A DNA stretch of 64,000 bases from Acidiluteibacter ferrifornacis. GTDB lineage: Bacteria > Bacteroidota > Bacteroidia > Flavobacteriales_E > Vicingaceae. Numbering within the stretch: position 1 is the stretch's first letter; each line of letters opens with the position of its first letter. A program made the translations under genes and the position numbers. This document shows positions 1 to 64,000 of this stretch, one piece after another. The notes under the pieces are model-generated. The model worked only from the letters and a program-made list of their open reading frames with translations, was not told the DNA's origin and made no database searches. The DNA lies in contig NZ_WWNE01000003.1 in the NCBI RefSeq assembly GCF_009909615.1, positions 557,248 through 621,247 of the forward strand, given 5' to 3'.

Positions 1-1
1 T

Positions 2-151
2 AGAGGAATTCAAGGGCAATATATCGTAGCTCTCCCAGATGAAGAGTTGATTATTGTTAGACTAGGGAGAAAGCGATATGAAGAAAAAGTAAATAATGTA
101 CCTCTAGATTTATTGCACTATATTGATATGGCAAAACGATTGAAAAATTAA
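2..151 (+). CDS. C-terminal fragment of a serine hydrolase (beta-lactamase/6-aminohexanoate-dimer hydrolase type)
   Basis: An open frame enters from the left edge and stops at 149-151, giving 49 residues. The fragment contains G-I-Q-G-Q-Y followed by a hydrophobic strand and V-R-L-G-R, the pattern of the last strands of class C beta-lactamase-like serine hydrolases, where the end of the fold contributes to the active-site sheet. No catalytic residue lies in this part. The rhodanese gene starts 5 bases after the stop, so the two are probably co-transcribed. The family call rests on this short motif only; the rest of the gene is outside the window. Confidence 0.55.
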   Translation, partial: RGIQGQYIVALPDEELIIVRLGRKRYEEKVNNVPLDLLHYIDMAKRLKN

Positions 152-156
152 AAAGC

Positions 157-396
157 ATGGAAAAAAAGACAATAGTAGACGTACGTTCAATTGAAGAATT
201 TAAAAGTGGACATGTTGAAGGAAGCATTAACATACCTTTGCAAGAGGTTCCTGAAAAAGTAGAAGAGTTTAAAACCATGGAAAAGCCCATAATCCTATGC
301 TGCAAAAGTGGCTATAGAAGTGAACAAGCGATGCTTTATTTAAGACAATTCGGTATCGATTGCGAAAATGGTGGTGGCTGGACCGATTTAATTTAA
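157..396 (+). CDS. Single-domain rhodanese-like protein
   Basis: This 79-residue protein has the rhodanese fold signature: V-D-V-R near residue 8, G-H-V-E-G-S-I-N-I-P around 19-28, and an active-site loop C-C-K-S-G-Y-R-S with the sulfur-accepting cysteine at its start. Rhodaneses carry a persulfide on this cysteine and move sulfur between thiol acceptors. There is no signal peptide, so it is probably cytoplasmic. It is slightly shorter than the usual 100 residues of single-domain forms such as PspE/GlpE but contains both CH2 motifs and the loop. It sits in a compact run with a heme-binding protein 19 bases downstream. Physiological acceptor unknown. Confidence 0.85.
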   Translation: MEKKTIVDVRSIEEFKSGHVEGSINIPLQEVPEKVEEFKTMEKPIILCCKSGYRSEQAMLYLRQFGIDCENGGGWTDLI

Positions 397-415
397 AAAC
401 TAAAATCATAGAATT

Positions 416-871
416 ATGTTGAAAAAAGTAGGGTTAGGATTACTAGTTGTATTCATTGTTTGTCAATTTTTTACGATTGATAAATCTGTGCCAGAGCACA
501 CCAAAGAAGAAGACTTTTTCACCCATCACGTAGCAACTGAAGAGTTGCAAATTTTAATAGAAAGCGCGTGTTATGATTGTCATTCTTACAAAACTGAATA
601 TCCATTTTACAGTAACATCGCTCCTATTTCGTGGTGGCTAGCTGAGCATATTGAAGATGGAAGAAAACACTTAAACTTCAGTAAATGGACTACCTATTCA
701 GATAAAAAAGCTGATCACAAATTGGAAGAGTGTGTTGAGGAGTTAGAAAAAGGAGAAATGCCATTAGAAGAATATACCTATACGCATGCTGAAGCCAAGC
801 TAAGCGAGGAGCAAAGAGAACTTTTAATGATTTGGTTTAAAGCACAAAGACAACAGTATAAAGTAAATTAA
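416..871 (+). CDS. Heme-binding domain protein (CxxCH, membrane-anchored)
   Basis: This 151-residue protein starts with a hydrophobic segment (about residues 5-20) that should anchor or export it. A single C-Y-D-C-H motif follows (Cys52, Cys55, His56), then the Y-P-F-Y and I-A-P-I-S-W-W pattern typical of the Bacteroidota 'haem-binding domain' family. A methionine near residue 122 in G-E-M-P-L could be the distal heme ligand, by family analogy. It is expected to be a periplasmic c-type mono-heme protein. Function in the cell is unknown; family members often sit beside redox or cytochrome genes. DUF502 starts 11 bases downstream. Confidence 0.85.
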   Translation: MLKKVGLGLLVVFIVCQFFTIDKSVPEHTKEEDFFTHHVATEELQILIESACYDCHSYKTEYPFYSNIAPISWWLAEHIEDGRKHLNFSKWTTYSDKKADHKLEECVEELEKGEMPLEEYTYTHAEAKLSEEQRELLMIWFKAQRQQYKVN

Positions 872-882
872 TTATTTGAGTC

Positions 883-1497
883 ATGGACACGAGTAACGGT
901 CTTGAACCTTACCAGAAAGACAAAGGTTTTAAGCAGCTTATCAAGTATTTTTTGCAAGGGTTATTTTACCTGATGCCTATTGCCATTACTATTTACATAG
1001 TAGTTCAATCCATTTTATTAATAGATAATTTAATCCCTATAGATATACCTGGGCTAGGTCTGTTGATTATACTAGGATTCATTACTTTGGTTGGCTATTT
1101 GTTTTCTACCTATTTATCGGCATTACTCCGACCTTTTGAACGAGCAATAATGCGAACCCCTTTAATCAAGTTGATTTACACATCCATTAAAGACTTGATG
1201 AATGCATTTGTGGGGAGCAAGAAACAATTTAGCAGACCAGTTTTGGTAATGATTCAAAAAGATCCATTAATAGAAAGAATGGGTTTTGTTACTAAAGATG
1301 ATGTTTCTGATTTAGGACTTAGTGATGAGAAAGTAGTGGTTTATTTACCATTTTCTTACGCCGTTTCTGGAGAAGTAGTTATTGTGCCTAAAACTGCTGT
1401 AACTCCATTGAATGCCAAATCTGCCGACATCATGAAATTAATTATTTCTGGAGGTGTAACTTCCGTAGAAAATTCTGAAAATCATGAAAATACATAA
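883..1497 (+). CDS. DUF502 family membrane protein
   Basis: A 204-residue integral membrane protein with two strong hydrophobic spans (about residues 24-46 and 56-80), followed by a soluble part with the family's P-V-L-V, G-F-V-T and V-Y-L-P-F-S-Y motifs. DUF502 proteins are widespread in bacteria and plants (the LCV-like proteins) and may act in membrane trafficking or organisation, but the biochemical role is not known. The last 14 bases overlap the start of the next gene, which suggests translational coupling. Confidence 0.8.
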   Translation: MDTSNGLEPYQKDKGFKQLIKYFLQGLFYLMPIAITIYIVVQSILLIDNLIPIDIPGLGLLIILGFITLVGYLFSTYLSALLRPFERAIMRTPLIKLIYTSIKDLMNAFVGSKKQFSRPVLVMIQKDPLIERMGFVTKDDVSDLGLSDEKVVVYLPFSYAVSGEVVIVPKTAVTPLNAKSADIMKLIISGGVTSVENSENHENT

Positions 1498-2149
1498 ATT
1501 TTTTCTAGCCAGTTTCTTTTGTGTGTTGGCTTTCGTTTCCAAATCACAAAAAGTAGTTGAAGTAACCGCTTCCAGTGAAGTGGTCGGAGTTACTAATAAA
1601 TCTTTTGAGACAATTATTTATAATTCAACTTCTTCTGACATTGAAAAAGCTTGGAGAGAGCTAATGAAGGAGTATGATGGAAAAGTGAAAAAAAGTAAGC
1701 GAGACTTAATCTCTTCCAGTACAATGATTCCTTTATTCGGATCTACCCCGCAAAATATTTACTTCAGAACTTATGAGCTAAACGATTCTACTTCAAAAAT
1801 AATAGTAGCCATAGAAGTAGGCACAGACTACATTGACCCTTCGAGTGCAAAAGGAGAAGCAGCAAAAAGCTTTATTCGAACATTTGCTTTTGATCATTCT
1901 AAAACAAAAACAAACGCCAAACTGCAAAGTAAAGAACGAGAAAACAATCAATTAACAAGCAAGAAAAGGCAGTTGGTTCGAGAGAAAGAAAAACTGGAAA
2001 AGAACTTGAAAAAATGGAAGGAATCTATTGAAGAAGCAGAATTAAAACTAAAAGAGAATATTGCAGATCAAGAAAAAATAGATGCTGCAATTATCAAAAG
2101 CGAAGAAGCTGTTAAAACAACTCAATCAGAATTAAATAGTATTCGATAA
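1484..2149 (+). CDS. Exported protein with C-terminal coiled coil, function unknown
   Basis: 221 residues. A signal peptide (charged start, hydrophobic stretch, cleavage near S-K-S-Q) is followed by a small globular region of about 110 residues and then a Lys/Glu-rich heptad region (about 145-220) predicted by eye to be a coiled coil. I do not recognise a named family. The start lies inside the preceding DUF502 gene and the stop overlaps the next start (TAATG), so it belongs to the same operon. The coiled coil suggests self-association or a partner in the periplasm; this is inference. Confidence 0.65.
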   Translation: MKIHKFFLASFFCVLAFVSKSQKVVEVTASSEVVGVTNKSFETIIYNSTSSDIEKAWRELMKEYDGKVKKSKRDLISSSTMIPLFGSTPQNIYFRTYELNDSTSKIIVAIEVGTDYIDPSSAKGEAAKSFIRTFAFDHSKTKTNAKLQSKERENNQLTSKKRQLVREKEKLEKNLKKWKESIEEAELKLKENIADQEKIDAAIIKSEEAVKTTQSELNSIR

Positions 2150-2799
2150 TGACCAAATGGTTATCCACTATACTTTCCTATTCCTTAGTGGTATACACCC
2201 TAGTTTTATACTTAGCTATTGCGTGCGATAATTATATCAGCAACTCGAATAAAGGCTTAATGTATGATTCTGTTTTAGACATCCCATACAAAAAAGTTGG
2301 ACTGCTGTTAGGCACAAGTAAATACATCTCCAATGGCACTAAAAACCTATATTTTAGTTACCGTATTGATGCAGCAAGCCAATTATTCTACAGTCAAAAA
2401 ATAGACTATATTTTGGTCAGCGGTGATAACGCCACCAAACAATACAACGAGCCTATTACCATCAAAAAGGAATTGATAAAGCATGGTATTCCTGAAGATC
2501 GTATAGTTTTAGACTATGCTGGCTTCCGTACCTTCGACTCTATGATAAGAGCAAAAGAAGTTTTCGGACAGCAAGAACTTATAGTAATTTCTCAACCATT
2601 TCATAATGAAAGAGCAATCTTCATAGGTCGAAAAAACGGGATGGATGTAATCGGTTATAATGCCAAAGATGTAAGTGACTATAGTGGTTTTAAAACTCAA
2701 CTAAGAGAAAAGTTTGCACGAGTAAAAGTGCTTTTAGATATCTATTTATTAAATACAAAACCTAAATTTTTAGGTGAAAAAATTGAAATTGAATCATGA
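2149..2799 (+). CDS. SanA/YdcF (ElyC)-like membrane protein
   Basis: 216 residues with one N-terminal transmembrane segment (about 5-25) and a DUF218-type domain: V-G-L-L-L-G-T-S-K near 45, I-L-V-S-G-D near 85, G-I-P-E-D-R-I-V-L-D-Y-A-G-F-R-T-F-D-S near 112-130 and I-V-I-S-Q-P-F-H near 142. This matches the SanA branch (vancomycin high-temperature exclusion protein), which is tied to envelope barrier function in Enterobacteria. The start codon overlaps the upstream stop and the gene overlaps the downstream start by four bases. Confidence 0.85.
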   Translation: MTKWLSTILSYSLVVYTLVLYLAIACDNYISNSNKGLMYDSVLDIPYKKVGLLLGTSKYISNGTKNLYFSYRIDAASQLFYSQKIDYILVSGDNATKQYNEPITIKKELIKHGIPEDRIVLDYAGFRTFDSMIRAKEVFGQQELIVISQPFHNERAIFIGRKNGMDVIGYNAKDVSDYSGFKTQLREKFARVKVLLDIYLLNTKPKFLGEKIEIES

Positions 2800-3623
2800 A
2801 AAATTTACTGTTTCCCACTGTATTAATAACAGTTATTGCTTTTTCAAGCTGTCAGCCAAAAGTTGATAAAGTAGAAGAAGTTATTATTAAAAAAAATCCA
2901 ACAGAATATTCCACTGGAGCTGTTTTATGGCAACAACACTCTGCTGAATACGAAGCCCTCTGTTATCAAGCTTACAATATTGGTGAAAGACGAATTGATG
3001 AAATTGTCGCTGAAAAGAAAAATCCTGACAAACCTTTAGCGGTAGTTATGGATATCGACGAAACGGTGCTAGACAATTCTCCCTATAATGCAACCTTAAT
3101 TGCCAACCAAATCAGCTACAGTAAAAAAACTTGGATGGAATGGACTGCTATGCAAAGTGCTGACTTAGTACCTGGAGCACTAGAGTTTATTCAGTATGCC
3201 AAAAGTAAAGGTGTTGAAGTAGTTTTTATTTCAAATCGTATGGAAGAAGAGTTAGACGATACATACCAAAATATTATTGATCGCGGAGTAGATACTATTG
3301 CAAAAGAAAATTATTATTTAAAATCTACCACCTCTAGTAAAGACGAACGTCGTGAAATAGTATCAGACAAATATGAAGTTGTGTTGATGTTTGGAGACAA
3401 TTTAGGTGATTTTAATGGTGTTTTCGATAAAGCAACAGTAATAGATCGCAAAAAGAATGTGGCCAACTTTAGACCCTTGTTTGGAGATAAACTGATTATT
3501 CTTCCTAACCCTATGTATGGAGAATGGGAAGGAGCTTTGTATAACTATGATTTCAGTAGATCAAATGCCCAAAAAGACAGTAATAGAATGAACGCATTAA
3601 ACATATATAGCATTGGTAAATAA
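2796..3623 (+). CDS. 5'-nucleotidase, lipoprotein e(P4) family
   Basis: 275 residues. The N-terminus is a lipoprotein signal with cysteine in a F-S-S-C box near residue 20. The HAD phosphatase motif V-M-D-I-D-E-T-V-L-D-N (DxDxT class) lies near residue 85, followed by family blocks F-I-S-N-R (motif II) and F-G-D-N-L-G-D-F (motif IV). Homologues of Haemophilus e(P4) dephosphorylate NMN and other nucleotide monophosphates at the outer membrane or periplasmic face, supporting nucleoside uptake. The length fits the family. It overlaps the upstream gene by four bases and the downstream TTG start by eleven. Confidence 0.9.
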   Translation: MKNLLFPTVLITVIAFSSCQPKVDKVEEVIIKKNPTEYSTGAVLWQQHSAEYEALCYQAYNIGERRIDEIVAEKKNPDKPLAVVMDIDETVLDNSPYNATLIANQISYSKKTWMEWTAMQSADLVPGALEFIQYAKSKGVEVVFISNRMEEELDDTYQNIIDRGVDTIAKENYYLKSTTSSKDERREIVSDKYEVVLMFGDNLGDFNGVFDKATVIDRKKNVANFRPLFGDKLIILPNPMYGEWEGALYNYDFSRSNAQKDSNRMNALNIYSIGK

Positions 3624-4860
3624 ATTAAAATATACAAGTTTAGGTTTTGGACTTCTAACCCTTTTTGGATGTCAGCCAAAAGAAAAAACCTCATCATCGC
3701 CAACTCTGAAAAGTGGCGAGTGGCGGGTAGAAATGACCTTAAAAGAAGGGGTAATATTGCCCTTTAACTCCACTATTACCAAATCCGGAGAATCTTATTT
3801 ATTCACGATTAAAAATGGAGAAGAAAGTTTAGAAACGACAGATGTAAAAGTAGTTAACGATTCTGTTTTTATCAAAACGGCCATTTTTGATTCGGAGTTT
3901 AAGTTGAAAATTGATGGAGATAGTTTATTATCAGGAAAGTGGTTTAATTACTATAAATCAGACGACTATACAATAGATGTTAAGTTTACTAGGGGAGAAT
4001 CTCATCGATTTGAATCTACAGCAGATGCTGCCATGGAGTTAGCTCCAAAATATGAAGTATCATTTAGTCCAGGTACTGAAGATGAATACAAAGCTATTGG
4101 ACTGTTTCAACAAAAAGGAAATCAAGTAAAGGGGTCTTTTGCTACTGAAACTGGTGATTATCGATATCTAGAAGGACAACTGATTGGACAGACTTTGTAT
4201 TTATCCACTTTTGATGGATCTCATGCCTTCTTGTTTATTGCAGCAGTTGAAGATAGCATCATAGATGGAACTTTTTATTCTGGTACTCATTATTCTGAAC
4301 CCTTTTCTGGAATAATCAATGATGCTGCCACCTTAAAAAATCCAGACTCATTGACATTCATAAAAGAAGGATATGAATCGCTATCATTTAGTTTTGAAAA
4401 CCTTAAAGGCGATTCCATCAGTTTAACTGATAATCAATTCAAGAATAAGGTAGTTCTAGTTCAAATAATGGGAAGCTGGTGTCCAAACTGTATGGACGAA
4501 TCTATGCTTTTTAAGCAGTTTTACAACGAATATAATAGTCAAGGACTAGAAGTGATAGCATTGGCATTTGAACGCGCTAAAACGAAAGAAAAATCAATGA
4601 ATAACCTGCAACGAATGCAAAACAAACTTCAACTGCCATACGAAGTGCTTATAGCGGGAGAAACTAGAAATGATAATGCAGTTGATAAACTTCCGATGTT
4701 GAATCATATCATGTCCTACCCTACTGCAATTCTTTTGAACAAAAAAGGGGAGATAGTTTCCATTCATACTGGGTTTTATGGACCTGGTACTGGCAATTAT
4801 TATGAGGAATATGTAAAAGAAACGAGAGTTAAAATAGAACGGCTTTTAGAGGAAAATTAG
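3613..4860 (+). CDS. TlpA-like thioredoxin-fold lipoprotein
   Basis: 415 residues from a TTG start. The first in-frame ATG would remove the lipoprotein signal (L-F-G-C, Cys20), so TTG is preferred; it also overlaps the upstream stop. Residues about 30-250 are beta-rich with low similarity to anything I can name. From about 255 a thioredoxin domain follows with W-C-P-N-C in the redox position (near residue 295) and a cis-Pro region M-S-Y-P-T near 368. This resembles Bacteroidota TlpA/ResA-like thiol oxidoreductases that reduce periplasmic disulfides. It is the last gene of the + run and meets the minus-strand gene tail to tail with a four-base overlap. Confidence 0.8.
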   Translation: MVNKLKYTSLGFGLLTLFGCQPKEKTSSSPTLKSGEWRVEMTLKEGVILPFNSTITKSGESYLFTIKNGEESLETTDVKVVNDSVFIKTAIFDSEFKLKIDGDSLLSGKWFNYYKSDDYTIDVKFTRGESHRFESTADAAMELAPKYEVSFSPGTEDEYKAIGLFQQKGNQVKGSFATETGDYRYLEGQLIGQTLYLSTFDGSHAFLFIAAVEDSIIDGTFYSGTHYSEPFSGIINDAATLKNPDSLTFIKEGYESLSFSFENLKGDSISLTDNQFKNKVVLVQIMGSWCPNCMDESMLFKQFYNEYNSQGLEVIALAFERAKTKEKSMNNLQRMQNKLQLPYEVLIAGETRNDNAVDKLPMLNHIMSYPTAILLNKKGEIVSIHTGFYGPGTGNYYEEYVKETRVKIERLLEEN

Positions 4861-5810
4861 TTGTTAACTTTCTGATTAATCTGATCTACCAACCATTTAC
4901 TCAGTTCTTTTGATCCATTGTAATTTAAATGTTCACCATCCACCCAATGTTTTTGATTTTCGAAAATTGAAGCTGGCGGTAGCCAAACTTCTCCATATTG
5001 AGTAAGGAAGTCATAGTGCAATGGCTGGTTTATTTCCAACCCATATGGAGGAATATATAAGAACACAAAAGGAATTTGCTCTTCATTTAAGCGTTCAACC
5101 ATTTTAACTAGATAACTCTTTGGGTATTGTAATTGAAATTCTGTTAAACCTGAGATCCCTTTAGCAACCTTTTTCATTTTATACGCTTTATGTTGTGCCA
5201 AGTCATCTGAATCAGCATTAAAGTCAAAAGGTTGGTACATAAAATCACTTCTATAGTTTTTAGGAGCATCCATATCAACTCTATATATATAGTGGTCTCG
5301 CAAATATGAAAAACGACTCTTAGCCAACTCAATAACCTCTGAAAAGTACTGGAAATTATGGATAGAGAAGGAGCTTAGTACAGTCTTAGAATCTGCTATG
5401 TAAGGAAAATCTTGATGCGACCTTTTGCTCTCCATTTCCATCACTTCGATAACCACTAATTTTGGTGTTTTAGTACTTATAATGTCATTTAATAGTGGAA
5501 GCTGAATGTTTCTACCATTGGTGCAGTATGACATGTTAGAAGTCTTAATAATTCGTCCATATTTAGATTTTATAGTCCGTTCTATCAAAGAATCATTGAT
5601 GCTGCAACCAGTGTGAGAAGTCCCTAAAAAAGCCACATCTATTGGAGCTGCATTTTCATACAGTCGGTAATAAATCCAAGAGGTATTGCAGTCTACATTT
5701 TTACGGAAATGATAGCCATATTTTTTAGAATAAGGAGAGACTAATAAAGCAATAAACAATGCTATAAAAGGCAGAGAAAACAATGCTATGTACTTTATAA
5801 ATTTCTTCAT
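4857..5810 (-). CDS. SGNH-like accessory protein paired with an MBOAT acyltransferase
   Basis: About 317 residues from ATG at 5810; a GTG at 5819 that overlaps the upstream stop is an alternative. There is one N-terminal membrane segment. A block V-A-F-L-G-T-S-H-T-G-C-S-I-N-D near residue 60 resembles the oxyanion/Ser region of AlgJ/AlgX and DltD-like SGNH-fold proteins, and a late D-G-E-H-L-N resembles their Asp/His block. Such proteins sit beside MBOAT genes and take part in O-acylation of extracellular polysaccharides. Only 8 bases separate it from the MBOAT gene. Assignment is by motif and context; catalytic residues are not certain. Confidence 0.65.
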   Translation of the reverse strand: MKKFIKYIALFSLPFIALFIALLVSPYSKKYGYHFRKNVDCNTSWIYYRLYENAAPIDVAFLGTSHTGCSINDSLIERTIKSKYGRIIKTSNMSYCTNGRNIQLPLLNDIISTKTPKLVVIEVMEMESKRSHQDFPYIADSKTVLSSFSIHNFQYFSEVIELAKSRFSYLRDHYIYRVDMDAPKNYRSDFMYQPFDFNADSDDLAQHKAYKMKKVAKGISGLTEFQLQYPKSYLVKMVERLNEEQIPFVFLYIPPYGLEINQPLHYDFLTQYGEVWLPPASIFENQKHWVDGEHLNYNGSKELSKWLVDQINQKVNN

Positions 5811-5818
5811 ATCAATCA

Positions 5819-7300
5819 CTAAAATTGGAAATACACAAATTCTTGTGGATTCTCAAAAGCCCCAAAAATGAGGAACCATCCAATTAAGAAAAAATAAATC
5901 CCAAACCTTAGTGGTCTTGGAATTTTATAAATAAAATCCTCAATACTTCTTTTTCCAATCGTAAAATCTACAATGGCTAAAATACCAATCGACATCATCA
6001 GATAAATCAATGATCGGCTATTGACAAAAATCTCTTTTATTACTTCTTTAAAGTTGCTGAAACTACTTATTTGTTCACCAATATTCACCAATAAGTGTTG
6101 TATCAACACTAGTGCATCTTCACCTGATTCAGCTCTAAATATGAGTAACGAAAAGGCAAATAGATTAAAGGTGATGAAGACTTTAATCACTGTCAATAAA
6201 CGTGGAAATTTTACTAAACCTATGACCTTATTGAATTTTTCAAAGAACGATTTTAACAACACTTCTATAATTAGATAAATGCCATTTAAAGCACCCCAAA
6301 TAACGAAAGCCCAGCTGGCGCCATGCCATAACCCACTAATCAAAAAAGTAATGAATAGGTTCGAAAACCAACGTGCTTTTGTTCCTCTATTTCCGCCTAA
6401 GGGAATGTATAAATAATCCCTAAACCAAGATGACAAAGTAATGTGCCAACGTGACCAAAACTCCTTCATCGATTGGGATTGTAAAGGTGTTCTAAAGTTG
6501 ACTGCAAGTTTAAAATTAAACAATTGAGCTACTCCAATTGCGGTATCGGAATAGCCAGAAAAATCACAGTAGACTTGTATTGTAAAAAGCACCATTGCTA
6601 GTATTACTGACAATCCATAGTAATCCTCAGGTGAGCTGTAAACTATGGCTACATACTTAGCAATATTATCCGCAACCACCACCTTTTTGAATAAGCCCCA
6701 AAGAATTTTTCGCAATCCTGCTGTGGCTTCTTTGTAATGGAATTTTCGTTCTCTATGAAATTGTGGCAATAAATCTATCGCTCGTTCAATAGGCCCTGCT
6801 ACCAACTGAGGGAAAAAGGCAACGAAAGCAAAAAAGGCAACCGGGTCTTTGGTTGGTGCTAATTTTCTGCGATAAATATCAATGGTGTAACTTAATGTTT
6901 GAAAGGTGTAAAAGCTAATTCCGACAGGCAATAAAACTTCTAAGGTGCCTTTGGTTAATTGGATTCCAACCGTAGAAAAAAGTGCAATGAATGAATCAAC
7001 GAAAAAGTTGTAATACTTGAAAAAGCCCAACATTCCGAGGTTAAAAACAATGCTAACGATGAGCAATCGTTTTCGTTTTTTCTCATCTTCTGTTCCATAA
7101 ATTTTATGCCCTACGATGTAATCTAAAATAGAACTCAAAAAGATTAATGACAAAAAACGCCAATCCCAAGAACCGTAGAAATAGTAGCTGGCGAGAAGGA
7201 CTAAAATATTTTGTCTTCTCACACTCTTATTAAATACGAACCAGTAGAGCAAAAATACTACTGGTAGAAATAATGCAAATGCTAGTGAATTAAAAAGCAC
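5819..7300 (-). CDS. MBOAT family membrane-bound O-acyltransferase (AlgI/DltB/PatA type)
   Basis: 493 residues, highly hydrophobic with about 10-12 membrane spans. The start is GTG giving M-L-F-N-S-L, which matches the usual start of this family. It contains the MBOAT signatures Y-F-Y-G-S-W-D-W-R, F-F-P-Q-L-V-A-G-P-I-E-R, the E-F-W-S-R-W-H-I-T-L-S-S-W-F block and the conserved active-site His in G-L-W-H-G-A-S-W. Members transfer acyl groups, usually acetyl, across the membrane onto exported polysaccharides such as alginate. The partner gene downstream is an SGNH-like protein. The acceptor polymer cannot be deduced; no polysaccharide cluster is visible in the window. Confidence 0.9.
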   Translation of the reverse strand: MLFNSLAFALFLPVVFLLYWFVFNKSVRRQNILVLLASYYFYGSWDWRFLSLIFLSSILDYIVGHKIYGTEDEKKRKRLLIVSIVFNLGMLGFFKYYNFFVDSFIALFSTVGIQLTKGTLEVLLPVGISFYTFQTLSYTIDIYRRKLAPTKDPVAFFAFVAFFPQLVAGPIERAIDLLPQFHRERKFHYKEATAGLRKILWGLFKKVVVADNIAKYVAIVYSSPEDYYGLSVILAMVLFTIQVYCDFSGYSDTAIGVAQLFNFKLAVNFRTPLQSQSMKEFWSRWHITLSSWFRDYLYIPLGGNRGTKARWFSNLFITFLISGLWHGASWAFVIWGALNGIYLIIEVLLKSFFEKFNKVIGLVKFPRLLTVIKVFITFNLFAFSLLIFRAESGEDALVLIQHLLVNIGEQISSFSNFKEVIKEIFVNSRSLIYLMMSIGILAIVDFTIGKRSIEDFIYKIPRPLRFGIYFFLIGWFLIFGAFENPQEFVYFQF

Positions 7301-7349
7301 AAATTAATTTTTTGTTGGGGCTAATATACTGAATTGATACTTCTAATAC

Positions 7350-8900
7350 TTACCAATCAATCGGCATATAATCTTTTAAGAATTTACCACACCAGTGCTT
7401 TCCTGTATTGATGCCGTCAAACAAAGGATCCATCACTCTTGCTGCTCCATCTACGATGTCTAACGGAGGCTGAAAGTCGTGTACTTCTTCTTTATGCTTC
7501 GACAATTCCACTGGATCTTCATCCGTCACCCAACCAGTATCTACTGCATTCATGTAGATGCCATCTTTGGCAAAACTCGCTGCAGAAGTGTGGGTCATCA
7601 TGTTTAAAGCCGCTTTGGCCATATTGGTATGCGGATGACGATCTTCTTTGTGAAAACGATGGAATTTACCTTCCATTGCAGATACATTAATGATGTGTTT
7701 CATTCCTGTGTTTTCCTTCTTCATCAGGTTAGACAAACGATTACACAACACAAAAGGCGCCACTGCATTTACCAACTGAACTTCTATCATTTCAGGTGTC
7801 TCAATTTCTCCCAATCGCAATCTCCAACTGTTGGTTTTTCTCAAATCTACTTGCTGCAGATCTGCATCTAATTTACCAACTGGAAAAATTTCTTCAGGAG
7901 TAATAGTATTATCAAAACTATATGGTATCTGTGACAACTGAGCCGAAGACTTTAGTCCAATTCCGATGTCAGGTGCATGCCAACTCACAGATAATGTATT
8001 GTTGGCTTGGCTTTGGGTTACTTTTTCTTCGTGGTTCCCCAATTCGTTGATGCAAAACTGATGATCTTTTAATAAGTCTTGAACGGCAGTTGATAATTGC
8101 TCAAAAGGCGTTTCTTCCCCTTTCATCAAGTGTTTGTAAAAACCAGCAGGTCGTCTTACGGTTTGAGCCGCATTATTAATTAGAATATCTAATCGATTGT
8201 ATTTATGTTCTATGTAATTGCAAAACAACTCCACACTTGGAATGTGGCGTAAATCTAATCCATGAATATGTAGACGGTGTCCCCACTTCTCAAAATCTTC
8301 TTCTTTGGCAAAACGCTCTGCTGAATCTACTGGAAATCGTGTAGTGGCAACTACTGTGGCCCCTGCTCGAAGCATCATTAGCGTAATATGGTAACCAATT
8401 TTTAATCTAGAACCTGTTACTACTGCCACTTGATCTGTTAAGTCTGCCGTTTGGAAACGTTTGGCATAGTTAAAATCCCCACATTCAGGACACATGGTAT
8501 CGTAAAAATGATGCAACGTATCGTACATGGTTTTGCAGACGTAGCAATTCCGAGGCGATTTTAGTTTTAAGCTTTCTGCTGTTTTTAACTCTAATTCAGG
8601 TAACAATTTAGGAGCGACAAATACCGTAGCCTCACGTGCACTTCTAATTCCTGTTTTATTTCGTGCATGCCGATCTCTTTCCAATTGCTTCCGCTTGGCG
8701 GCCTTCTTGGTATCTTTTCGGCGTTTGTTTAGCTCATCCTTTGTTGGACGAGACAATTTACCGGCCGCTTTCATCAAATCGATTCTTTGTTGTTCAGACA
8801 ATTCTACAAAAAGGCCACTGTTCACATTCAGTTGCTGCAAAATGGCAATGCATTTATCAATGTCTGCTTTACTCAAATGGTCTTCGGCTTGCTTCTCCAT
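7350..8900 (-). CDS. Large SDR-type Rossmann protein with embedded zinc ribbon and no catalytic Tyr
   Basis: 516 residues. Residues 1-115 are charged and helical. Cys119, Cys122, Cys137 and Cys140 form a CxxC-x14-CxxC zinc-ribbon-like knuckle. The SDR Rossmann fold starts near 155 with T-G-S-R-L-K-I-G in place of TGxxxGxG, then N-N-A-A-Q-T (242-247), a long insertion (about 250-365) and V-N-A-V-A-P-F (Asn378). Ser407 is in the catalytic Ser position and Lys429 in the lysine position, but the YxxxK tyrosine is Thr425. An NAD(P)-binding role is likely; dehydrogenase activity is uncertain. Similar long SDRs are annotated only as oxidoreductases. It stands alone on the minus strand. Confidence 0.75.
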
Positions 8901-8926
8901 GAAAATTTTAAAATCAATTCTAGGGG

Positions 8927-8934
8927 CAAAATTA
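8927..8934 (-). promoter_or_regulatory. Candidate Bacteroidota -7 element upstream of the SDR gene
   Basis: On the minus strand the octamer TAATTTTG matches TAnnTTTG and lies 26 bases upstream of the ATG at 8900. A TTG (8959-8961 on the minus strand) is 24 bases further upstream, near the expected spacing of the -33 element. Consensus match only. Confidence 0.35.
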
Positions 8935-9065
8935 TAGCATTTATACGTTGAAATGCCGCAAACTATAAAATTTAAAGATTATTCAATAGTTTCTGTCATG
9001 CTTGGTGATATAAATATGGTAAATGCCGTTACAAATTAGTGACGCCCTTATTATAATTAGATAAC

Positions 9066-9099
9066 AAAAAAAGAGCCACATCACTGCAGCTCTTTTTTT
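9066..9099. terminator. Bidirectional intrinsic terminator
   Basis: An 11-base A-run/GAGC stem at 9066-9076 pairs perfectly with 9089-9099 around a 12-base loop and leaves a T-run on either strand. It lies just past the stop of the M28 peptidase? No: that gene's stop is at 9108, so on the minus strand the hairpin follows it by 9 bases and ends the rpiB-M28 transcript. Confidence 0.75.
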
Positions 9100-9107
9100 A
9101 AGTCAAT

Positions 9108-10619
9108 TTATTTTATCTCACCATCCACAACAATTCGATCTGGTCTGTTGACTAAATCCCAAGCAGTATGGAAAATTAGTTTAGTAATGGTTTCCATCTT
9201 ATTGAAGTCAATTTTATCAACAGTATCGGTTTCTTTGTGGTAATCTTCATGTACTCCACAAAAGTAAAAAATCACTGGAATGCCATTTTTAGCAAAGTTG
9301 TAATGATCTGATCGGTAGTAAAATCGATTTGGATCATTCTCATCATTGAAGGTATAATCTAATTCTAGTTTGGTGTAGGTTTCATTGGCGTTTTCACTGA
9401 TTTGATGTAAATCTGAACTCAATTTATCCGATCCAATTAAATACACAAAATTTGGATTCCCTTCATGAGCTTCATCTAATCTCCCAATCATATCCACATT
9501 CAAATTGGCCACTGTTTGTTCCAACGGAAATACTGGGTTTTTAGAATAGTACTCTGAACCCAATAATCCTTTTTCTTCTCCAGATACTGGCATAAATAGA
9601 ATACTTCTTTTGGGTCCATTTCCTTGTTCAGAAGCCATTTTGAAAGCTTGAGCTAGTTCCATTAGTGCCACGGTTCCACTTCCATCATCATCAGCTCCGT
9701 TAAAAACTACATCTCCTTCCGCCCCTATATGATCGTAATGTGCAGTAACAATAATTAATTCATCAGGTTTTTCTGTTCCTTCAATATAAGCTAAAACATT
9801 CTCTCCAAAAAACTCATTTGTTTCCTTTTCTATCACCAAGTTGGCTTTCGCAAATTGTTTTTGCTTGATGCTTTTTCCTTTTAGATACTTTTTCTCTTTA
9901 ACCCCATTTGTAGATAAAATCTCTTCTTTAATTTTATCGTTTACTCTATAAACAGGCACAAAACCCTCTTCTTCCATATTGGATTTCAAGTCCATTTTTG
10001 CCTTTTTAATATAATGGTCATATCGCTTCACATAGGTGTCGTAATCTTTTACTGTCACAAAAATAGCTTTCGCTCCCTTTTTCTTAGCTAAATCTATTTT
10101 GTCTTTTATGGTCCATTCCTTTTCTAAATTCACTTTAGAAGGTACGCCATCTAGCAGTAAAACTATTTTATTAGTTAAATCAACATTTTTATAATCATCC
10201 CATTTGAGCTCAGAAATTCCAAAACCACCGAATACAATAGATGTATTAAAATTAGCTGAAGGAGTTATAGATGGAAAAGAGAAAAAATCATCAAAAAACT
10301 GAAACTTTTTATTGTTAATAGACAAACTAATTCCTTCTGCCATTTGCTCAACCAAAGGAAATTGCTGAACATAACCATAGTTTTCAACAGGTTCAAACCC
10401 TGTTTTTTTAAAGTAATTAACTAAAAACTCCATGGCCATTTTCTGTCCTTCCTTTCCAGTCTCTCTACCTTGATACTCATCTGAAGCAATTACATGAAGG
10501 TGAGTACTCATTTCATTTGCAGTAATTGTATTGGCATATTTTAGGGCTATACTATCTTGACTTTGACCAATTACAAATCCACTTAATAAACAAAATAGTG
10601 CGGTTATCTTTATTCTCAT
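9108..10619 (-). CDS. M28 family zinc metallopeptidase with PA domain
   Basis: 503 residues with an N-terminal signal peptide (cleavage near G-Q-S-Q). The region about 120-260 fits a protease-associated (PA) insert. The di-zinc M28 core is clear: A-H-Y-D-H-I-G near 293 (first His/Asp), N-G-A-D-D-D-G-S-G (bridging Asp) near 308, S-G-E-E-K-G-L-L-G-S (catalytic and ligand Glu) near 345, N-V-D-M-I-G-R (Asp ligand) and a late H-E-D-Y-H (His ligand). Family members are secreted aminopeptidases or glutamate carboxypeptidase-like enzymes. All expected zinc ligands are present. The start is 5 bases downstream of the rpiB stop, so the two are one transcript. Confidence 0.92.
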   Translation of the reverse strand: MRIKITALFCLLSGFVIGQSQDSIALKYANTITANEMSTHLHVIASDEYQGRETGKEGQKMAMEFLVNYFKKTGFEPVENYGYVQQFPLVEQMAEGISLSINNKKFQFFDDFFSFPSITPSANFNTSIVFGGFGISELKWDDYKNVDLTNKIVLLLDGVPSKVNLEKEWTIKDKIDLAKKKGAKAIFVTVKDYDTYVKRYDHYIKKAKMDLKSNMEEEGFVPVYRVNDKIKEEILSTNGVKEKKYLKGKSIKQKQFAKANLVIEKETNEFFGENVLAYIEGTEKPDELIIVTAHYDHIGAEGDVVFNGADDDGSGTVALMELAQAFKMASEQGNGPKRSILFMPVSGEEKGLLGSEYYSKNPVFPLEQTVANLNVDMIGRLDEAHEGNPNFVYLIGSDKLSSDLHQISENANETYTKLELDYTFNDENDPNRFYYRSDHYNFAKNGIPVIFYFCGVHEDYHKETDTVDKIDFNKMETITKLIFHTAWDLVNRPDRIVVDGEIK

Positions 10620-10624
10620 AACTC

Positions 10625-11065
10625 TTAATTTACAGGTATTTTTTCAATTCTTCTTAAGTGACGTCCTCCTTCAAAATCTTCTGTAATAAATTTTTCTACA
10701 CATTTAATCGCTTCGGCTTCTGAAATAAATCTAGCAGGTAACACCAAAATATTAGCATCATTATGCTGACGAGCTAATGCTGCTAATTCTTCTACCCAAC
10801 AAATTGCTGCACGGATTCCTTGATGCTTATTTGCAGTAATTGCTATTCCATTTCCACTTCCACATATTAATATCCCTAAATCAACTTTTTTGGATTGAAC
10901 AGTCTCCGATAATGGATGTGCTACATCTGCATAATCACAACTTTCCTCTGTAAAAGGACCAAAGTCTTCAACCTCAATTCCTTTATTTTGTAAGAACTTC
11001 ACTAAGTTGTTCTTTAATTCAAATCCTGCGTGGTCACCACCAATGGCTATTTTGCTTATTTTCAT
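10625..11065 (-). CDS. rpiB: Ribose 5-phosphate isomerase B
   Basis: 146 residues, the normal RpiB length. It interconverts ribose 5-phosphate and ribulose 5-phosphate in the non-oxidative pentose phosphate pathway. Visible signatures are G-G-D-H-A-G-F-E-L-K at 9-18, the active-site cysteine Cys68 in I-L-I-C-G-S-G-N-G, and a late R-H-L-R-R-I block. It is the first gene of a two-gene minus-strand unit with the M28 peptidase. The cysteine is expected to act as the general base, as in other RpiB enzymes. Confidence 0.95.
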   Translation of the reverse strand: MKISKIAIGGDHAGFELKNNLVKFLQNKGIEVEDFGPFTEESCDYADVAHPLSETVQSKKVDLGILICGSGNGIAITANKHQGIRAAICWVEELAALARQHNDANILVLPARFISEAEAIKCVEKFITEDFEGGRHLRRIEKIPVN

Positions 11066-11472
11066 GAGTTATGATTTTATTGACAAATTAGGTGTTAATA
11101 ATCGTTTATAAAGTTGAATAAAAAAGCAAAAGTAAAGTTGCTTTAGTTAATTTTATTGTTAGCTGTACAAATCTTTTAATAAACCACTATTAGTTATAAT
11201 TTTTTGCAGCCGATTTATTAACGATAAACCAACTATTTTAAACAGTAATATTGTAGTGAAGTTATCAATACTATAACCTTTTAACAACTTGTTAATATCC
11301 TTTTAAATTGGATAATATTCAAATAGTTAAAAGTAAAATTTATGTTAATAGAATGTTATCATAATTGTACAAGTCATTAATCCTACTAAACCTAATTTTA
11401 ATTGTACACAGTGTTAACGCCATAATAGTAATAGTAGATTTTAAATTTTAAAAAAAATAATATTATTATATA
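11066..11472. other. 407-base divergent intergenic region
   Basis: Very AT-rich spacer between rpiB (-) and the MORN-repeat gene (+). I find no open frame or RNA gene. It holds a -7-like octamer for rpiB (11127-11134) and the nonamer AATTGTACA twice (11363-11371 and 11400-11408, 37 bases apart), with a CTGTACA near 11163. These may be regulatory. Confidence 0.5.
11127..11134 (-). promoter_or_regulatory. Candidate -7 element for rpiB
   Basis: TACTTTTG on the minus strand matches TAnnTTTG, about 62 bases upstream of the rpiB start. I see no TTG at the usual -33 spacing, so this is only a suggestion. Confidence 0.3.
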
Positions 11473-13011
11473 ATGTTTAAATCATTTCTTTATTTCTTTT
11501 CTCTCATTTTTTCAATTTCACTTTTTGCTCAAGTTGGAAAAGTGGATACCACTTCAAAAAACTATAAAGCTTTTTATTATTCCAATCAACAGATTTCCAG
11601 TCATGGGATTTTAGAAAATGGAAAACCAAATGGATATTGGATTTCTTACTATGAAAATGGATTGTTGAAATCTGAAGGTAATCGAGAAAATTATTTGTTA
11701 GATGGTCCTTGGATTTTTTACAATGAGTTTGGCGATAAAGCTAAAATTATCAATTATAAAGAGGAAGTTAAGAATGGTTTAACTATTTCATACGATGATA
11801 GTTGTTACATAATTAAAGAAGAGCCATATGTTAATGGAATTATTGAAGGCATTGTTAAAAACTTCTATCCAACTAAAGATAAAATTTTAGAAAGTGAAAT
11901 TCCTTTTAATGAGAATAAAGAAAATGGAACAGCATACTTTTATGCCAAAGATGGTCGAGTTATTTTGATTGTTGATTACAATAAAGGGTTCATATCAAGA
12001 AAGGAAGAAATTAATAGATATGATAAGAATAATCTTAAAGTGGGAATATGGAAAACTTTTTATAACAATCGAAGAACTAAGACAGAAGCCACTTACAAAA
12101 ATAATTTATTGAATGGTTATTTAAAGTATTATTCACCCGATGGTCAATTAGTTAAAGCCGAATTATACATTGATGGAATTTTACAAGAGGAGGGAGAAAA
12201 TTCTATCAATTTTGAGATAATACCAACTTACTCCGATAATGGAAAAGTGATTGAAGAAACAACCTATAATGCTTTAGGTCAAAAAGATGGAGTCTCTAGA
12301 CAATTTAATGATAGTGGAGAAGTTGTAAAATCTTCTATTTTTAACAATGATTTTTTAATAGCAGAAGGTGGAACAATTGATAAACAAGGTAGAAAACAAG
12401 GATATTGGAAAGAATATTATTTGAACGGTAAATTAAAGAATGAAGGTGAATATCTTGATAACCAAAAGTATAATAAATGGAAATATTATTATGAAAATGG
12501 TAAAGCTGAGCAAATAGGAAAATACAATAAAAATGGAAAACCTATAAATGACTGGATTTGGTATTATCAAAATGGAGATACATTGCGTTATGAACAGTAT
12601 AGAATGGGTTTTGAAGATGGATTTTTGGTGGAAAAAACAGATAGTGGAACCGTTATTACCAAAGGCGATTATATTGATGGATATAAAGAAGGTGAATGGT
12701 ATTATGAAATGAATGATCACATTGAAAAAGGAAAATACGTTTATGGAACTAAGAATGGTTTATGGGAACATTTTCATATCAATGGAGAAAAAGTTTTTGA
12801 AGGAAAGTTTATTGAAGATAGTCCTGAAGGAAGGCATAGGTGGTGGTATCCAAATGGTAAAATCAGAATGGAAGGTAATTTTAGTTATGGTGAAAAAGAT
12901 GGTATTTGGAAGAAATATGATGAACTAGGTAATTTACTTATTACTATTCAATATAAAGATGGTAAGGAATATAAAATTGATGGTCAGAAATTTAAAACTG
13001 AAAAAAATTAG
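11473..13011 (+). CDS. Exported MORN-repeat (YwqK-like) protein
   Basis: 512 residues. A signal peptide of about 19 residues ends at A-Q. The rest is a string of MORN-variant repeats of about 22-24 residues with the pattern G-x-W-x-x-Y-Y-x-N-G-x-x-x-x-E-G; a dozen or so can be counted by eye. These repeats form elongated beta sheets and usually serve as binding scaffolds. Database labels such as YwqK-family antitoxin come from the repeat alone. It ends 27 bases before the large PAS kinase gene, so it may be co-transcribed with the signalling pair and act as a periplasmic input or effector; this is inference from position. Confidence 0.8.
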   Translation: MFKSFLYFFSLIFSISLFAQVGKVDTTSKNYKAFYYSNQQISSHGILENGKPNGYWISYYENGLLKSEGNRENYLLDGPWIFYNEFGDKAKIINYKEEVKNGLTISYDDSCYIIKEEPYVNGIIEGIVKNFYPTKDKILESEIPFNENKENGTAYFYAKDGRVILIVDYNKGFISRKEEINRYDKNNLKVGIWKTFYNNRRTKTEATYKNNLLNGYLKYYSPDGQLVKAELYIDGILQEEGENSINFEIIPTYSDNGKVIEETTYNALGQKDGVSRQFNDSGEVVKSSIFNNDFLIAEGGTIDKQGRKQGYWKEYYLNGKLKNEGEYLDNQKYNKWKYYYENGKAEQIGKYNKNGKPINDWIWYYQNGDTLRYEQYRMGFEDGFLVEKTDSGTVITKGDYIDGYKEGEWYYEMNDHIEKGKYVYGTKNGLWEHFHINGEKVFEGKFIEDSPEGRHRWWYPNGKIRMEGNFSYGEKDGIWKKYDELGNLLITIQYKDGKEYKIDGQKFKTEKN

Positions 13012-13038
13012 ATATCTTGCTTTTTTATATTACCTACA

Positions 13039-16000
13039 ATGTGGCCTTTTAAAAACTCTAAACATCCAATTAAAAAGTATTATTTTGAATCGTACGATTA
13101 TGCCAGAGTTTATTTATTCTTCGGGTGTTGTTTAACACTCATATTATCTTATCACGCCAGAAACTCCAACTTATTTGAATTCAATTTTAATGTTCAGTTA
13201 GTATTAGCAGTTTTTTATTTTTTAGGATTAATATTCTCATTTATAAGTAGGTTTATTAAGGAAAACTTATTCAAATATGTTTTCTTATTAATCACTATTT
13301 CCGCTGCATCTACATCTTTTATATTGTATGATAACAATTTTTCCGAATACAGTTATTTTATCTTTCTTTTAGTGATGATATGTGTTATTTTCACAATTAA
13401 CACACTCAAAAATTTTATATTTTTCTTTACTTTTTTCTCCTTATGTTTTTTTACTGTTTTATTCAAGGTTGATACTGTAATTATAGGATTTACAACTATT
13501 CTTGTTACATACTTAGCCATGATAATTACTTCCTTTTTTATTACTACTTACCGGGTAAACAATAAAAGTAAAGGGAGAAAGAAAAATCAAATATTTAATC
13601 ACCTTTTTAGAAATTCATCTGATTATTTAATTATTTGTCAAAAGTTTCAGGATAAAATTGAAATTAAAGATATTAGTAAAAGTGCAGTAGACTTTTTAGG
13701 TATAGATCAAAATGATCTTATAGGAAGAGATTTAAGAAGTATTGAATTTTTAAAAACTAAGATATTTAGTGAATTTAAATTTGATAAAGATTCAGAAAAA
13801 ATTGATTTACAATTAAAAAATTACAGCTATTTGGAAATTGAATACAATTCATATGATCTTAATAATGATCAGTATTTATTCTTTTCCTTATCAGATATTT
13901 CCTCTAAAAAAGTATCTGAAATTAATACTCAAATTAGCATAGAATCTTATAAATATCTTTTTGAATATAGTTCAGAATATATTTGTATCCAAGATGTTGA
14001 TGGTAATTTAATTGATTATAACAGTTCACTTGCTGCTAAGTTAGGTTGTGCAAAAGGTGATTATACAGGAAAAGGAGTTTCGGTATTTAGTCCTAATGAA
14101 GATATAGAATGGAGATTACAGCAAAATAGAAAAGTTTGGGAAACCAATACTTCTATAAAATTTATAAAAGAAGTAAAGGATTATAATGGGAAAATTATTC
14201 CATTGGAAGTAATACTTCGAAAGGGTAAGTATTTTGGAGAAGATGTTTTAATTTCTACTTCTAGAGATATTTCAGAACGATTAAGAACAGAAAGAGAATT
14301 AAAAAATAATGAAAGACATTTAAAAGAAATTTATGAGAATTCGCCAGTTATAATGTATTCTGAGAATGAATTTGGAATAATAGAACAGGTAAATAATAAA
14401 TTTTTAGAAGTTTTAGGTTATGAAAAAGAAGAGTTGATTGGAAAATCATTTTATAAATTATTGAATGAATCTTTTCAAGAAACGTATCAATTAGATCGTG
14501 TTTTGTTTTGGCAGAATGGAATAATAAAGGATGCTGAATATGTTATTCAAACAAAAAATGGTCGTCAATTAAGTATATTAATTGATTCAAAATTAATTAA
14601 TTATGATAACTCGAAATTGTGTCTTTCTGTAATCAGAGACGTTACTGAACAATATAAGTATCAATCTGAGTTAGCTAGTTCTGTAGATCGATTTTATAAG
14701 TTATTTGAGAATGCACCAATTGCTATGTGTATAACCTCACATACTGGTGATTTTATAGATTTCAATAAAGCTTTTATCAAATTGTTTGGCTATTCCGCTG
14801 ATGAATTAAAAACAATGAATGTCGTTTCAATTATTCATCCTGATGATGCTGAAATTGATGAAAAAATAATATGTCAAATACAGGATAGAAATTATGAAAC
14901 ATTTACAACGGAGAAAAAGTACATTAAGAAAGATGGGAATGTCATTCACACAATACTAAATATCATTACAGATCAAGAGAAAGATAGTCCTCATCCACGT
15001 TCTATTTCTCAAATCGTTGATATTACTGAAATAGAACACTCCAATGAATTATTAAAGAATAAGCAAGAAATACTTGATTTAACATTAGAGGCTTCAAAAA
15101 CCATTTTATGGGATATAGATTTATCAACGGGAGACGCTGTTTGGAAAAATATTGAATCCATCACTGGTGTAAAAGGTGATGAAATAAAGGTAGATAGAGC
15201 ACGATTTAAAAAGTTTATTTATCCAGATGATTATGCATTTGTTAAAGAGTCAATTGGTTATGTAACTAATAGTAAAGAATCTTATACTATTGATTTTCGA
15301 TTAGTTAGTGAAAATGGAGATATCAAATGGGTGAATACCAAAGGCCAAGTAAAATTGGATGAAAATGGTATTCCAACTAATATTTATGGAACATTACAAG
15401 ACATAACAGAGAAGAAAAAATACGAAGAAGCTTTAGAAAAAAGTGAAGAGAAGTTCCGACAATTATATGAGAGAAATTTATCTGGTGTTTATCGTTCTAC
15501 AATTGATGGTGAAGTATTAGATTGTAATCCATCTTTTGCTATAATATTGGGGTATGATTCAGTAGAGGAAGTACTAGAAACAGGAAATGCATTAAATTTT
15601 TATTCTAATGAAACTGATAGGAATGGAATAATTGAAGAACTAATAGAGAATAAATCTATAAAATCGAAAAGAATAGAATTAAAAACAAAGAATGGGAATG
15701 TCATTTGTATTTTAATCAGTGCTTCAATTATCTATGATGATAATAATGAGGTAAAATTCATTGAAGGAAATATTATTGATATAACTGATTTAGTAGAGGT
15801 AGAGAAAAAATTACAAGAGAGTAAAGACCAATATAAAACTTTAATAGATAATTCTAATTACGGAATAGCTATTATTTATGAAGGTAAAATTCAGTTCATT
15901 AATGGTAAAGGAATAGAAATATTGAAATATGAATCTGGGTTTGAATTATTGTATAAATCAATAGAAGAATTTATTCCAAAAGGTGATTATCAATTATTTG

Positions 16001-17664
16001 AAGATATTGATTCTGTTAATCAAGGAGATTCAATTGGTGTACAAGAACGAAGAATAGTCAATAGAAAGGGAAAAATAATTGATATTGAGATTAGAGCCAA
16101 TCAGATTAATTATAATGAAAAGGATTGTGTACTAATTACCTTTATTGATATTACTACTAAGAAGCAAATTGAAGAAGAAAAGAAACGTGCCGAATTAGCA
16201 GAAAGTGCGAATTTATTATTGAAAGAAGAAATTCAAGAAAGAATAAAAATTGAGAATCAATTGACACTTTCTCAATCATATACTGCAGGAATTATTGAAA
16301 GTTCAATTGATATGATTTATACTGCCGGTATTAATGGTTATATCAATGAATTCAACTTAGCTGCTAGAAAACAATTTAACTACAATAAAAATGAAGTACT
16401 GGGCCATAGTTTAAATGAATTATTTGCAGATCAAAAGGAATGCAATGAAGTTTTTAGGAAATTAGAAACAGATGGCCAATTCATTGGTGAAGTAAAATCC
16501 ATACGCAAGGATAGAAGCGTATTTATTAGTTATTTATCTATGTCCTATTTATACAATACTCAAGGAGTTGTCATGGGTATTATGGCTGTAGGCAAAGATA
16601 TTACAGATATCAAGGAAGCAGAAGAAATTTTAAGAAGAAGTGAAGAAAAGAATAAATTACAAGCTGCCAAATTAAAAACCATTATAGAAAGTAGTTCTCA
16701 TTACTTCTTTATGGTGAATAAATCTTTTCAACTTATTTCTTTTAATGAAAATTATGCAACGGATATTGAATTGTTTTATGATCAACAAGTAAAGTTTGGT
16801 AAAGACTTTTTTGAAGCAACAAATATTTCTGAAAAGGAGGAAAAAGATAAATGGCTCCATTATTTTACTATTGGTTTTTCTGGAGAACATTTTCATTTTG
16901 AAATTGAACAAACCGATAAATTGAACAATAAACATTATCGTGAAATATTTATAAATCCAATAATTAAAGAAGATGGTTCTATTGATGAGTTATCTTGTAT
17001 AGCTCATGATATCACAGAAAAAAAGGTAGCTGAAAAAAGTTTAAAAGAATCTTTAGCGGAGAAAGAAGTGCTTTTAAAAGAAGTGCATCATCGTGTCAAG
17101 AATAATATGCAAGTTATTTCTAGTATTCTTAATCTTCAAAGTGCTTATGTTAAGGATCCTGGAACTCTTCAAATTTTGAAAGAAAGTCAGAATAGAATAA
17201 AGTCTATGGCCTTTATTCATGAAAGCTTATATACTAACAAAGATTTTTCAAGAATTAATTTTTCAGAATACATTACTAATCTCGTTCAGAACCTGTTTAG
17301 AACCTATGATGTATTTGATGATACGATTAAATTAGAATTAAATATTGATAAAATTTATCTCAATTTAGATTTGGCAATTCCTTGTGGATTAATTATGAAT
17401 GAATTAATTTCGAATTCGCTCAAATATGCTTTTGATATTCATAGAGGTGGGATTATAAAGATAATGTTAACTTTGGAAAATGAATTTGTAAAGTTAGAAG
17501 TGGGCGATAATGGAGTTGGAATTCCAGAATCAATTGATATAGAAAATACACAAACTCTTGGATTACAGTTGATATCAAGTTTAGTGGAACAATTGGAGGG
17601 AGATATAAAGTTAGATAGGACTAATGGAACCAAATTCATTATTAAATTTAGAAAGGATAACTAA
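13039..17664 (+). CDS. Membrane sensor histidine kinase with about nine PAS domains (HisKA_2 type)
   Basis: 1541 residues. About six hydrophobic spans occupy residues 20-175. They are followed by a chain of PAS/PAC units that I place near 190-290, 305-420, 425-540, 550-665, 675-795, 800-925, 930-1045, 1075-1195 and 1205-1330; several end in the D-I-T-E-K-K type linker. The catalytic part has a HisKA_2 phosphoacceptor block with H-H-R-V-K-N-N starting at 1350 (His1351 likely phosphorylated), then an ATPase domain with N-E-L-I-S-N-S (N box), D-N-G-V-G-I and a G-L-Q-L block. No receiver domain is fused. The response regulator starts 11 bases downstream and is the likely partner. The ligands of the PAS domains are unknown. 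Confidence 0.93.
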   Translation: MWPFKNSKHPIKKYYFESYDYARVYLFFGCCLTLILSYHARNSNLFEFNFNVQLVLAVFYFLGLIFSFISRFIKENLFKYVFLLITISAASTSFILYDNNFSEYSYFIFLLVMICVIFTINTLKNFIFFFTFFSLCFFTVLFKVDTVIIGFTTILVTYLAMIITSFFITTYRVNNKSKGRKKNQIFNHLFRNSSDYLIICQKFQDKIEIKDISKSAVDFLGIDQNDLIGRDLRSIEFLKTKIFSEFKFDKDSEKIDLQLKNYSYLEIEYNSYDLNNDQYLFFSLSDISSKKVSEINTQISIESYKYLFEYSSEYICIQDVDGNLIDYNSSLAAKLGCAKGDYTGKGVSVFSPNEDIEWRLQQNRKVWETNTSIKFIKEVKDYNGKIIPLEVILRKGKYFGEDVLISTSRDISERLRTERELKNNERHLKEIYENSPVIMYSENEFGIIEQVNNKFLEVLGYEKEELIGKSFYKLLNESFQETYQLDRVLFWQNGIIKDAEYVIQTKNGRQLSILIDSKLINYDNSKLCLSVIRDVTEQYKYQSELASSVDRFYKLFENAPIAMCITSHTGDFIDFNKAFIKLFGYSADELKTMNVVSIIHPDDAEIDEKIICQIQDRNYETFTTEKKYIKKDGNVIHTILNIITDQEKDSPHPRSISQIVDITEIEHSNELLKNKQEILDLTLEASKTILWDIDLSTGDAVWKNIESITGVKGDEIKVDRARFKKFIYPDDYAFVKESIGYVTNSKESYTIDFRLVSENGDIKWVNTKGQVKLDENGIPTNIYGTLQDITEKKKYEEALEKSEEKFRQLYERNLSGVYRSTIDGEVLDCNPSFAIILGYDSVEEVLETGNALNFYSNETDRNGIIEELIENKSIKSKRIELKTKNGNVICILISASIIYDDNNEVKFIEGNIIDITDLVEVEKKLQESKDQYKTLIDNSNYGIAIIYEGKIQFINGKGIEILKYESGFELLYKSIEEFIPKGDYQLFEDIDSVNQGDSIGVQERRIVNRKGKIIDIEIRANQINYNEKDCVLITFIDITTKKQIEEEKKRAELAESANLLLKEEIQERIKIENQLTLSQSYTAGIIESSIDMIYTAGINGYINEFNLAARKQFNYNKNEVLGHSLNELFADQKECNEVFRKLETDGQFIGEVKSIRKDRSVFISYLSMSYLYNTQGVVMGIMAVGKDITDIKEAEEILRRSEEKNKLQAAKLKTIIESSSHYFFMVNKSFQLISFNENYATDIELFYDQQVKFGKDFFEATNISEKEEKDKWLHYFTIGFSGEHFHFEIEQTDKLNNKHYREIFINPIIKEDGSIDELSCIAHDITEKKVAEKSLKESLAEKEVLLKEVHHRVKNNMQVISSILNLQSAYVKDPGTLQILKESQNRIKSMAFIHESLYTNKDFSRINFSEYITNLVQNLFRTYDVFDDTIKLELNIDKIYLNLDLAIPCGLIMNELISNSLKYAFDIHRGGIIKIMLTLENEFVKLEVGDNGVGIPESIDIENTQTLGLQLISSLVEQLEGDIKLDRTNGTKFIIKFRKDN

Positions 17665-17675
17665 AACTAGCAAAT

Positions 17676-18434
17676 ATGTCTAAGGTAAAAATATTAGTTG
17701 TTGAAGATGAAGCAATTGTTGCACGAGATATCAAAGTGTGTCTCAATAAAATTGGATATGATGTATTGGGTTCTCATTCATCAGGAGAAAGTGCTTTAGA
17801 AGCCATAAAAAGTGAAAAACCTGATTTAATTTTAATGGATATCATGTTAAAGGGAAAGTTGTCTGGAATAGAGACATCTGCAGCCATTAAAGAAAAATAT
17901 TCTATTCCTGTAGTATTTTTAACTGCTTATGCCGATGAGAAAACCATAAGCAAAGCAAAGGTTACCGAGCCTTATGGTTATATTATTAAACCCTTTAAAG
18001 AGATCGATCTTCGTACTTCAATAGAAATGGCTCTTTATAAGTATAAAAAAGAGAAGGAAAAGGAATTAAATACTCAGAGTAGATTAGAAGTTTTGTATTC
18101 GATGAATACTAAAAACAATGATTTTATATATGTCAAATCTAATTCTAGACTGATAAAGGTTAATAACGAAGATATTTTATTTGTTGAAGCATTAAAAGAT
18201 TATGTGGTTATCCATGTTGGTTCAGAGAAGTATACAATACATTCTACCATGAAGGAAATTGCAAAAAAATTACCTGACAACACTTTTCAACGAATACATC
18301 GGTCATACATTGTTAACTTAAAGCAAATTAAGGCCATTGAAATGCCAAATCTTATTTTAGAAAAGAGCAGTGTTATATTGCCTGTTGGAGGATCATATAA
18401 AGAAGAGCTATTTAATAAGCTGAATCTGGTTTAA
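17676..18434 (+). CDS. LytTR-family response regulator (REC-LytTR)
   Basis: 252 residues. The receiver domain (1-120) has acidic residues at 10-11, phosphoacceptor Asp55 in L-M-D-I-M-L, the Thr/Ala switch in F-L-T-A-Y and Lys in I-I-K-P-F. The LytTR DNA-binding domain (about 145-250) has F-V-E-A-L-K-D-Y near 168 and R-I-H-R-S-Y-I-V-N near 206. LytTR proteins bind direct repeats upstream of target genes. It directly follows the large kinase gene and probably forms a two-component pair with it. Its last 23 bases overlap the opposite-strand FAD oxidoreductase. Confidence 0.93.
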   Translation: MSKVKILVVEDEAIVARDIKVCLNKIGYDVLGSHSSGESALEAIKSEKPDLILMDIMLKGKLSGIETSAAIKEKYSIPVVFLTAYADEKTISKAKVTEPYGYIIKPFKEIDLRTSIEMALYKYKKEKEKELNTQSRLEVLYSMNTKNNDFIYVKSNSRLIKVNNEDILFVEALKDYVVIHVGSEKYTIHSTMKEIAKKLPDNTFQRIHRSYIVNLKQIKAIEMPNLILEKSSVILPVGGSYKEELFNKLNLV

Positions 18435-19488
18435 ATTCAGAATAATATCGTTTTAAATCAACCTCTTTATCCATAGCAGTTCCATTTTCTTGAAAATCAA
18501 TAAATTCTTCAATTAGTTTAGGAGCCATCATTAATCCTCTAGATCCTAGACCATTCACAATAGATATGTTTCGGTGAATTGGATGGCTGCCAAAAACAGG
18601 TCGCCTATCTTTTACTGCCGGTCTAATACCTGCAGTTTGCTCAATTACTGTGTATTTACATTGAATTAGTTCATTTAAATCATTCAATAGACTCTCTTTT
18701 TTGTCCTTTGTTGTATTTAAACTCAAATCTCCCCAATCATAAGTGGAACCTATTTTATAATAATTATTTCCTAAAGGAAGGATAAACACTTTTTTATTAA
18801 AAATATAGTCATCTGACATTTCATTACTATGAATAGTAATTAATTCTCCTTTTACTAAACTTAGTGGTATCCAATCAAAAAACGGATTATTATTGGATTT
18901 AAATCCTTGGCAAAAAATCAAATGCTTGGCTACGAAATTATTGTATTCTACTGTTTTTTCTTGTATTGTTAATTGGTTGAAATTAAAGCTTTCTTTAATT
19001 AATAAATGATCCTTAATTAGATTTTTTTGATAGGCTTTAAGAAGAACGGTTGTGTCTATCCAAGCAGTATTATTGACTAAAGCACCTTTGAATTTTTTTA
19101 GAAATGAATATTCAGATAGGTCTAAAAAGTGATCAGAAATATATGCTTTTACTTCTTCATTAGTTGAACGATGCTTCCAATATTTAATTTCATCTTCGGA
19201 GTTTATTAGTTTTAGAATAGGTGTTTTATGATAAAATTTTGTTGCTAAATGCTTTTCTAATTGATGATAATGCAACTCATTATAAGCTAAAAATTCTTCA
19301 GCTCTCCATGTTTTGGTTAGTCTTTTTAACACAAGTGGGTTTATTAAACCAGCAGCTACAATTGTACTTGATGATTCGTGATTGTCGTCAATTACTCTTA
19401 CTTTATAGCCTTTATTTATAAGTTGATAACTCAATAAAGTTCCTGCAATTCCTTGTCCTACGATGAGGTAATCAATTTCTTGTTTCAT
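18412..19488 (-). CDS. FAD-dependent oxidoreductase (DAO family)
   Basis: 358 residues. The N-terminal dinucleotide motif is V-G-Q-G-I-A-G (residues 9-15), followed by a DAO-type fold with an A-A-G-L-I-N-P block near 46 and a C-terminal A-G-I-R-P-A-V-K-D-R-R-P block plus G-L-G-S-R-G near 313. This is the pattern of D-amino-acid oxidase-like and MnmC C-terminal-like flavoproteins. The substrate cannot be read from the sequence. It is convergent with the response regulator gene and overlaps its 3' end. Confidence 0.85.
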   Translation of the reverse strand: MKQEIDYLIVGQGIAGTLLSYQLINKGYKVRVIDDNHESSSTIVAAGLINPLVLKRLTKTWRAEEFLAYNELHYHQLEKHLATKFYHKTPILKLINSEDEIKYWKHRSTNEEVKAYISDHFLDLSEYSFLKKFKGALVNNTAWIDTTVLLKAYQKNLIKDHLLIKESFNFNQLTIQEKTVEYNNFVAKHLIFCQGFKSNNNPFFDWIPLSLVKGELITIHSNEMSDDYIFNKKVFILPLGNNYYKIGSTYDWGDLSLNTTKDKKESLLNDLNELIQCKYTVIEQTAGIRPAVKDRRPVFGSHPIHRNISIVNGLGSRGLMMAPKLIEEFIDFQENGTAMDKEVDLKRYYSEFKPDSAY

Positions 19489-19562
19489 AGATTGTCCAAA
19501 ACTAGCGAATTCAAGCTATGGGGAATTAAAAATTACTAATTTTGTTACCTAATCTAAAAATA

Positions 19563-19748
19563 ATGGATTCAAACATCATCTTAGGTATTATTGGTCCTAA
19601 CCAAATTATTATCATCTTGGTAATCGTAGTATTATTGTTTGGTGCAAAGAAAATTCCTGAATTAATGAAAGGAGTTGGTAAAGGCATTAAAGAGTTTAAA
19701 GATGCTACAGGTAAAGAAGAAGAAAATAAGAAAGACGAAAACAAATAA
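19563..19748 (+). CDS. tatA: Sec-independent translocase subunit TatA
   Basis: 61 residues from ATG at 19563; an in-frame TTG at 19542 would add seven residues and is less likely. One transmembrane helix (about 9-24) is followed by F-G-A-K-K-I-P-E-L and an amphipathic helix, then a charged tail rich in Lys and Glu. This is the TatA/E plan: many copies form the pore element that moves folded proteins bearing twin-arginine signals. No tatC or tatB is visible here. gatA starts 24 bases after the stop. Confidence 0.93.
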
Positions 19749-19772
19749 TACAACACCTAATATTTCATAACA

Positions 19773-21206
19773 TTGAAAGAATACACTTCTCTATCGGAGA
19801 TTCAAACGGAATTACTTTCTGGTGATTTATCTTGTGAACAATTGGTTAAAGGATACCTTAGCCGAATTAGTGAACGTAAAAATTTGAATGCTTTTTTAGA
19901 AACTTTTGATCAATCAGCTATAGAAAGAGCAAAAGAAGTGGATTCAAAAATTACTGCCAAAACTGCAGGGAAATTGGCAGGAATGGTTATTGGAATAAAA
20001 GATAACATTGTCTATAAAGGTCATAAAGTTTCTGCATCATCCAAAATGTTGGAGAACTTTGAATCTCTATTTTCTGCAACTGTAGTAGAAAAGTTATTGG
20101 AAGAAGATGCCATCATCATTGGTCGTTTAAATTGCGATGAATTTGCAATGGGGAGTTCTACTGAAAATTCAGCTTTTGGTGTTACACATAATGCAGAAAA
20201 TGAAGCTTTCGTACCTGGAGGTTCTTCAGGTGGTTCTGCAGTTGCTGTTCAGGCTGGATTATGTCTAGTAGCTTTAGGGTCAGATACTGGAGGATCTATT
20301 AGACAACCAGCATCGTATTGTGGTGTGGTTGGAATTAAGCCAACATACGGCAGAGTTTCTAGAAACGGATTAATAGCTTTCGCTTCTTCTTTTGATCAGA
20401 TTGGGCCTTTTACTAAATCAGTAGACGATGCTGCGTTAGTTTTAGAAGTTATTTCTGGCCATGATAAAATGGATAGTACTTCTTCCAGTAAAGCTGTTCC
20501 CAGTTACTCCCAGTCTATTCAAGAAAAAGAGAATAAGAAGTATAAAATAGCTTATATAAAAGATTGTTTGCAACATCAAGGACTCAATGAAGAAGTTAGA
20601 CAAACGGTAAATAATGAAATAGAAAGGTTAAAAAAGGAAGGACATATTGTCGAACCAATTTCTTTTCCATTTCTCGATTATATGGTACCAACTTATTATG
20701 TTTTAACAACTGCTGAAGCTTCTTCAAATTTGGCAAGATATGATGGTGTTCATTTTGGATATAGAAGTCCAAATGCTTCAAATTTAGAAGAAACTTATGT
20801 TTATTCTCGATCTGAAGGTTTTGGAGCTGAGGTTAAGAGAAGAATAATGTTAGGTACTTATGTTTTATCTGCAGGCTATTATGATGCTTATTATGCAAAA
20901 GCACAGAAAGTAAGAAGAATTTTACGCGATAAAACAAAAGCGATTTTTGCAGAATTTGATTTTATATTATCACCTACTACAACCAATTCCGCTTTTAAAA
21001 TTGGTGAGAAAAGTGATGATCCTATTGAAATGTATTTGGAAGACATCTTTACAGTTCAAGCTAATTTAGTTGGTATGCCAGCCATCTCAATACCTATTGG
21101 AAAAACGAGCAATAATATGCCTTTTGGACTTCAATTAATGGCAGATGCGTTTGAAGAAGAAAAATTGCTTGATATATCTAAAAAGATAATGAACAGTACG
21201 AAGTGA
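19773..21206 (+). CDS. gatA: Asp-tRNA(Asn)/Glu-tRNA(Gln) amidotransferase subunit A
   Basis: 477 residues from a TTG start, the only one that gives the normal N-terminus. The amidase signature is intact: Lys76 (G-I-K-D-N), cis-Ser151 and Ser175 (D-T-G-G-S), matching the Lys-cisSer-Ser triad of GatA. With GatB and GatC, the enzyme releases ammonia from glutamine and converts mischarged Glu-tRNA(Gln) or Asp-tRNA(Asn). gatB and gatC are not in the window, as often in Bacteroidota. It sits 24 bases after tatA and may share its transcript. Confidence 0.95.
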   Translation: MKEYTSLSEIQTELLSGDLSCEQLVKGYLSRISERKNLNAFLETFDQSAIERAKEVDSKITAKTAGKLAGMVIGIKDNIVYKGHKVSASSKMLENFESLFSATVVEKLLEEDAIIIGRLNCDEFAMGSSTENSAFGVTHNAENEAFVPGGSSGGSAVAVQAGLCLVALGSDTGGSIRQPASYCGVVGIKPTYGRVSRNGLIAFASSFDQIGPFTKSVDDAALVLEVISGHDKMDSTSSSKAVPSYSQSIQEKENKKYKIAYIKDCLQHQGLNEEVRQTVNNEIERLKKEGHIVEPISFPFLDYMVPTYYVLTTAEASSNLARYDGVHFGYRSPNASNLEETYVYSRSEGFGAEVKRRIMLGTYVLSAGYYDAYYAKAQKVRRILRDKTKAIFAEFDFILSPTTTNSAFKIGEKSDDPIEMYLEDIFTVQANLVGMPAISIPIGKTSNNMPFGLQLMADAFEEEKLLDISKKIMNSTK

Positions 21207-21308
21207 ATAAGTGTTTAATTGTTTCTCTTACACTATTTCACATTTCACGAAATTTACATACCAAAGAAGGCCTAACCTTCGTTGTAGTTTAAATAATACC
21301 CAATTCTA

Positions 21309-22805
21309 ATGATTAACAAGTTAGTATTAGTCGCTTCATTTATTGTAGCAAGCACAACAGCGATAGCTTCTGGGGTAGTTTCCAAAAGCCAAAAATCTGA
21401 CACTACATTTATAATTTCTTCTGATGATGAAGTTTTGGCAATGATAGATAGCATTATAGCTAGAAAATTTACCAAACAATTTTCAGTAGATGAGAAATTG
21501 TTTGGTAATGGAGATACCAACTTAGTCATTACTACAGTAGAGGATCATACCGATTCAATTATCAGACATCGTTTGGAATTATTAAATAGAAATACGCCAT
21601 TTGATTTAGTTTACAACGATTATGTAAAGGCTTTTATAAAATTGTATGCTGATAGAAGAAGACAGTTAACCAGCAACATTTTAGGTTTGGCTCCTTTTTA
21701 TTTTCCAATGTTTGAAGAAGTTTTAGATCGATATGATATGCCCTTAGAGCTAAAGTACCTTGCAGTGATAGAATCTGCATTGAATCCACAAGCGAAAAGC
21801 CGGGTCGGTGCGATGGGCTTATGGCAGTTCATGTATCGTACGGGTAAAATGTATGATTTAAATATTACTTCATACTATGATGAACGTATGGATCCATACA
21901 AATCTACTGTGGCTGCTTGTGAGTTCATGACGGATATGTATAAAATGTATGGTGATTGGAACCTGGTTTTAGCAGCATATAATTCAGGAGCTGGAAATGT
22001 GAATAAAGCAATTAGAAGATCAGGTGGAAAACGCGATTATTGGGAAATAATCAACTACTTACCACGTGAAACAAGAGGCTATGTTCCAGCTTTTATTGCG
22101 GTAAATTATATTATGAATTATTCGTTGGAACATCAAATTTTTCCAACAAACCCACAATATACTTGTATCAAGTATGATACTGTAATGATAACTAAAGGTT
22201 TTACTTTTAAGGACTTGTCTACTTATATCGACATGCCAGTTAAGGATATTGCTTATTTTAATCCGATGTATAAAGCAGAGTTGATTCCCACTTCGGATAA
22301 ACCCCTTCCTCTTTGCCTTCCTTCTGATAAAATAGGATTGTATTTGACCAATGAAACTAATATTTATGCAGACCTACAACGTAAAGAGTTGGCAGATAGT
22401 ATTGCAGATGTTAGAGAAGAAGAAAAAATTGTAGAACAAAATATGGTGGTACACCGCGTTCGTAGTGGAGAGTATTTAGGTTCTATAGCTAATAAGTATA
22501 AAGTAAGTGTCAGTAATTTAATGGCTTGGAATAATATGAGATCTACCCGATTAAATCCTGGTGATCGATTAACTATTTATACCTCAGGTGCTCCAGATTC
22601 TAAGCCTGTTACTACAGCTAGTGTTTCAAAAAAAACAACTTCTGGGGAGTTTAAGTACCACGTCATTCAACCGGGGGATACTTTATGGGATATTGCTAAG
22701 AAATACAATGGTATAACAGTAAATGATTTAAAGCAAATGAATAATCATTTGAATTTTAAGCACCTTAAGCCTGGAATGAAAATAAAAGTTCCTGTGGCAA
22801 GCTAA
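21309..22805 (+). CDS. Membrane-bound lytic transglycosylase with two LysM domains (MltD-like)
   Basis: 498 residues with an N-terminal signal sequence. A GH23 lytic transglycosylase domain (about 140-290) carries the catalytic Glu155 in A-V-I-E-S-A-L-N-P and the blocks G-A-M-G-L-W-Q-F-M and L-A-A-Y-N-S-G. Two LysM peptidoglycan-binding modules follow near 380-425 and 448-495, each with the G-D-T-L/G-E-Y-L and W-N-N/M-N-N pattern. It cleaves the glycan backbone to leave 1,6-anhydro-MurNAc ends. The downstream DUF4837 lipoprotein starts 5 bases after the stop. Confidence 0.93.
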   Translation: MINKLVLVASFIVASTTAIASGVVSKSQKSDTTFIISSDDEVLAMIDSIIARKFTKQFSVDEKLFGNGDTNLVITTVEDHTDSIIRHRLELLNRNTPFDLVYNDYVKAFIKLYADRRRQLTSNILGLAPFYFPMFEEVLDRYDMPLELKYLAVIESALNPQAKSRVGAMGLWQFMYRTGKMYDLNITSYYDERMDPYKSTVAACEFMTDMYKMYGDWNLVLAAYNSGAGNVNKAIRRSGGKRDYWEIINYLPRETRGYVPAFIAVNYIMNYSLEHQIFPTNPQYTCIKYDTVMITKGFTFKDLSTYIDMPVKDIAYFNPMYKAELIPTSDKPLPLCLPSDKIGLYLTNETNIYADLQRKELADSIADVREEEKIVEQNMVVHRVRSGEYLGSIANKYKVSVSNLMAWNNMRSTRLNPGDRLTIYTSGAPDSKPVTTASVSKKTTSGEFKYHVIQPGDTLWDIAKKYNGITVNDLKQMNNHLNFKHLKPGMKIKVPVAS

Positions 22806-22810
22806 TTGGT

Positions 22811-23815
22811 ATGAAAAATATTATTTACTTCTTCCTCTTTTTGTTAACCTTTTCTTTGGGTTCGTGCGTACTTGATAATAGCGAACGAACTTTACCTGCG
22901 AGTACAGGTAAATCTGGTGAACTTATAATTGTTTTAGATACGATCTATGCCAATGGGCTAACTGGCGAAGCTTTGGAGCAAGTTTTTCTCGAGGATGTTT
23001 ATGGTGTTCCTCGTAGTGAGCCTATTTTTAGTGTAGTTACAGTACCTCATAAAGGATTTACGAGTATGTTACAAACAGTGCGTAATATACTTGAACTGGA
23101 TATTAATTCCGCCAATAAAACACAAATAGAAATAAAAGAAGATGTTTGGGCTCAGGATCAAATGATAGTTACGATATCTGCTCCAAATGATAAAAGTGCT
23201 GCAGCTATTTTATCAAAGAATAAGGATAAACTTCAGAAGCTGTTTAATGAAGCAGAATTACGACGCTCGAAGCTTCAATTAGAAAAGGGTGTTGATCTTG
23301 ATGAGTCTAACAAATTGTTAGAAAAACATGGGTTCTCATTAAAGGTTCCTTCAGAGTTTTTTGTTTCAATGGATTCTAGTGATTTCTTTTTCGTACGAAA
23401 AAATAGAGTTGTTGGGGAGCATCAAATTCTACAAGGTGTTATGGTTTATAGTTATTCTTACAATAATGATAGCGCCTTTGTACCAAAAGTGATTGTAGAT
23501 TCTATGGAGACATTTATCTACAATGTAAAAGGGCAACCAAAAGGAAATATGGCTGTAGAGTTGCAGTATCCTGTTTTAAAAGAAGAAATTAATTTTAAAG
23601 AAAAGTACGCTATAAAGCTTTCAGGCTTGTGGAAAATGGAAGGAATATTCATGGGAGGCTCTTTTATTAATTATACTTTTTTAGATTCTAAAGAAGAAAG
23701 AGTGGTTAATATATATGGCTTTGTTTATGCCCCTAAATTTAATCATAGAGAGTATTTAAGAGAACTTGAAGCGTTATTCACCACTTACCATGAAAAAGCT
23801 AATATTACCCCTTAA
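22811..23815 (+). CDS. DUF4837 family lipoprotein
   Basis: 334 residues. The lipoprotein signal has its cysteine in the G-S-C box (about residue 19). The body follows the DUF4837 pattern: an A-S-T-G-K-S-G-E-L start, a Y-G-V-P-R-S-E-P block, and a V-P-H-K-G-F block near 75. The family is restricted to Bacteroidota and its role is not known. The gene sits directly behind a lytic transglycosylase and its last 26 bases overlap the next gene, so a role at the cell envelope is plausible but unproven. Confidence 0.85.
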   Translation: MKNIIYFFLFLLTFSLGSCVLDNSERTLPASTGKSGELIIVLDTIYANGLTGEALEQVFLEDVYGVPRSEPIFSVVTVPHKGFTSMLQTVRNILELDINSANKTQIEIKEDVWAQDQMIVTISAPNDKSAAAILSKNKDKLQKLFNEAELRRSKLQLEKGVDLDESNKLLEKHGFSLKVPSEFFVSMDSSDFFFVRKNRVVGEHQILQGVMVYSYSYNNDSAFVPKVIVDSMETFIYNVKGQPKGNMAVELQYPVLKEEINFKEKYAIKLSGLWKMEGIFMGGSFINYTFLDSKEERVVNIYGFVYAPKFNHREYLRELEALFTTYHEKANITP

Positions 23816-24359
23816 AACGCTTCTATTCGTTTTTATTTTTAACTGCATTCTTCACACTTCAACTGTAAAAGCTCAAACAGATAGTAGTATAACACCCGTT
23901 TGCTATTTGGTAAATGTGGGAGCTACTTATTCTTTTGTTGGTTACAGTACCTATGCTACTTTTGGTGTAAACTTGAAAAGACATCAATTTTACCTCGGAA
24001 TAAGAAATGTACTTTCTAAAAGCTATTTATATTACACAGGCCCTATCGGAGGAAAATTAGGTTGGAATTATGTTATTTCAGAGAATAAAAAAACTAGGTC
24101 TTTTGTTAACATCGATTACCAGAATTCATACAATAGAGCATATAATCCTAGAAGTATCTTTAAAGATAAACTGAATAGTGTACATGAGATATTTTTAAGC
24201 AATGGTCTTGACTATAAAATTTCTGATCGAATTAGAATAGGTGAGAAAATGGGAGTTGGGATGTTTCGTGAAATTTTGAATAATCTCAGTTTAGGAGTAA
24301 AGCAGAAAAACTTTGGATTTAATTTATTCATAGATCTACATGTTCATTATGAGTTTTAA
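23790..24359 (+). CDS. Small exported protein, probable outer-membrane beta-barrel type
   Basis: 189 residues from ATG at 23790; an in-frame TTG at 23766 would add eight. A signal peptide ends near V-K-A-Q. The mature part is rich in aromatic residues with alternating strands and ends in H-Y-E-F, compatible with a small beta-barrel or OmpW-like protein, but I cannot name a family. It overlaps the genes on both sides (26 and 20 bases), which points to translational coupling in a five- or six-gene + unit. Confidence 0.55.
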   Translation: MKKLILPLKTLLFVFIFNCILHTSTVKAQTDSSITPVCYLVNVGATYSFVGYSTYATFGVNLKRHQFYLGIRNVLSKSYLYYTGPIGGKLGWNYVISENKKTRSFVNIDYQNSYNRAYNPRSIFKDKLNSVHEIFLSNGLDYKISDRIRIGEKMGVGMFREILNNLSLGVKQKNFGFNLFIDLHVHYEF

Positions 24360-25224
24360 TAGCATAAAATACCTATCTGTTTTATTTGTCAGTTTCTGCT
24401 TTTTAAGTTGTGAAAAATTGGATGATTTTGAAATTGACAATTTAAATGGTAATCAAGTAGGTATTATAGGTCATGGGGGTACTGGATTTGTAAATGCGGA
24501 TAATTTGGTACCTGATAATTCATATCGGGCAATTAGAAGGGCCGTAAATGGTTTTGGAATTGAGGGCGTCGAGGTCGATGTTCAAATGAGTAGTGATGGT
24601 GAATTGTTTCTCTATCATGATTTACAATTACAATCAAAAACAAATTGTCAAGGCGAGATTAGACAGCGATTAAGCAGTGATTTGGATGATTGTAGTTATC
24701 GAACGAACTCATCTCGCTTTTTCGAAGATTTGTATTTACCTCGGTTAGACATAGTAATCAATGAATTTAAGCACTATACGCTTAAGCCATTATTCTTTCT
24801 TGATATGCGCGTTTATTTTGTAAAAAATACTTCATTTACAGATAGCTTGATGAATGAAATGGCCATTAGAGTTACTAATTTGATACATAAATACGATGGT
24901 TATAATTGGATTTATGTTGAGTCTGTAAATTTAGACTTTTTGAGAAAGGTAAAAGATTATAATTCAAAAGTGCAATTATTGTATGATGGAAACATTACGA
25001 CTGAAAGCGTTAGTAAAGTATTAGAAATAGGAGGAAAAGGAATTGTGGCAAACTATGAGAAGACCTCTAAAGAGCAAGTTAAATTGGCTCATGATAATGG
25101 GCTACAAGTAAGTGTTTTTGATATTAAATCTCGAGGATCTCATATTAAGGCCATTAAAAATAATGTGGATTTTATCCAAACGGATAATGTGGAGTTATTG
25201 ATGAATATTTTAAATAGACGCTAA
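24340..25224 (+). CDS. Glycerophosphodiester phosphodiesterase-like lipoprotein
   Basis: 294 residues. A lipoprotein signal has its cysteine in L-S-C. The GDPD fold is indicated by G-H-G-G-T-G near 45 (His of the R/H-G-H motif), E-V-D-V-Q near 78, Y-H-D-L-Q-L near 92 and a late D-F-I-Q-T-D-N. GDPD enzymes hydrolyse glycerophosphodiesters to glycerol 3-phosphate. The usual E-N-T block is replaced by D-N-S near 60, so activity should not be taken for granted. ATG at 24340 or 24349 are both possible starts. It is convergent with recO with a four-base overlap. Confidence 0.75.
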   Translation: MFIMSFNSIKYLSVLFVSFCFLSCEKLDDFEIDNLNGNQVGIIGHGGTGFVNADNLVPDNSYRAIRRAVNGFGIEGVEVDVQMSSDGELFLYHDLQLQSKTNCQGEIRQRLSSDLDDCSYRTNSSRFFEDLYLPRLDIVINEFKHYTLKPLFFLDMRVYFVKNTSFTDSLMNEMAIRVTNLIHKYDGYNWIYVESVNLDFLRKVKDYNSKVQLLYDGNITTESVSKVLEIGGKGIVANYEKTSKEQVKLAHDNGLQVSVFDIKSRGSHIKAIKNNVDFIQTDNVELLMNILNRR

Positions 25225-25934
25225 TCAGAAAAGATTGATTCTAAGACATCAATAGATTTTAAATCCTTGAATCCGTCAAGATGAAATTGATAAAAAGCGA
25301 TTAGATCGTTTAGTAAACTTCTTCTATCTTGTACATTTAATTTTATTTCTCTGTTGTTTTCTATATTACTTTTAGTAAAGAGGTAAAGAATTTCAGAGAG
25401 TCTGTTATTCATTATATTTGAAGCTTTGTTGGTCCTTTCGAAGTGACCTTCTTCTATATTAAATATAGCTCCTTTTATATATATTCCTTGTGGGTAGAAC
25501 CCAAAGTATTTGGTTAGTTCTATGATAAAATAGAGATGAAAATTGGAATTAAAATCAATACTTTCATCAAAATATTGTAAATGAACCTCAATAAATTCGT
25601 ACAAATCCACATTAGCGCTTTCTTCCTTTACTGTGGAATGCAGTAGTTCTTGAAGAAATTGAATAACAGATGTTTTGTATATATTAGTTTGAATGGTTTT
25701 AAAATGATAATAGTTTTTTGAGTTTTTAATTCGTGGCATTTGATTGTTTCCTTTCTGGTAGGTTTCAATTTCTATCATATTTAATGCCTGAAAGGAAGCT
25801 TTTGTATTACTTTTTTTACCAATGGATACTATGTATGATCTTAATCCAAAATCTTTTGTAAATAGTTTTATAATTAGACTCTTATCGGTGTATTTCGTCG
25901 TCTTAAGAACAATCGCTTGTGTTTTTAAATTCAT
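25221..25934 (-). CDS. recO: DNA repair protein RecO
   Basis: 237 residues. The N-terminal OB-fold starts with T-Q-A-I-V-L-K-T-T-K-Y, then D-K-S-L-I-I-K-L-F-T, as in other RecO proteins. The C-terminal part is helical. The zinc-binding cysteines found in many RecO proteins are missing, as is common in Bacteroidota. RecO loads RecA onto SSB-coated DNA together with RecR. It directly follows porZ (no gap between the porZ stop and this start). Confidence 0.9.
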   Translation of the reverse strand: MNLKTQAIVLKTTKYTDKSLIIKLFTKDFGLRSYIVSIGKKSNTKASFQALNMIEIETYQKGNNQMPRIKNSKNYYHFKTIQTNIYKTSVIQFLQELLHSTVKEESANVDLYEFIEVHLQYFDESIDFNSNFHLYFIIELTKYFGFYPQGIYIKGAIFNIEEGHFERTNKASNIMNNRLSEILYLFTKSNIENNREIKLNVQDRRSLLNDLIAFYQFHLDGFKDLKSIDVLESIFSD

Positions 25935-28259
25935 TTAATTAATAAACAATATCTTACCAACATTTGTCTTTAAATTGCCGTTTCCATCTCCAGAACTACT
26001 GAATACCAAATATACTCCAGTTGCTGCTCTATCTCCATTGATAGTATTTCCATCCCAAATAGCCTGACCACCCAAGGACTTCATTTCTCTAACTAACTTT
26101 CCATTTATATCTGTTATTTTTACTATGGATCCATTAACTAATCCACGGATAGCAATTGGTCCACTATATTCAGGTCTAACTGGGTTGGGATATATTTCTA
26201 CTTGTTCAAAATCATTAAAACCGTTGGTTGCATCTCCCTTATATGATACAATTCCATCTTCTGTAGCAAAGAATATTTCTCCGTTAATATCATCAATTGC
26301 TAACCCAAACACATTGTTTGAAATAAGAGGGCTATTGTTAATAGTAAAATGTAGAATTTCTTCTGATCCGTCTTCCGATAGTAAGTAAACACCTTGTCCT
26401 TCTGTTGCAATCCACTTTCTATTTGCGCCATCTATTTTAATGTCAGATATTTTTATTGCTTCAAGTAATATTTCAACATCCGCTCCCTGTTGAATTAGTA
26501 TCCGTTGTGCATTCTTATTGCCTTCAAATACTCCATCTGGGTTATAGAATACGGCCAATCCGTCATCTGTCCCAATCCATATTTCTCCATCTTGATCTAC
26601 GGCACCTACTAATCCCCTAGCTCCGGGGATATTTCCATTCTCAGTTGCAGATGTTAATAATAATTTTCTATCATCACTTAAATCTTCTATCGTCCCATTA
26701 TCATCGAATACAAAAATCTCTAGGGTAGAACCTACTCTCGGTATAAGTACCCATTTTATTCCTGCATTCGAAATGAGTATGTCTCCTACAGATTTTGCAG
26801 AGGAAATGTCTTCTGGGAATCCAAAGTTATACCAATCCCCATTTGCTTTTTTCACGGAAATTAATGTGTCGGTATAGGTATGCGAGACCCATAGGTTACC
26901 ATTAGCATCGTATGTGCTACCTCCTATTCCAAACCAACTATAAGCAGTCCTTGAAGGTACTCTAGAATTGGAACTGTCATATACATTAACTACTCTATCG
27001 TCAAGTAATTCTATTAATCCTCCACCCCAACTACCAATAAATGCATTATTTTTATTAGCAGGATTTATTGTAATATTCAGTAAGTCAAAAGTCCCGTTGA
27101 GTTTCGATTCATTTTCTGGTACAAGATAGTTCCATGTCCCAGAGTTATAAATACTTATTTCGGGATATTTATATAGATTATTGTATGCAGAGTTGTATCC
27201 ACCTTGGACTGCATATACTTTTCCTCCATTTGCCTCTAGCTTAAAGACATTTTTAATACGTGGACCATTTGCACTGTACGTTGAATAGTTATTATTATTT
27301 TGTCTGACTAAGCCAATATCAAGGTCTGCATACCATAGGTTATTTGTTTCATTATCAATAGCAACGTACGAGGGGTTAAAATTTGAGATACCATTGTAAT
27401 TGTATACAGTATCTATCATTTCATGGTTGGAATTCATTTTTGCTACTTCTCTGTTAGATATAAAATAGGCATGGTCTTTTATAGCTATTACATCTTTAGT
27501 TTCATCTTTTTGAAAACCCTTATATTGTGTCCATTTACTACCTTTTTTTATATAGATGCTATCAGAGATATTTGATATTTTCTTTGAAATTGCAATGATG
27601 TTGTTTTCAAATTTTTCAATTGATCTGTATTCAAACCGTGATATATCAGGTATTAATTTCCAGTTTCTGTAATCAGTTAAATTAAGTTTTGTCGAGGCGT
27701 ATTTTACACCATTTTTTGTTGCTGCGTAAATAGTGTCTCTCAATACTGTTACATCAAATACTTCGTCGTATGTTCCATTATTTCCTACTATATATGAGTC
27801 TGATATTTCTCTCTTGTTGGTATTTACTTTTACTATTCCGAATCCTGTCGATAAATAGATATATTCTTGATCTACAAATAAATTATTAATGGTTTTGTTT
27901 GGAATGGTAAGGTTATTTTTTAGGAATGGAATATTAAAAATGGATTCATTTTTAAATAAATCAATATTTCCATTTGTGTAACCTATCACCAAGGTTTGGG
28001 ATTGTTCATTATATGCCAATGAATTTATTCCAACATCTGAAAGTCCATTGACTTTGCTTTTTCTATTGACAGAATTATCATTTTTATCAATGTAAAATAT
28101 AGCTGAACCCGTACTACAATATATTTTACCTCCCCCAATTGCTACTACCTCTCCACTACTGTATGGTAAATGATCTGTCCAGGAGCCCAAAGGTTTGTCT
28201 TGTGCGATTCCATTTAATATGAATAATGTTGGGAGTATTGCGGTTACAATTTTTTTCAT
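25935..28259 (-). CDS. porZ: PorZ-like type IX secretion component (two-component regulator propeller and sorting domain)
   Basis: 774 residues, close to the P. gingivalis PorZ length. A signal peptide ends near A-Q-D. Residues 25-660 form propeller-type repeats with G-I-V-K-V, G-L-V-R-Q and D-G-L-A-V-F motifs. The C-terminal 85 residues are a T9SS-type domain beginning Y-P-N-P-V-R and ending in G-K-I-L-F-I. PorZ acts at the cell surface with PorU, PorV and PorQ and delivers the A-LPS anchor to cargo proteins. The neighbour recO is a common setting in Bacteroidota as far as I recall. A generic propeller sensor without T9SS role is the alternative. Confidence 0.8.
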   Translation of the reverse strand: MKKIVTAILPTLFILNGIAQDKPLGSWTDHLPYSSGEVVAIGGGKIYCSTGSAIFYIDKNDNSVNRKSKVNGLSDVGINSLAYNEQSQTLVIGYTNGNIDLFKNESIFNIPFLKNNLTIPNKTINNLFVDQEYIYLSTGFGIVKVNTNKREISDSYIVGNNGTYDEVFDVTVLRDTIYAATKNGVKYASTKLNLTDYRNWKLIPDISRFEYRSIEKFENNIIAISKKISNISDSIYIKKGSKWTQYKGFQKDETKDVIAIKDHAYFISNREVAKMNSNHEMIDTVYNYNGISNFNPSYVAIDNETNNLWYADLDIGLVRQNNNNYSTYSANGPRIKNVFKLEANGGKVYAVQGGYNSAYNNLYKYPEISIYNSGTWNYLVPENESKLNGTFDLLNITINPANKNNAFIGSWGGGLIELLDDRVVNVYDSSNSRVPSRTAYSWFGIGGSTYDANGNLWVSHTYTDTLISVKKANGDWYNFGFPEDISSAKSVGDILISNAGIKWVLIPRVGSTLEIFVFDDNGTIEDLSDDRKLLLTSATENGNIPGARGLVGAVDQDGEIWIGTDDGLAVFYNPDGVFEGNKNAQRILIQQGADVEILLEAIKISDIKIDGANRKWIATEGQGVYLLSEDGSEEILHFTINNSPLISNNVFGLAIDDINGEIFFATEDGIVSYKGDATNGFNDFEQVEIYPNPVRPEYSGPIAIRGLVNGSIVKITDINGKLVREMKSLGGQAIWDGNTINGDRAATGVYLVFSSSGDGNGNLKTNVGKILFIN

Positions 28260-28322
28260 TTTGGTTTAAATTTGGTGTTAATATAACTAAACACGTGATA
28301 AATTTATTGTCTAAAATTAGTT

Positions 28323-28330
28323 TATATTTG
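28323..28330 (+). promoter_or_regulatory. -7 element for tRNA-Arg
   Basis: TATATTTG is a full match to TAnnTTTG and ends 11 bases before the mature tRNA. The nearest TTG upstream is only 13 bases away, so the -33 element is unclear. Confidence 0.45.
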
Positions 28331-28341
28331 CAGCCGCTTTT

Positions 28342-28415
28342 GGCCCCGTAGTTCAACTGAATAGAATATCAGATTTCGGCTCTGACGGTTGCAGGTTTGA
28401 ATCCTGCCGGGGTCA
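28342..28415 (+). tRNA. tRNA-Arg (anticodon TCG)
   Basis: A 74-base cloverleaf. The acceptor stem GGCCCCG pairs with CGGGGTC at 28408-28414 with discriminator A. The anticodon stem TCAGA/TCTGA encloses the 7-base loop TTTCGGC, giving anticodon TCG (codon CGA, Arg). The T arm GCAGG-TTTGAAT-CCTGC is intact. CCA is not encoded. A terminator hairpin follows at once. Confidence 0.95.
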
Positions 28416-28423
28416 CATGTTAT

Positions 28424-28452
28424 AAGCCATCCTAGTTTGATTAGGATGGCTT
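28424..28452 (+). terminator. Intrinsic terminator after tRNA-Arg
   Basis: An 11-base perfect stem (28424-28434 with 28442-28452) with a 7-base loop and a T6 run, nine bases after the mature tRNA end. Confidence 0.85.
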
Positions 28453-28685
28453 TTTTAATTTTAGTAGTGAGTATTAAAAATGTTGACTTCTATCTTCCAG
28501 ATATACTTTAGGATTCTTCCATGAATGGATTTTAATCTAATTTTAGTTGGTGAAAGTTTTTTATTTATTAAGTGCTGTAAACCAAATACATAATACCTTA
28601 TACTATAGACTGGTTTTAATGGCATTTCTCTATGTTGCTGGACACTACATTCATTTTATAATTAAATGTTCTTAAATGCGTTTAT

Positions 28686-29570
28686 TTAAGGTTGTATTTC
28701 AATTTTGTAGATTAGACTTGAATAATTCATGGTTTTACTACCTAATTTATTAGATTTCCATCCATTTTTAAAAGATCTCCATAAATTAGGTTTTCCATTT
28801 TTATACTTTTCACTTAACATACTAACATAAAAAGAATCAAATTTCATCGGAATAATTTGTTTCACCACCAGTCCATTTTTTTTCATCAGATTATTCATAT
28901 CGTTTTTTGAAAAGTGATAAAGGTGTCTGGGGACATCATAGGCAGCCCAATGTTCTTTATAGTATTCCGCATCAAATGATTCTAAATTTGGAACAGCAAT
29001 ATATATTGATCCATTATTTTTCAAGATTCTTTTGAGTTCTTTTACTCGATCATCTAGATGATAAACATGTTCTAGAACGTGCCACATGGTAATAACATCT
29101 ACAGTATTGCTTTCAATTGTTTGTAGTCTTTTTTCATCTGAAATTTGTAGGTCATAGTTTTTTTGACCAAAAGTTCTTGCACTTGCATCAGGTTCTATTC
29201 CTTCTGTTGACCATCCTTTTTGTTGTGCATGGTGTAGAAATTCTCCTGTACCACATCCGATATCCAATAATAATCCTTTAGTTCTTCCCGATGAAATAAG
29301 TTTCTCTTTTTGATTTAATGTGATATTACGAACAGTTTGGTAAACCTTATTAATTAGTCCTTTTTTTGTATTACTATGGGAAATATACTCTTCAGATTTA
29401 TAATATTCACCAATTTGGCTTTCTTCTGGTATTGGATTCGTAAACCTAAAGTTGCAATTGTCACAGTTGACAATATTGTAATTTTCTTTACTTACAGTGT
29501 AATCTTTTGCAATTAAAAAAGGAGAGAATTTCTCTCCTTTACATATAGGGCATTGTGTTCTTTTATACAT
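28686..29570 (-). CDS. Class I SAM-dependent methyltransferase
   Basis: About 294 residues from ATG at 29570. An in-frame TTG at 29597 lies inside the parS-like site and is disfavoured. A Cys-x2-Cys plus Cys-x2-Cys zinc-like pair near the N-terminus (C-P-I-C and C-D-N-C) precedes the methyltransferase core: L-L-D-I-G-C-G-T-G-E-F (motif I), D-V-I-T-M-W-H-V-L-E-H-V (motif IV) and I-A-V-P-N. It resembles Bacteroidota methyltransferases next to mnmG; the substrate is not known. It lies directly downstream of mnmG, with 28 bases between, which contain a parS-like site. Confidence 0.85.
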   Translation of the reverse strand: MYKRTQCPICKGEKFSPFLIAKDYTVSKENYNIVNCDNCNFRFTNPIPEESQIGEYYKSEEYISHSNTKKGLINKVYQTVRNITLNQKEKLISSGRTKGLLLDIGCGTGEFLHHAQQKGWSTEGIEPDASARTFGQKNYDLQISDEKRLQTIESNTVDVITMWHVLEHVYHLDDRVKELKRILKNNGSIYIAVPNLESFDAEYYKEHWAAYDVPRHLYHFSKNDMNNLMKKNGLVVKQIIPMKFDSFYVSMLSEKYKNGKPNLWRSFKNGWKSNKLGSKTMNYSSLIYKIEIQP

Positions 29571-29580
29571 TTTTTTGTTT

Positions 29581-29596
29581 TGTTTCACGTGGAACA
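29581..29596. promoter_or_regulatory. parS-like ParB-binding site 1
   Basis: The 16-mer TGTTTCACGTGGAACA is an almost perfect inverted repeat around CACGTG and differs from the general bacterial parS (TGTTTCACGTGAAACA) at one position. It sits in the 28-base gap between the mnmG stop and the methyltransferase start. A second near-identical copy is on the other side of mnmG. The site is expected to bind ParB and nucleate chromosome segregation; parA and parB are not in the window. Confidence 0.75.
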
Positions 29597-29598
29597 AA

Positions 29599-31464
29599 TC
29601 ACCTTCCTAGGTGAATCATTAGTACTGATATGTCTGATGGAGATACTCCGCTTATTCTACTTGCTTGTCCAAGAGTTCTAGGTTTTATAGAGTTTAGCTT
29701 TTCTCTAGCTTCAGACGATAGAGATTTGAATTGGAAATAGTCCATTTCTTCATTTAGTTTTACCTCTTCAAGCCGCGTCATTTTTTCAGCCATTTCTTTT
29801 TCCCTATCAATGTAACCTTGGTATTTTATTAAAATTTCTGCTTGTTCGATTACTGTGGGGTCTTCATTTGTAATTAGACTACTAATTGTTGGAACAGCTT
29901 GTGCGAAGGATTTGATATTTACTTGTGGTCGGCTTAGGATGTTAGAAATCTTAACTTTTTGCTTGATGTTTGCAGTTCCTGATTCGCTCAAATAAGTATT
30001 GGTCTCATCAGGGGTAACACTAGAATTGTCTAGTTTTTTCATTAAGGCCTTCAACGACTTTTGCTTTTGTTCTACTAATCTTAATTGAACGTCTGTTGCT
30101 AATCCAATTTTGTGAGATAATGGAGTTAATCGAACGTCTGCGTTGTCTTGTCTCAAAAGAATTCGATACTCTGCCCTCGACGTAAACATGCGGTAAGGTT
30201 CTTTTGTGCCCTTTGTGATAAGGTCATCAATTAATACCCCAATGTATGCCTCATCTCTTTTAAGAATTAATGCATCCTTTCCATTTATTTTAAGGTGGGC
30301 ATTAATTCCTGCCATCAATCCTTGACATGCAGCTTCTTCATATCCTGTTGTACCATTTATTTGACCTGCAAAATATAGTCCATCTACTAATTTTGTTTCA
30401 AGTGTATGCTTCAGTTGAGTGGGTGGAAAGTAGTCGTATTCTATAGCATATCCTGGTCTAAATATTTTGGCATTCTCAAAACCTGCAACTTGTTTTATTG
30501 CTTTTTCTTGTACCTCCAAAGGAAGTGAAGTTGAGAATCCATTGACGTAAATTTCTACTGTGTTCCAACCTTCTGGCTCTACAAATAGCTGGTGTCTATC
30601 TCTTTCTGAAAATCTTTCAATTTTATCTTCAATGGACGGGCAGTATCTCGGGCCTGTACCTTCAATAGCTCCACTAAACATGGGCGACCGATCAAACCCT
30701 TCCCTTAGAGTATTGTGAACTGTTTCGTTGGTGTATGTTATATAACAACTCTTTTGGTTAATTAATGGTTTTGTTGTTGGATGATAGGAAAATTTTGAAG
30801 GGTGTTCATCACCCTTTTGCTCTTCCATTTTGGAGTAATCTAGAGAACGACCGTCCACTCTAGGCGGTGTTCCTGTTTTCATTCTTCCTGCTTCAAAACC
30901 TAGCTTTACTAGCTCTTCTGTTATTCCTGTTGCATGTCTTTCAGCTGCTCTTCCTCCACCAAAATTTTTTTCTCCGATATGGATTAATCCATTTAGAAAT
31001 GTACCATTTGTCAAGACAACAGCTTTTGATTTGAATTCAATTCCTAATGAAGTTTTCACTCCCTTTACTGCGCCCTTTTCAGTTATTAAACCAGTAACCA
31101 TATCTTGCCAGAATTCTACGTTAGGAGTTTGCTCTAGCATTATTCTCCATTCTTGTGCAAATAACCAACGATCACTCTGTGCTCTTGGAGACCACATGGC
31201 TGGTCCTTTTGATAGATTAAGCATTCTAAATTGGATTGCTGTTTTATCAGTAACAATTCCAGAATACCCTCCCATCGCATCTATCTCGCGTACAATTTGC
31301 CCCTTAGCAACTCCACCCATAGCAGGGTTGCATGACATTTGTGCAATTGTACCCATGTTCATCGTAATTAGTAGTGTTTTAGAGCCCATGTTTGCTGCTG
31401 CAGCAGTTGCTTCGCAACCAGCATGACCTCCTCCTACTACAATTACATCATATTCTTTCTCCAT
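29599..31464 (-). CDS. mnmG: tRNA uridine-5-carboxymethylaminomethyl modification enzyme MnmG (GidA)
   Basis: 621 residues, normal length. The FAD motif [11 protein letters not shown] lies at residues 9-19; family blocks [11 protein letters not shown] near 195, [10 protein letters not shown] near 268 and G-Y-E-E-A near 370 are all present. MnmG with MnmE (not here) installs cmnm5 at U34 of several tRNAs. The protein is cytosolic and dimeric. Two parS-like sites flank the gene, as is usual for the gidA region near bacterial origins. Confidence 0.97.
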
Positions 31465-31473
31465 ATATTTTTT

Positions 31474-31489
31474 TGTTTCACGTGGAACT
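31474..31489. promoter_or_regulatory. parS-like ParB-binding site 2
   Basis: TGTTTCACGTGGAACT, identical to site 1 in 15 of 16 bases, located between the mnmG start (31464) and the ybeY stop (31500). The two sites are 1.9 kb apart and flank mnmG. Confidence 0.75.
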
Positions 31490-31499
31490 TAAACCACTT

Positions 31500-31934
31500 T
31501 TAAACGGGGCGCAAATTTAGGTAAAAATCCTCTTTTTGTCTCATTAACAACGCTTCCTCTTCAGACTTGTCTTTATATCCGCTAAGGTGTAATATTCCAT
31601 GAACACAGACCCGCTCAAATTCGTCTATAAATTTGTTATTTAGCATTTTAGAGTTGTCTTCAACACGTTCAATACTTATATAAATATCCGCATTCAATCT
31701 ATTGTCCTCACAATAGTCAAAAGTGATAATGTCTGTTAAAGTATCGTGATTTAGATAATTCTTATTAATTTCCAAAAGGTAAGCATCATCGCATATGATG
31801 TAATTGATCTCACCAATTGATTTTCCTTCTAGGGTCGCAGTAGCGGTTAGCCAATCTTTTAGATACGTATTATGTTTATACGTTGTCTCTATTTCATAAT
31901 GAAAATGAATTTCATCATTTATTTCTTCAATCAT
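31500..31934 (-). CDS. ybeY: rRNA maturation endonuclease YbeY
   Basis: About 144 residues from ATG at 31934, which overlaps the upstream stop by eight bases; a longer frame to 31994 lies inside the upstream gene and is unlikely. The metal motif reads H-G-I-L-H-L-S-G-Y-K-D, with the first two His of HGxLHLxGYDH present and the third replaced by Asp. YbeY processes 16S rRNA 3' ends and takes part in ribosome quality control. The gene is in an operon after the RsbW-like ATPase and before mnmG. Confidence 0.9.
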   Translation of the reverse strand: MIEEINDEIHFHYEIETTYKHNTYLKDWLTATATLEGKSIGEINYIICDDAYLLEINKNYLNHDTLTDIITFDYCEDNRLNADIYISIERVEDNSKMLNNKFIDEFERVCVHGILHLSGYKDKSEEEALLMRQKEDFYLNLRPV

Positions 31935-32337
31935 TGTCAAAGTTGTGAAAAGATAAAGTGACAGATTTCCCATTTTCTTCAAACGCCACGTCATCAGCTA
32001 AATTTTTCATTAAAAATACCCCTCTTCCATGAAGTTTTTCAATATTCACTGGGTCAGTTGGGTCTGGCAAGTTTTCATAATCAAAACCATTGCCTTCATC
32101 TTTAATTTGAAAAACAAGCGATTTTTTCTCAGTGTAGTAGTTTAGGGTAACTTCTTTTGATTCGTCGTTTTTATTGCCATGTATAATTGCATTGTTTACT
32201 GCTTCTGTAACCGCAATTAAAACATTGCCATAACATCGTTCAGCTACACTTAGGTTTTGGCAAAGAGAATCAATATGTTTTTCAACAATAGATAAACTAC
32301 TGATGTGGGTTGGGATCTTGATGCTATCTATACTCAT
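31927..32337 (-). CDS. Anti-sigma-factor-type ATP-binding protein (RsbW/SpoIIAB-like HATPase)
   Basis: About 136 residues from ATG at 32337; an in-frame TTG at 32361 would overlap the upstream gene by 17 bases. The GHKL ATPase motifs are present: A-V-T-E-A-V-N-N-A (N box, near 45), D-E-G-N-G-F-D (G1) and G-R-G-V-F-L-M (G2). Such small HATPases bind ATP and often act as serine kinases of anti-anti-sigma (STAS) proteins. No sigma or STAS gene is nearby. It is the second gene of the DUF4175-ATPase-ybeY-mnmG run. Confidence 0.85.
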   Translation of the reverse strand: MSIDSIKIPTHISSLSIVEKHIDSLCQNLSVAERCYGNVLIAVTEAVNNAIIHGNKNDESKEVTLNYYTEKKSLVFQIKDEGNGFDYENLPDPTDPVNIEKLHGRGVFLMKNLADDVAFEENGKSVTLSFHNFDND

Positions 32338-32344
32338 AGCAGTG

Positions 32345-35300
32345 TTATTTAATGTTTTCAAAGTAAAGGTTTGTCTTATTTTTATAAAATGGCAGATAGT
32401 TGGGAGGCAATGTTTTTAGTAATTCTACCTCTTTTTCTTTTTGTTTATTATACTCAAAAAAATCATTTGGGTTACGTTGGAGGTTTTCAATACCTTCTTT
32501 AGATTCCCTTTTATTATCTTTTTCACGCTCACGTTCGGCTTTTTCAGATTCCAAAAGTCTAGTTAAAATTTCTTCTTGGCGCATCATGGTTTGCCTTGTG
32601 ATATTTTTGTTCACAATGTCGGTTTCGTTTTGCTCCATTAAGTCAGAAAGCTTTTTTAGATTTCCACCCGCTCCCTTTTCACCATTTTTTTCTAACTCTT
32701 CTGACATTTTTTGAAGTTCTCGACGTATTGCAGCTTGTTTAGCGGCCATTTGTGCTAATTCTTTACTCATGCCACCTTGACCCTGTCCTGGTTTGTCTCC
32801 TGGCTTGCTGCCCGGTTTGTCGCCCGGATTTTTACCATTCTCCATCGCTTCTTTCATTTTTTGCATCTGCTCTTTCATTTGCTCTTGCATTTTTTTCATC
32901 TGAGCCGCTGAAGGTTTTGGGTTTTTACCACCGGGTTTTGAACAACTTCCTTGCCCGGACTGCATTTGTTTCTGCATATTCTGAAGCGCTTCATCAAGGA
33001 TTAGTGCCAAATTATTTATTGAGGTCATTGCGAATTGCTGATTGGAGGCAGCATAGCTAGAATTTCGATCTGCTAAATAGCCCAACGCTTTTTTCATGTT
33101 GGACTTAATTGCTGTTACTTCTTTATTAACCGTAGCTTCTAATTGCATTACCCTTTTGCTTAATGCAAATAAGGAGTCCTCAATCGTTTTAGAATCATCT
33201 ATTAGTTTTTTCTGGGCTTGACTATAATCCACAAATTTGGGGTCTGTTCTATTCGCTTTTTTTACATCATCAATTAGCGCTTCTTGATCGAATGATAACT
33301 GTATTAGGTTTTCTAAAAGAGCTCTTATGTCTTCCATGTCTTCTGCACTTCCAGCTGATTGCATTTCCATTTGAAGACCTCCAAGCTTGTCTTTCATTTT
33401 TTGCATTTCATCTGCGGCATTTTGTTGAGATTCAGCAGCTTTTTTCTTGTTTTTTTGCCCAAGCTGATCAGCACTTTCTTCCATCTCTTTTTTAACAGCT
33501 TCTTCCTCTTCTTTCATTTCAGGAATTTCATTGGGGTTTTCTAAAGCTTCATTCTTCTTTTCGAGCTCATCCATTTTATCTTTTAACTCATCGAATTTTT
33601 TGTTTAATTCTTCTTGTTCTTTTTGGAGTTCTCCAGCATTTTCATTTTTATCCTCTGATTTTTTAGCTAATTCTTCTTGTTTCTTTTGAAGCTCATCTAA
33701 CTTTTCTATGGTCTCGTTTAGTTTTTGCTCAAACTCCAACTGTTTGAATATTTCTAACGACCGATCAAGTTCTTTCTCTAACTCTTCATTGGAAAGTTCA
33801 ATTTTGTCTAACTGATCTTTTAACTTATCCTTGTTCAACTCTTCCATCATTTTTTCCAACTCTTCATAAAGATCTTTCATTTCAGGAGTCATCAATTGCT
33901 CGAAAAGTTCTTCTAATTTTTCCTGTTTTTCAAGAATATCTTGATCCAATTCATTGAACTCTTTTTGCTCAAGGTTATTTTTTTTGTTTTCGTTTTTTGA
34001 CTTTTCAATTTTTTCTCTGAGCTTTTTCTGAGCTTCTATTATTTCTTCTAATTGTTTCTTCTCTTGCCACCCTAACTTTTCTTTATCTATCAAACTTTTG
34101 TTTAGCTCATCAATGTCTTTTTTTAATTTCTTTGCATCAGCTAAACTTTTTTCTAGATCATTTACAATTTCTTTAGAGCGTTCATCTGATTTCTTCTCTA
34201 GTTCTTCTTTCGTAGGAACTTTAAATTGCATTTTTTGAGTTCTACTGGACTTGCTCCCATTTACACCATCGTTATCAAAAACCTCGAAATAGTAATCTAT
34301 TTCATCTCCGGCTTTTAGGGGTAAATTTTCAAAGTCCCACACATAGAAATACTGGTTTTGAGTGGTTGATTTATTAATTGGAATTTGAGTAGTTACTCTT
34401 TTCGAAGAATCCCCAACTTTATAATTAAAAGTAAGTCGGTTAAATCCATAATCATCTTTTATTTCTCCCTTAAAGAAAATACGCTTCAATACACTAGAAT
34501 CAGCCTTTTGTTCCACGCTTATCATCGGATATACATCAGGAATTACAGTTAGGCTATAATTCAATGTGTCTGTATTGTGAACAAATTGATTAGATGTAGC
34601 AATTTGATATCCATTGCTATACATTGCCTTAGCTTGAACTACATATTCATCTAAATTGTTTTGTTGCACAGGGAATATAGAGTCTCGAAATGCAAAAAAT
34701 AAATTTTCGGAAGAAGTAGTATAAAATCGCCATTTCAATAAACTACCCTGCGGTATTGTCAAGTCGCCAATGTCTTGAATGACTTCGTTTTTCATTCCTG
34801 TATAAGCAGGATAATCTATAGCAACTTCAAAGTTGACTAATAATGGTTTTGGTTGAGCGGAAATAGTATAATTTCTAGAGTCAAAACCATCTGCCGACAG
34901 CTTAAAATCAATATCTTCTTGAATATTTTTTAAGGTATAACGGAAGTTGCTTTTGTCTATTTTGTTCAATAGAAATGAGTTGTCTCCTAACTGAATAAAA
35001 GCCCTTTCAGGCAATACCTCCCCTTTTATTTTTATAAGTAGTTGAAAATCTTCATTTTTTATTCCTTTTAAATCGGCATTCAATATTTCAAATTCAAAAG
35101 GAGCCATTGGAGTAAAGTCACTACTGTGAGCAACTAGTCTCTGTGTACCGTCTGTAAAGACGGAAGGATTGACTATCCCTACAGCAATAAAAATAACAAA
35201 GGGCGCTATTAAGTATTTAAGAAATTTTTTGTTGGAGTTAAAGTCAATTGCATTGGTGAAAGGGATGGGTTTAAGTGCTATAATTTTTTGGTTGATACCA

Positions 35301-35695
35301 GCCTCAATCAAGGCAGTACTTTGGGAAGAATCTTTAGTTAGGTGTTTTAGTTGTAGTACATTGTATAGTTTGTCGGAAACTGTGGTAAAATGTTTACCAA
35401 TTATTTCAGCAGCTTGTGCATGTGATATATTTGATCCTAATTTATAGAGCTTTGATATAGGTATGATTATAAATTTAATCAGTACAGTTATGGCTAATAG
35501 CAAGAAAGAATAAAAGAGGATTGTTCTAAAAGTATTTCCGAAGTGACCAAAATACTCCATAGCCGTAAAGGATATGAAACTAATGGTGAGAATAGATATG
35601 GAATAAATACTTCCCTTAATGAGTTGATTTTTATAGTACTTTCGTATAAACTCATCTAATTTCTCTAATAAAAAATTATAATTATCTTGAATCAT
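32345..35695 (-). CDS. DUF4175 family membrane protein with long coiled coil
   Basis: About 1116 residues from ATG at 35695. Three hydrophobic spans near the N-terminus (about 25-45, 55-75, 165-185) anchor it. A beta-rich periplasmic part follows (200-500). From about 515 to 1000 the protein is a Lys/Glu/Gln-rich coiled coil, including a Pro-Gly-Lys-rich low-complexity segment near 940-970. This is the domain plan of Bacteroidota DUF4175 proteins, of unknown role. Upstream of it is a 203-base spacer; it heads the run with the HATPase, ybeY and mnmG. Confidence 0.85.
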   Translation of the reverse strand: MIQDNYNFLLEKLDEFIRKYYKNQLIKGSIYSISILTISFISFTAMEYFGHFGNTFRTILFYSFLLLAITVLIKFIIIPISKLYKLGSNISHAQAAEIIGKHFTTVSDKLYNVLQLKHLTKDSSQSTALIEAGINQKIIALKPIPFTNAIDFNSNKKFLKYLIAPFVIFIAVGIVNPSVFTDGTQRLVAHSSDFTPMAPFEFEILNADLKGIKNEDFQLLIKIKGEVLPERAFIQLGDNSFLLNKIDKSNFRYTLKNIQEDIDFKLSADGFDSRNYTISAQPKPLLVNFEVAIDYPAYTGMKNEVIQDIGDLTIPQGSLLKWRFYTTSSENLFFAFRDSIFPVQQNNLDEYVVQAKAMYSNGYQIATSNQFVHNTDTLNYSLTVIPDVYPMISVEQKADSSVLKRIFFKGEIKDDYGFNRLTFNYKVGDSSKRVTTQIPINKSTTQNQYFYVWDFENLPLKAGDEIDYYFEVFDNDGVNGSKSSRTQKMQFKVPTKEELEKKSDERSKEIVNDLEKSLADAKKLKKDIDELNKSLIDKEKLGWQEKKQLEEIIEAQKKLREKIEKSKNENKKNNLEQKEFNELDQDILEKQEKLEELFEQLMTPEMKDLYEELEKMMEELNKDKLKDQLDKIELSNEELEKELDRSLEIFKQLEFEQKLNETIEKLDELQKKQEELAKKSEDKNENAGELQKEQEELNKKFDELKDKMDELEKKNEALENPNEIPEMKEEEEAVKKEMEESADQLGQKNKKKAAESQQNAADEMQKMKDKLGGLQMEMQSAGSAEDMEDIRALLENLIQLSFDQEALIDDVKKANRTDPKFVDYSQAQKKLIDDSKTIEDSLFALSKRVMQLEATVNKEVTAIKSNMKKALGYLADRNSSYAASNQQFAMTSINNLALILDEALQNMQKQMQSGQGSCSKPGGKNPKPSAAQMKKMQEQMKEQMQKMKEAMENGKNPGDKPGSKPGDKPGQGQGGMSKELAQMAAKQAAIRRELQKMSEELEKNGEKGAGGNLKKLSDLMEQNETDIVNKNITRQTMMRQEEILTRLLESEKAEREREKDNKRESKEGIENLQRNPNDFFEYNKQKEKEVELLKTLPPNYLPFYKNKTNLYFENIK

Positions 35696-35823
35696 TCTTT
35701 GCTTGCGCTCCTTATGGTGTTGGTTACTTCTTTTAGAACCCAGAAAATTAAGCAAAATTATGTGGGTTATCTCAATACAAAATTGTACGATTTAGAAATA
35801 GTAACAGCATTTTTGTCAAATTT

Positions 35824-35831
35824 TAGTTTTG
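35824..35831 (+). promoter_or_regulatory. Candidate -7 element for gltX
   Basis: TAGTTTTG matches TAnnTTTG and lies 67 bases upstream of the gltX ATG. No TTG at the expected spacing was found. Confidence 0.3.
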
Positions 35832-35898
35832 TTGTGAAAAAAGTGCTGAATAGATTACCTTTGCCAACCAATTTAAAGAACAAGTAGACAATAATTCA

Positions 35899-37434
35899 AT
35901 GGATAGAAAAGTAAGAGTAAGATTTGCACCGAGTCCAACAGGGCCTTTGCATATGGGAGGAGTTAGGACAGCGTTATATAATTACCTTTTTGCTAAAAAA
36001 CACAATGGCGATTTTTTGTTGCGTATTGAAGATACCGATCAAACTCGATTAGTTCCTGGTGCAGAAGAATTTATTGTTGAGTCTTTAAAGTGGTGTGGAT
36101 TAGTTCCTGATGAGGGACATGGTTTTGGAGGAGATTTTGGTCCGTATAAACAATCAGAAAGAAAAGAACAAGATATATATAGAAAATACGCTGAACAGTT
36201 GATTGAGACTGGGCATGCATATTATGCTTTTGATACTCCTGAAGAGCTAGATCAAATGCGAGAAAATTTAAAAGCTGCTGGAGTTGCTGCTCCTCAATAC
36301 AATCATATTACGAGAACTACAATGAAAAACTCAATTTCATTGTCTAGTGAAGAAGTAGAAAAAAGGTTAGCAAATGGTGATCCATATGTAATTAGAATTC
36401 GCATACCACGAAATGAAGAAATCAAGTTCAAGGACATGATTAGAGGATGGGTAATGGTTCAGTCTACTAATTTGGATGATAAGGTTTTATATAAGTCAGA
36501 TGGAATGCCGACTTATCATTTGGCAAATATTGTTGATGATTATTTAATGAATATTTCGCACGTAATTCGTGGTGAAGAATGGTTGCCTTCTGCCCCATTA
36601 CACGTGTTATTATATCAAGTATTAGGGTGGGAGGATAAAATGCCTCAATTTGCACACTTACCATTGATTTTAAAGCCAGATGGAAATGGGAAATTGAGTA
36701 AGAGAGACGGTGATCGTTTAGGATTTCCTGTTTTTCCTATAGAGTGGAAAGACCCTGAAACTGGTGAAATTTCATCAGGATATAGAGAAAAGGGATATTT
36801 CCCTGAAGCTTTTGTAAACATTTTAGCATTTTTAGGATGGAACCCTGGAACTAGTCAGGAGTTGTTTTCAATGGAAGAATTGATTGAAACATTTACGATA
36901 GAGCGGGTTGGTAAAGCAGGTGCAAAATATGACCCTGACAAAGCACGGTGGTTTAATCAACAATATTTGCGAGGAACTAAAAATGAAGAACTGGCAAAAC
37001 AGTTGCAACCAAGAGCACTGGAAATGAACTTAAGTGAAGCGAATAACCTAGAATTTTTAGCAGGTGTTTGTGGGATGATGAAAGAAAGAGCTACTTTTTT
37101 AAATGATATTTTATCAGAAGGAATTTATTTCTTTGAGCAGCCTTCAGAATACGATGATAAAACCTATCGCAAGAAGTGGAAAGAGGAAACCCCAGCATTG
37201 ATGAGGGAGTGGAAAGAAGTACTAAATCAATTAAACGATTTTTCTGCTTCATCAATAGAGTCTACTTTTAAGTCATTTTTAGAAGAAAAGAATGTTGGAC
37301 TTGGAGCTGCATTACCCAACTTTAGATTGATGGTAACTGGTTTAGGTATGGGCCCTTCGATGTTTGAAATTGCGGCTTTACTGGGAAAGGAAGAAACCAT
37401 AGATAGAATGGAAAAGGCTCTAAAAAAACTATAA
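35899..37434 (+). CDS. gltX: Glutamyl-tRNA synthetase
   Basis: 511 residues, normal for bacterial GluRS. The class I signature is P-S-P-T-G-P-L-H-M-G-G near residues 11-21 (HIGH-type) and K-L-S-K-R at 265-269 (KMSKS-type). The C-terminal helical anticodon-binding domain is complete. It charges tRNA-Glu; with gatA in the same window, a non-discriminating role (also charging tRNA-Gln) is possible, but glnS elsewhere cannot be excluded. folB starts four bases after the stop. Confidence 0.97.
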   Translation: MDRKVRVRFAPSPTGPLHMGGVRTALYNYLFAKKHNGDFLLRIEDTDQTRLVPGAEEFIVESLKWCGLVPDEGHGFGGDFGPYKQSERKEQDIYRKYAEQLIETGHAYYAFDTPEELDQMRENLKAAGVAAPQYNHITRTTMKNSISLSSEEVEKRLANGDPYVIRIRIPRNEEIKFKDMIRGWVMVQSTNLDDKVLYKSDGMPTYHLANIVDDYLMNISHVIRGEEWLPSAPLHVLLYQVLGWEDKMPQFAHLPLILKPDGNGKLSKRDGDRLGFPVFPIEWKDPETGEISSGYREKGYFPEAFVNILAFLGWNPGTSQELFSMEELIETFTIERVGKAGAKYDPDKARWFNQQYLRGTKNEELAKQLQPRALEMNLSEANNLEFLAGVCGMMKERATFLNDILSEGIYFFEQPSEYDDKTYRKKWKEETPALMREWKEVLNQLNDFSASSIESTFKSFLEEKNVGLGAALPNFRLMVTGLGMGPSMFEIAALLGKEETIDRMEKALKKL

Positions 37435-37438
37435 TTCA

Positions 37439-37792
37439 ATGAATAAAATTTCAATTGAAGGAATGGTTTTTTATGCGAATCATGGTTTTTATGAAGAGGA
37501 GAACAAGATTGGCGGTAAGTTTTCAGTTGATCTAGAGTTTGAAACACGTTTTGAATCTGAAGCAAGTGAAAAAGACAACATAGATGGGACGGTTAATTAT
37601 GAACAAGTTTACGCCATAGTAGAGGGCGAAATGAAGATTACTTCCAAATTATTAGAGCATTTAGCGCAGAGAATCATTGAACGGATGTATAAAACCTTTA
37701 ATAACATTTCTAATATTAGACTCAAAGTGAGTAAATTAAATCCTCCATTAGGTGGTGAAGTTAAAGCAGTTTCAATCATTTTAGAGAAATAG
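37439..37792 (+). CDS. folB: Dihydroneopterin aldolase
   Basis: 117 residues, the usual length. It begins K-I-S-I-E-G-M-V-F-Y-A-N-H-G, where the F-Y-A-x-H-G motif and E-x2-x-G-x-x-F are typical of FolB; the later N-Y-E-Q-V-Y and L-L-E-H-L-A blocks and a K near the C-terminus are also present. FolB makes 6-hydroxymethyl-dihydropterin in folate synthesis. It is coupled to gltX by a four-base gap and followed by tRNA-Cys. Confidence 0.93.
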   Translation: MNKISIEGMVFYANHGFYEEENKIGGKFSVDLEFETRFESEASEKDNIDGTVNYEQVYAIVEGEMKITSKLLEHLAQRIIERMYKTFNNISNIRLKVSKLNPPLGGEVKAVSIILEK

Positions 37793-37824
37793 AAGAAAGC
37801 GGAGTAGTTTAGAAAACATTTTGG

Positions 37825-37832
37825 TAATTTTG
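37825..37832 (+). promoter_or_regulatory. -7 element for tRNA-Cys
   Basis: TAATTTTG matches TAnnTTTG and ends 17 bases before the mature tRNA 5' end. Confidence 0.4.
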
Positions 37833-37849
37833 AACCTTCATTATAATAT

Positions 37850-37920
37850 GGTCTCGTGGCCGAGTGGCTAGGCAGTGGTCTGCAAAACCATCTACAGCGG
37901 TTCGAATCCGCTCGAGACCT
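37850..37920 (+). tRNA. tRNA-Cys (anticodon GCA)
   Basis: A 71-base cloverleaf. The acceptor stem GGTCTCG (37850-37856) pairs with CGAGACC (37913-37919) and the discriminator is T, the known identity element for cysteinyl-tRNA synthetase. The anticodon arm GTGGT/ACCAT (one G-T pair) encloses CTGCAAA, giving GCA. The T arm is AGCGG-TTCGAAT-CCGCT. CCA is not encoded. A false open frame runs through the tRNA into pabA. Confidence 0.95.
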
Positions 37921-37921
37921 C

Positions 37922-37966
37922 AAAATCCCATTTCCATCTGACTATTCAGATTTGAGGTGGGATTTT
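37922..37966 (+). terminator. Terminator hairpin after tRNA-Cys
   Basis: Stem AAAATCCCA (37922-37930) pairs with TGGGATTTT (37958-37966); an inner ATCTGA/TCAGAT stem fills the loop and a T-run follows. It lies one base after the tRNA and 10 bases before the ATG of pabA. Confidence 0.7.
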
Positions 37967-37975
37967 TTTGTAACG

Positions 37976-38542
37976 ATGCGAATTTTATTAGTAGACAATT
38001 ACGATTCATTTACTTATAACCTACTCCATTACTTGGAGAAGGTTTCAGATACAACTGTAGACGTTGTAAGAAATGATAAATTGATATTGGATAATGTTGG
38101 GAATTACGAAAGAATTGTGCTTTCTCCTGGCCCTGGATTACCTGAAGAAGCTGGTTTATTAATGCCTCTTATCAATCGATTTAAGCTGTCAAAAAAAATA
38201 TTAGGAGTTTGTTTAGGCCATCAAGCAATAGCGAGCTCCTATAACGCTAAATTGACCAACTTAGAGCAGGTTGTGCATGGAGAGGCTTGTCCAATGCATA
38301 TTCGCAACAATAAAAGCTTGTTTGAAGGTTTGCCTAAGCATTTTAATGTCGGTAGATATCACTCTTGGGTTGTTAAAGAGGCGGAATTGCCGAAAGAATT
38401 AACTTGTTTGTCTTCTGATGAAAAAGGCAATGTGATGGCATTTCAGCACCTATCTCTACCGTTATTTGGTGTTCAATTTCATCCAGAGTCTATACTAACA
38501 GAATATGGATTAGAGATTATCAAAAATTGGATGAATACATAA
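37976..38542 (+). CDS. pabA: Anthranilate/aminodeoxychorismate synthase component II (glutamine amidotransferase)
   Basis: 188 residues from ATG at 37976. The class I glutamine amidotransferase triad is intact: Cys in G-V-C-L-G-H-Q, and His/Glu in Q-F-H-P-E-S-I. The N-terminus D-N-Y-D-S-F-T-Y-N-L is typical of TrpG/PabA. It supplies ammonia from glutamine to component I for anthranilate (tryptophan) or aminodeoxychorismate (folate). No trp genes are nearby but folB is, which favours PabA; one protein may serve both, so trpG remains an alternative name. Confidence 0.85.
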   Translation: MRILLVDNYDSFTYNLLHYLEKVSDTTVDVVRNDKLILDNVGNYERIVLSPGPGLPEEAGLLMPLINRFKLSKKILGVCLGHQAIASSYNAKLTNLEQVVHGEACPMHIRNNKSLFEGLPKHFNVGRYHSWVVKEAELPKELTCLSSDEKGNVMAFQHLSLPLFGVQFHPESILTEYGLEIIKNWMNT

Positions 38543-38579
38543 AAAAAGACGTCTGCTAATTTAGCAGACGTCTTTTTTT
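38541..38579. terminator. Strong bidirectional terminator
   Basis: A near-perfect palindrome: 19 bases (38541-38559) pair with 38561-38579, starting with an A-run and ending with a T-run. It serves pabA on the + strand and the third TRL-like gene on the - strand (stop at 38599). Confidence 0.9.
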
Positions 38580-38598
38580 ATGCGTTTATTGAAAAAAA

Positions 38599-38889
38599 TT
38601 ATTCTCCAGTCACTTTTGTTCTATACTTTGTAACAATAAGTCCGCTTACTATTTCAGAGTCAACCGTGGCAACTTTTGTAATACCACCTTTTTTTGCAGC
38701 TGCTACGATACCTAGGTCTGCTGAACCAAACATGATTCCAAAATAAGTTTTCTTTTCGGCTATTCCTACTTTAGTTCCAACACTGTTTTTAGTAACTAAT
38801 GCTTTTGGAGCTACATATGGTCCTGAAACAGAGCAAGAGGATAAAACTCCTACAAAGCAAACTAAGATTAAAGTTTTTATATATTTCAT
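38599..38889 (-). CDS. TRL-like lipoprotein, copy 3
   Basis: 96 residues with a lipoprotein signal (V-L-S-S-C). The mature part has G-T-K-V-G-I-A near residue 40 and A-A-K-K-G-G-I-T-K-V-A-T-V near 67, and ends in V-T-G-E. This is the TRL-like (tRNA-associated locus) lipoprotein pattern, function unknown. It is the last of three tandem paralogues on the minus strand, 12 bases after copy 2. Confidence 0.8.
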   Translation of the reverse strand: MKYIKTLILVCFVGVLSSCSVSGPYVAPKALVTKNSVGTKVGIAEKKTYFGIMFGSADLGIVAAAKKGGITKVATVDSEIVSGLIVTKYRTKVTGE

Positions 38890-38901
38890 AATATTATTTT
38901 T

Positions 38902-39183
38902 TTATTCTCCTGTAATGATTAATTCTTTTTTACCAAATATGATATAGTTGGTGTATTTTACATCCACAGTGGAAACACCACCAGTGATTTTACCCTTCTT
39001 GGCAGCTTCTGCGATACCGTATTCTTTATTTAATTGAATATAACCAAGAACCACAGTTGTTTCACTTACTCCTTTCTTAGGACCTATTGGCAGTTCAGTT
39101 ACTGCTAGTGGAGTAGTAATTGAACAAGAAGAAAGTACTGCAGACAAAATAGCTGCACTTGCAATATATTTTAATTTTTTCAT
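38902..39183 (-). CDS. TRL-like lipoprotein, copy 2
   Basis: 93 residues. A lipoprotein signal (L-S-S-C near 20) is followed by P-I-G-P-K-K-G-V near 38, A-A-K-K-G-K-I near 63 and a final I-T-G-E. It shares the core motifs and final TGE with its neighbours but has diverged in the middle. It lies 29 bases after copy 1. Confidence 0.8.
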   Translation of the reverse strand: MKKLKYIASAAILSAVLSSCSITTPLAVTELPIGPKKGVSETTVVLGYIQLNKEYGIAEAAKKGKITGGVSTVDVKYTNYIIFGKKELIITGE

Positions 39184-39212
39184 CTAAATTTCTTTTTAAG
39201 TTATTAACTGTA

Positions 39213-39467
39213 TTACTCTCCAGTAACTACTGTTTTATAAAATGGTACAATGAACACAGTTACTTTTGTGTCAACACTTCCAATTTTATCAATTTTTCCT
39301 TTTTTTGCTGCGGTAGCCATCGTAAAGTCTTTATCTTTACTAAACGCACCACCTTTAGCAACTCCTTTTTTAGTCCCTATAGGATTACCAGTTACAGTGT
39401 GTGATTCATAGACCACGCATGAAGACAGCGAAAAAATCACTGCAGCCATTAATGTTAATTTTTTCAT
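39213..39467 (-). CDS. TRL-like lipoprotein, copy 1
   Basis: 84 residues, the first and shortest of the three. Lipobox cysteine in L-S-S-C near 17, P-I-G-T-K-K-G-V-A-K near 31-40, A-A-K-K-G-K-I-D-K-I-G-S-V near 54, ending V-T-G-E. Such proteins are anchored to the inner leaflet of the outer membrane or displayed on the surface. I know of no demonstrated function. Confidence 0.8.
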   Translation of the reverse strand: MKKLTLMAAVIFSLSSCVVYESHTVTGNPIGTKKGVAKGGAFSKDKDFTMATAAKKGKIDKIGSVDTKVTVFIVPFYKTVVTGE

Positions 39468-39584
39468 ATTTGTTAATTAGAATAAATAATTTCCCTCTAT
39501 ATTTTACTCTAGAGCGTTTTTCTTAGTTGTACAATGATATGTATTTAAAATGGTTAAGAAAAGTTAAATTGGATTTTTCCACAA

Positions 39585-39617
39585 AAAAAGGGGGTTAGAC
39601 TCTCTAACCCCCTTTTT
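39585..39617. terminator. Terminator hairpin behind the aldehyde dehydrogenase gene
   Basis: GGGGGTTAGA (39590-39599) pairs with TCTAACCCCC (39603-39612) around a three-base loop, flanked by A- and T-runs. It is 23 bases past the dehydrogenase stop on the minus strand. Confidence 0.9.
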
Positions 39618-39639
39618 AATAATTTGATAATGAATGGAT

Positions 39640-41187
39640 TTATAAATCAAATTTAATCCCTTGAGCTAATGGCAAATCATTCCCGTAATTGATTGTATTC
39701 GTTTGTCTCCTCATGTACACTTTCCATGCATCAGAACCAGACTCTCTACCGCCACCGGTTTCTTTTTCTCCACCAAATGCTCCCCCAATTTCAGCACCTG
39801 AAGTACCAATATTCACATTGGCAATTCCACAATCGGAGCCTTGAGTTGAAAGAAACAATTCCATTTCTCGCATATTGTTTGTCATTATTGCAGATGACAA
39901 TCCTTGAACAACTCCATTCTGAATTTCAATGGCTTCATCTAAAGTTTTGTACTTCATGATGTAAAGAATTGGAGCAAATGTTTCATGCTGAACAATCTCC
40001 CAAGAGTTGTCTGCTTCTGCAATAGCTGGTTTTACATAGCAACCAGACTCATATCCTTCGCCTTCAAAAACACCGCCTTCAACGATCACATTTCCACCGC
40101 TCGCTTTCACTTTTTCTAATGCAGCTAAATAAGTATTAACAGAGTCTTGATCGATTAAAGGACCAACGTGATTTTTTTCATCCAACGGATTTCCAATTCT
40201 CAACTGCTTGTAAGCATTTACCAATTGGTTTTTTACCTTATCGTATAAACTTTCGTGAATGATTAATCTTCTTGTTGATGTACATCTTTGTCCACAAGTT
40301 CCAACAGCTCCAAATACCATGGCTGGAATACACATTTCTAAATCTGCAGATTCCGTAATAATAATAGCATTGTTTCCACCTAACTCAAGCAAAGATTTTC
40401 CAAGTCGTTTTCCAACAGTTTCCGCAACTATTTTACCCATTCTGATAGATCCAGTTGCAGATACTAATGGTACTCTGCCGTCTTGAGTCATTAATTCACC
40501 GATCTTATAATCACCATTGATTAAACAGCTAATTCCTTCTGGAAGATTGTTTTCTGCTAATACTTCAGCAATAATGTTTTGACAAGCTACTCCACATAAA
40601 GGTGTCTTTTCAGATGGTTTCCAAATGCAAACGTCTCCACACACCCACGCCAAAGCTGTATTCCATGCCCAAACTGCTACAGGAAAATTAAATGCTGAAA
40701 TAATTCCAACTACACCTAAAGGGTGGTATTGCTCATACATTCTGTGGTTTGGACGCTCAGAGTGCATGGTTAATCCATGTAATTGTCGAGATAAACCCAC
40801 CGCAAAATCACAGATGTCTATCATTTCTTGAACCTCTCCCAAACCTTCTTGGTAAGATTTTCCCATTTCATAAGAAACCAGTTTCCCAAGCGCTTCTTTC
40901 TTTTCTCTTAACTTTTCACCGAATTGTCTTACTATTTCACCTCGTTTTGGTGCAGGAGTAGTTCTCCATTCTTTAAAGGCTTTTTGCGCAGCCTGAACCG
41001 TTTGCTCGTATTGTTCAGGAGTAGTTACTCCTACTTTCCCGATTAATGCTCCGTCTACAGGTGAGTGAGATGAAATGGGGTCAACATCGTTTTCCATCCA
41101 TTGATTACCTGTTGATGTTCCATGATTGATCTCTTTCAAACCCAACGTTTTTAAGTCTTGAGAGATATCGATTTGTGATTGACTCAT
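39640..41187 (-). CDS. Aldehyde dehydrogenase, ALDH7-type (alpha-aminoadipic semialdehyde dehydrogenase-like)
   Basis: 515 residues from ATG at 41187; an upstream in-frame TTG at 41208 is less likely. Catalytic Glu lies in L-E-L-G-G-N-N and catalytic Cys in G-T-C-G-Q-R-C-T-S-T; the latter is typical of the ALDH7 (antiquitin) group, as is the start H-G-T-S-T-G. ALDH7 oxidises alpha-aminoadipic semialdehyde (lysine degradation) or related aldehydes using NAD. The gene stands alone between two terminators, so no pathway partners help to assign the substrate. Confidence 0.9.
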   Translation of the reverse strand: MSQSQIDISQDLKTLGLKEINHGTSTGNQWMENDVDPISSHSPVDGALIGKVGVTTPEQYEQTVQAAQKAFKEWRTTPAPKRGEIVRQFGEKLREKKEALGKLVSYEMGKSYQEGLGEVQEMIDICDFAVGLSRQLHGLTMHSERPNHRMYEQYHPLGVVGIISAFNFPVAVWAWNTALAWVCGDVCIWKPSEKTPLCGVACQNIIAEVLAENNLPEGISCLINGDYKIGELMTQDGRVPLVSATGSIRMGKIVAETVGKRLGKSLLELGGNNAIIITESADLEMCIPAMVFGAVGTCGQRCTSTRRLIIHESLYDKVKNQLVNAYKQLRIGNPLDEKNHVGPLIDQDSVNTYLAALEKVKASGGNVIVEGGVFEGEGYESGCYVKPAIAEADNSWEIVQHETFAPILYIMKYKTLDEAIEIQNGVVQGLSSAIMTNNMREMELFLSTQGSDCGIANVNIGTSGAEIGGAFGGEKETGGGRESGSDAWKVYMRRQTNTINYGNDLPLAQGIKFDL

Positions 41188-41287
41188 ATTTTTTTGTTTA
41201 TTTTTCAATGCTTTAACAACAAAGGTAGGATTTCAAATTTTGGATTAAAAGAGATTCTGATTAGAAAGTATAAATATGGGACATAAA

Positions 41288-41317
41288 AAAACTCCACCTC
41301 GAGAAAGGTGGAGTTTT
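41288..41317. terminator. Terminator hairpin between ALDH7 and DUF3078 genes
   Basis: AAAACTCCACCT (41288-41299) pairs with AGGTGGAGTTTT (41306-41317) around a six-base loop. It lies 24 bases past the DUF3078 stop on the minus strand. Confidence 0.85.
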
Positions 41318-41340
41318 GAATAAATTATGCGGTAAAAAGT

Positions 41341-42261
41341 TTAGAATTTATAAGACAATCCTACACTTAACACTTCTTTGAATTGAGTTCTTGGCCCTGT
41401 TTTGTCAACAATTCCATCATCATTACTATCAATCGCAATATCGATATCATCATCATAAACTAATGTAGCAGAAACGTTAGCAGTAATGAATTTATTAACT
41501 TTCATAGATAAAATTGTTTCCCAGTTCACATCAATGTTTTGTGGATTTTCTGTGTAGTTTGAAAACAATTCCAATTTAGTTTGGAAATTTACATTCTCCA
41601 TAATGTCCTTATTGTATTGTGCTTTCAAGTATCCCCCGATTTCTGCTCTAAAAACATCACCTGTATCAACTCCAAAGGCACCTGCATTTGACAAATCGTT
41701 GTCATTTACAATCGTGAATTTACCTGTAGCGGGAGATAGGTATAGTGAGAAATTACTATTCGGTTTGTAGTCCATACCAATAGATGCTAAAACATAAGCA
41801 GGAGCGAACAAATTTGAAATTTTTGTTGAATCATCTGGATAGTTATAACCTGGTGCAAATTGAGACTTAAAGTTTACTAAAGCTGAATAATACCAAACCT
41901 TAGAAGCTTGTCTACCATACTTAGAAGTAAAGTCGATTTTATCATCACTTTTTCTGAAAGCATCATCTCCTTGTTGAAAGATACCATATCCAAGGTCTAA
42001 TGTATTGTCCCAAGAGTGAATTCCTTTTTTGTACTTAGCAAATACATTCAAAAACCCATTTAAAGCAACTGAACTCTGACCACCACCGGCCCAGTTGCTC
42101 AATGCTACTTGTGAGAAATTGAAAGAAACTAATCCACCTTTTGTCCAATAGCTAGTATCAGCAGCTGGAGTTGGTGCAGGTGTGTTTTGAGCTGAAGCTG
42201 TCGAAACAAACAACAAACTGGCAACAAAAAAACTTAAAATGTGAGATGTTTTAATTTTCAT
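41341..42261 (-). CDS. DUF3078 family exported protein
   Basis: 306 residues from ATG at 42261, which opens a clear signal peptide ending A-S-A-Q-N; the frame is open further upstream but that part is not protein-like. The mature protein begins with a Pro/Ala linker and then Y-W-T-K-G-G and F-S-Q-V-A-L-S-N-W-A-G-G-G near 60, the DUF3078 signature. It ends in an aromatic beta strand (L-S-Y-K-F), consistent with an outer membrane barrel. The role of this family is not known. Confidence 0.88.
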   Translation of the reverse strand: MKIKTSHILSFFVASLLFVSTASAQNTPAPTPAADTSYWTKGGLVSFNFSQVALSNWAGGGQSSVALNGFLNVFAKYKKGIHSWDNTLDLGYGIFQQGDDAFRKSDDKIDFTSKYGRQASKVWYYSALVNFKSQFAPGYNYPDDSTKISNLFAPAYVLASIGMDYKPNSNFSLYLSPATGKFTIVNDNDLSNAGAFGVDTGDVFRAEIGGYLKAQYNKDIMENVNFQTKLELFSNYTENPQNIDVNWETILSMKVNKFITANVSATLVYDDDIDIAIDSNDDGIVDKTGPRTQFKEVLSVGLSYKF

Positions 42262-42448
42262 GCGTGTTATTTTTAATTTTTGTTTTACTTGTTTAGGTGT
42301 GTTAAAAAACACTAAATGTATTTGAATCTGCGAAATAACAGAAAATGTACTTCTTCCTATCAGTAAATTCGCCCAATTGTTATAAATCACATCTAATTGG
42401 AACAATTCTTTATTTAAATGGTATCAATTGGGATATCAATAGAAATCT

Positions 42449-43705
42449 ATGAATAAAATTATCATTATTCCACTATTCGCCCTTTTCTTTATACTGATTG
42501 ATTGGTATGTATTTCAGGGTGTTAAAGCGCTAATTCAAAACAGTTCAGAACTGACGCAAAAGTCTGTAAAAATTGCCTTTTGGTCAATTACTGCCTTGTC
42601 TTTGTTCGCATTTTTTCTGTATCACTTCAGTAATGTGGACTTGTTAGGGAAGTCAGTTCGTATGTTTATTCTAGTAGGAATCTTTATGAATTACTTAGCT
42701 AAAGTATTCTTCGCTGTATTTCTATTGATAGATGACATTAGCAGAGGAATTCAGTACTTAGTTCAGAAATTTTCCAACCCTACTCCTGCTATAGTTTCCG
42801 ATAAAGAAAGTCACATTCCTCGTTCTCAATTTATATTAAAAACGGCAGTAGTTGTTGGAGCAGCTCCTTTGGTGGCTATGTCGTGGGGAATATTATCTGG
42901 TGCTCATGACTATAGAGTGAGGCGAATTAAATTGCCATTGCCCAACTTGCCTAAAGCTTTTGAAGGGCTCAAAATAGTTCAGGTTTCAGATATCCACGCT
43001 GGTAGTTTTTGGAATAAAACAGCCGTGCAAGGAGGTATCGAAATGTTACTAAATGAAAAACCAGACGTCGTATTTTTTACTGGTGACTTGGTCAACAATC
43101 AAGCGGTAGAAATGAAAGAATGGATTTCTACTTTCTCAAAAGTGAAAGCTCCATTAGGAGTGTTCTCAGTCTTAGGGAATCACGATTATGGCGATTATGT
43201 CAATTGGGGATCTGCGCAAGAAAAACGCCAAAACTTAATTGATCTGGTGAATATACAAAAGGGCATGGGCTGGAATTTGTTGGTCAATCAGAACCATATT
43301 CTAGAAGTAGATGGAGAACAAATTGCCATTGTTGGAGTAGAAAACTGGGGGGCTAAAGCTCGTTTTCCGAAATACGGAAAGTTAAGTGAAGCCATAAAGG
43401 GAACTGAAAATGTTTCTACCAAATTATTGCTATCTCACGACCCAAGTCATTGGCAAGCTGAAGTGTTGCCAATGTATCCAGATATTGATGCCATGTTTTC
43501 AGGGCATACACATGGAATGCAGATGGGGGTTGATATTCCAGGCTTCAAATGGAGTCCAGTTCAGTATGTTTATGATGAGTGGGCGGGTCTTTATCGGCAA
43601 GATAATCGATACTTGTATGTCAATAGAGGATTCGGATATATTGGCTACCCTGGAAGAATTGGCATGCCACCAGAAATTACTACAATTGAATTAACTCGAG
43701 GGTAA
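42449..43705 (+). CDS. Membrane-anchored calcineurin-type metallophosphoesterase
   Basis: 418 residues. Three or four hydrophobic helices fill the first 125 residues. A phosphoesterase domain then shows the full metal set: V-S-D-I-H-A-G near 180, F-T-G-D-L-V-N-N near 210, L-G-N-H-D-Y-G near 242, L-L-S-H-D and F-S-G-H-T-H-G near 350. This is the YkuE/UDP-2,3-diacylglucosamine-like group acting at or near the membrane. The substrate is unknown. A DUF2141 protein follows after six bases. Confidence 0.9.
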   Translation: MNKIIIIPLFALFFILIDWYVFQGVKALIQNSSELTQKSVKIAFWSITALSLFAFFLYHFSNVDLLGKSVRMFILVGIFMNYLAKVFFAVFLLIDDISRGIQYLVQKFSNPTPAIVSDKESHIPRSQFILKTAVVVGAAPLVAMSWGILSGAHDYRVRRIKLPLPNLPKAFEGLKIVQVSDIHAGSFWNKTAVQGGIEMLLNEKPDVVFFTGDLVNNQAVEMKEWISTFSKVKAPLGVFSVLGNHDYGDYVNWGSAQEKRQNLIDLVNIQKGMGWNLLVNQNHILEVDGEQIAIVGVENWGAKARFPKYGKLSEAIKGTENVSTKLLLSHDPSHWQAEVLPMYPDIDAMFSGHTHGMQMGVDIPGFKWSPVQYVYDEWAGLYRQDNRYLYVNRGFGYIGYPGRIGMPPEITTIELTRG

Positions 43706-43711
43706 AAAATC

Positions 43712-44158
43712 ATGATAAGAATACTAAAGTTTAGTCTGGTTTTGATTAGTATCGCAATAACGCTGTTTGCTTTTAAGGGGCATAATACAGGAACTCTTGC
43801 TTTGACAATTAATCAAATTAAACCTCTTGAAGGCGCTATTCGTATTTTGATGTTTAATGGAAAAGAAGGATGGCCAAATGACCCCACCAAAGCAGTTTAT
43901 ATTAAATCCATTACAGTTGATCAGTCTGAGATTAATTTAGAGATAAAGGATCTGAAATATGGAGATTATGCAATTGCAGTGTTGCATGATATTAACCTAA
44001 ATGAAAAGGCAGATAAATCAATTATTGGAATTCCAACTGAACCATTTGGTTTTTCAAACTATCCGAAAATTACCTTCGGGGTGCCTGATTTTGAAGAGGT
44101 TTCTTTCACATTTAATAAACCCACTAAACGACTGCTCATTGAAATGAAAGAAATTTAA
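43712..44158 (+). CDS. DUF2141 family exported protein
   Basis: 148 residues with an N-terminal signal/anchor segment. The mature part shows the DUF2141 pattern: a strand G-T-L-A-L-T-I-N, then F-N-G-K-E-G-W-P near 50, Y-A-I-A-V-L-H-D-I-N-L-N-E-K near 90-103 and G-I-P-T-E-P-F-G-F-S-N near 110. It is probably a small periplasmic beta-sandwich. Function unknown. It sits behind the metallophosphoesterase and meets the PhoD gene tail to tail with a four-base overlap. Confidence 0.88.
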   Translation: MIRILKFSLVLISIAITLFAFKGHNTGTLALTINQIKPLEGAIRILMFNGKEGWPNDPTKAVYIKSITVDQSEINLEIKDLKYGDYAIAVLHDINLNEKADKSIIGIPTEPFGFSNYPKITFGVPDFEEVSFTFNKPTKRLLIEMKEI

Positions 44159-45450
44159 TCTCGTTGAATTGTTTTCTCCCATTCTTGTTTTCCTTCACTA
44201 TTGTAGATCATAATCTTCATCACTCTTTCTTTCAAACTACCCGAAAATTCTAGAATAGCAAAGTTATTCGTTGCGGTGTGTGTTCCTTCTACTCTCAGTG
44301 TATTGGCTTCTTCAATGGTGTTGTAATATTTAGCAGTTAACGGAGAAACCGTCAAATCGTAGATGTTTATTTCATTACCGATGTTTAAATGACTCAATTC
44401 TGTTTTGTGCCGGTCTCCAGTAACAAACACTACTCCTTTTATTCCTTCTTCTTCGATTCTTTGCAGTAAATAGGCTCTTTCTTCAGGGAAATTGGAATAA
44501 TTCTCATAAACTGCAGCCGTATTCAATACTTGACCACCAACTGCTACTATTTTGAAAGGAGCATCACTACTTTTTAATCCGTCAATCAACCATTCAATTT
44601 GGGCTTTACCCAGCATCTGTTTTGTGCCTGTTTTTCTATTGTTGGCATTACGTTCGAATCGATTATCTAGTAAGAAAAAATCAACGTCGTTGTATTCAAA
44701 GGCTGAGGTAATTCCGGGAAGATTACTTACTCCGTAAAATGGGTTTCCCCAATAGGCTTTAAAAGCGGCTAAGCTATTTTCTTTCCCGACGTAGCTTCCG
44801 TCTGCGTCGTTGGGTCCGAAGTCATGATCGTCCCAAATGGCATAATGATGAGTGACTGAAAGTAAGGTTTGCAACTCTGGTGTGGCTCTATCGGTGGAGT
44901 AGCGATAGAAAGTAGCAGCTTTAGAATACAAGTCAGCGTCTCGCAGGTAAAAATTATCACCTAACCAAAGCATTAGTTCTGGTTGTTGAGCGACAATCTG
45001 GTTAAAAATCCCATAGTTTCTACCATAAGGTTCTCCTGGTCGGTCGTATTGAGATTCGTTGAAATAGGCGCAGCTGCCCAATGCCATTTTAAATGTTGGT
45101 GGATCAGTTCGGAATTGCCAGTTGGTTTGTGTTTTAAAACGATAGATTTTAGTGCTGTATTTCAAGTTGGGAAGGCGGATTTGGTAATGATAAGTTGTTC
45201 CCGGTTCCAATAATTGAGTGATGAACTTAATGGTGTTGTGATTTTCAATTAGCGCTTCTTTATTCAATCGAATACTGTCTTCGCTACCTTCTTTCCAGTA
45301 AATAATCTCAGCGAACTCAGATTCTTCTAATTCCACCCAAACGAGCACTTCTCTCATAGTGTTGTAGCCGAGCATAGGGCCCGACTTTATTTGAGCGGAG
45401 AGCATTGTTGAAGCTAGTAGTGTGAATAGAGTGACGAAGAGCTTGTTCAT
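44155..45450 (-). CDS. PhoD-type alkaline phosphatase family protein
   Basis: 431 residues with a signal peptide (S-A-Q-I-K). A fibronectin-like N-terminal strand region (20-110) precedes the metallophosphatase core: A-L-G-S-C near 122, L-W-L-G-D-N-F-Y near 160, I-W-D-D-H-D-F-G-P-N near 205, and V-V-F-V-T-G-D-R-H near 345. Family members release phosphate from mono- and diesters outside the cytoplasm; some act on teichoic acids or nucleotides. It stands alone on the minus strand, convergent with DUF2141. Confidence 0.9.
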   Translation of the reverse strand: MNKLFVTLFTLLASTMLSAQIKSGPMLGYNTMREVLVWVELEESEFAEIIYWKEGSEDSIRLNKEALIENHNTIKFITQLLEPGTTYHYQIRLPNLKYSTKIYRFKTQTNWQFRTDPPTFKMALGSCAYFNESQYDRPGEPYGRNYGIFNQIVAQQPELMLWLGDNFYLRDADLYSKAATFYRYSTDRATPELQTLLSVTHHYAIWDDHDFGPNDADGSYVGKENSLAAFKAYWGNPFYGVSNLPGITSAFEYNDVDFFLLDNRFERNANNRKTGTKQMLGKAQIEWLIDGLKSSDAPFKIVAVGGQVLNTAAVYENYSNFPEERAYLLQRIEEEGIKGVVFVTGDRHKTELSHLNIGNEINIYDLTVSPLTAKYYNTIEEANTLRVEGTHTATNNFAILEFSGSLKERVMKIMIYNSEGKQEWEKTIQRD

Positions 45451-45629
45451 GTTCTTTTTTTACAAGAATACGCTGTATTTACAACTGCTCCAAATTTTTT
45501 AAATCACTATTTTGTTAAGGAATATTTTGTTAGATCTTTATTTGATAACCATTTATAAAAAATCGCTTACCTTTATGAAGTGTTGCAAGATGGAACTAGC
45601 ATTCACCAAGGTAAACTAATTATTCAAAA

Positions 45630-47150
45630 ATGAAAAATGGATTAACTTATTTCATTATTTTAGTAATATTCCAAATAGTTGGAAAGAGGGCTGAGCTTTT
45701 GGCTCAGCCTTCTTTTTCCATGGATACCACCTTTCAGCCATTCTTCGATTTGCGTCCACAACCTAGAGGAGGACCTACTTATGATTTATGGGAGAACCCC
45801 TCCAATGGGAACCTTCACATAGCAGGAGATTTCCGTTATTTTATTGGCAATGACCCCTATTATTCCATTTTAAGTACTCATCGCGATGGTAGTCGTAATT
45901 TTAATTATATAGGGTTTGGAGGTTCTGGATATACTTTTATATACCCTTTTAACGATTCCGTTCTGATTTTAGGTACAGGAGGGGGGGGTGGGTATAGCCC
46001 TATGGACCTCAAAGGAAATCCCATTTGGACGAATTGGTTTCAGAACTACCGCCAAACGGTGAGTTGCTCACATGCTTACTGGCCCTATTTTTTTCCGAAT
46101 GGGTCTTCATTAATGACCAATGTTTGGTATGCCAATACCAGTGTTTGCCCCATTAAAAATCCACCCGATACTTTTCCGTCTCAGCCTATTATTAAAGTAG
46201 ACTCTTTGGGTTTTTACGATTCTACCTTCAAGCATACAACCAATGGTACAGTTGACGGGTTTAAGCAATACGATAGCACTCGTTTATTTGCATTTGGTCT
46301 CCTCCGAGAGTTTACTGAGTACGATGGGCAAACAGTTAATGGAATTTGTAGAATCTATACGGATGGCACCTTGGATACTACATTTAAGAGTCCAATATTG
46401 CCAGGGAATGGACGAGTAAGGGCGGAATTAGTAGAGCCGGATGGAAAAACCTTTATTGTGGGTAACTTCCAATTGGTAGATTATCCCAATCGATGGTTTT
46501 CACTGTGTCGTTTAAATGTGGATGGTAGTGTAGACACTACTTTTAATAATTTGGGTTGTCCGGTTGATTCTAACCGTATTGGGACAGCAGGAATAGGAAG
46601 TGTTGGAAGCGTGATTAAAACCCCTGATAATGGATATATATTGGGAGGCGGTTTTAATCAAGTACAAGGATATGCAAAAAACAGTTTAGTAAAGTTAGAT
46701 TCTTTAGGAAACATAGAGCCGCAGTATTTTACTTCTCGAGGGCCTGATACTACGCATGCTTGGAAAATGCAAGGCGGAATTTCAAAAATTGTAGAGTCCA
46801 AATTTGGAGGGTATTATGTATTAGGCGATTGGACGTATTGGGATGGCGTACCAGCACAGCCCATTATTCGCCTCCATGAAATGCAAGTGGTAGGCCTAAA
46901 AGAGCAGCAGCAATCAGGAACATTGCTTAAGGTATATCCCAATCCGGTGCAGGAACAGTTGTATTTGGAGTATTTGCCCAATGTGCGCGTTAGTTCTATT
47001 CAATTGTATGATTTACAAGGTAAAATGGTGCAATCGGTTAATCAGAAAGTCAATTCGATTGCTGTCAATGGCTTAAAAAATGGCATTTACTTTCTAAAAG
47101 TCATTTCAGAGAACGGGGTGAGTACGGAGAAAGTGGTGGTAGCTAAATAA
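45630..47150 (+). CDS. T9SS cargo protein with delta-60-type repeats
   Basis: 506 residues. A signal peptide of about 25 residues is followed by repeats of about 55 residues with the D-G-x-x-D-T-T-F motif (near 248, 298 and others), the delta-60 repeat type seen in secreted proteins. The C-terminal 75 residues, from V-Y-P-N-P-V to E-K-V-V-V-A-K, form a T9SS type A sorting domain, so the protein should be exported across the outer membrane and attached or released. A G8 run sits inside the coding region (45981-45988). The gene reads as somewhat less AT-rich than its neighbours, and a palindrome terminator follows its stop. Confidence 0.85.
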   Translation: MKNGLTYFIILVIFQIVGKRAELLAQPSFSMDTTFQPFFDLRPQPRGGPTYDLWENPSNGNLHIAGDFRYFIGNDPYYSILSTHRDGSRNFNYIGFGGSGYTFIYPFNDSVLILGTGGGGGYSPMDLKGNPIWTNWFQNYRQTVSCSHAYWPYFFPNGSSLMTNVWYANTSVCPIKNPPDTFPSQPIIKVDSLGFYDSTFKHTTNGTVDGFKQYDSTRLFAFGLLREFTEYDGQTVNGICRIYTDGTLDTTFKSPILPGNGRVRAELVEPDGKTFIVGNFQLVDYPNRWFSLCRLNVDGSVDTTFNNLGCPVDSNRIGTAGIGSVGSVIKTPDNGYILGGGFNQVQGYAKNSLVKLDSLGNIEPQYFTSRGPDTTHAWKMQGGISKIVESKFGGYYVLGDWTYWDGVPAQPIIRLHEMQVVGLKEQQQSGTLLKVYPNPVQEQLYLEYLPNVRVSSIQLYDLQGKMVQSVNQKVNSIAVNGLKNGIYFLKVISENGVSTEKVVVAK

Positions 47151-47157
47151 GCTTATC

Positions 47158-47190
47158 AGACCTCCAAGGTTTTCAAAACCTTGGAGGTCT
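47158..47190. terminator. Perfect palindromic terminator
   Basis: Sixteen bases (47158-47173) pair with 47175-47190 with a single central base; it reads AGACCTCC on the left and ends GGAGGTCT. It starts seven bases after the T9SS cargo stop. From memory, palindromes of this type recur in Bacteroidota genomes, so it may be a dispersed element as well as a terminator. Confidence 0.8.
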
Positions 47191-47469
47191 TTAATATGAA
47201 AATGCTCAATGTGACAGAAACGTCTAAGCGAAAACAAAAGCTAATTTTCAAGTAAGATTAATTGGTGCGATTGGCCTTGAGTGATTCTCGAGGTTTTCGA
47301 AGTAGAGCCTTAGTAAATTCGTCTAGCTCCGAAGCCCTTTACTTCGGCAAGGCTCAGTATAAACTTAAAAAGCTCAGGACAAAAAACGAATGACTTCATA
47401 AAATAAATTGGTCAAAGCCTTGAATTTTTGGTTCATTTTGGTTCAAGCCAAAAGAACAAAAAGTTCAAT
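47191..47469. other. Structured non-coding island
   Basis: No plausible gene. A nested hairpin has outer arms GAGCCTT (47305-47311) and AAGGCTC (47349-47355) and inner arms CCGAAG (47329-47334) and CTTCGG (47342-47347). A second imperfect hairpin, GTTC-a-TTTTGG with CCAAAA-GAAC (47431-47457), lies just before the antiporter stop. The base composition is richer in G and C than other spacers. It may be a remnant of a dispersed repeat. Confidence 0.5.
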
Positions 47470-48777
47470 CTACTTTTCGCTAATTAAATCGTCCTTGTCT
47501 TCAGAATTTTGTTCTACAATCGGCATAGTTTCGACCTCGTTCATGGATTTAGGACCATATATAAACGACATGTCTTCTACTGGTTCTACCTTTTTACCAC
47601 TTGCTACTAAGGATACAGCCATAATAATACAACTGATAATAATGGTATACAAGAGAATTCCGGAGTCAAAGTTCTCTACTTGATATTCATCAGGAATAGC
47701 AAAGAACAAAAGAATAGTGATCAATCCTCGTGGCGCAAGAAACAATTGGGGTAGGATATCCTTCTGTACAAATACTTTCAAAACAATAAAACGAATGATA
47801 TACAATCCAAGTAAAATCAATCCGCTAATGATGGCCACTTTTACATTGAATAACGACTGCAACGTAATAGTGATTCCAAAAAGTACAAAGAAAAATGTGC
47901 GCACTACAAATGCACTTTCTATCGTAACTAAATGAAACTCATGAGACACTTTCTTTAATGAACTTTTATTGATCCACTTCTTCATGAATCCTCGGAAGAA
48001 GATTTTATAATTATTAAGTACTAAACCAAATACAAGTATGATAATTAATGAAGAAAGGTGGAATAATTTACCAACGGAGTACAACATTAACAACACAGCG
48101 ATAAGTAAAAATAGTTTTACTTGTGAGTTGAGTTTTTGGAATATGAGCACAAGTAAGTAGCTAATAACTAAGGATAAACCTACGGTAATAGCAATGTTAC
48201 TAATGACATCAAAAACGATTAGTTGAGTGCTTTCTGTTTCGGCATTTCCTGTTAGGAAGTAAAATAACATAATCCCTAGGATATCAGAAAAAGTGCCTTC
48301 ATAAACCATAAATTCCTTTTTTTCAGAGCTTAGTCCACCTACACTCGGAATAATTATGGCGCTACTCATCACTGATAATGGAACAGCATAAAGGATGCAA
48401 GTGAAGACATCTTTGATTAAAAAAAAGTTGATAATATAAGCCAAAACAAAAGTAGAACCGAGCAAAGAAATCAAGGCCACAGAAAAGGATTTCCAGATGG
48501 TAGGCCACTTTTCCTTTGTTAATTCTAGATCTAATGCAGCTTCTAACACAATCATAATTAAACCTACAATCCCTAACAACTCTAATATGTTAAAAAGTTG
48601 TCCTTCAGGAACTTTTAAGTCTATAACATTCATTCCTTGTTTGGTCAGAATACCTAAAACAATCAGCAATAACACACTGGGAATGTTGGTTTTCTGTGAA
48701 ATAATATTAAAAAAGTAGGACAGAATAATGACTAAGCTAATTCCTATGATGGCAGTATATGGTCCGATTATTTGCAT
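47470..48777 (-). CDS. Cation:proton antiporter (CPA family)
   Basis: 435 residues with about 12 membrane spans and a charged C-terminal tail. Two spans hold the V-L-E-A-A-L-D-L-E-L block (about residue 80, candidate transport acids) and I-I-I-P-S-V-G-G-L. The I-A-P-R-G-L type block appears as F-L-A-P-R-G-L-I-T near 340. This is the CPA1/CPA2 sodium/proton exchanger pattern. The ion cannot be fixed from sequence (Na+ or K+). It stands in a minus-strand group with an exported protein, rseP and dxr upstream. Confidence 0.9.
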   Translation of the reverse strand: MQIIGPYTAIIGISLVIILSYFFNIISQKTNIPSVLLLIVLGILTKQGMNVIDLKVPEGQLFNILELLGIVGLIMIVLEAALDLELTKEKWPTIWKSFSVALISLLGSTFVLAYIINFFLIKDVFTCILYAVPLSVMSSAIIIPSVGGLSSEKKEFMVYEGTFSDILGIMLFYFLTGNAETESTQLIVFDVISNIAITVGLSLVISYLLVLIFQKLNSQVKLFLLIAVLLMLYSVGKLFHLSSLIIILVFGLVLNNYKIFFRGFMKKWINKSSLKKVSHEFHLVTIESAFVVRTFFFVLFGITITLQSLFNVKVAIISGLILLGLYIIRFIVLKVFVQKDILPQLFLAPRGLITILLFFAIPDEYQVENFDSGILLYTIIISCIIMAVSLVASGKKVEPVEDMSFIYGPKSMNEVETMPIVEQNSEDKDDLISEK

Positions 48778-48787
48778 GGTTATGGAG

Positions 48788-49600
48788 TTAATTCTTGGTT
48801 GAGGTAATATCCATATTTACCGCATTGAAGATTTGTTCTGCTAAAATAGGGAAATATGTGGAAGTAATGGACTCCAAATTATTGTCAGAGGCCGGAAATG
48901 GAGTGGTAGCTAAGCCTTTTGAAACTACTGTACCTCTTCTGGAATACAAAGTATAATGTACTTTGGCTATTCGGTCATAGGTATTGCCTTCCATTTGAGT
49001 GAAGTCGCCATATACGTTTCTAAATTCAAGCTGGTTAATAAGTAAATACAATGAGGCATTGTATCTATTATTCAAACTATCGACTACTTTTTGGTCAGAA
49101 ATAATGGCATTCATAAATTTATTCTTTTCATCACGCTCAGTTACGATTTGTCCACCGTAAGCCGATTCGTCCTCTTCCTTTTTGAAGGTCTTCGACAGCT
49201 TCGTCTGAATGCCTTTTAATTTTTCTTCTGCTTTAGGAGTGCTTTCTTCGGGTAATACTTCGTATTCAAGCTTTCGAGATCTATAAACATAGGTTAAGTC
49301 TTGTTCTACATCGTCCTCCATGAAATAGAAAGAAAGCACTTGAAATTGTTCGTTGAACGTTTGATATAAGTATAAATCTAGCGCTTTGGCAAATTCACTT
49401 TTCACTGCTTTGCCGTCTAAGTTATTCTCTAAACCAACTTGCCGATCGATTTCAGAAATGTACATAAAGGGTTCAAAAGGGACTATTAACACAGCCGCTT
49501 TATCTGCGGATTTTCCACCACTATACTGCATTGTTCCACTTTGAGAAAAGGAATAAAGTGAAAAGAAGGAAATCGAAAATAATAAACTCAGTTTTCTCAT
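48788..49600 (-). CDS. Exported protein of unknown function
   Basis: About 270 residues from ATG at 49600 (MRKL...); an in-frame ATG at 49618 is also possible. A signal peptide ends at S-F-S-Q. The mature part starts with a short Gly/Ser segment, then A-V-L-I-V-P-F-E-P-F-M-Y-I-S-E-I-D near 30, a helical charged region and a late F-P-I-L-A-E-Q-I-F-N. I do not recognise the family. The gene lies 10 bases upstream of the antiporter gene and may share its transcript. Confidence 0.65.
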   Translation of the reverse strand: MRKLSLLFSISFFSLYSFSQSGTMQYSGGKSADKAAVLIVPFEPFMYISEIDRQVGLENNLDGKAVKSEFAKALDLYLYQTFNEQFQVLSFYFMEDDVEQDLTYVYRSRKLEYEVLPEESTPKAEEKLKGIQTKLSKTFKKEEDESAYGGQIVTERDEKNKFMNAIISDQKVVDSLNNRYNASLYLLINQLEFRNVYGDFTQMEGNTYDRIAKVHYTLYSRRGTVVSKGLATTPFPASDNNLESITSTYFPILAEQIFNAVNMDITSTKN

Positions 49601-49697
49601 AAAGGGAATTTTATTCATTGCAAAAATAGCACACAATAAAACGCTAGCCTTATTCCAAAGGAGATGTTAAAAACAACGTGATGTTAACAAGCTACTT

Positions 49698-51017
49698 TTA
49701 CTGAAATAGCCTGATGATGTCGTTTCCATTGGCCAATAGCATCAATGCTAATAAGATTACAAATCCCACAACTTGAGCATTTTCTAGGAATTTATCTGAA
49801 GGTTTTTTACCGCTAATGATTTCCACTAATAAAAACAAAACATGTCCTCCATCCAACGCAGGAATAGGAAGTATATTCATAATGGCTAATATAATCGATA
49901 AAAAGGCGGTAAAGCTCCAGAAACGCTGCCAGTCCCATTCAGGAGAAAAGGCTTTTCCAATACTAATAAATCCTCCTAACGACTTGTAAGCTTCAGTTTC
50001 TGGTTCAAATACTAGCTTCATTTGCTTGATATAGTTATCAAAGGAGTCATAGGCTTTATTGATTCCTGCTGGTACCGATTCGATTAGAGTATATTTTTCG
50101 GTAGAGAATGTAATTTGTTCGTCAATTGGGGTGATTGCAAATCCTAAAGTACCATTTTTACTCACTCTAGCCGATAGGTTTTGCGTTGCACCCTCTCTTA
50201 TTAGTTCTAGCTCAACCTGACTAGAAGGGTGTGCCTTTAAATATTTCACTACATCTTGAAAATATGGAGTAGCAGTATTATTTATTGCTGTAATGCGATC
50301 ACCTACTTTTAAGCCTGCAGAATCTGCCGGAGAATTGGGTACAATTTCATTGACTTCAGCAATCACAGCTGGTTCAATAAAACTTTTTTGGTTTTTAATC
50401 AATTTAGAAATGGTGCCTTCTGGTAAAGTGATTTCTTCTTTTCTACCTTCTCTTTCAATGGAAACTTTTTTGGCATTATTGATCAGTATATTCATTTGAA
50501 TATCGCTGAATTTGGTTACTTTTTCTCCATCAACGGCCAATATTTTATCGCCACTTTTTATCCCCATTTCTATGGCTGTAGTATCGGCATAAACACCATA
50601 AGTTAGTCCATCAGTTGGGATGTATTCGTTACCCCAAGTAAATAAAATCCCGGTATAAATTACAATTCCAAGAATAACGTTTACAATTACACCACCTAGC
50701 ATTATGATTAATCGTTGCCATGCTGGTTTAGAGCGGAATTCCCATGGTTTGGGATCTTCCTTCATTTGCTCTTTGTCCATCGACTCATCGATCATTCCGG
50801 AAATTTTTACATATCCTCCCAGAGGTAACCAGCCTACTCCATATTCAGTTTCTCCTTTTTTGAATTTGAAAAGAGAAAACCATGGATCGAAAAATAAATA
50901 AAATTTCTCAACTCTAGTTTTAAATAGTTTGGCAGGTATAAAGTGTCCTAATTCGTGAAGAATTACAAGAATCGATAAACTAAGAATAAGCTGTGCAGCT
51001 TGAATAAGTACTTCCAT
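49698..51017 (-). CDS. rseP: RIP metalloprotease RseP (site-2 protease)
   Basis: 439 residues. The zinc motif H-E-L-G-H at 21-25 lies in the first membrane span; a PDZ domain (about 215-300, with S-P-A-D-S-A-G-L-K-V-G-D) follows, and the late N-I-L-P-I-P-A-L-D-G-G-H block near 370 provides the third ligand. RseP cleaves membrane-anchored substrates such as anti-sigma factors and signal peptides. Membrane spans at both ends match the family. dxr lies upstream on the same strand, as in many bacteria. Confidence 0.95.
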   Translation of the reverse strand: MEVLIQAAQLILSLSILVILHELGHFIPAKLFKTRVEKFYLFFDPWFSLFKFKKGETEYGVGWLPLGGYVKISGMIDESMDKEQMKEDPKPWEFRSKPAWQRLIIMLGGVIVNVILGIVIYTGILFTWGNEYIPTDGLTYGVYADTTAIEMGIKSGDKILAVDGEKVTKFSDIQMNILINNAKKVSIEREGRKEEITLPEGTISKLIKNQKSFIEPAVIAEVNEIVPNSPADSAGLKVGDRITAINNTATPYFQDVVKYLKAHPSSQVELELIREGATQNLSARVSKNGTLGFAITPIDEQITFSTEKYTLIESVPAGINKAYDSFDNYIKQMKLVFEPETEAYKSLGGFISIGKAFSPEWDWQRFWSFTAFLSIILAIMNILPIPALDGGHVLFLLVEIISGKKPSDKFLENAQVVGFVILLALMLLANGNDIIRLFQ

Positions 51018-51111
51018 TTTTAATATAAATCAACCGCGAAATTAAGCATAATCAACACTTTTCTACCAACCTAGGTTCAAATCAGTGTTAAATTTGATTA
51101 AACAGTTAGTT

Positions 51112-52287
51112 TCAACCTACAAAGTTAGCTGCTAATCTTCGACTTTCTTCGTCGCTATTCATGTAGTCTTCTAAGGTGGGTTTTTCAATAAAAGTAGCTG
51201 ACTCTAAGCATTTTGAATTTATTTCAGCAATCTCTAAAAATCCAATTTTCTCTTCTAAAAAGGCACGGTTAGTGATTTCATTGGCTGCGTTAATAATACA
51301 AGCGGCATTTCCTCCACGCTTCATTGCCTCATAGGCTAAATTCAGATTTAAAAAAGTTTCAGTGTCCGCTTTTTCAAAAGTCAATTGAGGATAATCTAGA
51401 AAGTTAAAACGAGGAAAGTCTGCAGGGATTCTTTCTGGATAAGCTAAAGCATATTGAATGGGTAATTTCATATCTGGTAATCCCATTTGTGCTTTCATAC
51501 TTCCATCAGTAAACTGAACAATACTGTGTATAATGGATTGTGGATGAACGATTACGTCGATCTGTTCGGGTGCTAATTGAAATAGCCACTTAGCTTCAAT
51601 TACTTCTAATCCTTTATTCATTAAAGTGGCAGAATCGATGGTTATTTTGGCTCCCATCTCCCAATTGGGGTGTTTCAAAGCTTGTGCACGAGTGACGGAT
51701 GCTAACTTTTCAGCATTCCATCCTCTAAATGGTCCACCAGAGGCAGTGAGGTAAATTTTTTCGATTGGATTATGGAATTCACCAGTCAAGCATTGAAAAA
51801 TAGCAGAGTGTTCTGAATCAACAGGCAATAAGGGAACACGGTTTTTTGCTGCCAATTGTGTGACAATATCACCGGCTACTACCAATGTTTCTTTATTAGC
51901 TAAAGCAATTGCTTTTTTCGCTTCAATGGCTTTTAGAGTGGGCTTCAATCCAGCATAACCAACTAAAGCGGTCAAAACGATATCTATTTCATTCATTTCC
52001 ACTACTTGCTCCAGTGCCGCCGAACCTGCATAGGTTTTGATGTCATGGTTCCATAAAGCATCAGCAACCATTTTATACTTACTTTCATCGCAAATAACCA
52101 CAGCATTAGGCTTAAACTCTATCGCTTGTTGGATTAATAATTCTGCATTGGTATTGCTTGTGAGTACTTCTACTACAAATTTGTCTGCATGACTTTTTAT
52201 AACTTCCAATGCCTGAGTTCCAATGGAGCCGGTAGATCCTAATATGGCGATGTGTTTTTTCTTTATTTCCTCCTCTTGATTTACCAT
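51112..52287 (-). CDS. dxr: 1-deoxy-D-xylulose 5-phosphate reductoisomerase
   Basis: 391 residues from ATG at 52287; the frame is open for 31 codons upstream but lacks family similarity. The NADPH motif is L-G-S-T-G-S-I-G-T-Q; catalytic blocks S-E-H-S-A-I-F-Q near 150, T-A-S-G-G-P-F near 180 and the N-x3-N-K-G-L-E-V-I-E-A region near 220 are present. It makes MEP, the first committed step of isoprenoid synthesis. rseP follows 94 bases downstream, a common arrangement. Confidence 0.96.
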   Translation of the reverse strand: MVNQEEEIKKKHIAILGSTGSIGTQALEVIKSHADKFVVEVLTSNTNAELLIQQAIEFKPNAVVICDESKYKMVADALWNHDIKTYAGSAALEQVVEMNEIDIVLTALVGYAGLKPTLKAIEAKKAIALANKETLVVAGDIVTQLAAKNRVPLLPVDSEHSAIFQCLTGEFHNPIEKIYLTASGGPFRGWNAEKLASVTRAQALKHPNWEMGAKITIDSATLMNKGLEVIEAKWLFQLAPEQIDVIVHPQSIIHSIVQFTDGSMKAQMGLPDMKLPIQYALAYPERIPADFPRFNFLDYPQLTFEKADTETFLNLNLAYEAMKRGGNAACIINAANEITNRAFLEEKIGFLEIAEINSKCLESATFIEKPTLEDYMNSDEESRRLAANFVG

Positions 52288-52423
52288 AGTTTGCAAATTT
52301 GATAAAAATGATTCAACTATTTTCTTTTGAATTTTTATTTCAACTTCAATCCGTTTTAAAAAATGGAAATGATGAATCAATCCAAAAGATGATAGATTTC
52401 CGTATTTGTGATAAAAAGTTGAT

Positions 52424-52567
52424 ATGAAAGCATCAGAACAGAATATCAGAGTGGTAAGTTGTCTTTTAATTTTAGCACTGCTTTGTATGTTAATATTAGG
52501 CTTATTGCCTCCCGGTAAGGGTATTGGGAATAAAATGAGCAGTATTATCGAGTTGCAAATGGATTAA
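52424..52567 (+). CDS. Possible small single-pass membrane protein
   Basis: A 47-codon frame (ATG at 52424, TAA at 52565) encodes a charged N-terminus of 10 residues, one hydrophobic helix of about 19 residues (about 10-29), P-P-G-K and a polar tail. It lies between dxr and the metallopeptidase gene and stops 50 bases before the latter. The plan fits a real small membrane protein, but no family is recognised and a chance frame cannot be excluded. Confidence 0.5.
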   Translation: MKASEQNIRVVSCLLILALLCMLILGLLPPGKGIGNKMSSIIELQMD

Positions 52568-52617
52568 ATTATAATAGCTAAATTTACACTCTTAACCAGT
52601 TAGTTACAGAATTAACC

Positions 52618-54285
52618 ATGAAGAAGATTCCATTTTACTTAGCAATTGCCTCTGTGGTTGCTATTCAAGCATCATGCGGAGCGCCTAAAACTCCTCAAAA
52701 TGAAGAACCAAAAGAGATCAAAAATGACACCCTTTCTAAAGTGGTAAAGGCGCGTCCCGAGATTTATGCAAAAGTTGCTTTAACAACTGATATAAATCAG
52801 TTGACAGAAAACGAGAAACAAGTGATTCCTTTATTGATTGAAGCAGCTAGATTAATGGATGAAATTTTCTGGAAAGAATCTATTCCTGAAAATATTAATG
52901 TTGATTTGTCAACCTTGACCCCTGACCAAAAATTATTTTATCAATTGAACTATGGTCCATGGGATCGATTGGATAACTTCAAATCCTTCGTAGAAGGAGT
53001 TGGTGAAAAACCATTAGGTGCTAATTTTTATCCAGCGGATATTACTAAGGCGGAGTTTGAGGCAATGAGCGCTCCAGACAAAGCAAGTTTATATACAATT
53101 GTGAGAAGAGATTCCTCGAATAATTTGATAACTATACCTTATCATCAATTTTTTAAAGAACAAGTCATGGCTGCTGATGTATTGGAAAAAGCGGCTAAGT
53201 TGACAGAAGACAAAGAATTAAAAAAGTACTTGACTTTAAGAGCTGAGGCATTAAGAACCGATAAATATGATCCTTCTGATATCGCTTGGTTGAATATGCA
53301 AAACAATACTTTGGATTTAATTATTGGACCAATTGAAAACTATGAAGATAGATTATATGGCTATAAAGCAACACACGAAGCTTATGTGTTGGTGAAAGAC
53401 AAAGTGTGGAGTGAAAAGTTAAAGAAGTATGTGACTTATTTGCAAGAGTTACAGGAAAACCTTCCAGTGGATGCCACGTACAAATCGGAAAAGCCAGGAA
53501 CTGATGCGCAACTGAATGCTTATGATGTGGTTTATTATGCTGGGGATTGCAATGGTGGTAGTAAAACTATTGCTGTTAATTTACCAAACGACGAAGCAAT
53601 TCAAAAAAGTGTAGGAACTAGACGTTCACAATTGAAAAATGCGATGCGTGCAAAATTTGATCAAATTCTAATTCCTATTTCTGAAGTGTTGATACATGAA
53701 TCTCAGAGGAAGAACATCACGTTTGACGCTTTTTTTGCAAATACTATGTTTCATGAAGTGGCTCACGGTTTAGGCGTAAAAAATACAATCGATGGAAAAC
53801 AAACGGTCCGTGAGGCCTTAAAAGAAAAATATTCGGCTTTAGAAGAAGGGAAGGCTGATATTCTAGGTTTATACATGATTCATCAATTGCATGGCAAGCA
53901 GGTATATACAGATGGGGAGTTGATGGACAATTATGTAACGTTCATGGCAAGTATTTTCAGGTCAGTTCGATTTGGGGCTGCTTCTGCTCATGGGCAGGCC
54001 AATATGGTTCGATTCAACTTCTTTAAGGAAAAGGGTGCTTTTGTATTTAATGAGGATAAAACTTATTCAGTAGACTTTGACAAAATGACTGATGCAATGA
54101 ATGAATTGTCTGCCATTATATTGAAATTACAAGGTGACGGAGATTACGATGGAGTGGTGAAGTTGTTGGAAACAAAAGGTGGAATTGATGATCAACTGAA
54201 GACTGACCTACAAAAATTGAATGATGCAGGAATACCTGTAGACATCTATTTTGAACAAGGAGTTGAAGCTTTGGGCTTAAATTAA
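52618..54285 (+). CDS. M49-like zinc metallopeptidase lipoprotein
   Basis: 555 residues. A lipoprotein signal ends in A-S-C (about residue 19). The zinc site is H379-E-V-A-H383 followed by E409/E410 in L-E-E-G-K-A-D414, the same order as the dipeptidyl peptidase III (M49) H-E-x3-H ... E-E-x-R-A-D pair, but the first motif has two residues between Glu and His instead of three. Similar Bacteroidota proteins are labelled Zn-dependent hydrolase or M49-like. It would act outside the cytoplasm on peptides; the exact activity is inferred. Confidence 0.75.
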   Translation: MKKIPFYLAIASVVAIQASCGAPKTPQNEEPKEIKNDTLSKVVKARPEIYAKVALTTDINQLTENEKQVIPLLIEAARLMDEIFWKESIPENINVDLSTLTPDQKLFYQLNYGPWDRLDNFKSFVEGVGEKPLGANFYPADITKAEFEAMSAPDKASLYTIVRRDSSNNLITIPYHQFFKEQVMAADVLEKAAKLTEDKELKKYLTLRAEALRTDKYDPSDIAWLNMQNNTLDLIIGPIENYEDRLYGYKATHEAYVLVKDKVWSEKLKKYVTYLQELQENLPVDATYKSEKPGTDAQLNAYDVVYYAGDCNGGSKTIAVNLPNDEAIQKSVGTRRSQLKNAMRAKFDQILIPISEVLIHESQRKNITFDAFFANTMFHEVAHGLGVKNTIDGKQTVREALKEKYSALEEGKADILGLYMIHQLHGKQVYTDGELMDNYVTFMASIFRSVRFGAASAHGQANMVRFNFFKEKGAFVFNEDKTYSVDFDKMTDAMNELSAIILKLQGDGDYDGVVKLLETKGGIDDQLKTDLQKLNDAGIPVDIYFEQGVEALGLN

Positions 54286-54334
54286 TTAACGCCAATCATA
54301 ATATAGAGTTAATATACAATCTAAAGAGGGATAA

Positions 54335-54342
54335 TACTTTTG
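54335..54342 (+). promoter_or_regulatory. Candidate -7 element for the SprB-repeat gene
   Basis: TACTTTTG matches TAnnTTTG, 43 bases upstream of the ATG. The -33 element is unclear. Confidence 0.35.
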
Positions 54343-54385
54343 CCCCTCCATATAAAACAGAAATTACGAATTAAATTAAATAATT

Positions 54386-57300
54386 ATGAAGAAAATTCTA
54401 CTCTCAGCTTTGGTCATTGCTGGTACGTTATTTAGCAGCCAGTTAAAAGCACAGTGCACCGACCTCTTCTTTTCAGAATACTTGGAAGGAAGTAGTAATA
54501 ACAAAGCGATTGAAATTTACAATCCGACATCAGCCTCAATTAATTTAGGAGATTATGTTCTTTACAGGCATAATAACGGTTCAAGTTCTCCTTCTGATAG
54601 CCTTCACCCTCAAGGTGTAGTTTCCTCAAAGGGTGTTTTTGTGATTGCAAATCCTTCTGCTATAGCAAGTATTTTGGCTGTTATGGATACAACACATACA
54701 TTAACTTTTTACAATGGTGATGATGCTATCTGGCTTAAGAAAAAATCAACTGGTGATACTTTAGATATAATTGGAATTATAGGAAATGATCCTGGTGCAA
54801 ATTGGACTGTAGGAACTGGCGCTACTTCAGAAAATACATTAGTGAGGAAATTTTCTATTGATAATGGTCAAAAGAATTGGGCAACATCTACTTCTGAATG
54901 GTTAGTGTTTCCGCAAAATATGGCTGATTCATTAGGAGCTCATACATCTACTTGTGCTGCTGCTGCAGCGCCTCTTTCAGCTTCAGCTGTTGGAACGAAC
55001 GTTTCTTGTAATGGTGCAAATGATGGAGCAATTGACTTAACTGCAACTGGAGGAACAGCTCCATATACATACGCATGGAGTAATGCTGCAACAACTGAAG
55101 ATCTTTCAGGTTTAGCAGCAGGAACTTATAATGTAACAGTTACTGATGCTGCTTCAGCTACGACTACTGCTTCAGCAACTTTAACACAGCCTTCTGCTAT
55201 CATGCCTACAATAACTGTTTTAAATTCTATTTCATGTAATGGAAATACAGATGGAATTTTAGTAGCAGGCGCAACTGGAGGTTCGGGTGGTTATTCCTAC
55301 GCTTGGAGTAATGCAGTTTCTGGAACTACCAACTTAAATATTGGGGCAGGAAGATATACAGTTACAGTTACAGATAATTCGTCTTGTTCAGATACTGTTT
55401 CCTATTTGTTATCAGACCCTGCAGCAATTGGAATAGCAGGAAATATTAATAACGTTACTACAAATGGCGGTTCTGATGGATCAATTACATTGACTATAAC
55501 AAATGGAAATGCTCCTTTTACCTATTCTTGGAGTAACTCAGCAACAACTAAAGATATTTCAGGTTTAGCTGCAGGCACCTATACAGTTCAGGTTACAGAT
55601 AATGGAAACTGTATTAATTCTGAGTCTTTCACTGTGACTCAGCCTTCATCAATTACTATTACTAAAACATCTCAAACAGATGTGCTTTGTAATGCTGATG
55701 CTACAGGTGCAATAGATTTAACCATATCTGGAGGAACTACTCCTTATACTTATGTTTGGAGTAATGCTGCTACAACAGAGGATCTTTCAGGAATCACAGC
55801 GGGAAACTATAACATTACAGTTACAGATGCCAGTAGCACTACCGCTGTTTCAAGTTATACCATTACTGAGCCAACTGCAATTGTTGCCTCAGGAATAATA
55901 ACCAATGTTTCTTCAAACGGTGGAAGTAATGGAGCTGTAGACGTTTCAGTTTCTGGAGGAGTAACTCCATATGCTTATTCTTGGAGTAATGGTGCGACAA
56001 CCGAGGATGTGATGGGATTAATTTCAGGTTCATACTCCCAAACAGTTACCGATGCAAATGGTTGTACTTCTGTTTCTCCATATATCGTAACTCAACCAGC
56101 AGCATTAGTAGCGTCTATTACATCTCAGACAAATGTTTCATGTAATGGAGGGGCAAATGGTGCTATTGATTTAAGTGTTTCTGGTGGAGTATCACCATAT
56201 ACATATACATGGAATAATTCAGCAACAACTGAAGATCTTTCAGGTTTAGCTGCAGGGACTTATAATGTTATCGTATCTGATGCAAATAACACAACAAGTA
56301 CAGCTAGCACAACGATTACTGAGCCAACAGCAATTGCTATTGTAGATGCAATCACGAATGTTTCGGCAAATGGTTTATCTGATGGAGCTATAGATATTAC
56401 TGTAAGTGGAGGAACTTCTCCATATGTATTTGTGTGGAGCAATACATCTACAACGGAAGATTTATCAGGGTTAGCCGCAGGCTCTTATTCTGTGACAATT
56501 ACTGATGCAAATACTTGCTCAGCAACTGCAAATTATACAGTAACTCAACCCGCTGGATCTTTGGCCAATATGATAATTACTGAAATTTATTACAATGGTC
56601 CTGAATCAGGCACAGACTCTACTGAGTTTATTGAGCTTCAAAATATTGGTAATACTTCGGTGAGCTTAAATGGTTATAGTTTTACATCAGGAATTACGCA
56701 TACTTTTTCAGGAGGTACAGTTGCTCCAGGTGCTTATTTTGTAATTGCATTTGATTCCTCTGGATTTAGAAATACATTTGGAATGAATGCTGATGCTATT
56801 TGGGCGTCTGGTGGTTTATCAAATGGAGGAGAATTAATAGTATTAAAAGATGATTTTGGTAGAACAGTTGATTCTGTAGACTATGATGATAGCACTCCTT
56901 GGCCTTCGGGTTCTGCTGCAGGGAATCCTGATGGAGGCGGTGCTTCCATTATATTGTGTGATTCACTTGCCGATAATAGTATTGGATCTAACTGGAGCGC
57001 AGCAATTTCTCCAGTATCTGGTGTGATTGTAAATGGACTTCAAGTATTTGCTAATCCTGGTATGAAAGGCCTTTGTGCTGCACCAATGTCTATAGCAGTA
57101 GCTTTAGATTCAAATGTGACTTGTAATGCCGGTATGAATGGTGGAGCTACTGTTAATGTAACAGGAGGCTTAGCACCATTTACATATGCATGGTCTAATT
57201 CTGCAACAACTGCATCAATTACAGGTGTAGCTGCAGGTAAATATTATGTAACGGTTACAGATGCATTAAGTACTAGCTTAAATGACAGTGTGACAATCAC

Positions 57301-59218
57301 AGAGCCTACTGCAATCGTAGTAACAGATGCAATTACCAATGCTTCAGCAAATGGATTGACTGATGGTGCAATTGACATTACCGTTACAGGTGGAACAACT
57401 CCTTACACTTTTGTTTGGAGTAACTCTGCTACTACTGAAGATATTTCAGGAATCGGAGCAGGTTCTTATACTGTGACTGTTACTGACGCAAATGCTTGTA
57501 CTTCTGCAAACACTTATAGTGTAACTCAACCTACAACTATTACATTAGTTGATGTTATAACAAATGTTTCATGTAATGGAGGAGCAGATGGCTCTATTGC
57601 TTTGACTACTTCTGGTGGTGTATCTCCTTACACTTTCGTTTGGAGTAATGCAGCAACAACAGCGAATATTTCTAGTTTAACAGCTGGGGCTTATAATGTA
57701 ACTGTAACAGATGCGAATTCAGCTACAGTTACCGCTTCTTATACAGTTACAGAACCAACCGCACTTGCTATTTCAGGTAACGTAACTAATGCAACTACTT
57801 TTGGTGGTTCAGACGGTTCTGTTTCAACTACTGTAACCGGGGGTACGAGTCCTTACACTTATTTATGGAGTAATGCAGCAACTACTGCAACAGCTTCTAG
57901 TTTGTCAGCAGCGAAGTATTACTTAACAGTTACTGATGCTAACTTATGTACAAAGGTTGATTCTTTTGTTGTAGGACAACCTGCAGGAGCTATAGCTAGT
58001 TTGGTTATTACCGAGATTATGTATAACCCTGCTGAGTCAGGAACGGATACAACGGAGTTTATTGAATTTGTGAATGTTGGTTCAACCCCAGTTGATATGA
58101 CAGGATACAATATCGTTGAAGGTGTAGTGTATGCTTTCAATAACTTAGTTGTTGCACCTGGTCAATATGTTGTTGGAACAGTAGATTCTTCAGGTTTTAG
58201 AAATAGATTTGGCTTCGACGCTGATTTTGTATGGACTTCAGGAGGATTAAGTAACGGTGGAGAGGACATCACTATTGTTGATAATTTTGGTAGAACTGTT
58301 GATTCAGTAGATTTTAAAGATGTAGCCCCATGGCCATCTGGTTCTGCAGCAGGATTACCTGATGGTGGTGGTTCTTCAATCGTATTGTGTGACTCTACAG
58401 CTGATAATAATGTGGGCTCAAATTGGTTTGCAGCAACATCACCTGTAGTAGGTCAAATTATTAATGGATTCCAAGTTTATGCTAATCCAGGTGTTGGAGC
58501 TCCATGTATTCAAGCTATAGTACCAACAGTAGTCATTGATTCAAATGTTACTTGTAACGGATTGTCTAACGGTGGAGCAACTGTTTCTGCTACTGGAGGA
58601 ACAGCACCCTATTCTTTCGCATGGAGTAATACTGCTACTACGGCTTCTATAACTGGTGTAGCTGCAGGTACCTATACAGTTACTATAACTGATGCTGCAT
58701 CAACAACAATAATTGATAGTGCGGTAATTACTGAACCTGCTGCTATATCATTTACTTCTACTATAGTGGATGAAACTTCTGCTATGAATGATGGATCAGT
58801 TGATATTACTGTTTCAGGAGGAACTAGTCCTTACACATTTAATTGGAGTAATGCTGCAACTACTGAAGATATCACTGGATTGGCTGCGGGAACCTACACA
58901 GTAACAATTACTGATGCTAACAACTGTACATTTGTTGATTCAGCTATAGTGGCTTTTTCTGTAGGGTTGAATAAGGTTGTATTGAATAACAGCTCAGTGA
59001 ACATATTCCCTAACCCAACTAAAGGAGCATTTACAATTGAGACATTTGCTAAGTATAATCAAGTAACTGTAATGGACATTACAGGAAAAGAAGTGTTTAC
59101 AACAAATGTTTTCAAACCAATGCAATCTATCGACTTAGGTCAACAAGAAAAAGGGATATACTTTATCGCTATTCAAGGTGAGAATGGAAGAGTAATGAAG
59201 AAGGTGATTGTTCACTAG
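54386..59218 (+). CDS. Large T9SS cargo: lamin-tail domains and 13 SprB repeats
   Basis: 1610 residues with a signal peptide ending A-Q and a mature N-terminus at Cys24. By eye the order is: lamin-tail domain 1 (about 24-190), SprB repeats 1-7 (200-722), lamin-tail 2 (725-897), SprB repeats 8-11 (905-1199), lamin-tail 3 (1205-1374), SprB repeats 12-13 (1382-1524), and a T9SS sorting domain (about 1535-1610) that begins I-F-P-N-P-T. SprB repeats make long surface adhesins or filaments in gliding Bacteroidota; this is not SprB itself (much shorter). Lamin-tail domains may bind nucleic acid or matrix. Cysteines alternate between repeats in a regular pattern. A terminator follows. Confidence 0.93.
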   Translation: MKKILLSALVIAGTLFSSQLKAQCTDLFFSEYLEGSSNNKAIEIYNPTSASINLGDYVLYRHNNGSSSPSDSLHPQGVVSSKGVFVIANPSAIASILAVMDTTHTLTFYNGDDAIWLKKKSTGDTLDIIGIIGNDPGANWTVGTGATSENTLVRKFSIDNGQKNWATSTSEWLVFPQNMADSLGAHTSTCAAAAAPLSASAVGTNVSCNGANDGAIDLTATGGTAPYTYAWSNAATTEDLSGLAAGTYNVTVTDAASATTTASATLTQPSAIMPTITVLNSISCNGNTDGILVAGATGGSGGYSYAWSNAVSGTTNLNIGAGRYTVTVTDNSSCSDTVSYLLSDPAAIGIAGNINNVTTNGGSDGSITLTITNGNAPFTYSWSNSATTKDISGLAAGTYTVQVTDNGNCINSESFTVTQPSSITITKTSQTDVLCNADATGAIDLTISGGTTPYTYVWSNAATTEDLSGITAGNYNITVTDASSTTAVSSYTITEPTAIVASGIITNVSSNGGSNGAVDVSVSGGVTPYAYSWSNGATTEDVMGLISGSYSQTVTDANGCTSVSPYIVTQPAALVASITSQTNVSCNGGANGAIDLSVSGGVSPYTYTWNNSATTEDLSGLAAGTYNVIVSDANNTTSTASTTITEPTAIAIVDAITNVSANGLSDGAIDITVSGGTSPYVFVWSNTSTTEDLSGLAAGSYSVTITDANTCSATANYTVTQPAGSLANMIITEIYYNGPESGTDSTEFIELQNIGNTSVSLNGYSFTSGITHTFSGGTVAPGAYFVIAFDSSGFRNTFGMNADAIWASGGLSNGGELIVLKDDFGRTVDSVDYDDSTPWPSGSAAGNPDGGGASIILCDSLADNSIGSNWSAAISPVSGVIVNGLQVFANPGMKGLCAAPMSIAVALDSNVTCNAGMNGGATVNVTGGLAPFTYAWSNSATTASITGVAAGKYYVTVTDALSTSLNDSVTITEPTAIVVTDAITNASANGLTDGAIDITVTGGTTPYTFVWSNSATTEDISGIGAGSYTVTVTDANACTSANTYSVTQPTTITLVDVITNVSCNGGADGSIALTTSGGVSPYTFVWSNAATTANISSLTAGAYNVTVTDANSATVTASYTVTEPTALAISGNVTNATTFGGSDGSVSTTVTGGTSPYTYLWSNAATTATASSLSAAKYYLTVTDANLCTKVDSFVVGQPAGAIASLVITEIMYNPAESGTDTTEFIEFVNVGSTPVDMTGYNIVEGVVYAFNNLVVAPGQYVVGTVDSSGFRNRFGFDADFVWTSGGLSNGGEDITIVDNFGRTVDSVDFKDVAPWPSGSAAGLPDGGGSSIVLCDSTADNNVGSNWFAATSPVVGQIINGFQVYANPGVGAPCIQAIVPTVVIDSNVTCNGLSNGGATVSATGGTAPYSFAWSNTATTASITGVAAGTYTVTITDAASTTIIDSAVITEPAAISFTSTIVDETSAMNDGSVDITVSGGTSPYTFNWSNAATTEDITGLAAGTYTVTITDANNCTFVDSAIVAFSVGLNKVVLNNSSVNIFPNPTKGAFTIETFAKYNQVTVMDITGKEVFTTNVFKPMQSIDLGQQEKGIYFIAIQGENGRVMKKVIVH
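54983..58957 (+). repeat. Thirteen SprB repeats (protein-level, about 70 residues each) in three blocks
   Basis: Repeats 1-7 (54983-56551), 8-11 (57098-57982) and 12-13 (58529-58957) share the pattern G-G-x-x-P-Y-x-x-x-W-S-N ... A-T-T-x-D-x-S-G-L-A-A-G-T-Y-x-V-T-V-T-D. DNA-level identity between repeats is low, so the expansion is old. Cys positions alternate between consecutive repeats. Confidence 0.9.
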
Positions 59219-59241
59219 ACTCATTCTATTTTAATACTTTT

Positions 59242-59275
59242 AAAGCCCTTTGCTCGAAACGAGCAAAGGGCTTTT
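59242..59275. terminator. Terminator hairpin after the SprB-repeat gene
   Basis: AAAGCCCTTTGCTCG (59242-59256) pairs with CGAGCAAAGGGCTTT around a three-base AAA loop, with a T-run. It lies 23 bases past the stop. Confidence 0.9.
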
Positions 59276-59570
59276 TGTTGATTATGTTTATTGTTTTGAA
59301 TGACTTAAAAGAGTTGTTGTTAAGTTTTTCTAATTAAGAAACTTCCTATTTGCTATTTCGGTTGTTTCTTAATTTATTCATCATTTTTCGCCATTTCATT
59401 TATTTGTTTGGTACTGCCATATCCACAATACAACAACCACTATGATAGCGGGGGCTCTTTTCATCGTGTTATAATGGTCGAAGGTGTTCTTTGAAGATCA
59501 AAAAGAGCAGTTACACTAAGATAAAATTTGTGGATTTGAAAAAATTATGATTTTATACGATTGAATTTAT

Positions 59571-59578
59571 TATGTTTG
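59571..59578 (+). promoter_or_regulatory. Candidate -7 element for the EGF-like lipoprotein gene
   Basis: TATGTTTG matches TAnnTTTG, only 18 bases upstream of the ATG, implying a very short 5' leader. No -33 element at the expected spacing. Confidence 0.35.
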
Positions 59579-59596
59579 AAATCAAAGCCTTAATTT

Positions 59597-60160
59597 ATGA
59601 AAATGTTTAGATTGTTAATCAATGTTCTCTTTTTCTCTTTGATAATTTCTAGTTGTAATAAAGACAATTATGACGCATGTGAAGTACTTGATTGTGGAGT
59701 TGGATATTGTGCTGATGGAAGATGTCAATGTCCAAAGGGTTTCTATGGAGAGCGGTGTATACAGAATCATGCTCCTAAAGCAGTATTGGTTGAAAAAGTT
59801 GAGGTGATTAGGTTTCCTAATAAAAGGGTAGACTATACCGCTTGGGATAGTTTGGACAATCCCGATTTGCATTTGACCATTTACCAATCATTTAATAAAA
59901 TTTGGATCAGTAGCACTAGTATTCAAAACGCTGATTCTTCAATAACGCATTCATTTAATGTCAGTCCATTAGCGAGGTTGGATGAGATGGATTTGAGGTA
60001 TACAATCAGTTTGTACGATGATGACGGTAGTAAAGTGGATGAATTTATGGGTGGAGCACTTTTTTATCCTTATGATGAAGAAAAGCGATTAGTATCTACC
60101 AAGATTGTTGATAATGATGGGTTTGTTGCTTTTAAACTGTATTTGAAATATGAGTTTTAG
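59597..60160 (+). CDS. Lipoprotein with one EGF-like domain
   Basis: 187 residues. A lipoprotein signal ends I-S-S-C (about residue 20). A six-cysteine EGF-like module follows at about 27-54: C-E-V-L-D-C-G-V-G-Y-C, then C-Q-C-P-K-G-F-Y-G-E-R-C, the calcium-free EGF pattern. The remaining 130 residues are beta-rich with an aromatic C-terminus. EGF-like modules are rare in bacteria and mostly serve binding on the surface. It has no visible partner and meets the vWA gene tail to tail. Confidence 0.8.
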   Translation: MKMFRLLINVLFFSLIISSCNKDNYDACEVLDCGVGYCADGRCQCPKGFYGERCIQNHAPKAVLVEKVEVIRFPNKRVDYTAWDSLDNPDLHLTIYQSFNKIWISSTSIQNADSSITHSFNVSPLARLDEMDLRYTISLYDDDGSKVDEFMGGALFYPYDEEKRLVSTKIVDNDGFVAFKLYLKYEF

Positions 60161-60167
60161 TATACAC

Positions 60168-61415
60168 TTATTTCTTTTCTACTAAGGACTGTTCTTTTAT
60201 TCTATTCAGTAGCGCATTTATATCTTTGAAATCCTCAATTCTTAGGTAGCTTCCTTCTCCATTTTTCGCTATTTCTTTGAGTGTTTTCTCTGTCCACCTT
60301 TCATTTTTGATTCCTACGGTTGTTATGAAAATTTCCTTTTCAGCAGCATCTTTTATCAAGCGTGGAATGCTTTCATTTTTCTCTCCAATTTTAAAAGCCC
60401 CATCTGTCACTAAGTAAATTTGGTTATTTCCACCTTCAATAAAAGAGGTATAAGCTACCTCGTAGGCTTTTATTAGCCCTTTATTACCTGAAGTGAAACC
60501 TCCGGCAACTACGCTATCTAAACTAGCTTCTATAAAAGGTTTATTGTTCGCAGTGGTAGACGGTAAAACTACTTTTGCTTCATCGTTATAGGATACGATG
60601 GCTATTTTATCTATTTCTCTTAACGGAATTAGCAATTCTTTCATGGACGCTTTAAGTAATTCCAACTTTTGATTTTTTCCCATAGACATTGATGCATCTA
60701 TCAAGAAGATAATATTATTGGGCTTAAACTCATTTCTAGACAACTCATTTGGTGGAGTTGAAATAGGTATTATTATTTCGGGCTCTACAGAGGCTATGTG
60801 TATTATTGAATCTTGTCTGGGTGATTTTAAAGTGATGGTTTTAGGAGGCACAAGTTCTACTGGCGTAGTTTTTTGAACCATTACTTCTTGTTGGTTTTTA
60901 GCCATCAGAATAGGCTTTTCTATTGATTTTACTGCAAAAGAATTATTATCTAAAAAGTTAACGTATGAAATCTTTATTTCAGCTTTTTCTTGAGGAAAAC
61001 TGTTGGTAGTGGCAGTAGCTATTTGCCTAAAATCTGGGCATGCTTGCAATAAGTTTTTGGGAACAATGAGAACTTCACCCTTTATAGTAATTGAAGTAGG
61101 ATCGGTGTTGGAGCTAAAATATAAATGGATATTTTCTGAAAATTTTCCTTTCTTTTTGGGTTTATATTTAAATCGGATGACTTGTGCTTCACCCACTTCG
61201 AAGGTTTTTGAGGTGTATTTTACTTCAAAATTATCAACCCCATCAATTCGCAATAAATACATCTTCGAATCCGTACTATTAGTGATATTAAGATCAATAA
61301 TTTCCTGATTTAATTTCTCAATTTCACCCAGGTCAAAAACAGTTTTATTGATAAAGTCTTGAGCAAGAGTTAGGAAAGGGATGTAAAATAATATAAAGGT
61401 ATAAATGGCTCTCAT
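60168..61415 (-). CDS. Exported von Willebrand factor A domain protein
   Basis: 415 residues with a signal peptide. The N-terminal 120 residues resemble DUF1573/ASPM-type immunoglobulin-like folds (V-F-D-L-G-E-I and F-K-Y-K-P-K-K-x-G). A Pro/Thr-rich linker (about 165-225) leads to the vWA domain (about 230-410) with a full MIDAS motif D-A-S-M-S, T/S further on and D-G-A-F. vWA domains bind metal and protein ligands; here it is expected in the periplasm or on the surface. Role unknown. Confidence 0.85.
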   Translation of the reverse strand: MRAIYTFILFYIPFLTLAQDFINKTVFDLGEIEKLNQEIIDLNITNSTDSKMYLLRIDGVDNFEVKYTSKTFEVGEAQVIRFKYKPKKKGKFSENIHLYFSSNTDPTSITIKGEVLIVPKNLLQACPDFRQIATATTNSFPQEKAEIKISYVNFLDNNSFAVKSIEKPILMAKNQQEVMVQKTTPVELVPPKTITLKSPRQDSIIHIASVEPEIIIPISTPPNELSRNEFKPNNIIFLIDASMSMGKNQKLELLKASMKELLIPLREIDKIAIVSYNDEAKVVLPSTTANNKPFIEASLDSVVAGGFTSGNKGLIKAYEVAYTSFIEGGNNQIYLVTDGAFKIGEKNESIPRLIKDAAEKEIFITTVGIKNERWTEKTLKEIAKNGEGSYLRIEDFKDINALLNRIKEQSLVEKK

Positions 61416-61474
61416 GCACTTTAATATTTCAAATAGTGTACCACAAACTTTTGCTTTAAGTTTAGTGTGAAAAC

Positions 61475-62977
61475 TTATGACAAGTTGTGGTTAATTAGTT
61501 GATCAGCGATATTTCGATCATTTGCTAATCTTGGCAATTTGTTTTGTCCTCCTAATTTGCCAATTGATTTCATGTAATCTTGAAAGGCATTTTTTTTCAT
61601 CTTTCTAATCACCAATGGACGGAGTATATTTCCTTGAATCAAATCGGCATAATAGCTGTTTCTTTTTTGAAGTTGTAGATCTAAATCCGCATTAAATTTT
61701 ATCAGATCCATTGGCTCTTGATTAAACTCAATAAACCATTCATGGTAAGGCAGCTCTCCTTCTTTTGGATTGACTTGCGGCGCTAAATGAAAATCATTGA
61801 TGGAGCATTGGTGAATCTGGGAAGTCGCATTGATAGCACTTTCTACCTCTTCTGCAATTACGTGTTCACCAAAGGCAGAAGTAAAGTGTTTGATTCTGCC
61901 TGATACAATTATTCGATAAGGATTAGTAGATACGAACTTTACAGTATCGCCGATGTTATAACCCCATAATCCGGCGTTTGTATTTAAAATCAAGGCGTAG
62001 TTAATACCAATTTGTACATCTTCTAAATTTATTCGGCTCGGATTTTCATCGAAAAACTCATCAGCTGGAATAAATTCATAAAAGATTCCTGCATTCAAAT
62101 TGAGCAACATTCCTTCTTCTCTCTGAGAATCTTGAAAAGCAATAAAGCCTTCAGAAGCAGGATAGAGTTCGATAGAATCAACTGTTTTTCCAATCAGTTT
62201 TTTAAACACCGATTGGTAAGGGGCAAAGTTAACTCCACCATAAATGAATAGCGAAAATTTTGGAAAAATATCTTTAACTTCCTTTTTTCCTGATAACTGT
62301 ATTAAACGTTCAAAGTACATTTGAACCCACGGTGGAATACCGCTAATTAATGCCATGTTTTCCTTCAAAGTTTCTTTGGATATTGCATCTACTTTTGTCT
62401 CCCAATCTTCAATACAATTTACTTTAAATGAGGGCATTCTATTTTTTTGAAGGTAGTTAGGAACATGGTGTGCTACGATTCCTGAAAGTCGCCCAGTTGG
62501 TATTTTTCCTGAAGTGTCTAATTCAGGACTGCCTTGGAGAAAAATCATCTTATGATCGACAAAGTCGGCTTTGCCTGTTTCCTCAATATAACAAAGAATG
62601 GCATTTCTAGCGGCATCAATATGATTTGAAATAGACTCTTTGGTAATGGGTATGTATTTAGTCCCTGAAGTTGTTCCTGAAGTTTTACAGAAGTATATGG
62701 GGATACCTTTCCATAATACGTTAGACTCACCAGACTTTATTGCATCAATATACTTTTTTAAACCTTCATAGTCAGTAATGGGTACTTGCCTTTTAAAGTC
62801 TTGATAGGTTTTGATGCTATCAAATCCATGATCTTTACCAAATTTGGTGTTTTTAGCCCCTTCAACCAATTGCTTAAGTTGCTTTTCTTGTGTTTTTATG
62901 GGATCAGCACTCCACTTTTTTATTTTATTAACCTCAATCTTAGCAAAGGGTTTGCTCAACAATGATTTGAATCCCAT
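61475..62977 (-). CDS. GH3 auxin-responsive-promoter-type adenylate-forming enzyme
   Basis: 500 residues. The ATP/AMP motif is K-T-S-G-T-T-S-G-T-K-Y-I-P near residue 95; later blocks Y-P-A-S-E-G-F near 285 and Y-x-L-I-L-N-T-N-A-G-L-W-G-Y-N-I-G-D-T-V near 330-350 and V-S-G-R-I-K-H near 367 match the GH3 superfamily, an ANL enzyme group that links acids to amino acids through acyl-adenylates. Bacterial members are not well studied; substrate unknown. The start is one base past the M23 peptidase stop, so the two are co-translated. Confidence 0.9.
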   Translation of the reverse strand: MGFKSLLSKPFAKIEVNKIKKWSADPIKTQEKQLKQLVEGAKNTKFGKDHGFDSIKTYQDFKRQVPITDYEGLKKYIDAIKSGESNVLWKGIPIYFCKTSGTTSGTKYIPITKESISNHIDAARNAILCYIEETGKADFVDHKMIFLQGSPELDTSGKIPTGRLSGIVAHHVPNYLQKNRMPSFKVNCIEDWETKVDAISKETLKENMALISGIPPWVQMYFERLIQLSGKKEVKDIFPKFSLFIYGGVNFAPYQSVFKKLIGKTVDSIELYPASEGFIAFQDSQREEGMLLNLNAGIFYEFIPADEFFDENPSRINLEDVQIGINYALILNTNAGLWGYNIGDTVKFVSTNPYRIIVSGRIKHFTSAFGEHVIAEEVESAINATSQIHQCSINDFHLAPQVNPKEGELPYHEWFIEFNQEPMDLIKFNADLDLQLQKRNSYYADLIQGNILRPLVIRKMKKNAFQDYMKSIGKLGGQNKLPRLANDRNIADQLINHNLS

Positions 62978-62978
62978 T

Positions 62979-63854
62979 TTATTTCAGGTTTATATATTCT
63001 TCAGGGTTCAGGGCAGTTCCATTGTACCACAACTCAAAATGAAGATGAGGACCATCAGTCAATTCACCAGAATTTCCAATAATCGCGATAGCGTCGCCAG
63101 CCTTCACTACATCACCTACTTCTTTCATCAAAACGGAGTTGTGTTTATAAGTAGAGATCAAGTTATTGTCATGCTGTAAACTAATTACATGTCCAGTCTC
63201 AGAGGTCCATCCTGCAAAAATAACCACTCCTTTTAGTGTAGCTTTAATGGCTTCATTTTCTGGTGCCACTATATCGACTCCATAATGGTCTTTTTTGGGT
63301 TCAAAATGACCGGTTACTAACCCATTAAGCGGAGTAAAAAAATAAGTACCACTTAATAAGCCAAAGCTCTTTCCTGCTTTTTCGTTAGAAATATTAAAAG
63401 CATCTTCTTTTTCTACAAAATCTCTAAATAACGAATCTTCTTTTGAAATTTTTCTAGCCTCCTGATCATACTGGGGAACTAGAGCACTGTCGTTTAATAG
63501 AGTGTCGCTTGGCAGTTTACCTTGAATTATTAGTCTTAAATTATTTAAATAATGTTGTTTTACAGTTAAATCGTTCTCTAGCGAATCAACTTTTAAAACC
63601 ATGTTGGTTAAATTTTGACGTAAAGAAACATCTGTGTAACCCGGAATAAACTCCCTTAAAGGGGTAAAGGCTATTAGAATAGTAATTAATGAAATGAGTA
63701 AAAAAGATCCTGAGATAAATAATATAAATACATTCATTGGAGATAAACGAAAGGATAGTTTCTCTTCAAAAGTCGTATCATTAAGTATAACTAAGCGAAA
63801 CTTATTCTTAAGCCGCTTAATTAGTCGCTTCTTTTTATCTTTCTTTTCAGCCAT
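62979..63854 (-). CDS. M23 family peptidoglycan endopeptidase
   Basis: 291 residues. One transmembrane segment (about 35-60) is followed by a coiled-coil region (about 80-150) and the LytM domain: G-H-F-E-P-K-K-D-H-Y-G-V-D near 185 (Zn ligands His and Asp) and H-L-H-F-E-L near 270. The plan is that of membrane-anchored M23 hydrolases or, when degenerate, activators of amidases; here the ligands are present. Co-translated with the GH3-like gene downstream. Confidence 0.92.
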   Translation of the reverse strand: MAEKKDKKKRLIKRLKNKFRLVILNDTTFEEKLSFRLSPMNVFILFISGSFLLISLITILIAFTPLREFIPGYTDVSLRQNLTNMVLKVDSLENDLTVKQHYLNNLRLIIQGKLPSDTLLNDSALVPQYDQEARKISKEDSLFRDFVEKEDAFNISNEKAGKSFGLLSGTYFFTPLNGLVTGHFEPKKDHYGVDIVAPENEAIKATLKGVVIFAGWTSETGHVISLQHDNNLISTYKHNSVLMKEVGDVVKAGDAIAIIGNSGELTDGPHLHFELWYNGTALNPEEYINLK

Positions 63855-64000
63855 TTTTTATCAATTATCGCAAATATCCGAATAAATGCGTGGATTGGTA
63901 AAAGTTGGATTCCATAAAATAGAATGATTATAATTAATTTAGCCCTCTTTTTGCAAAGAGGTAATAAAATTGCTGATTTAGAGTTATAATCGTTGCCCTT
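63855..64000. other. Upstream flank with short hairpin
   Basis: 146 bases without a gene. CTCTTTTTGCAAAGAG near 63952-63967 forms an imperfect inverted repeat. The next gene must lie outside the window. Confidence 0.4.

Follow-up and report, generated by a model that had tools for sequence, protein, structure and literature searches.

Proposed disulfide staples between neighbouring SprB repeats of a T9SS-exported stalk protein from Acidiluteibacter ferrifornacis

The window, a stretch of 64,000 nucleotides from Acidiluteibacter ferrifornacis, encodes on its forward strand (54386..59218) a 1610-residue protein that is very probably a T9SS-exported stalk of SprB repeats, in which disulfides between the early cysteine of repeat n and the late cysteine of repeat n+1 staple the junctions of neighbouring domains. 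Three junctions of this protein have lost both cysteines. The cysteine pattern of related sequences suggests that stapling from n to n+1 is general among SprB repeats and not peculiar to the protein described here.

The gene was delimited from its open reading frame (ORF) and from Pfam and NCBIfam matches. The product starts with a probable Sec signal peptide (residues 1 to about 22 or 23; 54386..54454), recognized by eye on the translation, and continues with a lamin-tail domain (LTD1; 54455..54955), SprB repeats 1–7 (residues 196–723; 54971..56554), LTD2 (56555..57085), repeats 8–11 (57086..57985), LTD3 (57986..58516), repeats 12–13 (58517..58960) and a T9SS type A C-terminal sorting domain (residues 1540 to 1609 or 1610; 59003..59215), all on the forward strand. 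Pfam finds the SprB repeat in 13 stretches (E 6.4e-129), LTD in three and Por_Secre_tail with an E-value of 2.1e-23. The match to PF13573, in 13 stretches, scores 419.7 bits for a cut-off of 28; repeats lying outside the best Pfam stretch were placed by their tryptophan. The assignment as a T9SS type A substrate is based on TIGR04183 (66.1 bits, cut-off 23) and PF18962 (E 2.1e-23). An ExeM-like extracellular nuclease was considered and rejected, as the match to NF033680 reaches 81.4 bits for a cut-off of 1300 and is confined to residues 8–226. The larger neighbouring genes encode an M49 peptidase, a weak EGF-like protein, a VWA protein, a GH3 protein, DXP reductoisomerase and an M50 peptidase.

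The translation contains exactly 20 cysteines, all of them at the residues named in the initial annotation of this DNA. As described there, early cysteines are found in repeats R1, R2, R4, R6, R8, R10 and R12, and late cysteines in R2, R3, R5, R7, R9, R11 and R13. The former always lie 23 residues before the tryptophan of the repeat, and the latter always 27 residues after it. All seven early cysteines are followed by a late cysteine in the next repeat at the regular distance that had been noted. The proposed staples, all on the forward strand, are thus Cys208 (55007)–Cys334 (55385) between R1 and R2 (55007..55387; 126 residues apart), Cys284 (55235)–Cys409 (55610) between R2 and R3 (55235..55612; 125 residues), Cys435 (55688)–Cys560 (56063) between R4 and R5 (55688..56065; 125 residues), Cys586 (56141)–Cys711 (56516) between R6 and R7 (56141..56518; 125 residues), Cys913 (57122)–Cys1038 (57497) between R8 and R9 (57122..57499; 125 residues), Cys1063 (57572)–Cys1188 (57947) between R10 and R11 (57572..57949; 125 residues) and Cys1390 (58553)–Cys1514 (58925) between R12 and R13 (58553..58927; 124 residues). 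They were assigned by position together with the family rule, except for R4–R5 and R6–R7, where position was combined with the strand order of an AlphaFold model and with the model itself, respectively. The first two overlap along the chain. Together with one disulfide in each lamin-tail domain, for which Cys24 (54455)–Cys190 (54953), Cys858 (56957)–Cys897 (57074) and Cys1335 (58388)–Cys1374 (58505) are the candidate pairs, the latter two 39 residues apart, the seven staples over 13 repeats would use all 20 cysteines.

Given the positions of the early cysteines, the chance that seven late cysteines distributed over 13 repeats match all of them is 1/1716, a value that is too small because it treats the repeats as independent and ignores duplication. 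The spacing of 25–26 residues between a late cysteine and the following early one, also given in the initial annotation, holds for three steps (409–435, 560–586 and 1038–1063) and fails for the remainder, in which a lamin-tail domain or a repeat lacking the early cysteine lies in between. Counted by junctions within the arrays, seven of ten carry the early/late pair, three carry neither cysteine and none is half occupied. In R1–R7 the pair is present at junctions 1–2, 2–3, 4–5 and 6–7 and missing at 3–4 and 5–6, and in R8–R11 it is present at 8–9 and 10–11 and missing at 9–10. The two partners are thus kept or lost together throughout, with no leftovers at the array ends, and the alternation rests on three gaps and not on 13 independent facts.

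In a sample of 395 genomes from the phylum, 78 have SprB repeats that score above the family cut-off. Of 406 relatives, 80 were kept by their likeness to R4–R7 and not by their cysteines, and further regions were picked by hand among the best-scoring matches, which biases the sample towards clear SprB repeats. Alignment A1 holds 127 of 128 chosen relatives. The loci L001–L030 and L111–L139 (about 3 kb, with arrays cut by the ends) contribute to the initial counts only, and L193–L212 lie outside the survey throughout. Fourteen of 371 arrays were removed as duplicates, including those of L214, which has a 734-residue ORF identical to one in L099. The three arrays of the window were excluded from the family statistics and included in the full coupling analysis. 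The arrays of L186, which have another cysteine pattern, were left out of the co-loss, reduced-set coupling and three-repeat-module counts and retained in the shuffle test, the array-end comparison of schemes and the full coupling analysis. The co-loss count accordingly covers 352 arrays with 4,118 repeats and 3,252 internal junctions, without those of the window and L186.

The earlier statement that SprB repeats usually carry both cysteines agrees with the family, in which cysteine fills 2361 of 2487 early columns and 2487 of 2606 late ones, and 3653 of 4127 repeats contain the two together. The losses are not random with respect to one another. At 61 internal junctions, in 28 ORFs, early(n) and late(n+1) are missing together, against 2.8 expected, and for 61 of the 70 internal losses of a late cysteine the early cysteine is gone one repeat earlier (12 of 17 and 49 of 53 in the two parts of the sample). 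Early and late cysteines are both lost internally in 29 ORFs, and of these, 28 show co-loss from n to n+1, one in the same repeat and five in the reverse direction. The 73 co-loss junctions, window included, fall into 46 clusters at 50% identity, whose representatives come from 23 ORFs. Shuffling within arrays reached the observed co-loss at offset +1 in none of 2000 trials. The outcome is the same when four loci with three-repeat modules are removed: offset +1 still yields 32 co-losses against 7.5 in the shuffles and explains 32 of 39 late losses. An excess at offset −2 (33 against 14.5) was discarded, as it drops to 3 against 3.3 without the same four loci. The contrast drawn in the initial annotation, between a special arrangement and a norm of two cysteines per repeat, does not stand, since by these data the pair from n to n+1 is itself the family rule. 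Canonical repeats would carry both cysteines because each of these serves a different staple.

Mean-field direct-coupling analysis of all arrays ranks C9(n)–C59(n+1) first among 5,329 inter-repeat column pairs (z 28.8). The pair is still first (z 25.1) without the window, L186 and L213–L219, and has a z of 17.4 with at most five junctions per array. Further inter-repeat couplings (G11–G24, C9–N57, P70–T25 and I73–A61; z 3.4–5.2) join the A–B loop and exit linker of repeat n to the B–C and F–G loops of repeat n+1. The AlphaFold model of R4–R7 (mean pLDDT 98.0, pTM 0.80) displays six called strands per repeat, with Cys435 between strands A and B and Cys560 just before strand G. The fold class of this model, which is not a Pfam criterion, and a full-length alignment with tandem Ig-like chains identify Ig-like beta-sandwich domains arranged end to end. 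The couplings V4–V65, V7–I67, V7–E69 and N10–E69 place strand A parallel to strand G, and the two cysteines of one repeat are therefore expected at opposite poles of the domain; they would be separated by about ten strand residues, an estimated distance near 33 angstroms. We infer this pole-to-pole geometry from the strand order, the parallel A–G couplings and the tandem fold.

In the proposed mechanism, the early cysteine in the A–B loop, at the exit pole of domain n, would bond to the late cysteine in the F–G loop, before strand G and at the entry pole of domain n+1. Each staple would close a loop of 125 residues. Canonical arrays, with both cysteines in every repeat, would have every junction stapled and the loops interlocking; at R3–R4, R5–R6 and R9–R10 the joint loss of both partners would leave the alternating pattern. 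Load would run from strand A of n through the bond to strand G of n+1, and the staples probably serve to make the stalk stiffer and to protect its domains from unfolding under pull.

Covariation reports a contact or a joint need and not an oxidation state. It is conceivable, with low probability, that the two sites lie opposite one another at the junction with no disulfide, and instead jointly hold a metal, remain as free thiols or cross-link separate molecules. Half junctions, which would fit this reading, do exist: of 3,252 internal junctions, 69 retain only late(n+1) and 9 only early(n), and the counts become 20 and 11 with wider cysteine windows. In addition, searches of the genome for four families (VKOR, DsbB, DsbA and Thioredoxin_4) found no periplasmic oxidation enzyme. 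VKOR and DsbB have no match, and the DsbA and Thioredoxin_4 searches return the same single gene, which was rejected as a periplasmic oxidase because its product starts with the thioredoxin fold and has no signal peptide by eye; this protein looks cytosolic. By contrast, Flavobacterium johnsoniae, a relative, does form periplasmic disulfides according to PMC12635249. The top couplings listed show no conspicuous further columns for metal ligands. In an exported protein, two cysteines that are retained together and lost together usually mark a disulfide, which argues for the stapled stalk.

It is very unlikely that the early cysteine bonds the late one within the repeat, some 50 residues away, with halves lost at random and R2 alone bonded (284–334). 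Both cysteines occur together in most repeats, so their co-presence by itself does not discriminate against such a bond, and many arrays start and finish with EL. With the ends counted, pairing within the repeat comes first, alone or in a tie, in 50 of the 77 mixed arrays and pairing with the next repeat in 51, a near equality that arises because canonical ends leave two cysteines over under the next-repeat scheme; the cysteines left over number 277 and 203, respectively. However, both cysteines are absent from the same internal repeat only once in the 352 arrays, against 3.0 expected, and their coupling within one repeat has a z of 1.7–3.0 in the reduced-set coupling (1.7–2.8 without the window and L213–L219). 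In the full analysis it ranks 380 of 2,415 intra-repeat pairs, while other cysteine pairs inside the repeat, at columns 13–45 and 50–64, rank first and second. The opposite poles assigned to the two sites also argue against this bond, which would leave 12 of the 14 repeat cysteines of the window protein single.

The ends of the arrays point to pairing from n to n+1 as well. The late cysteine is kept in 149 of 217 first repeats compared with 3413 of 3489 internal ones, and the early cysteine in 146 of 212 last repeats compared with 3348 of 3489. Early cysteines are also kept in first repeats below the internal rate (179 of 217), a shortfall not predicted by the rule. In about two thirds of first repeats the late cysteine is present, and its partner must then sit in another domain; end repeats that retain their cysteine more commonly have another among the 80 residues that flank them (124 of 130 against 38 of 50, and 118 of 127 against 32 of 45). 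Among the relatives, the same rule pairs all 26 cysteines of the same-genus protein at L213, where 20 repeat cysteines give ten n to n+1 pairs 124–126 residues apart, and 16 cysteines at L215, 126 residues apart. Two end cysteines are left over at L218, two end cysteines and one half junction in the two ORFs at L216, and two unpaired cysteines in the same-genus fragment at L099.

Of the two schemes put forward in the initial annotation, pairing from early n to late n+1 is therefore backed by co-loss, direct coupling, array ends and relatives. The other, a clamp from the late cysteine of n to the early cysteine of n+1, 25–26 residues on, was rejected as highly improbable. In its favour are a spacing that is very regular family-wide (25 or 26 residues for 2761 of 3409) and its coupling in the full analysis, which contains the window, L186 and relatives (z 4.6, rank 20). 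Against it are a coupling of z 0.1 (rank 2351 of 5329) without the window, L186 and L213–L219, a co-absence of 5 against 2.3 expected in the 352 arrays, an inferred topology that puts the sites at the distant poles of the two adjoining domains, and just three such neighbours in the window protein.

The alternation itself amounts to three missing staples, probably spread by duplication of two repeats. On balance we favour the view, compatible with a stapled stalk, that pairing at every second junction serves no purpose in itself and is the footprint of a duplicated ancestral unit of two repeats. With the cysteine columns masked, mean identity is 0.552 between repeats of the early type, 0.506 between those of the late type and 0.492 between types, and the close pairs are of the same type (R8/R12, 69%; R7/R9, 68%; R4/R6, 65%). 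The alternation of TEP and QP at the ends of repeats 4–12, reported earlier, is real and in step with the cysteines; it was not retained as part of the mechanism, as no clear link to the cysteine state is seen family-wide (E in 1287 and Q in 1294 of 3392 repeats with a late cysteine; 62 and 51 of 142 without). Three-repeat versions of such units occur in L246, L163, L141 and L170. On the other side, the identity differences are modest, the repeats are old (DNA identity 46–69%), R11 and R13 lack a clear partner of the same type, and alternation is also found in arrays at L153 and L165, from genomes of another family of the class.

More tentatively, SprB-type stalks of Bacteroidota might be covalently laced from domain to domain, with stapling of every second junction as the minimal set that lets load pass without a break, from strand A of n over the bond to strand G of n+1 and on through strand A of n+2 to the next bond, and leaves the other joints flexible; the number of staples could then tune stiffness and reach. 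SprB-repeat stalks extend to thousands of residues, and the stapling, if true, offers a direct test of load-bearing by them. If every junction is stapled, the two conserved cysteines of a repeat are not partners, contrary to what would be assumed from a single repeat, and a single repeat or short fragment would be expressed with single thiols at its ends.

The window protein has the early CNG and late DANGC sites seen in about 95% of sampled relatives with the PF13573 repeat, and differs by its three junctions without a cysteine pair, which yield the alternation. The Pfam SprB model (37 positions; best match, residues 204–236) cannot display the pair, as it ends before the late cysteine. The sequence shares its repeat family and T9SS export with SprB, the gliding adhesin of F. 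johnsoniae. SprB is a type B T9SS substrate according to PMC12635249, and TIGR04131 is named as the type B C-terminal domain in PMC7073777; the window protein carries a type A domain, and TIGR04131 is not among its matches at E 0.1 or better. None of the neighbouring genes examined (upstream of 53000, ORFs of at least 300 amino acids) is PorP/SprF-like, which is a further difference. A sprF-like gene of the PorP family adjoins the gene of the gliding adhesin SprB. The SprF–GldK and PorG–GldK disulfides of the gliding and T9SS machinery, as presented in PMC12635249, likewise serve mechanical coupling in Bacteroidota; they join different periplasmic proteins, whereas the proposed staples lie within one surface protein. 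A disulfide from n to n+1 in SprB repeats was not found in the literature searched, which included the available parts of PMC12635249, PMC7073777, PMC7698502 and PMC5445135, with the structure papers on GhpA outside that search.

A search of the PDB with one sequence gave nothing clear (best E 0.018). By profile, the best solved relative is the grappling hook protein GhpA of Aureispira sp. CCB-QB1 (PDB 9FLP, 9FLS, 9FLU, 9FLV, 9FLW, 9FLX, 9FLY and 9G8B; E 1.4e-33), a protein that assembles as a heptamer and also comes out best when folds are compared along the full model (VIA-align Z 11.6, rmsd 6.5, 280 residues aligned). Its identity to the R4–R7 model is 16–22% in eight GhpA rows. In the part of the alignment that spans residues 1203–1481, a cysteine near the early site and a cysteine in an NGC-like turn are found in successive domains.

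The cysteines of the lamin-tail domains are covered by few sequences. The 858–897 pair suggested in the initial annotation is upheld to that extent, with both cysteines present in seven sequences, neither in four and a single one in none (11 covered of 18 distinct, copies of the window included). For the 24–190 pair of LTD1, three sequences have both cysteines, one has the first only and one is not covered, again with the window included. Cys24 and Cys190 match Cys26 and Cys200 in the same-genus relative at L213.

The SprB stalk protein of Acidiluteibacter ferrifornacis is encoded by an open reading frame of 1610 residues at positions 54386-59218 on the forward strand. After a probable signal peptide come three lamin-tail domains (LTDs) and 13 SprB repeats: the N-terminal LTD is followed by repeats 1-7 (R1-R7), the second by repeats 8-11 and the third by repeats 12-13, and the protein closes with a T9SS type A sorting domain. 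All of its 20 cysteines lie at the sites named in the initial annotation. The repeats have an early cysteine site (x-C-N-G, at W-23) and a late one (A-N-x-C, at W+27) and, as had been noted, each of the seven early cysteines (7/7) is followed 124-126 residues on by a late cysteine in the next repeat. The full pair is found at seven of the ten within-array junctions, neither cysteine at three (R3-R4, R5-R6 and R9-R10), and half a pair at none. A small protein with a lipoprotein-like start, as judged by eye, and a weak EGF-like cysteine motif below Pfam cut-offs is encoded next to the stalk gene (59597-60157, forward strand). The window also encodes a T9SS component, a PorZ-like protein (25938-28259, reverse strand; PF21544, E = 4.4e-41).

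A profile of the entire SprB repeat (73-74 columns), seeded from the window and iterated, was run over 80 related loci from named genomes (of 406 relatives) and over regions of other genomes across the phylum, of relatives of the window and of the window's own genome. In the first set of loci surveyed, 2361 of 2487 repeats have cysteine at the early column, and 2487 of 2606 have it at the late one. The final survey set holds 352 arrays and 4,118 repeats, with the window and the unrelated arrays of locus L186 left out. The latter, in an open reading frame at position 6212 on the reverse strand, consist of another type of repeat, each with two internal cysteines, that was caught by the SprB profile. 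The genome of the window itself encodes a second SprB-repeat protein of 3997 residues (G000:C16, about 361338-372224, reverse strand; locus L187), the listed fragments of which are mostly canonical repeats with both cysteines.

Partners in a bond are expected to vanish jointly. In the final survey set, the early and late cysteines of the same internal repeat are both missing only once (3.0 expected), which gives no sign of pairing within a repeat. A clamp across the repeat junction, from the late cysteine of one repeat to the early cysteine of the next, had also been proposed; these two are jointly absent five times (2.3 expected). By contrast, the early cysteine of repeat n and the late cysteine of n+1 are jointly absent 61 times (2.8 expected), across 28 open reading frames, and this co-loss accounts for 61 of 70 internal late-cysteine losses (12 of 17 in loci of the named genomes and 49 of 53 in the other genomes surveyed). 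When late states were shuffled within arrays, none of 2000 trials attained the observed count at offset +1. Co-loss at offset -2 was likewise high at first (33 versus 14.5 in shuffles), but without four loci having three-repeat modules it falls to 3 versus 3.3, with offset +1 at 32 versus 7.5. Clustered at 50% identity, the co-loss junctions fall into 46 groups, whose representatives come from 23 open reading frames; these junctions are therefore not copies of one event. Among 3,252 internal junctions, 69 have the late cysteine of n+1 without the early cysteine of n, and nine the converse. In 50 of these 69, some cysteine lies near the expected site, at most 13 residues ahead of it or 8 behind it, and with wider cysteine windows the two classes stand at 20 and 11. 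Five of the nine lonely early cysteines sit in a CxxC motif (three in L031, one each in L032 and L033), as if they had gained a local partner, the late cysteine of the next repeat being missing.

Mean-field direct coupling was computed over 3,475 neighbouring repeat pairs, including the window, its relatives and L186. Of the 5,329 column pairs compared between repeats, the n to n+1 pair couples most strongly (z 28.8), and the clamp reaches rank 20 (z 4.6). Without the window, its relatives and L186, the n to n+1 pair still ranks first (z 25.1; 17.4 when no array contributes more than five junctions), whereas the clamp drops to z 0.1 (-0.4 with the same limit), which speaks against it; the within-repeat pair has z 1.7-3.0. 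The top two intra-repeat couplings are optional cysteine pairs at columns 13-45 (both present in 437 repeats, single in 14 and 2) and 50-64 (46 both, 1 and 5 single), which occur in subsets of arrays at many loci and behave like intra-repeat disulfides. Their rank, in line with their co-occurrence, shows that the calculation separates intra-repeat from inter-repeat partners. The n to n+1 scheme of the initial annotation is thus strongly supported by both co-absence and coupling.

If bonds run from n to n+1, the late cysteine of the first repeat and the early cysteine of the last have no partner within the array. The former is kept in 149 of 217 first repeats versus 3413 of 3489 internal ones, and the latter in 146 of 212 last repeats versus 3348 of 3489. 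Where the end cysteine is kept, a further cysteine is more often present in the 80 flanking residues than where it is missing (124/130 versus 38/50 and 118/127 versus 32/45; Fisher p 0.0003 and 0.0005). The converse controls display no such trend (27/28 without versus 135/152 with the early cysteine; 9/10 without versus 141/162 with the late one). Counter to the n to n+1 rule, the early cysteine is also rarer in first repeats (179 of 217) than in internal ones.

The AlphaFold model of R4-R7 (mean pLDDT 98.0, pTM 0.80) has whole-length fold matches to GhpA, titin and fibronectin fragments. Its strands, together with the couplings V4-V65, V7-I67, V7-E69 and N10-E69 that link strands A and G, indicate a predicted parallel arrangement of the two. 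The early cysteine, in the A-B loop, would consequently stand beside the end of G, the point at which the chain exits to the next repeat, and the late cysteine, just before G, would lie some ten strand residues away at the other pole. In an end-to-end chain, this topology would make the early cysteine of n face the late cysteine of n+1. Weaker inter-repeat couplings run from repeat n, at its A-B loop and its exit linker, to repeat n+1, at its B-C and F-G loops.

Such a staple would close a loop of 125 residues across two domains. Tension on the chain would run from strand A of n through the bond to strand G of n+1 and onward, so that the bodies of both domains would be spared. With alternate staples, as in the stalk protein, the path would still be unbroken and the loops non-overlapping; staples at all junctions would give interlocking loops. 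Disulfides that join Ig-like domains arranged in tandem are a known phenomenon. What appears to be new is an n to n+1 ladder throughout the SprB-repeat family, of which a literature search found no account; bonds equivalent to it may already be present in the PDB entries for GhpA. Family searches of the whole window genome found neither VKOR nor DsbB, and the only DsbA-family gene found has no signal peptide that is apparent by eye; this genome nevertheless encodes exported proteins rich in paired cysteines.

Relatives of the stalk protein follow the n to n+1 pattern to varying degrees. A 1847-residue open reading frame from a same-genus genome (L213) has 20 repeat cysteines all so paired at 124-126 residues, and its remaining six match the LTD pairs of the stalk protein. 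A same-family relative (L215) pairs 16 repeat cysteines, each 126 apart; of its other three, two match the first LTD and one is the third residue of the open frame. All repeat cysteines of L217 and L219 are paired, with none left over; L218 leaves two end cysteines, and the two open reading frames of L216 leave two end cysteines and one half junction. The L099 fragment has pairs 112-238, 188-313 and 515-639, with Cys95 and Cys162 left over; the related gene of L099 and L214 in a same-genus genome (G396:C1:71398-73905) appears interrupted upstream, with one TAG inside a match.

The alternation of TEP and QP repeat ends described for the stalk protein is real, with no clear link to cysteine state in the other arrays surveyed. 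Stalk repeats of the early type are slightly more alike (mean identity 0.552) than early versus late types (0.492; late-late 0.506), which suggests, without proving, that a two-repeat unit was copied. Long arrays at four loci of other lineages (L246, L163, L141 and L170) contain up to twelve copies of a three-repeat module with late only, early only and both cysteines, so that two of three junctions have the pair and every third is without a staple. Alternating cysteines are also found at L153 and L165, in genomes from another family of the class.
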